A stretch of DNA of 13,490 nucleotides from Candidatus Latescibacterota bacterium (GCA_016209865.1 JACQVL010000131.1:1-13490); one strand, 5' to 3'; positions 1 through 13,490 are shown, counted from the stretch's first letter. Translations and numbers: made by a program. The notes: a model not told the origin generated them from the letters alone.

Positions 1-1
1 C

Positions 2-640
2 ACGGCGATGCATATCGTCGAGGGCGCGGGCGCGGACGGGATCACCGTCCACCTCCGGCAGGACCGCCGGCACATCCAGGACGCTGACTTGCCGATGCTC
101 CGTCAGGAGATCACCACCCGGCTCAACTTAGAGATGGCCAACACCGGGGAGATGGTCGGGATTGCCCTGCGCGTCAAGCCGGACATGGTGACCCTCGTCC
201 CGGAGTCGCCGGATGAAGTGACGACGCAAGGCGGACTGGATGTCGTCCGGCACGAACGCGATGTGGCCGCCACGATCGCCCGGTTCCGGGCGGCGGGCAT
301 CCATCCGAGCATCTTCATCGATGCGCAGAGAGAGCAGATCGCCGCGTCGAAACGGGCCGGGGCGGCATCGATCGAGCTGTGCACCGCGCAGTACGCGGAG
401 GCGACCAGTCCAGCCGTCCAGGACCGCGAGTTCGACGCCATCCGATCGACCGCCCGGTATGCCCAGGAACTCGGCCTCCTCGTCAACGTCGGCCATGCGC
501 TCGATTACACCAACACCGCGCGGATCGCGTCCATCCCCGGTCTGTACGATTTCAACATCGGTCACGCGATCATCATCCAGGCGGTGTTCGTCGGCCTGGA
601 GCGGGCGGTGAAGGACATGGTGAAACTGGTGAAAGGATAA
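2..640 (+). CDS. pdxJ: Pyridoxine 5'-phosphate synthase, 5' end outside the window
   Basis: PdxJ joins 1-deoxy-D-xylulose 5-phosphate and 3-amino-2-oxopropyl phosphate to give pyridoxine 5'-phosphate, the ring-closing step of DXP-dependent vitamin B6 synthesis in the cytoplasm. The visible 212 residues contain family landmarks in order: GADGITVHLRQDRRHIQD, LNLEMA, VTLVPE followed by EVTTQGGLDV, the SIFIDA strand, NVGHALDYTN, and a C-terminal NIGHAIIIQAVFVGLERAV phosphate-binding segment. The reading frame is open to the left edge. By comparison with E. coli PdxJ (243 aa, from memory) about 28 N-terminal residues, including the NVDHxATLR strand, lie upstream. The internal ATG at position 8 falls inside the conserved fold and is not the start. 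The stop codon TAA at 638-640 runs straight into the AGGACGA repeats. Identification is near certain; only the true start is unseen. Confidence 0.96.
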   Translation, partial: TAMHIVEGAGADGITVHLRQDRRHIQDADLPMLRQEITTRLNLEMANTGEMVGIALRVKPDMVTLVPESPDEVTTQGGLDVVRHERDVAATIARFRAAGIHPSIFIDAQREQIAASKRAGAASIELCTAQYAEATSPAVQDREFDAIRSTARYAQELGLLVNVGHALDYTNTARIASIPGLYDFNIGHAIIIQAVFVGLERAVKDMVKLVKG

Positions 641-658
641 GGACGAAAAGGAGAGGAT

Positions 659-741
659 AAGGACGAAGGTCGAAGGATGAAGGACGAAAAGGAAAGGTTT
701 TGATTGTTTTCTTCGTCCTTTGTCCTTCATCCTTCGTCCTT
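659..741. repeat. Inverted pair of heptamer arrays (AGGACGA x4 / TCGTCCT x4) between pdxJ and the sugar kinase
   Basis: Four head-to-tail heptamers sit at 660-687 (AGGACGA, AGGTCGA, AGGATGA, AGGACGA) and four at 713-740 (TCGTCCT, TTGTCCT, TCATCCT, TCGTCCT). The second array is the reverse complement of the first: arms 659-688 and 712-741 match at 26 of 30 positions around a 23-nt AT-rich loop. The transcript could fold into a long stem between the pdxJ stop and the kinase start at 751. It might end or attenuate pdxJ transcription, but there is no typical U-run after it. Looser related units (AGGATAA at 634-640) already begin in the pdxJ stop region. Confidence 0.85.
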
Positions 742-750
742 GCTTTAACT

Positions 751-1686
751 ATGTTCGACATCGTCACTTTCGGCGAGTGCATGGTCCGGTTCTCGACGCC
801 GGGCGGGGTGATGCTGGAACAGGCGGAACGGCTGCGCGCGGACCCGGCCGGGACGGAGTCGAACGTCGCCGTCGCCCTCGCCCGGTTAGGCGCCCGGTCG
901 ACCTGGCTGTCCGCCCTGCCTGACAACCCGATCGGACGGTGGATGGCGGAGCGGATCGCCGCCCACGGGGTGGATGTCTCGCATGTCGTGTGGACGCGCG
1001 ACCGCGCGGGGATTTTTTTCTTGGAGGCCGGGTCGCCGCCCCGGGGGAGCCGGGTGGTGTACGACCGGGCGGATTCTGCGGTGAGCCGGCTCACTCCGGA
1101 GATGATCGACTGGGCGTTCGTGACAGACACTCGCCTCCTCCATCTGTCGGGCATTACCCCGGCGCTGAGCGAGTCCTGCCGGGACATCGTCGTTCGCGCG
1201 CTGACGGCCGCCAGAGGCCGGGGCTGTATGACGTCGTTCGATATCAATTACCGGGCAAAGCTGTGGTCTCCTGAACAGGCCGCCTCGGTGCTCAGCCCGA
1301 TGCTGGGCATGGTCGACATCCTGATCTCGACGGTCTCCGACATCCGGCTGCTGTTCGGGTTTGAAGGTTCGCCTGACGAGATGATCGAGCGCGTCCAGAC
1401 CCGGTTCCACAACCGGACGGTCGTCCTGACCCTCTCGGAGGGCGGCGCAGTCGGCTGGTCGGAGGAGACGGGGCTGCTCCGGACCGGGGCACATCCGGTC
1501 GAGCGGGTCGACCGGTTAGGGGCGGGGGATGCGTTCGATGCCGGCCTGCTGTGGGGTCTCTTGCGCGGCGATCTGGCGGGCGGCCTCGCCGCGGGCGCGG
1601 CTCTGGCCTCGCTGTCCCATGCGGAGCACGGGGACGTGACGTGGGCGACCGCGGCGGAGGTGGCGCGGTTGGCGGGGCGATCGTAG
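751..1686 (+). CDS. PfkB-family sugar kinase, probably 2-keto-3-deoxygluconate kinase
   Basis: This 311-residue cytoplasmic kinase belongs to the ribokinase/PfkB fold. PfkB signature 1 is seen as GTESNVAVALARLG (residues 34-47), and signature 2 as DRLGAGDAFDAG (254-265) with the catalytic base Asp260 and the GAGD anion hole. The N-terminal DIVTFGECMVRF and the FDINYRAKLWS segment (163-173) are typical of KDG kinases, which make 2-keto-3-deoxy-6-phosphogluconate from KDG in Entner-Doudoroff-type or pectin/uronate pathways. The ATG at 751 is chosen because it begins the conserved first strand. In-frame sequence upstream only translates the heptamer repeat. No Shine-Dalgarno motif is visible before it. 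No KDPG aldolase or uronate gene is in view, so the substrate is inferred from family resemblance; fructokinase or another PfkB member is possible. The stop codon lies inside the left arm of a 19-bp inverted repeat. Confidence 0.85.
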   Translation: MFDIVTFGECMVRFSTPGGVMLEQAERLRADPAGTESNVAVALARLGARSTWLSALPDNPIGRWMAERIAAHGVDVSHVVWTRDRAGIFFLEAGSPPRGSRVVYDRADSAVSRLTPEMIDWAFVTDTRLLHLSGITPALSESCRDIVVRALTAARGRGCMTSFDINYRAKLWSPEQAASVLSPMLGMVDILISTVSDIRLLFGFEGSPDEMIERVQTRFHNRTVVLTLSEGGAVGWSEETGLLRTGAHPVERVDRLGAGDAFDAGLLWGLLRGDLAGGLAAGAALASLSHAEHGDVTWATAAEVARLAGRS

Positions 1687-1752
1687 GGGCGAAGCATTCG
1701 CTGGTAGCAATGGAGAACGTGTTCTCTTAAAGGGCGAATGCTTCGCCCCTAC
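1683..1752. repeat. Perfect 19-bp inverted repeat overlapping the kinase stop codon
   Basis: The arm GTAGGGGCGAAGCATTCGC at 1683-1701 is perfectly complementary to 1734-1752, with a 32-nt loop. The loop contains its own palindrome, GAGAAC-GT-GTTCTC at 1713-1726. The TAG stop of the kinase (1684-1686) is part of the left arm. The word GGGGCGAAGCATTCGC resembles palindromic repeats scattered in many bacterial genomes (recalled, not searched). It may work as a terminator-like or mRNA-stabilising hairpin, or be a small mobile palindrome. The rest of the gap, 1753-1780, shows no clear promoter or ribosome binding site. Confidence 0.85.
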
Positions 1753-1780
1753 AACCACCACCCCATTATGCCGGACATGT

Positions 1781-2935
1781 ATGAACCGTCCATCATCCCA
1801 TATCCCCCTGATCGTCGGCATCCTGACCCGTCGTTCTCTGGACGACCCGACCCAGCCGTTTGGCCGTCCGACGACGTTCTTCGCGGAATGCTGCATCGAA
1901 GCGGCGCGATTGGGCGTCCAGGTGGTCGTGTTCGAGGCGGACGACCTCGACCCGGACCGGCCGGAGCTCCGGGGGAGCCGGTTCATCGACGGGAGCTGGA
2001 CTGAGCCGGAACTCATGCGGTTCCCCGATGTGGTGTACGACCGGGCGCCGTTGTTCGACCCGGCCTGTGCGACGAGCGCGAACCGGGCACGATTTCGGTT
2101 GATCGACGCCGGGGTGCCATTTATCAACCCGCTCAAGCTGCTGGAGGTCGCTGCCGATAAACTCGCCACATACCGCCTGTTAGTCGGACACGACATCACG
2201 ATGCCCGCCACCGCCCGTCTCGACGAAGAGGGGTTCGCCGAGTACCGGGAGCGGTTCGGCCATCTGTTCGTGAAGCCGGTCCGGGGGTCGAACGGGACCG
2301 GGGTGATCGAAGTGAAACGGGAACACGGCCTGGCGGTCGTGCGGTACGGGACTGAACGGGTGGAGGTCAAGGCTGACGGCCGCCTCTGGGAGACGATCAC
2401 TGCCCTGATGGGGAACAACAGGTCCACACACGGCGTCTCTCTCATTCAGCAAGGGATTTCAACAGAACGAGCCGGTGAGCGACCGTTTCCCCGGTTCGAC
2501 CTCCGGGTGATGATGCAGAAGGATGAGCGAAAAGCCTGGGGGATGACGGGACTCGTCGCGCGGGTGAGCCAGTCGGACGTCCCGACGACCAACCTGAGCA
2601 CGGGGGCGCGCGCGGAGGTGGCGGAGCACGTGCTCGACGACGTGTACGGCCCGGCGATGCGCCGGTCGATCATCGCGTCCGTCACGGAGACCGGCCTGGG
2701 CATCTGTCAGCTCCTGGATCGGGACATCTGCCCGTGTGGGGAGCTGGGGATCGACATCGTGACGGATGCGGCGGGGCGGCCCTGGGTGATCGAGATCAAC
2801 GCGAAGCCCGGACGGAGCGTGTTCAAGCGGATCGCCCAGAGCGCCGAGGTGTCTGAGGAAGATCGGCAGCGCTTCGCGCACATCCGGCAGCGGTCGGTCG
2901 CCATGCCGTTCCGGTATGCGCGGACGCTGGTGTAA
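1781..2935 (+). CDS. YheC/YheD-like ATP-grasp enzyme, ligand unknown
   Basis: This 384-residue protein resembles the YheC/D branch of the ATP-grasp superfamily, enzymes that use ATP to join a carboxylate to an amine or thiol through an acylphosphate. An N-terminal Rossmann-like part begins IVGILTRR (11-18) with FPDVVYDRAP at 81-90. The ATP-grasp core follows: HLFVKPVRGSNGTGVIEV (161-178) with the nucleotide-contacting Lys165 and glycine loop, FDLRVMMQ (239-246), and GELGIDI...WVIEINAKPGR (320-345), where Glu338 and Asn340 fit the magnesium ligands. The Bacillus relatives were named as endospore coat-associated proteins, but nothing here indicates sporulation, and the substrate cannot be read from the sequence. 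The ATG at 1781 starts two lines of evidence: it precedes the first conserved strand, and no better start lies nearby; no clear ribosome binding site is seen. folC begins 22 nt after the stop. Confidence 0.8.
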   Translation: MNRPSSHIPLIVGILTRRSLDDPTQPFGRPTTFFAECCIEAARLGVQVVVFEADDLDPDRPELRGSRFIDGSWTEPELMRFPDVVYDRAPLFDPACATSANRARFRLIDAGVPFINPLKLLEVAADKLATYRLLVGHDITMPATARLDEEGFAEYRERFGHLFVKPVRGSNGTGVIEVKREHGLAVVRYGTERVEVKADGRLWETITALMGNNRSTHGVSLIQQGISTERAGERPFPRFDLRVMMQKDERKAWGMTGLVARVSQSDVPTTNLSTGARAEVAEHVLDDVYGPAMRRSIIASVTETGLGICQLLDRDICPCGELGIDIVTDAAGRPWVIEINAKPGRSVFKRIAQSAEVSEEDRQRFAHIRQRSVAMPFRYARTLV

Positions 2936-2945
2936 GATAGAAAAC

Positions 2946-2973
2946 GGGAAATGGGAAATGGAAAATGAGGAAA
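2946..2973 (+). repeat. GGGAAAT heptamer array spanning the folC start codon
   Basis: Units read GGGAAAT (2946-2952), GGGAAAT (2953-2959), GGAAAAT (2960-2966) and a diverged GAGGAAA (2967-2973). The likely folC start ATG at 2958-2960 is made from the end of the second unit and the first base of the third, so the array supplies the start codon and the first coding residues. No facing inverted arm is visible nearby, unlike at other junctions in the window. Confidence 0.75.
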
Positions 2974-4334
2974 GAGAAGTCGTTCCCCCGTCTACCTACC
3001 GCGAGACACTGCGGTACCTCTACAGTTTTGTTGATTACGAAAAACAGGCGGGCGGTGGGAGCGTCCGGCTCGGCCTGGAGCCGATTCAGGGGCTGCTGCG
3101 CGGGCTGGGCCGCCCGGAGCGGGGATGGCCGTCCGTCCATATCGCGGGCACAAAGGGGAAGGGGTCGACGGCTGCGCTGATCGCCTCCATCGCCCGGCAC
3201 AGCGGGTACCGGGTTGGTCTGTACACCTCCCCGCATCTGATCACTTTCCGGGAACGGATCGTCGTCGATGGGACGCCGATCTCGAAGGAAGAGACGTGCC
3301 GCCTGGTTGATCGCCTCCGGCCGGTCGTGGACGAGGTGACCCGTGGATCGGCCAGCCCACCGACGTTCTTCGACGTGTGGACCGCTCTGGCGTTCCTCTA
3401 CTTCGCGGAGCGCCGGGTCGACCTGGCCGTGGTGGAAGTCGGCTTAGGCGGACGGCTCGACTCGACGAACGTGGTGACGCCCCTCGTCTCCGTCATCACC
3501 CCGCTCGGCCTGGATCATACCGACCGTTTAGGGACGACCCTCCGGGCGATCGCCGGGGAGAAGGCGGGCATCATCAAGGAGGGAGTGCCCACGGTGACCA
3601 GCCCGCAGGAGCCGGACGCGCTGACGGTCATCCGCGACACCTGCCGGGCGCGTCGAAGTCCGCTCCGCCAGGTCGGCCGGGAGATTCAGTTCACCGTCCA
3701 CCGGTCTGATTCCACCGGTCAGGCGTTCGACGTCTCCGGCCGACGGGGGCGGTATCCCAACCTGGAAACCCGGCTGTTGGGCGCCTACCAGGTGGTCAAC
3801 GCCGCGACCGCCATCGGCGCGGTCGAGGAGTTGAATGAGCGCGGGATGGAGATGCCCCTCCGAGGAGTGGAAGAAGGACTGAGGACGGTCGAATGGCCCG
3901 GCCGGCTCCAGGTGGCGCAAGAACGCCCGTGGCTCATCCTCGACGGCGCGCACAACGTCCTCTCCGCGCGGACGCTCGTCCAGGAGGTCCGGCGGTTGTT
4001 CCCGTACCGGCGGGCGATCCTGGTCGTCTCCGTCTCGCGCGACAAAGACGTGCCCGGCGTCTGCGCCGAGCTGGCAGTCCTGGCTGATGTCGTGATCGTG
4101 ACCGGCCGCCGGGTCGTGCGCACGCGCCAGGCCGACCCGGACGAGGTGGCCGGGTGGTTTCGCGTGGCGGGAAAGGACGTCTCGGTGGCCCCGGATGTCC
4201 TGTCCGCCTTGGAGTTGGCCCGCGCGCTGGCATCCCCGGACGACCTGATCTGCATCACCGGGTCGTTCTACCTGGTCGGGGAAGTGATGGAAGGGCTGCA
4301 GCATCTGGAACCGGAGGAAATGTGGAGTCGGTAG
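2958..4334 (+). CDS. folC: Bifunctional folylpolyglutamate synthase / dihydrofolate synthase
   Basis: FolC adds L-glutamate to dihydropteroate and then further gamma-linked glutamates to folates, using ATP, in the cytoplasm. From the chosen start the product is 458 residues, close to the usual 420-450. Visible landmarks: the P-loop HIAGTKGKGST, the folate-binding YTSPHLITFRERI loop, TFFDVWTALAF, VVEVGLGGRLDSTNVV, the ITPLGLDHTDRLG and AGEKAGIIKEGVP segments, and LILDGAHN in the C-terminal domain, all typical of Mur-ligase-like FolC enzymes. Two starts are possible: ATG 2958, or ATG 2916, which would overlap the upstream gene by 20 nt and translate the heptamer repeat. ATG 2958 is preferred because family members start shortly before the YRETLRYLYS segment seen here. 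Neither has a good Shine-Dalgarno. accD, often beside folC, is not present. Confidence 0.94.
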   Translation: MENEEREVVPPSTYRETLRYLYSFVDYEKQAGGGSVRLGLEPIQGLLRGLGRPERGWPSVHIAGTKGKGSTAALIASIARHSGYRVGLYTSPHLITFRERIVVDGTPISKEETCRLVDRLRPVVDEVTRGSASPPTFFDVWTALAFLYFAERRVDLAVVEVGLGGRLDSTNVVTPLVSVITPLGLDHTDRLGTTLRAIAGEKAGIIKEGVPTVTSPQEPDALTVIRDTCRARRSPLRQVGREIQFTVHRSDSTGQAFDVSGRRGRYPNLETRLLGAYQVVNAATAIGAVEELNERGMEMPLRGVEEGLRTVEWPGRLQVAQERPWLILDGAHNVLSARTLVQEVRRLFPYRRAILVVSVSRDKDVPGVCAELAVLADVVIVTGRRVVRTRQADPDEVAGWFRVAGKDVSVAPDVLSALELARALASPDDLICITGSFYLVGEVMEGLQHLEPEEMWSR

Positions 4335-4341
4335 AGAAGAG

Positions 4342-4372
4342 CAGTGACGAGTGACAAGTGACGAGTGACGAG
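4342..4372 (+). repeat. AGTGACG heptamer array, copy 1
   Basis: Four units in register at 4343-4370: AGTGACG, AGTGACA, AGTGACG, AGTGACG. The array fills most of the 49-nt gap between the folC stop and the next gene, and its end runs directly into that gene's ribosome binding site (AAGGAG, 4375-4380). A second copy, matching at 30 of 31 bases, lies at 8810-8840 before the S55 peptidase gene. Confidence 0.9.
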
Positions 4373-4383
4373 AGAAGGAGAAG

Positions 4384-5904
4384 ATGAAATCGACTGCACG
4401 TCATGTATGGGGCGCGCGTTTTCCATGCTGGCTCGTCCTGGTCATCGGACTGGTCGCGCTGAATCTGCCCGTGAGTGCTCAGCAACCTTCGCAGAAGCCC
4501 GCCGCGCCGAAGAAGCCGGCGACAACGCAGAAACCGGCCGCGCCGCCGCAGGCGACCCAGCCGAAGAGCGGGATGAGGACGGGCGGCAGGCCGGTCGTGC
4601 CCGACTCGCCGGAGGAGGCCCAGCGGCGGGCGGCGGCGGAGCGGTTTCTGGCGGCCGTAGCGATCGCCAAGAACAATTTGGCGGCGACGTATTACGTCAA
4701 GGCCCTGTACGACAGCGCGGCCGTCCAGCTCCGTCACGCCCTGAACATCGCCCCGGATTTCGCCGCCGCCCATCTCACCCTCGGACTGGTGTATTACGCG
4801 AAGGGCCAGCGCCAGGACGCGGTCGAGGAGTTCAGGGCCGCCGCTGCGGACGACTCGATCGGCCAGCGGCAGATGGCTTCAGCCCCGCCCGATACGGTGT
4901 ATAACTGGGCCAAAGCTCAGTTCAGCCGGTTCGTCACCGGCATTCCCAACCTGGCGGCCGCCCATGCGGCCCTGGGCGCGGTGTACGATGAGGCCGAGTT
5001 CGACGAGGACGCGGAGCAGGAGTACCTGCGCGCGATCGCGGCCGATTCGTCGTACGCGGGCGCGTACATCAACTTAGGGCGGCTTTACAACGATGCCGGA
5101 GAGTTCGACGAGGCGATCCGGGTGTATGAGAAGGCGCTCGCGTTGAAGGCTGAACTCCCGAAAGTGTACCTCAACTTAGGCGCGTCGTACATGGGAAAAG
5201 GACGAACGGACGACGCCATCCGCGCCTGGCGGACGGCGATCGACCTCTCTCCCCAGTACGCAGAGGCCTACCTGAATTTAGGGATTGCCTACCATAACCA
5301 GGGGTTGGCGGACAGCGCGGTCGCGTGCTGGGAGCGGGCGATCGCCACGCAGCCGAATTTCATCGCGCCACGAGTCGCCCTCGCCCGGTTGCGTGTGAAC
5401 CAGGGCCGGTACCGCGACGCCGAGACAGTCTACCAGAAGGTCTTCGAGCTGGGCGCGAAAGACCCGGTGCTCTACACGGAACTGGCGTTCGTCTGCGAGC
5501 AGCAGGAGAAATACGACGAGGCGCTCGCCAACTACCAGGAAGCGCTCAAGCTCGACCCGGACAACTCGGACGCGAAGACGAGCCTGTCGATCGTGACGCA
5601 GAGGAAGCAGCAGCGGGAAGCGGCCCGGCAGGCGAACAAAGTCCGGGTCAGGCAGATCGTCGTGAGGACGGCGGCGGAAGCGGACAGCGTTCTGGCTCAG
5701 TTGCAGCGCGGGGCGGATTTCACGGACCTCGCCCGGACGCGGTCGATCGACCCCAGCGCATCCGTCGGGGGCGACCTGGGGTTTTTCGGGCCGGGGGACA
5801 TGCTCCCGGTGTTCGAGAAAGCGGCGATGGCGCTCAAAGTCGGCGAGGTCAGCGGGGTGGTGCAGACGCCGATGGGGTTTCATGTTATCAAACGAATCGA
5901 GTGA
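4384..5904 (+). CDS. Exported TPR protein with C-terminal parvulin-type (PpiC) domain
   Basis: This 506-residue protein begins with a Sec signal peptide (basic start, hydrophobic 15-29, likely cleavage after SA at 31-32), so it should act in the periplasm or at the envelope. A Pro/Ala/Lys-rich linker follows (about 35-62). Some eight TPR units fill about 95-396, with a roughly 30-residue break after the second; units 3-8 have the regular 34-residue spacing with YxNLGxxY and AIxxYxxAL patterns. The C-terminal 87 residues resemble a parvulin prolyl isomerase: VRQIVVRTAAEADSVLAQL, GADFTDLA, GGDLGFFGPGDMLPVFEKAA, GVVQTPMGFHVIKRIE. The first catalytic histidine of the family (H in HILV) is Gln424 here, whereas the second (His500) is kept, so isomerase activity is uncertain. 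TPR scaffolding plus a chaperone-like domain suggests a role in folding or assembling exported proteins. The ATG has AAGGAG just upstream with a short 3-nt spacer. trxB follows after 26 nt. Confidence 0.87.
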   Translation: MKSTARHVWGARFPCWLVLVIGLVALNLPVSAQQPSQKPAAPKKPATTQKPAAPPQATQPKSGMRTGGRPVVPDSPEEAQRRAAAERFLAAVAIAKNNLAATYYVKALYDSAAVQLRHALNIAPDFAAAHLTLGLVYYAKGQRQDAVEEFRAAAADDSIGQRQMASAPPDTVYNWAKAQFSRFVTGIPNLAAAHAALGAVYDEAEFDEDAEQEYLRAIAADSSYAGAYINLGRLYNDAGEFDEAIRVYEKALALKAELPKVYLNLGASYMGKGRTDDAIRAWRTAIDLSPQYAEAYLNLGIAYHNQGLADSAVACWERAIATQPNFIAPRVALARLRVNQGRYRDAETVYQKVFELGAKDPVLYTELAFVCEQQEKYDEALANYQEALKLDPDNSDAKTSLSIVTQRKQQREAARQANKVRVRQIVVRTAAEADSVLAQLQRGADFTDLARTRSIDPSASVGGDLGFFGPGDMLPVFEKAAMALKVGEVSGVVQTPMGFHVIKRIE

Positions 5905-5930
5905 TTGATTTAGGAACAAGAGGAGCAGAC

Positions 5931-6863
5931 ATGGAACACGTGATCATTCTCGGCGGAGGACCAGCCGGCTTTACCGCCGCGCTGTACGCAGCACGGGCGA
6001 ACCTGGCCCCGCTCGTCCTGACCGGCCGCGTCTTAGGCGGCCAACTGTCGCTGACGAGCGAGATCGAGAACTATCCCGGCTTTCCCGAAGGCCTCGGCGG
6101 GATGGAGTTGATGGAGAAGTTCCAGCAGCAGGCGGAGCGGTTCGGGGCGGTCATCAAGTATGAAGAAGTCACCGCCGTCCGATTCAGACCGGGCGAGCAC
6201 CACATCACCACGGATAGCGCTGAGTACACCGCCAAGGCGGTCGTCATCTGCACCGGCTCGTCCCCCCGGCTCCTGAACGTCCCGGGGGAGGAGCGGTTCT
6301 TCGGCCGGGGCATCTCGACGTGCGCGACGTGCGACGGCGCGTTCTACAAAGGACGGAACGTCATCGTCATCGGCGGCGGGGACAGCGCGATGGAGGAAGG
6401 GACATTCCTGACGCGGTTCGCCACAAAGGTGCACGTCGTCCACCGGCGCGACCAGCTCCGAGCCAGCCCGATCATGCAAGACCGGGCGTTCGCCAACCCG
6501 AAGCTCGCGTTCGTGTGGGATTCGGTGGTCGAGGAAGTCCTCGGAGACGACACGCACGGGGTCACCGGCGCGCGTCTCCGCAACCTGAAGACGAACGCCC
6601 AGTCCGTCTTAGACGCGGACGGCCTCTTCATCGCCATCGGGCACGTCCCGAACACGCAGCTCTTCAAGGGACAGGTCGACTTAGATGAGCAGGGGTACAT
6701 CGTCACCGACCGGCGGCAGCGGACGAACATCCCAGGCGTCTTTGCGGGAGGGGATGTGCAGGATCATGTCTACCGGCAGGCGATCACCGCCGCCGGGACG
6801 GGCTGCGCGGCCGCGATCGAGGCGGAACGGTATCTGGCGGAGCTGGAGCACGGGAAGGGCTAA
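5931..6863 (+). CDS. trxB: Thioredoxin-disulfide reductase
   Basis: TrxB passes electrons from NADPH through FAD and a redox-active cysteine pair to thioredoxin in the cytoplasm. The 310-residue product has the usual size and parts: the FAD-binding GGGPAGFTAALYAAR (8-22), GGQLSLTSEIENYPGFP (36-52), the redox motif CATC at 131-134 followed by DGAFYKG, the NADPH-binding GGGDSAMEE (148-156) with HRRD (171-174) for the phosphate, and the C-terminal GVFAGGDVQD with the RQAITAAGTGC helix contacting FAD. The start ATG has a good ribosome binding site, AAGAGGAG (5918-5925), five bases upstream. The same frame stays open far upstream, through the preceding gene, but that stretch is not homologous. The gene sits 26 nt after the TPR-parvulin gene and is likely co-transcribed. 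No trxA is in the window. Confidence 0.97.
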   Translation: MEHVIILGGGPAGFTAALYAARANLAPLVLTGRVLGGQLSLTSEIENYPGFPEGLGGMELMEKFQQQAERFGAVIKYEEVTAVRFRPGEHHITTDSAEYTAKAVVICTGSSPRLLNVPGEERFFGRGISTCATCDGAFYKGRNVIVIGGGDSAMEEGTFLTRFATKVHVVHRRDQLRASPIMQDRAFANPKLAFVWDSVVEEVLGDDTHGVTGARLRNLKTNAQSVLDADGLFIAIGHVPNTQLFKGQVDLDEQGYIVTDRRQRTNIPGVFAGGDVQDHVYRQAITAAGTGCAAAIEAERYLAELEHGKG

Positions 6864-6974
6864 AAAAGAGGCGAAAAGGGAGCAGAAAAGTATGGGAGTG
6901 TGGGAGTAAGAGCCCATTCTCTGTTGCCCCCATACACCCATACCCCCATACGTCTTTTTCCTTTTCGCCCTTTC
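6864..6974. terminator. Long imperfect inverted repeat at the convergent trxB / TPR junction, probable bidirectional terminator
   Basis: GGCGAAAAGG (6870-6879) pairs with CCTTTTCGCC (6960-6969). Inside, two TATGGGAG-type octamers (6891-6906) face three CCCCCATA-type octamers (6927-6950), giving imperfect arms of about 40-50 nt. T-runs (6953-6959) follow on the + strand, and the mirror A-rich stretch at 6861-6876 serves the other strand. Position between two converging stop codons, plus symmetry, fits a terminator used from both sides. It belongs structurally to the short-tandem-repeat family at other junctions, here with an 8-base period. Confidence 0.7.
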
Positions 6975-7580
6975 TTACTTCTGCGCCTTTAAATCAGTAA
7001 TCGTCTTCCTGATCGATCCGGCATTCTTGGCGTTCGGGTTGTACTTCAGGTAGGCTTCGTATTCCGCGATCGCGTTCTTATTATCCCCCAGGTTCTGATA
7101 GACGATGCCGAGGTTGAGGTGCCAGCCCGCGTTGTTCGGCTTAGTCTTGAGCGCGGTCTGGTAGGATTTGATGGCGTCTTCAAGCCGCCCGCTCTCCCGG
7201 TACGCGCCCGCGATACCCGCGTGCGCATCGGCATTCGCCGGGTTTAATTTCAGCGCTTCCTGGTACGCTTTCACGGACTCGGCGAGCCGGCCGGTCTTCT
7301 GGAGCGCGATGCCGAGGTTGTACTGGGCTTCTGCGTAACCCGGTTTGAGCTTCACCGCTTCCTGAAGAGCGGCGATCGCCTCGTTATACTTCTTGTTCTT
7401 GATGTAGACGACGCCGAGGTTGTAATGCGTCACCGGGTCTTTCGCGTTCTTCGCCACCGCTTGCTTCGCTTGTTCGATGTTCGCTTGCGCGTAGAGGTCG
7501 GCGACCCCGATGAGTTCGGTCCCGATCAACACCGCACACAACGTCACGCAGGAGACCACGGCTGTGCTGACTCGTGACAT
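6975..7580 (-). CDS. Small exported TPR protein
   Basis: The 201-residue product has an N-terminal signal peptide (hydrophobic segment about 7-29, likely cleavage near YAQA, 30-33) and then four regular 34-residue TPR units over about 50-185: THYNLGVVYIKNKKYNEAI, AQYNLGIALQKTGRLAESV, AHAGIAGAYRESGRLEDAI and GWHLNLGIVYQNLGDNKNAI. TPRs bind other proteins, so this is a periplasmic or envelope adaptor of unknown partner. The ATG at 7578-7580 is preferred over a GTG two codons earlier because GGAGG lies seven bases before the ATG. Compared with its neighbours the gene uses more A/T-ending codons, for example TTA before AAC and AAG. It converges on trxB and lies 103 nt downstream of cysE. No specific pathway can be assigned. 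Confidence 0.82.
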   Translation of the reverse strand: MSRVSTAVVSCVTLCAVLIGTELIGVADLYAQANIEQAKQAVAKNAKDPVTHYNLGVVYIKNKKYNEAIAALQEAVKLKPGYAEAQYNLGIALQKTGRLAESVKAYQEALKLNPANADAHAGIAGAYRESGRLEDAIKSYQTALKTKPNNAGWHLNLGIVYQNLGDNKNAIAEYEAYLKYNPNAKNAGSIRKTITDLKAQK

Positions 7581-7587
7581 GTACACC

Positions 7588-7592
7588 CCTCC
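7588..7592 (-). promoter_or_regulatory. Ribosome binding site of the small TPR gene
   Basis: On the - strand this reads GGAGG, seven bases before ATG 7580 and too close to the GTG at 7586, so it decides the start. The rest of the 7593-7656 gap shows no convincing -35/-10 pair; CATAAT at about 7609-7614 on the - strand lacks a matching -35. Confidence 0.75.
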
Positions 7593-7656
7593 ATGTTGAT
7601 GATGAACGGATTATGATGGATGAAAAGTAATCCTGCTCGACTGCCCTTGTTTTTAC

Positions 7657-7677
7657 CGACCACCGATCACCGACCAC
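7657..7677. repeat. CGACCAC heptamer array just downstream of cysE
   Basis: Three units in register: CGACCAC (7657-7663), CGATCAC (7664-7670), CGACCAC (7671-7677). On the cysE coding strand this reads GTGGTCG, GTGATCG, GTGGTCG, beginning six bases after the cysE stop codon. No facing inverted arm is visible. Confidence 0.8.
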
Positions 7678-7683
7678 TGTGTC

Positions 7684-8619
7684 TCACGCCGTCCGCGACC
7701 CGCGCTGTACGACTTCGAGCTTCGGCGTCCCGATCGTGACCTTCGTGCCCGGCGGAATCGACGAGGTCAGCCAGACGTTCGCGCCGATCACCGATCCCCG
7801 CCCGATCACCGTACTCCCGCCTAAGATCGTCGCGCCCGAGTAGATGACCACCTCGTCCTCGATCGTCGGATGGCGTTTTCCGCCCTTGACGATCCGGCCG
7901 TCCGTATCCTTCCTGAAGCTGAGCGCCCCAAGCGTGACCCCCTGGTAGAGCTTCACCGTATTCCCGATCTCCGTCGTCTCGCCGATGACGACGCCCGTGC
8001 CGTGGTCGATGAAGAAACTCTCCCCGATCGTCGCTCCGGGATGGATGTCGATTCCTGTCTGGCTGTGCGCATGCTCGGACATGATCCGCGGGATCAACGG
8101 GACCTGGCGCAGGTACAGCTCATGGGCGATCCGGTAGGTCGTGATCGCCTGGACGCACGGGTAACTCACGATGACTTCATCGTGACTCTTCGCGGCCGGG
8201 TCGCCGTCGTAGGCCGCCTGTACATCCTTCTTCACGAGCGTCCGGATGCGCGGGAGCTGCTCCAGGACGTCGATCGTGATCCGATCCGCCAGCCCCGGGC
8301 AGTCGGTCGTGTCACGGTTCGCCAGCTTCCACTCGTAGAAGAGGCTCTTCTCGACCTCGTCCCGAAGATGGATGTAGATCGAGTCGAGCAGGCCGTCGAC
8401 GAAGAACGTCACGTTCTGCCGGAGGATGGGTTCCGTCCCGAAATAGCCCGGAAAGAGCAGCGCTAAGAAGTCCCGGAGGATGGAGACCACCTGCTCCCGC
8501 GAGGGCAGGTTGAGGCCATCCGGATGGTTAATCCCGCCCAGCTCATCGTAAGAATCCACGATCTGCGAGGCGATCGTCGCCAGTTGCTTCCGGGTGATCG
8601 TTCTGTGTAAATCGGGCAT
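7684..8619 (-). CDS. cysE: Serine O-acetyltransferase
   Basis: CysE transfers acetyl from acetyl-CoA to L-serine, giving O-acetylserine for cysteine synthesis in the cytoplasm. The 311-residue product has an all-helical N-terminal domain (about 1-180) and a C-terminal left-handed beta-helix of hexapeptide repeats. The catalytic pair is visible with E. coli-like spacing: Asp191 in GIDIHPGA and His206 in FIDHGTG. VVIGETTEIGN, LYQGVTLGAL and KRHPTIED follow. Relative to E. coli CysE (recalled) there is an insertion around 235-247 (FRKDTDGRIVKGG), and the tail is short, ending in Ala rather than the Ile that docks into cysteine synthase. The ATG at 8619 is chosen because MPDLHRTITRKQLA starts a plausible helix, with weak AGGAA upstream. 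A longer frame exists but would translate the palindromic repeat as FPRKRES, a familiar artefact. Confidence 0.93.
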   Translation of the reverse strand: MPDLHRTITRKQLATIASQIVDSYDELGGINHPDGLNLPSREQVVSILRDFLALLFPGYFGTEPILRQNVTFFVDGLLDSIYIHLRDEVEKSLFYEWKLANRDTTDCPGLADRITIDVLEQLPRIRTLVKKDVQAAYDGDPAAKSHDEVIVSYPCVQAITTYRIAHELYLRQVPLIPRIMSEHAHSQTGIDIHPGATIGESFFIDHGTGVVIGETTEIGNTVKLYQGVTLGALSFRKDTDGRIVKGGKRHPTIEDEVVIYSGATILGGSTVIGRGSVIGANVWLTSSIPPGTKVTIGTPKLEVVQRGSRTA

Positions 8620-8641
8620 CTCAACATTCCTTTTTATGGAC

Positions 8642-8663
8642 TCCCGCTTGCGCGGGAATGACA
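8642..8663. repeat. Palindromic repeat with GCAA/TTGC loop in the cysE leader
   Basis: TCCCGC (8642-8647) pairs with GCGGGA (8652-8657) around TTGC, which is a GCAA (GNRA-type) tetraloop on the cysE-coding strand. GGAATGACA at 8655-8663 is matched by its reverse complement TGTCATTCC at 8785-8793. The core CGCGCAAGCG is shared with the hairpin at 10692-10719. It resembles the widespread bacterial repeat of the form TCATTCCCGCGCAAGCGGGA (recalled). It lies about 22 bases before the cysE start, so it would form a hairpin in the cysE leader RNA. Confidence 0.8.
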
Positions 8664-8701
8664 GTATGAAGAGGGGGTCGAACGGTGGGGAAGTATTGTT
8701 C

Positions 8702-8730
8702 AACATACAACAGAGGAGGCAAGAAGTCAA
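8702..8730 (-). promoter_or_regulatory. Candidate sigma70-type promoter for cysE
   Basis: On the - strand, -35 TTGACT (8730-8725, five of six to consensus) and -10 TATGTT (8707-8702, four of six) are 17 bases apart. The expected start point near 8695 gives a leader of about 75 nt that includes the GCAA hairpin. Confidence 0.55.
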
Positions 8731-8775
8731 GCGCTTTCTCCGCCCCCGCCAAAATCGCAGTTCCCCAGAAAGAAG

Positions 8776-8804
8776 TTGCTCCGCTGTCATTCCGTCTGTA
8801 TATT
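8776..8804 (+). promoter_or_regulatory. Candidate sigma70-type promoter for the S55 peptidase gene
   Basis: -35 TTGCTC (8776-8781, three of six) and -10 TATATT (8799-8804, five of six) are 17 bases apart. The predicted start point near 8811 is at the first base of the AGTGACG array, so the array would form the start of the leader RNA. The weak -35 makes this tentative. Confidence 0.42.
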
Positions 8805-8809
8805 CCAAA

Positions 8810-8840
8810 CAGTGACGAGTGACCAGTGACGAGTGACGAG
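8810..8840 (+). repeat. AGTGACG heptamer array, copy 2
   Basis: Units at 8811-8838: AGTGACG, AGTGACC, AGTGACG, AGTGACG. Over 31 bases it differs from copy 1 (4342-4372) only in the last base of the second unit. It lies 12 nt before the ribosome binding site of the S55 gene, and both copies precede genes for exported proteins. Confidence 0.9.
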
Positions 8841-8851
8841 TAAAAAGTCGT

Positions 8852-8856
8852 GGAGG
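8852..8856 (+). promoter_or_regulatory. Ribosome binding site of the S55 peptidase gene
   Basis: GGAGG nine bases before ATG 8866. It decides against the upstream in-frame GTG at 8833, which lies inside the heptamer array and has no ribosome binding site. Confidence 0.75.
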
Positions 8857-8865
8857 TACACGCGT

Positions 8866-10668
8866 ATGGTTCGAAAAGATGGGTTCGCGCTGGGGATGCT
8901 CTTCATCCTCCTCTTTTTTGGCGTCACGGCGGGCTGGGGTCAGACCAGTCCCCCGGCGTTTATGAAGCTGAGTGAGGTTAAAGCCGGGATGAGCGGCTAC
9001 GGCCTGACCGTGTTCCAGGGTACGCAGATCGACACTTTCCGCGTCGAGGTCCTGGGGGTGATGAAGAATATCATCTACCCCAAACGGGACCTGATCATGG
9101 TTCGCGTGTCGGGCTCCTACATCGACCGGGCGGGGGTGATCGCGGGCATGAGCGGAAGCCCGGTGTACATCGACGGAAGGCTGGTCGGGGCGTTAGCGTA
9201 CAGCGGGTTCACGCAGTTCCAGAAAGACCCCATCGCCGCGGTCACGCCCATCGGAGAGATGCTGGAGATTCAGGCCGCCGCAGAGCGCGACGCCCAGACG
9301 TCGGACCGTATGGGCGCGACGGACGATCAGGAGATGCCCGGCTCGTCCCCCTTCGCCGGGAGCGAGCCACAGGCCGGAGTCCCGTCCCTGCTCAGGCCGA
9401 TCAGCGTGCCCCTGAGCGTCTCCGGGTTCGACCCCCGCGCGCTGAGCCTGTTCGACGGGTTCTTCAGAAGGATGGGGTTCATCCCGCTGATGGGGGGCGG
9501 GAGTGGGACGAGCACAAGTCCTGCTGATGGAGGCGTCTCGTCTCTCGTCCCCGGTTCGGCGGTCGCCGTGCAACTCGTCCGGGGGGACATGAACATCGCC
9601 GCGACCGGGACGGTGACCTACCGGAACGGGAATACCGTCTTAGCGTTCGGCCATCCGTTCCTCTGGTCGGGCGCGGTCAACATCCCGATGGCCAAAGCCG
9701 ATATCGTGACGGTCATTCCCGACCTGTCCGTGTCGGTCAAGATGGGCGCCGTCACCGATCAGGTCGGGGCGATCCGGTGGGATCATACGAGCGGGATCTA
9801 CGGCATCTTAGGCGCCACGCCGATGATGATCCCCGTCCGGGTGAATTTCAAGTCGGGCGGCCAGCAGAAGGACACCTACCAGTACGAGGTGATGGTGTCG
9901 CGCGCGTTCACCCCCTTCCTCCTCAACATGACCGTCTCCAACACGATCGTCACGAACGGCCGGCTGGGCGGGGAACGGACGATCGAGCTGGACGGCCGGG
10001 TGACGATGCGCGGCTATCCTGACATCGTCCTTCAGGACCTGTTCTCCGGGAGTGTGACGCTGCAGTCGGTGTCCACCAGTGTGACCGACGTTCTCAACAC
10101 CGTCCTCGACAACCCGTTTGTGACGCCTCATGTCGAGGCGATCTCGCTGACGATGAATTCGACCGATGACCGGCGGACGGCGACGATCGAGGGCGTCTGG
10201 TACGACCGGGATGAGGTCAGGCCCGGCTCCACCCTCGGCCTCACCGTGTTCCTCAAGCCGTACCGTGGGGATCGGGTCGTCAAGAAGACGACGATTCCCA
10301 TCCCGAACACCCTCACAGACGGTGACCTGGTGATCTCGGTCGGGGCCGCTCAGATGCTCACCCAGCAGGAAGTCCGCACGACCCCGCAGCGGTTCCGGCC
10401 GCAGGAGGTCGGACAACTCATCGGCCTGCTCAACAAACGGCGGACGAATAATAAAATCTACATCAAACTCTCCCAGGCCGCCCCCGGCGTGATCGTGAAG
10501 GGCACGGAATTGCCCGCGCTTCCGCCGTCCATCCTGTCGGTGATGGAGTCGAAACGCAGCAGCGGCAGTTTCACCCCGACCCGCGAGGTCGTCCTGGCCG
10601 AACACGACATCGTCACGAATTACGTCATCTCCGGCCAGAGCCAGATTCGGGTGCGGGTGAAGCGGTAA
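8866..10668 (+). CDS. Exported SpoIVB/S55-type serine peptidase homologue
   Basis: The 600-residue product starts with a signal peptide (hydrophobic 8-22, likely cleavage after GWG or nearby). Residues about 34-133 match the serine-bearing half of the S55 domain: LSEVKAGMSGYGLTVFQGT, then VIAGMSGSPVYIDGRLVGAL with probable nucleophile Ser96, then DPIAAVTPIGEML. After a variable, Ser/Gly-rich stretch (about 137-225) comes the histidine-bearing half: GTVTYRNGNTVLAFGHPF with His263, PMAKADIVTVIP and GIYGILGATPMMIPVRV (to about 326). The remaining roughly 270 residues look beta-rich and I do not recognise them. SpoIVB cleaves a signalling protein during Bacillus sporulation; this homologue more likely acts on envelope proteins, substrate unknown. 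The position of SpoIVB's catalytic Asp, 15 residues before the serine, is Val81 here; Asp87 is nearby. No PDZ domain is recognisable. The halves are in the opposite order to SpoIVB. Activity is unproven. Confidence 0.82.
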   Translation: MVRKDGFALGMLFILLFFGVTAGWGQTSPPAFMKLSEVKAGMSGYGLTVFQGTQIDTFRVEVLGVMKNIIYPKRDLIMVRVSGSYIDRAGVIAGMSGSPVYIDGRLVGALAYSGFTQFQKDPIAAVTPIGEMLEIQAAAERDAQTSDRMGATDDQEMPGSSPFAGSEPQAGVPSLLRPISVPLSVSGFDPRALSLFDGFFRRMGFIPLMGGGSGTSTSPADGGVSSLVPGSAVAVQLVRGDMNIAATGTVTYRNGNTVLAFGHPFLWSGAVNIPMAKADIVTVIPDLSVSVKMGAVTDQVGAIRWDHTSGIYGILGATPMMIPVRVNFKSGGQQKDTYQYEVMVSRAFTPFLLNMTVSNTIVTNGRLGGERTIELDGRVTMRGYPDIVLQDLFSGSVTLQSVSTSVTDVLNTVLDNPFVTPHVEAISLTMNSTDDRRTATIEGVWYDRDEVRPGSTLGLTVFLKPYRGDRVVKKTTIPIPNTLTDGDLVISVGAAQMLTQQEVRTTPQRFRPQEVGQLIGLLNKRRTNNKIYIKLSQAAPGVIVKGTELPALPPSILSVMESKRSSGSFTPTREVVLAEHDIVTNYVISGQSQIRVRVKR

Positions 10669-10691
10669 GAGGGCGGGTTTGTGATATGTGA

Positions 10692-10719
10692 TGTCATGCT
10701 CGCGCAAGCGGGCATGACA
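10692..10719. repeat. 12-bp hairpin with GCAA tetraloop between the S55 and propeller genes
   Basis: TGTCATGCTCGC (10692-10703) pairs with GCGGGCATGACA (10708-10719), all twelve pairs if one G-U is allowed, around a GCAA loop. The flanking GTTTGTG (10677-10683) and CACAAAC (10740-10746) form an outer inverted repeat. The core is the same as in the cysE-leader palindrome. The mildly T-rich CCTTTCTT after it could make it a weak terminator for the S55 gene. No promoter is evident in the rest of this 101-nt gap. Confidence 0.85.
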
Positions 10720-10759
10720 GGCCTTTCTTAGGTAACCCACACAAACGGGAATTCAGTTT

Positions 10760-10764
10760 GGAGA
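10760..10764 (+). promoter_or_regulatory. Ribosome binding site of the propeller gene
   Basis: GGAGA five bases before GTG 10770. It overlaps an alternative TTG start at 10758, which it therefore argues against. Confidence 0.65.
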
Positions 10765-10769
10765 ACCTC

Positions 10770-12971
10770 GTGCAGACACGTCAATGGAATCTCATCCTGA
10801 TCCTCATCCTGTTTTCTCTCGCCACGGCCCACGCGTCCACGCCGATCATCTGGGAACAGTCGTCCCAGCGTGACTTTCAGGCCGGGCAGCCCGTCAATAT
10901 CTCCATCTCGACGACCGGCCAGTTGACCTTAGCCCCGGCCGTCGACTCGGTGTTCGAGACGTCGGAGCCGCTTCTCTGGTGCTTAGCGACGGATTCTAAA
11001 GGCAACATTTACGCGGGCAGCGGGAACGACGGGAAGGTGTTCAAGATCGACACGGCCGGCCGTGGGAGTGTGTTCTTCGACGCGGAGGAGTTAGGGGTGC
11101 AGAGCCTGGCCGTCGATGCCTCGGATAACATGTTCGTCGCCACTTTTCCGGACGGCAAGGTCTATAAGCTGACCCCGGACGGCAAGTCGTCTGTGTTCTT
11201 CGCGCCCAAAGAGCGGTACATCTGGGCGCTTGTCCTCGACCGGGCGGGCACTCTCTACGCCGGGACGGGGGAGCGCGGGGTCATCTACAAGATCGACCGG
11301 AACGGGAACGGGCAGGTGTTGGTGGATACCGAGGAGACGCATGTCGTCTCGTTGGCCATCGACCCGTCCGGCAACCTGATCGCCGGGACGGACCCCAACG
11401 GCCGGGTGTATCGAATCTCCCCGACGGGCGCGCTCTCCGTCCTGTACGACGCCCCGCTCCGGGAGATTCGCTCCTTCCTCATCGACAAGACTGGGACGAT
11501 CTACGCGGGCGCGGTCGACGTCCCGCGACGGCGCGAAGGGGCGCCGCGACAGGACGAGGTGGTGGTCTCTGAGGCTACGCCGGGGAGCGCAGAGCCCGGG
11601 AGCGTCGGGACGATCGAAATCACCGCCGATAGAGGGGACGACAGCGCCGCCCGGCGGCAGCGGTCGGGCGGCGGCGGAGCGGTCTACCAGATCACCCCGG
11701 ATGGCGTCGTGCGGGAATGGTGGCGGTCACGGGATGATGTGTGCTTTACCCTCGGACTCGACGACCACGGGACGCTGCTCGTCGGCACCGGGCCGAACGG
11801 GACGCTGTACGCAGTGAACGGGCGCGGCCAGAGCACCGTCCTGGCCAACCTGCAGGAATCGCAGATCACCGCGTGCGTCCGGCTGCCCGCCGGCCAGGTG
11901 TATTTAGCGTCCAGCAACCTCGGCAACCTCTATCGCCTCGGCCCCGGCTATGCCCCGGAAGGGACGTTCGAATCCACGATCAAGGATACCCGCGGGACGT
12001 CCTCCTGGGGGACGATCAGTTGGCGGGGCACCGTCCCGTCCGGCACGGCGGTGCGTCTGTACACCCGCACCGGGAACACCGACACGCCGGACAACACCTG
12101 GAGCGCCTGGTCGAGCCCGTACACCAACCCCGCCGGCGAGCCGGTGATGAGTCCCAAAGCCCGGTACATCCAGTGGAAGGCGTCGTTGACGACGAAGACG
12201 GCGGCCCCGCCCGTGATCGAGAGCGTCTCGTTAGCCTACCTCACTCAGAACATCGCGCCGACGGTGGAGAAGATCACCGTCTACGCTCCCGGCGTCTACG
12301 TGGGGGAGTCGGGCGGGGGAGAGAATCCGGCGGACGACCTCCCGCCGAAGATCGCGGAGCAGTTGGGCAACCGGCAGAGCGGCAATCGGGGCCGGCAGCA
12401 GACGTACGGCGTCCCCACCTACCGGAAAGGGATGCGGACGGTCGTCGTGGAGACTGACGACGAGAACGATGACGACCTCACGTACACGGTGTCCTACCGG
12501 GGCGTCGGGGAGAAACAATGGAAACTCCTCCGCGACAAACTCAAACGCCCGACCTGCTCGTGGGATTCGGAGGCCGTCCCGGACGGGCTGTACACCGTGA
12601 GAGTGGTCGTGAGCGACGCGCCGTCGAACCCGCCCGCCCTGGCCCTCACCGCGGAATCGGTGAGCGAGCCGTTCCTGGTCGACAATACCCCGCCAGCCGT
12701 GACCGGCCTGACCGCCCGGTCTGCCGATCGGCGGACGGTGGTGACGTTCACCGCGCAGGACGCGGCCAGCCCGATCTACAAAGTCGAGTACGCGGTCGAT
12801 GCGGGCGACTGGCTGATCGTCTACCCCAAAGACGGGGTGTGCGACTCGACGACTGAGACGTTCGAGGTGACGCTGAACGCCCTGCCCGCCGGCGAGCACG
12901 CCGTCGCGGTCCGGGTGAAGGACGCGGCGAACAACGTCGGGACGGGGAAGACGGTCATTCAGGTGCCGTAG
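10770..12971 (+). CDS. Large exported seven-repeat beta-propeller protein with Ig/Fn3-like C-terminal domains
   Basis: The 733-residue product (GTG start) has a signal peptide (hydrophobic about 7-20, likely cleavage after AHA at 20-22). Residues about 69-393 hold seven similar repeats of the NHL/SMP-30-like form 'LAxDxxGxLYAGTxxxGxVYKI': near 69, 110, 151, 192, 233, 325 and 366, which fits one seven-bladed propeller. Blade 5 is split between its YAGAV and GGAVYQI strands by a charged, Gly/Arg-rich insertion of about 50 residues (249-302). A beta-rich domain follows (about 398-492, with NTWSAWSSPY and ARYIQWKASL). Two Ig/Fn3-like domains then appear (about 556-637 and 641-733), the latter starting DNTPPAV and ending with KDAANNVGTG. 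No enzyme motif or anchor is visible; a periplasmic or secreted binding or adhesion role is inferred. It follows the S55 peptidase by about 100 nt and may be its functional neighbour. Confidence 0.8.
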   Translation: MQTRQWNLILILILFSLATAHASTPIIWEQSSQRDFQAGQPVNISISTTGQLTLAPAVDSVFETSEPLLWCLATDSKGNIYAGSGNDGKVFKIDTAGRGSVFFDAEELGVQSLAVDASDNMFVATFPDGKVYKLTPDGKSSVFFAPKERYIWALVLDRAGTLYAGTGERGVIYKIDRNGNGQVLVDTEETHVVSLAIDPSGNLIAGTDPNGRVYRISPTGALSVLYDAPLREIRSFLIDKTGTIYAGAVDVPRRREGAPRQDEVVVSEATPGSAEPGSVGTIEITADRGDDSAARRQRSGGGGAVYQITPDGVVREWWRSRDDVCFTLGLDDHGTLLVGTGPNGTLYAVNGRGQSTVLANLQESQITACVRLPAGQVYLASSNLGNLYRLGPGYAPEGTFESTIKDTRGTSSWGTISWRGTVPSGTAVRLYTRTGNTDTPDNTWSAWSSPYTNPAGEPVMSPKARYIQWKASLTTKTAAPPVIESVSLAYLTQNIAPTVEKITVYAPGVYVGESGGGENPADDLPPKIAEQLGNRQSGNRGRQQTYGVPTYRKGMRTVVVETDDENDDDLTYTVSYRGVGEKQWKLLRDKLKRPTCSWDSEAVPDGLYTVRVVVSDAPSNPPALALTAESVSEPFLVDNTPPAVTGLTARSADRRTVVTFTAQDAASPIYKVEYAVDAGDWLIVYPKDGVCDSTTETFEVTLNALPAGEHAVAVRVKDAANNVGTGKTVIQVP

Positions 12972-12975
12972 ACCC

Positions 12976-13212
12976 GACTCCCCCCTTCCCTGTTGGGCAG
13001 ATGGGCAGTCGGCAGGTAGGCAGTGGGATGAATGCCCATCGTGCGGTGGGACAGATGGCTAAACGATGGTGAGGGATTGACAAATTCTTGGCATTATTGT
13101 AGCATAGGTTTGAGAATGAGTGGGTTCAAAGCTTATTGCTCATCTGAGCAGCAGGTGTGACTGCCTACTGCCCACTGCCTATCTGCCCGGTGGGGGAGGG
13201 AAGAGAGGAGTC
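12976..13212. repeat. 237-nt imperfect palindrome with heptamer-rich arms around the yebC promoter
   Basis: Outer arms: 12976-12991 pairs with 13197-13212 at 14 of 16 positions. Inner arms: 12995-13024 (TGGGCAG-type units of 7-8 bases) pairs with 13160-13188 (CTGCCTA, CTGCCCA, CTGCCTA, TCTGCCC) with few mismatches and one bulge. The central stretch of about 135 nt holds a promoter and a small hairpin (TGCTC-ATCT-GAGCA, 13137-13150). The right outer arm includes the yebC ribosome binding site. Confidence 0.8.
13077..13105 (+). promoter_or_regulatory. Strong sigma70-type promoter for yebC
   Basis: -35 TTGACA (13077-13082, perfect) and -10 TAGCAT (13100-13105, four of six) are separated by the ideal 17 bases. 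The predicted start point is near 13112, giving a leader of about 105 nt before the yebC ATG. A sigma54-like GG-N10-GC pattern (13090-13103) overlaps it. Confidence 0.65.
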
Positions 13213-13217
13213 TCCAG

Positions 13218-13490
13218 ATGTCAGGCCATTCAAAGTGGAGCACGATTAAACGAAAGAAAGAAAAAATCGACGCTCAGCGCGGGAAGCTGTTTACCAAACT
13301 CATCAAAGAGCTCGCCGTCGCGGCCCGACAGGGCGGGGGGGACATCGAAGCCAACCCCCGGCTGCGCGCCGCAATCTTAGCCGCCAAAGCCGAGAACATG
13401 CCGCAGGCGAATATCGACCGCGCCATCCAGCGGGGCACGGGCGAACTCGAAGGGGTGACGTACGAGGAAGTGACGTACGAAGGGTACGGC
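13218..13490 (+). CDS. yebC: YebC/PmpR-family protein, 3' end outside the window
   Basis: The visible 91 residues begin [20 protein letters not shown] and continue [50 protein letters not shown] and [14 protein letters not shown], the highly conserved N-terminal domain of the YebC/PmpR (TACO1-like) family, normally about 245 residues. Members have been described as DNA-binding transcription regulators and, more recently, as factors that help ribosomes through difficult (for example proline-rich) stretches; which applies here cannot be told. AGGAG (13206-13210) lies seven bases before the ATG. The reading frame is open to the window edge. In many genomes ruvC, ruvA and ruvB follow, which could be checked just outside. 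The leader carries its own promoter and lies in a large palindrome. Confidence 0.95.

Follow-up and report, generated by a model that had tools for sequence, protein, structure and literature searches.

Facing heptanucleotide arrays at gene junctions of a Candidatus Latescibacterota genome: recurrent unit families, outward polarity and a possible origin as palindromic insertions

The DNA considered here (the window, meaning the whole stretch analysed, bases 1-13,490 of contig C64) carries short arrays of 7- or 8-base units at 7 of its 10 gene junctions, which raises the question of whether these are separate local repeats or the products of one process, and what they might do. A sequence-only reading had proposed that each junction has its own unit, that a common process generates the arrays, and that they perhaps act in RNA folding at gene ends. 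All of the arrays that it had placed were recovered by TRF, as follows.

From 634: degenerate AAGGACG-family copies ahead of the left arm
659-688, + strand: left arm, AAGGACG family, facing 711-741 (TRF, family scan)
711-741, - strand: right arm, AAGGACG family, inverted; TRF unit CTTCGTC (TRF, family scan)
2942-2973, + strand: single arm, GGGAAAT family, the arm itself taken as 2942-2967; TRF unit AAATGGG (TRF, array scan)
4343-4372, + strand: single arm of the AGTGACG family, following the stop codon of the FolC-like gene (TRF)
6889-6908, + strand: left arm, period-8 palindrome (AGTATGGG / TATGGGAG) (TRF)
6929-6951, - strand: right arm, period-8 palindrome (CCCATACA / CCCCCATA) (TRF)
7655-7677, - strand: single arm, TCGGTGG family; the + strand reads ACCGACC (TRF)
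8811-8841, + strand: single arm, AGTGACG family, ahead of the S55-like gene (TRF)
12994-13027, + strand: left arm, TGGGCAG family (TRF)
13160-13188, - strand: right arm, TGGGCAG family, inverted; TRF unit ACTGCCT (TRF)

The GGGAAAT arm at 2942 lies directly 3' of the stop of an ATP-grasp gene and overlaps the start region of the FolC-like gene. Facing arms had been described at three loci, and all three pairs fold far below shuffled sequence (z -7.0 for the AAGGACG pair, -8.0 for the period-8 pair, and -8.0 for the TGGGCAG pair, folded over 12985-13200). The single arrays at 4343 (z -1.9) and 8811 (z -0.8) showed no stable fold relative to shuffles, and no Rfam family matched within the window. 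Two further features of the window may be recorded: at 1687-1755, a heptamer-free junction holds an inverted repeat, gggcgaagcattcgct facing gcgaatgcttcgccc, and 8866-10668 encodes a protein in which a weak match to SpoIVB peptidase S55 precedes a long stretch without assignment.

The source genome comprises 3.75 Mb in 356 contigs and is 83% complete; 1.26 Mb of it, about one third, was analysed, with genes called by a home-made codon model that is approximate and agrees with the ORFs of the window. In 97 kb of intergenic sequence, 104 runs of at least nine matches were found at lag 7, as against 0.8 in dinucleotide shuffles; in the same set lag 8 gave a small signal of 13 runs, and lags other than 7, 8 and the multiples of 7 lay at or somewhat above background. 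This lag-7 enrichment is intergenic, with hardly any in coding DNA. Across the 155 kb of intergenic sequence within the 1.26 Mb, 334 arrays of period 7 and 36 of period 8 were counted, with other non-harmonic periods reaching at most 11 each, and a period-7 array is present in 239 of the 704 junctions of at least 40 bp (34%). Scaled by length, these counts extrapolate to about a thousand arrays in the whole genome. A lag-7 enrichment confined to the window, or no greater than in shuffled sequence, had been named beforehand as the refuting outcome, and the signal obtained is neither.

The idea that the units are locus-specific proved wrong for the source genome, in which about 11 unit families recur (AGTGACG, GATTTTG, TCGGTGG, TCGGGGT, AAGGACG, CAGGGGT, TGGGCAG and smaller ones). 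A 24-bp AGTGACG pattern has 123 matches in the whole genome, overlapping ones counted, and identical arms of 24-32 bp are found at many sites. A control scan with reversed units gave low counts for the six main families, and not for TGGGCAG and AAGAGTG. The arrays share with the class of intergenic heptanucleotide repeats (STRR/LSSR) the tandem units of 7 bp, the intergenic excess over shuffles and the scattering of each family over many sites in the genome. Their arms are mostly 23-33 bp long with start and end phase fixed, and consist of a motif M of 3-5 bases that recurs at 7-base intervals, in most cases 3-5 times, the bases between the copies of M being variable (for example, GATT-TTG-GATT-TTA-GATT-TTG-GATT-TTG-GATT). 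Local scanning clips mismatched arm ends; in an unbiased count the changes fell in the two central spacers and not at the ends, this result coming mainly from two families, and because same-family arms share ancestry the counts do not represent independent events. A rule common to all families, by which the second unit differs, was weakened by this count, in which the second spacer compared with the third gave p 0.065. As to period 8, the window's TATGGGAG family has further members elsewhere in the source genome, and a family built on AACGTT (AACGTTCN) was seen at L070, where it is facing, and at L245, L255, L259, L267, L277 and L083.

Arms that share a junction are arranged in a regular manner. 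Same-family pairs within one junction were facing in 96 cases, tandem in 11 and back to back in none, and different-family pairs were facing in 25 cases and back to back in none; about half of all arms lack a facing partner of their own family. At 5' and 3' gene ends alike, the G-rich strand points away from the gene nearest to it, and in the source genome this outward polarity holds for 160 paired arms against 9 and for 151 single arms against 37, the window's arm at 8811-8841 being one of the minority. Similar proportions were obtained with simple longest-ORF gene calls for arms at most 30 bp from a gene in cyanobacteria (86 versus 4) and in other phyla (27 versus 3). In a pair, this polarity should belong to the family and not reflect the direction of insertion, because a palindrome looks identical either way round. 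Two close convergent arrays with polarity towards the 5' neighbour, the arrangement described in Xanthomonas, are found here as well. Co-directional junctions with a facing pair have a median length of 161 bp, compared with 37 bp for array-free ones, while the sequence outside the arms has a median of 23 bp against 37 bp (p 0.13), and in convergent junctions of 6 against 9 (p 0.37); since the remaining junction length is ordinary, the two arms and the loop appear to have been added as a unit. The main families share period 7, phase, facing geometry, polarity and placement, in junctions of otherwise normal length, and this bears out the earlier suggestion of a common generating process.

On balance, and with moderate confidence, we read the arrays as palindromic insertions with heptamer arms that nest in one another and change by slippage. 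Small palindromic elements (arm, loop, inverted arm) would be added at gene junctions, and elements of different families would settle there because elsewhere they would break genes. Some would insert into the loop of an older element, giving nested palindromes with the old outer arms left; slippage would lengthen or shorten arms by whole 7-base units; single arms would be remnants of pairs; and transcribed pairs would form hairpins, in most cases as a by-product. The terminal inverted repeats typical of MITEs are present, and an interior conserved between copies is found only in the TGGGCAG family of the source genome and, to a weak degree, in a few further families. In the main families most loops bear no relation to those of other copies, and whole-element copies with conserved loops were sought in these families and not found, which argues against the insertion reading, as a recently mobile element would not show such loops. 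Within-family loop similarity is in weak excess (1.75 versus 1.62 permuted, a value reached by 0 of 1000 permutations). REP-like ATTCCCG...CGGGAAT copies form an exception to the unrelated loops, and the loops of the AGTGACG family hold further nested palindromes and REPs. The search for a RAYT-type transposase (Y1_Tnp, PF01797), the gene expected beside RAYT-mobilised REP elements, found none in the source genome at 83% completeness, so that RAYT was set aside as the mobiliser; this result, together with the fact that the evidence for nesting comes from Nostoc, also speaks against insertion. As separate observations, REP-like palindromes of the ATTCCCGCGAAAGCGGGAAT type occur in junctions of the window (8636-8665 and 10693-10719) and inside 11 of 83 heptamer-element loops (including L054, L270, L274, L279 and L280), and TCATTCTGAGCGAAGCGAAGAATC-type repeats lie within loops at L274:7778 and L088:9166.

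The Nostoc evidence concerns one convergent junction compared across 20 species with flanks 84-100% identical. Facing heptamer arrays are present in 19 of the 20, the remaining species (L301) having no clear array, and at least five unit families occupy the site (GATTTTG, ATTGGGC/GACTGGG, ATGGGGC, AGTTAGG, GGGGACT and GAGGAGT). In L283, a GATTTTG palindrome sits between the older-arm remnants GGATTGGGC and CTCCCCACTCCC; the same compound element occurs at an unrelated site in L160 with different right-arm unit variants, and Nostoc genomes contain many partial copies. Between close species the junction differs by 7 bp (L285/L286) and 14 bp (L296/L297). The best reading of these data is that an element inserted into an array already present and that units turned over, in Nostoc and not in the source genome. 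A second region, L124:50-750 with its orthologues L343-L372, likewise has facing heptamer arrays, and its length is 2 mod 3 in 30 of 30 Nostoc species; it is probably an in-frame protein linker, and for this reason was dropped as a second intergenic junction.

One arm sequence is also shared far more widely. Among the matches listed, the 25-mer arm GATTTTGGATTTTAGATTTTGGATT is exact in many cyanobacteria and in records labelled Chloroflexi, Acidobacteria, Verrucomicrobia, Phycisphaerae, Blastopirellula, Deltaproteobacteria and Ignavibacteria. It is present in 8 of 384 sampled species genomes and in multiple copies in some carriers (40 in one acidobacterium), and the reversed string had zero matches in the genomes scanned. 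Since several of the records are metagenome bins, individual cases could stem from a mis-binned contig, which would hardly account for the multi-copy ones. Nearer to the source genome, one relative (G011) has four GATTTTG arms, and sister-genus relatives had no period-7 array in sampled loci of up to 3.9 kb. The TCGGGGT-family arm was found only in the source genome among 384 genomes, and the AGTGACG arm only there among 39; sharing across phyla was seen for one family only. It is possible, albeit doubtful, that a single undescribed process makes or spreads palindromes with strictly 7-periodic arms in several phyla, the G-rich strand always leading away from genes, and moves whole arms from phylum to phylum.

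The main rival to insertion, which we regard as rather unlikely, is that the arrays are RNA hairpins under selection, serving as bidirectional terminators or mRNA stabilisers, with the structure maintained as the sequence drifts. The stable folds of the facing pairs (z of about -7 to -8) fit such a role, as do the A-rich bases ahead of the 5' arm, and hence T-rich bases after the 3' arm, and the Nostoc convergent junction, which keeps its facing geometry while units change, a left CATTGGG opposite a right CCCAGTC still mostly pairing. Against it, two arms at one junction resemble each other no more closely than same-family arms taken from different junctions (19.1 for own pairs versus 19.7 permuted), and compensatory pairing between them was rejected on this score. 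Tolerance of G-U pairs predicts an excess of G>A changes in 3' arms, whereas the share of G>A among changes is 55% in the 5' arms of transcripts and 57% in the 3' arms. With neither arm covariation nor G-U asymmetry, no sign of selection for RNA pairing was seen. About half of the arms are, moreover, unpaired, those at gene 5' ends precede the start codon by a median of about 18 bp, too near for a promoter behind a terminator, and facing arrays also occur within the probable coding linker of Nostoc. Of the earlier interpretation as a whole, the common process has stood, while locus-specific units have not, and a role in RNA folding at gene ends finds no support beyond the fact that pairs are foldable.

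Two other explanations are improbable to a similar degree. According to one, the arrays are simple microsatellites made in place, without insertion, by polymerase slippage with a preferred 7-base step, which would agree with the dominance of period 7, with the length changes of 7, and with a published proposal, as cited in two of the papers compared below (PMC4679880; PMC4692102), that the heptamer corresponds to a polymerase footprint. Production in place is hard to reconcile with the identical 24-32 bp arms at many sites, the same family inverted on both sides of one junction, the addition evident in junction lengths, or a 25-mer that recurs across phyla while its reversed string has no match. 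The other supposes that the arrays are bound by a protein recognising a motif at 7-bp intervals. Ribbon-helix-helix omega/delta proteins bind heptads, and the fixed motif every 7 bp, variable spacers and fixed ends would suit such a protein; against this, about 11 unrelated motifs in one genome would call for many specificities, and a position a few bases after stop codons is not promoter-like. Least probable is that a templated, telomerase-like polymerase adds arms to broken DNA ends, which are then rejoined around filler. Such a mechanism would account for a G-strand pointing outward at both gene ends, for arms of one family on either side and for their independent variation, but insertion agrees better with the loops conserved in some families and with the nested compound elements.

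Insertion of palindromes remains the reading preferred here, and it bears on a long-standing problem: heptamer repeats in bacteria are familiar from earlier work, yet neither their origin nor their function is agreed upon. The combination of many families, an exact cross-phylum arm and unit replacement with kept geometry makes their origin answerable by strain comparison. Heptamer arrays can also disturb assembly, the annotation of gene ends and repeat-based typing.

Several known systems resemble these arrays in part. The GGGAATC repeats of Xanthomonas are intergenic heptamers, mostly of four units, with 70-75 convergent pairs per genome, and lie almost exclusively nearer to the 5' neighbouring ORF (28 versus 160 nt) (PMC4692102). 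They share with the source genome the heptamer, the approximately four units, the facing pairs and the nearness to the 5' ORF, which equals its polarity, but form one G-rich family, whereas the source genome, from another lineage and with insertion and nesting evidence, has about 11 families of the same architecture, several of them not G-quadruplex-like. In the P6b hairpin of the Nostoc trnL intron, the heptamer motifs TDNGATT and NNTGAGT have undergone repeated shifts from one to the other at one site (PMC4476775). Cyanobacterial STRR and P6b repeats resemble the present ones in their facing heptamer arrays, the GATTTTG family having the exact TDNGATT form, and the P6b motif shifts parallel the unit replacement at the Nostoc convergent junction; P6b, however, lies within a group I intron, whereas the arrays here are intergenic, in a genome whose nearest kin are apparently non-cyanobacterial. 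The TAACTGA repeats of Beggiatoaceae lie near start codons, are patchily common to Cyanobacteria and Bacteroidetes and show 7-nt indels between strains; they are a single unit, mostly unpaired and forward to the start codon, and related heptamers are rare in that genome (PMC4679880). Placement near start codons and patchy cross-phylum sharing liken them to the source arrays, from which the single, mostly unpaired unit sets them apart, given the many facing families here. REP/BIME and MITE elements are likewise dispersed intergenic palindromes, but the arms of the source genome are period-7 arrays, with loops mostly not conserved and no RAYT found. For single families, earlier papers already describe facing pairs, four-unit arrays and near-gene polarity. 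As far as the searched literature shows, what is new is that one genome outside those groups holds many families built to one architecture, that junction lengths give evidence for insertion, that an exact arm recurs across several phyla, and that units are replaced at an orthologous intergenic junction.
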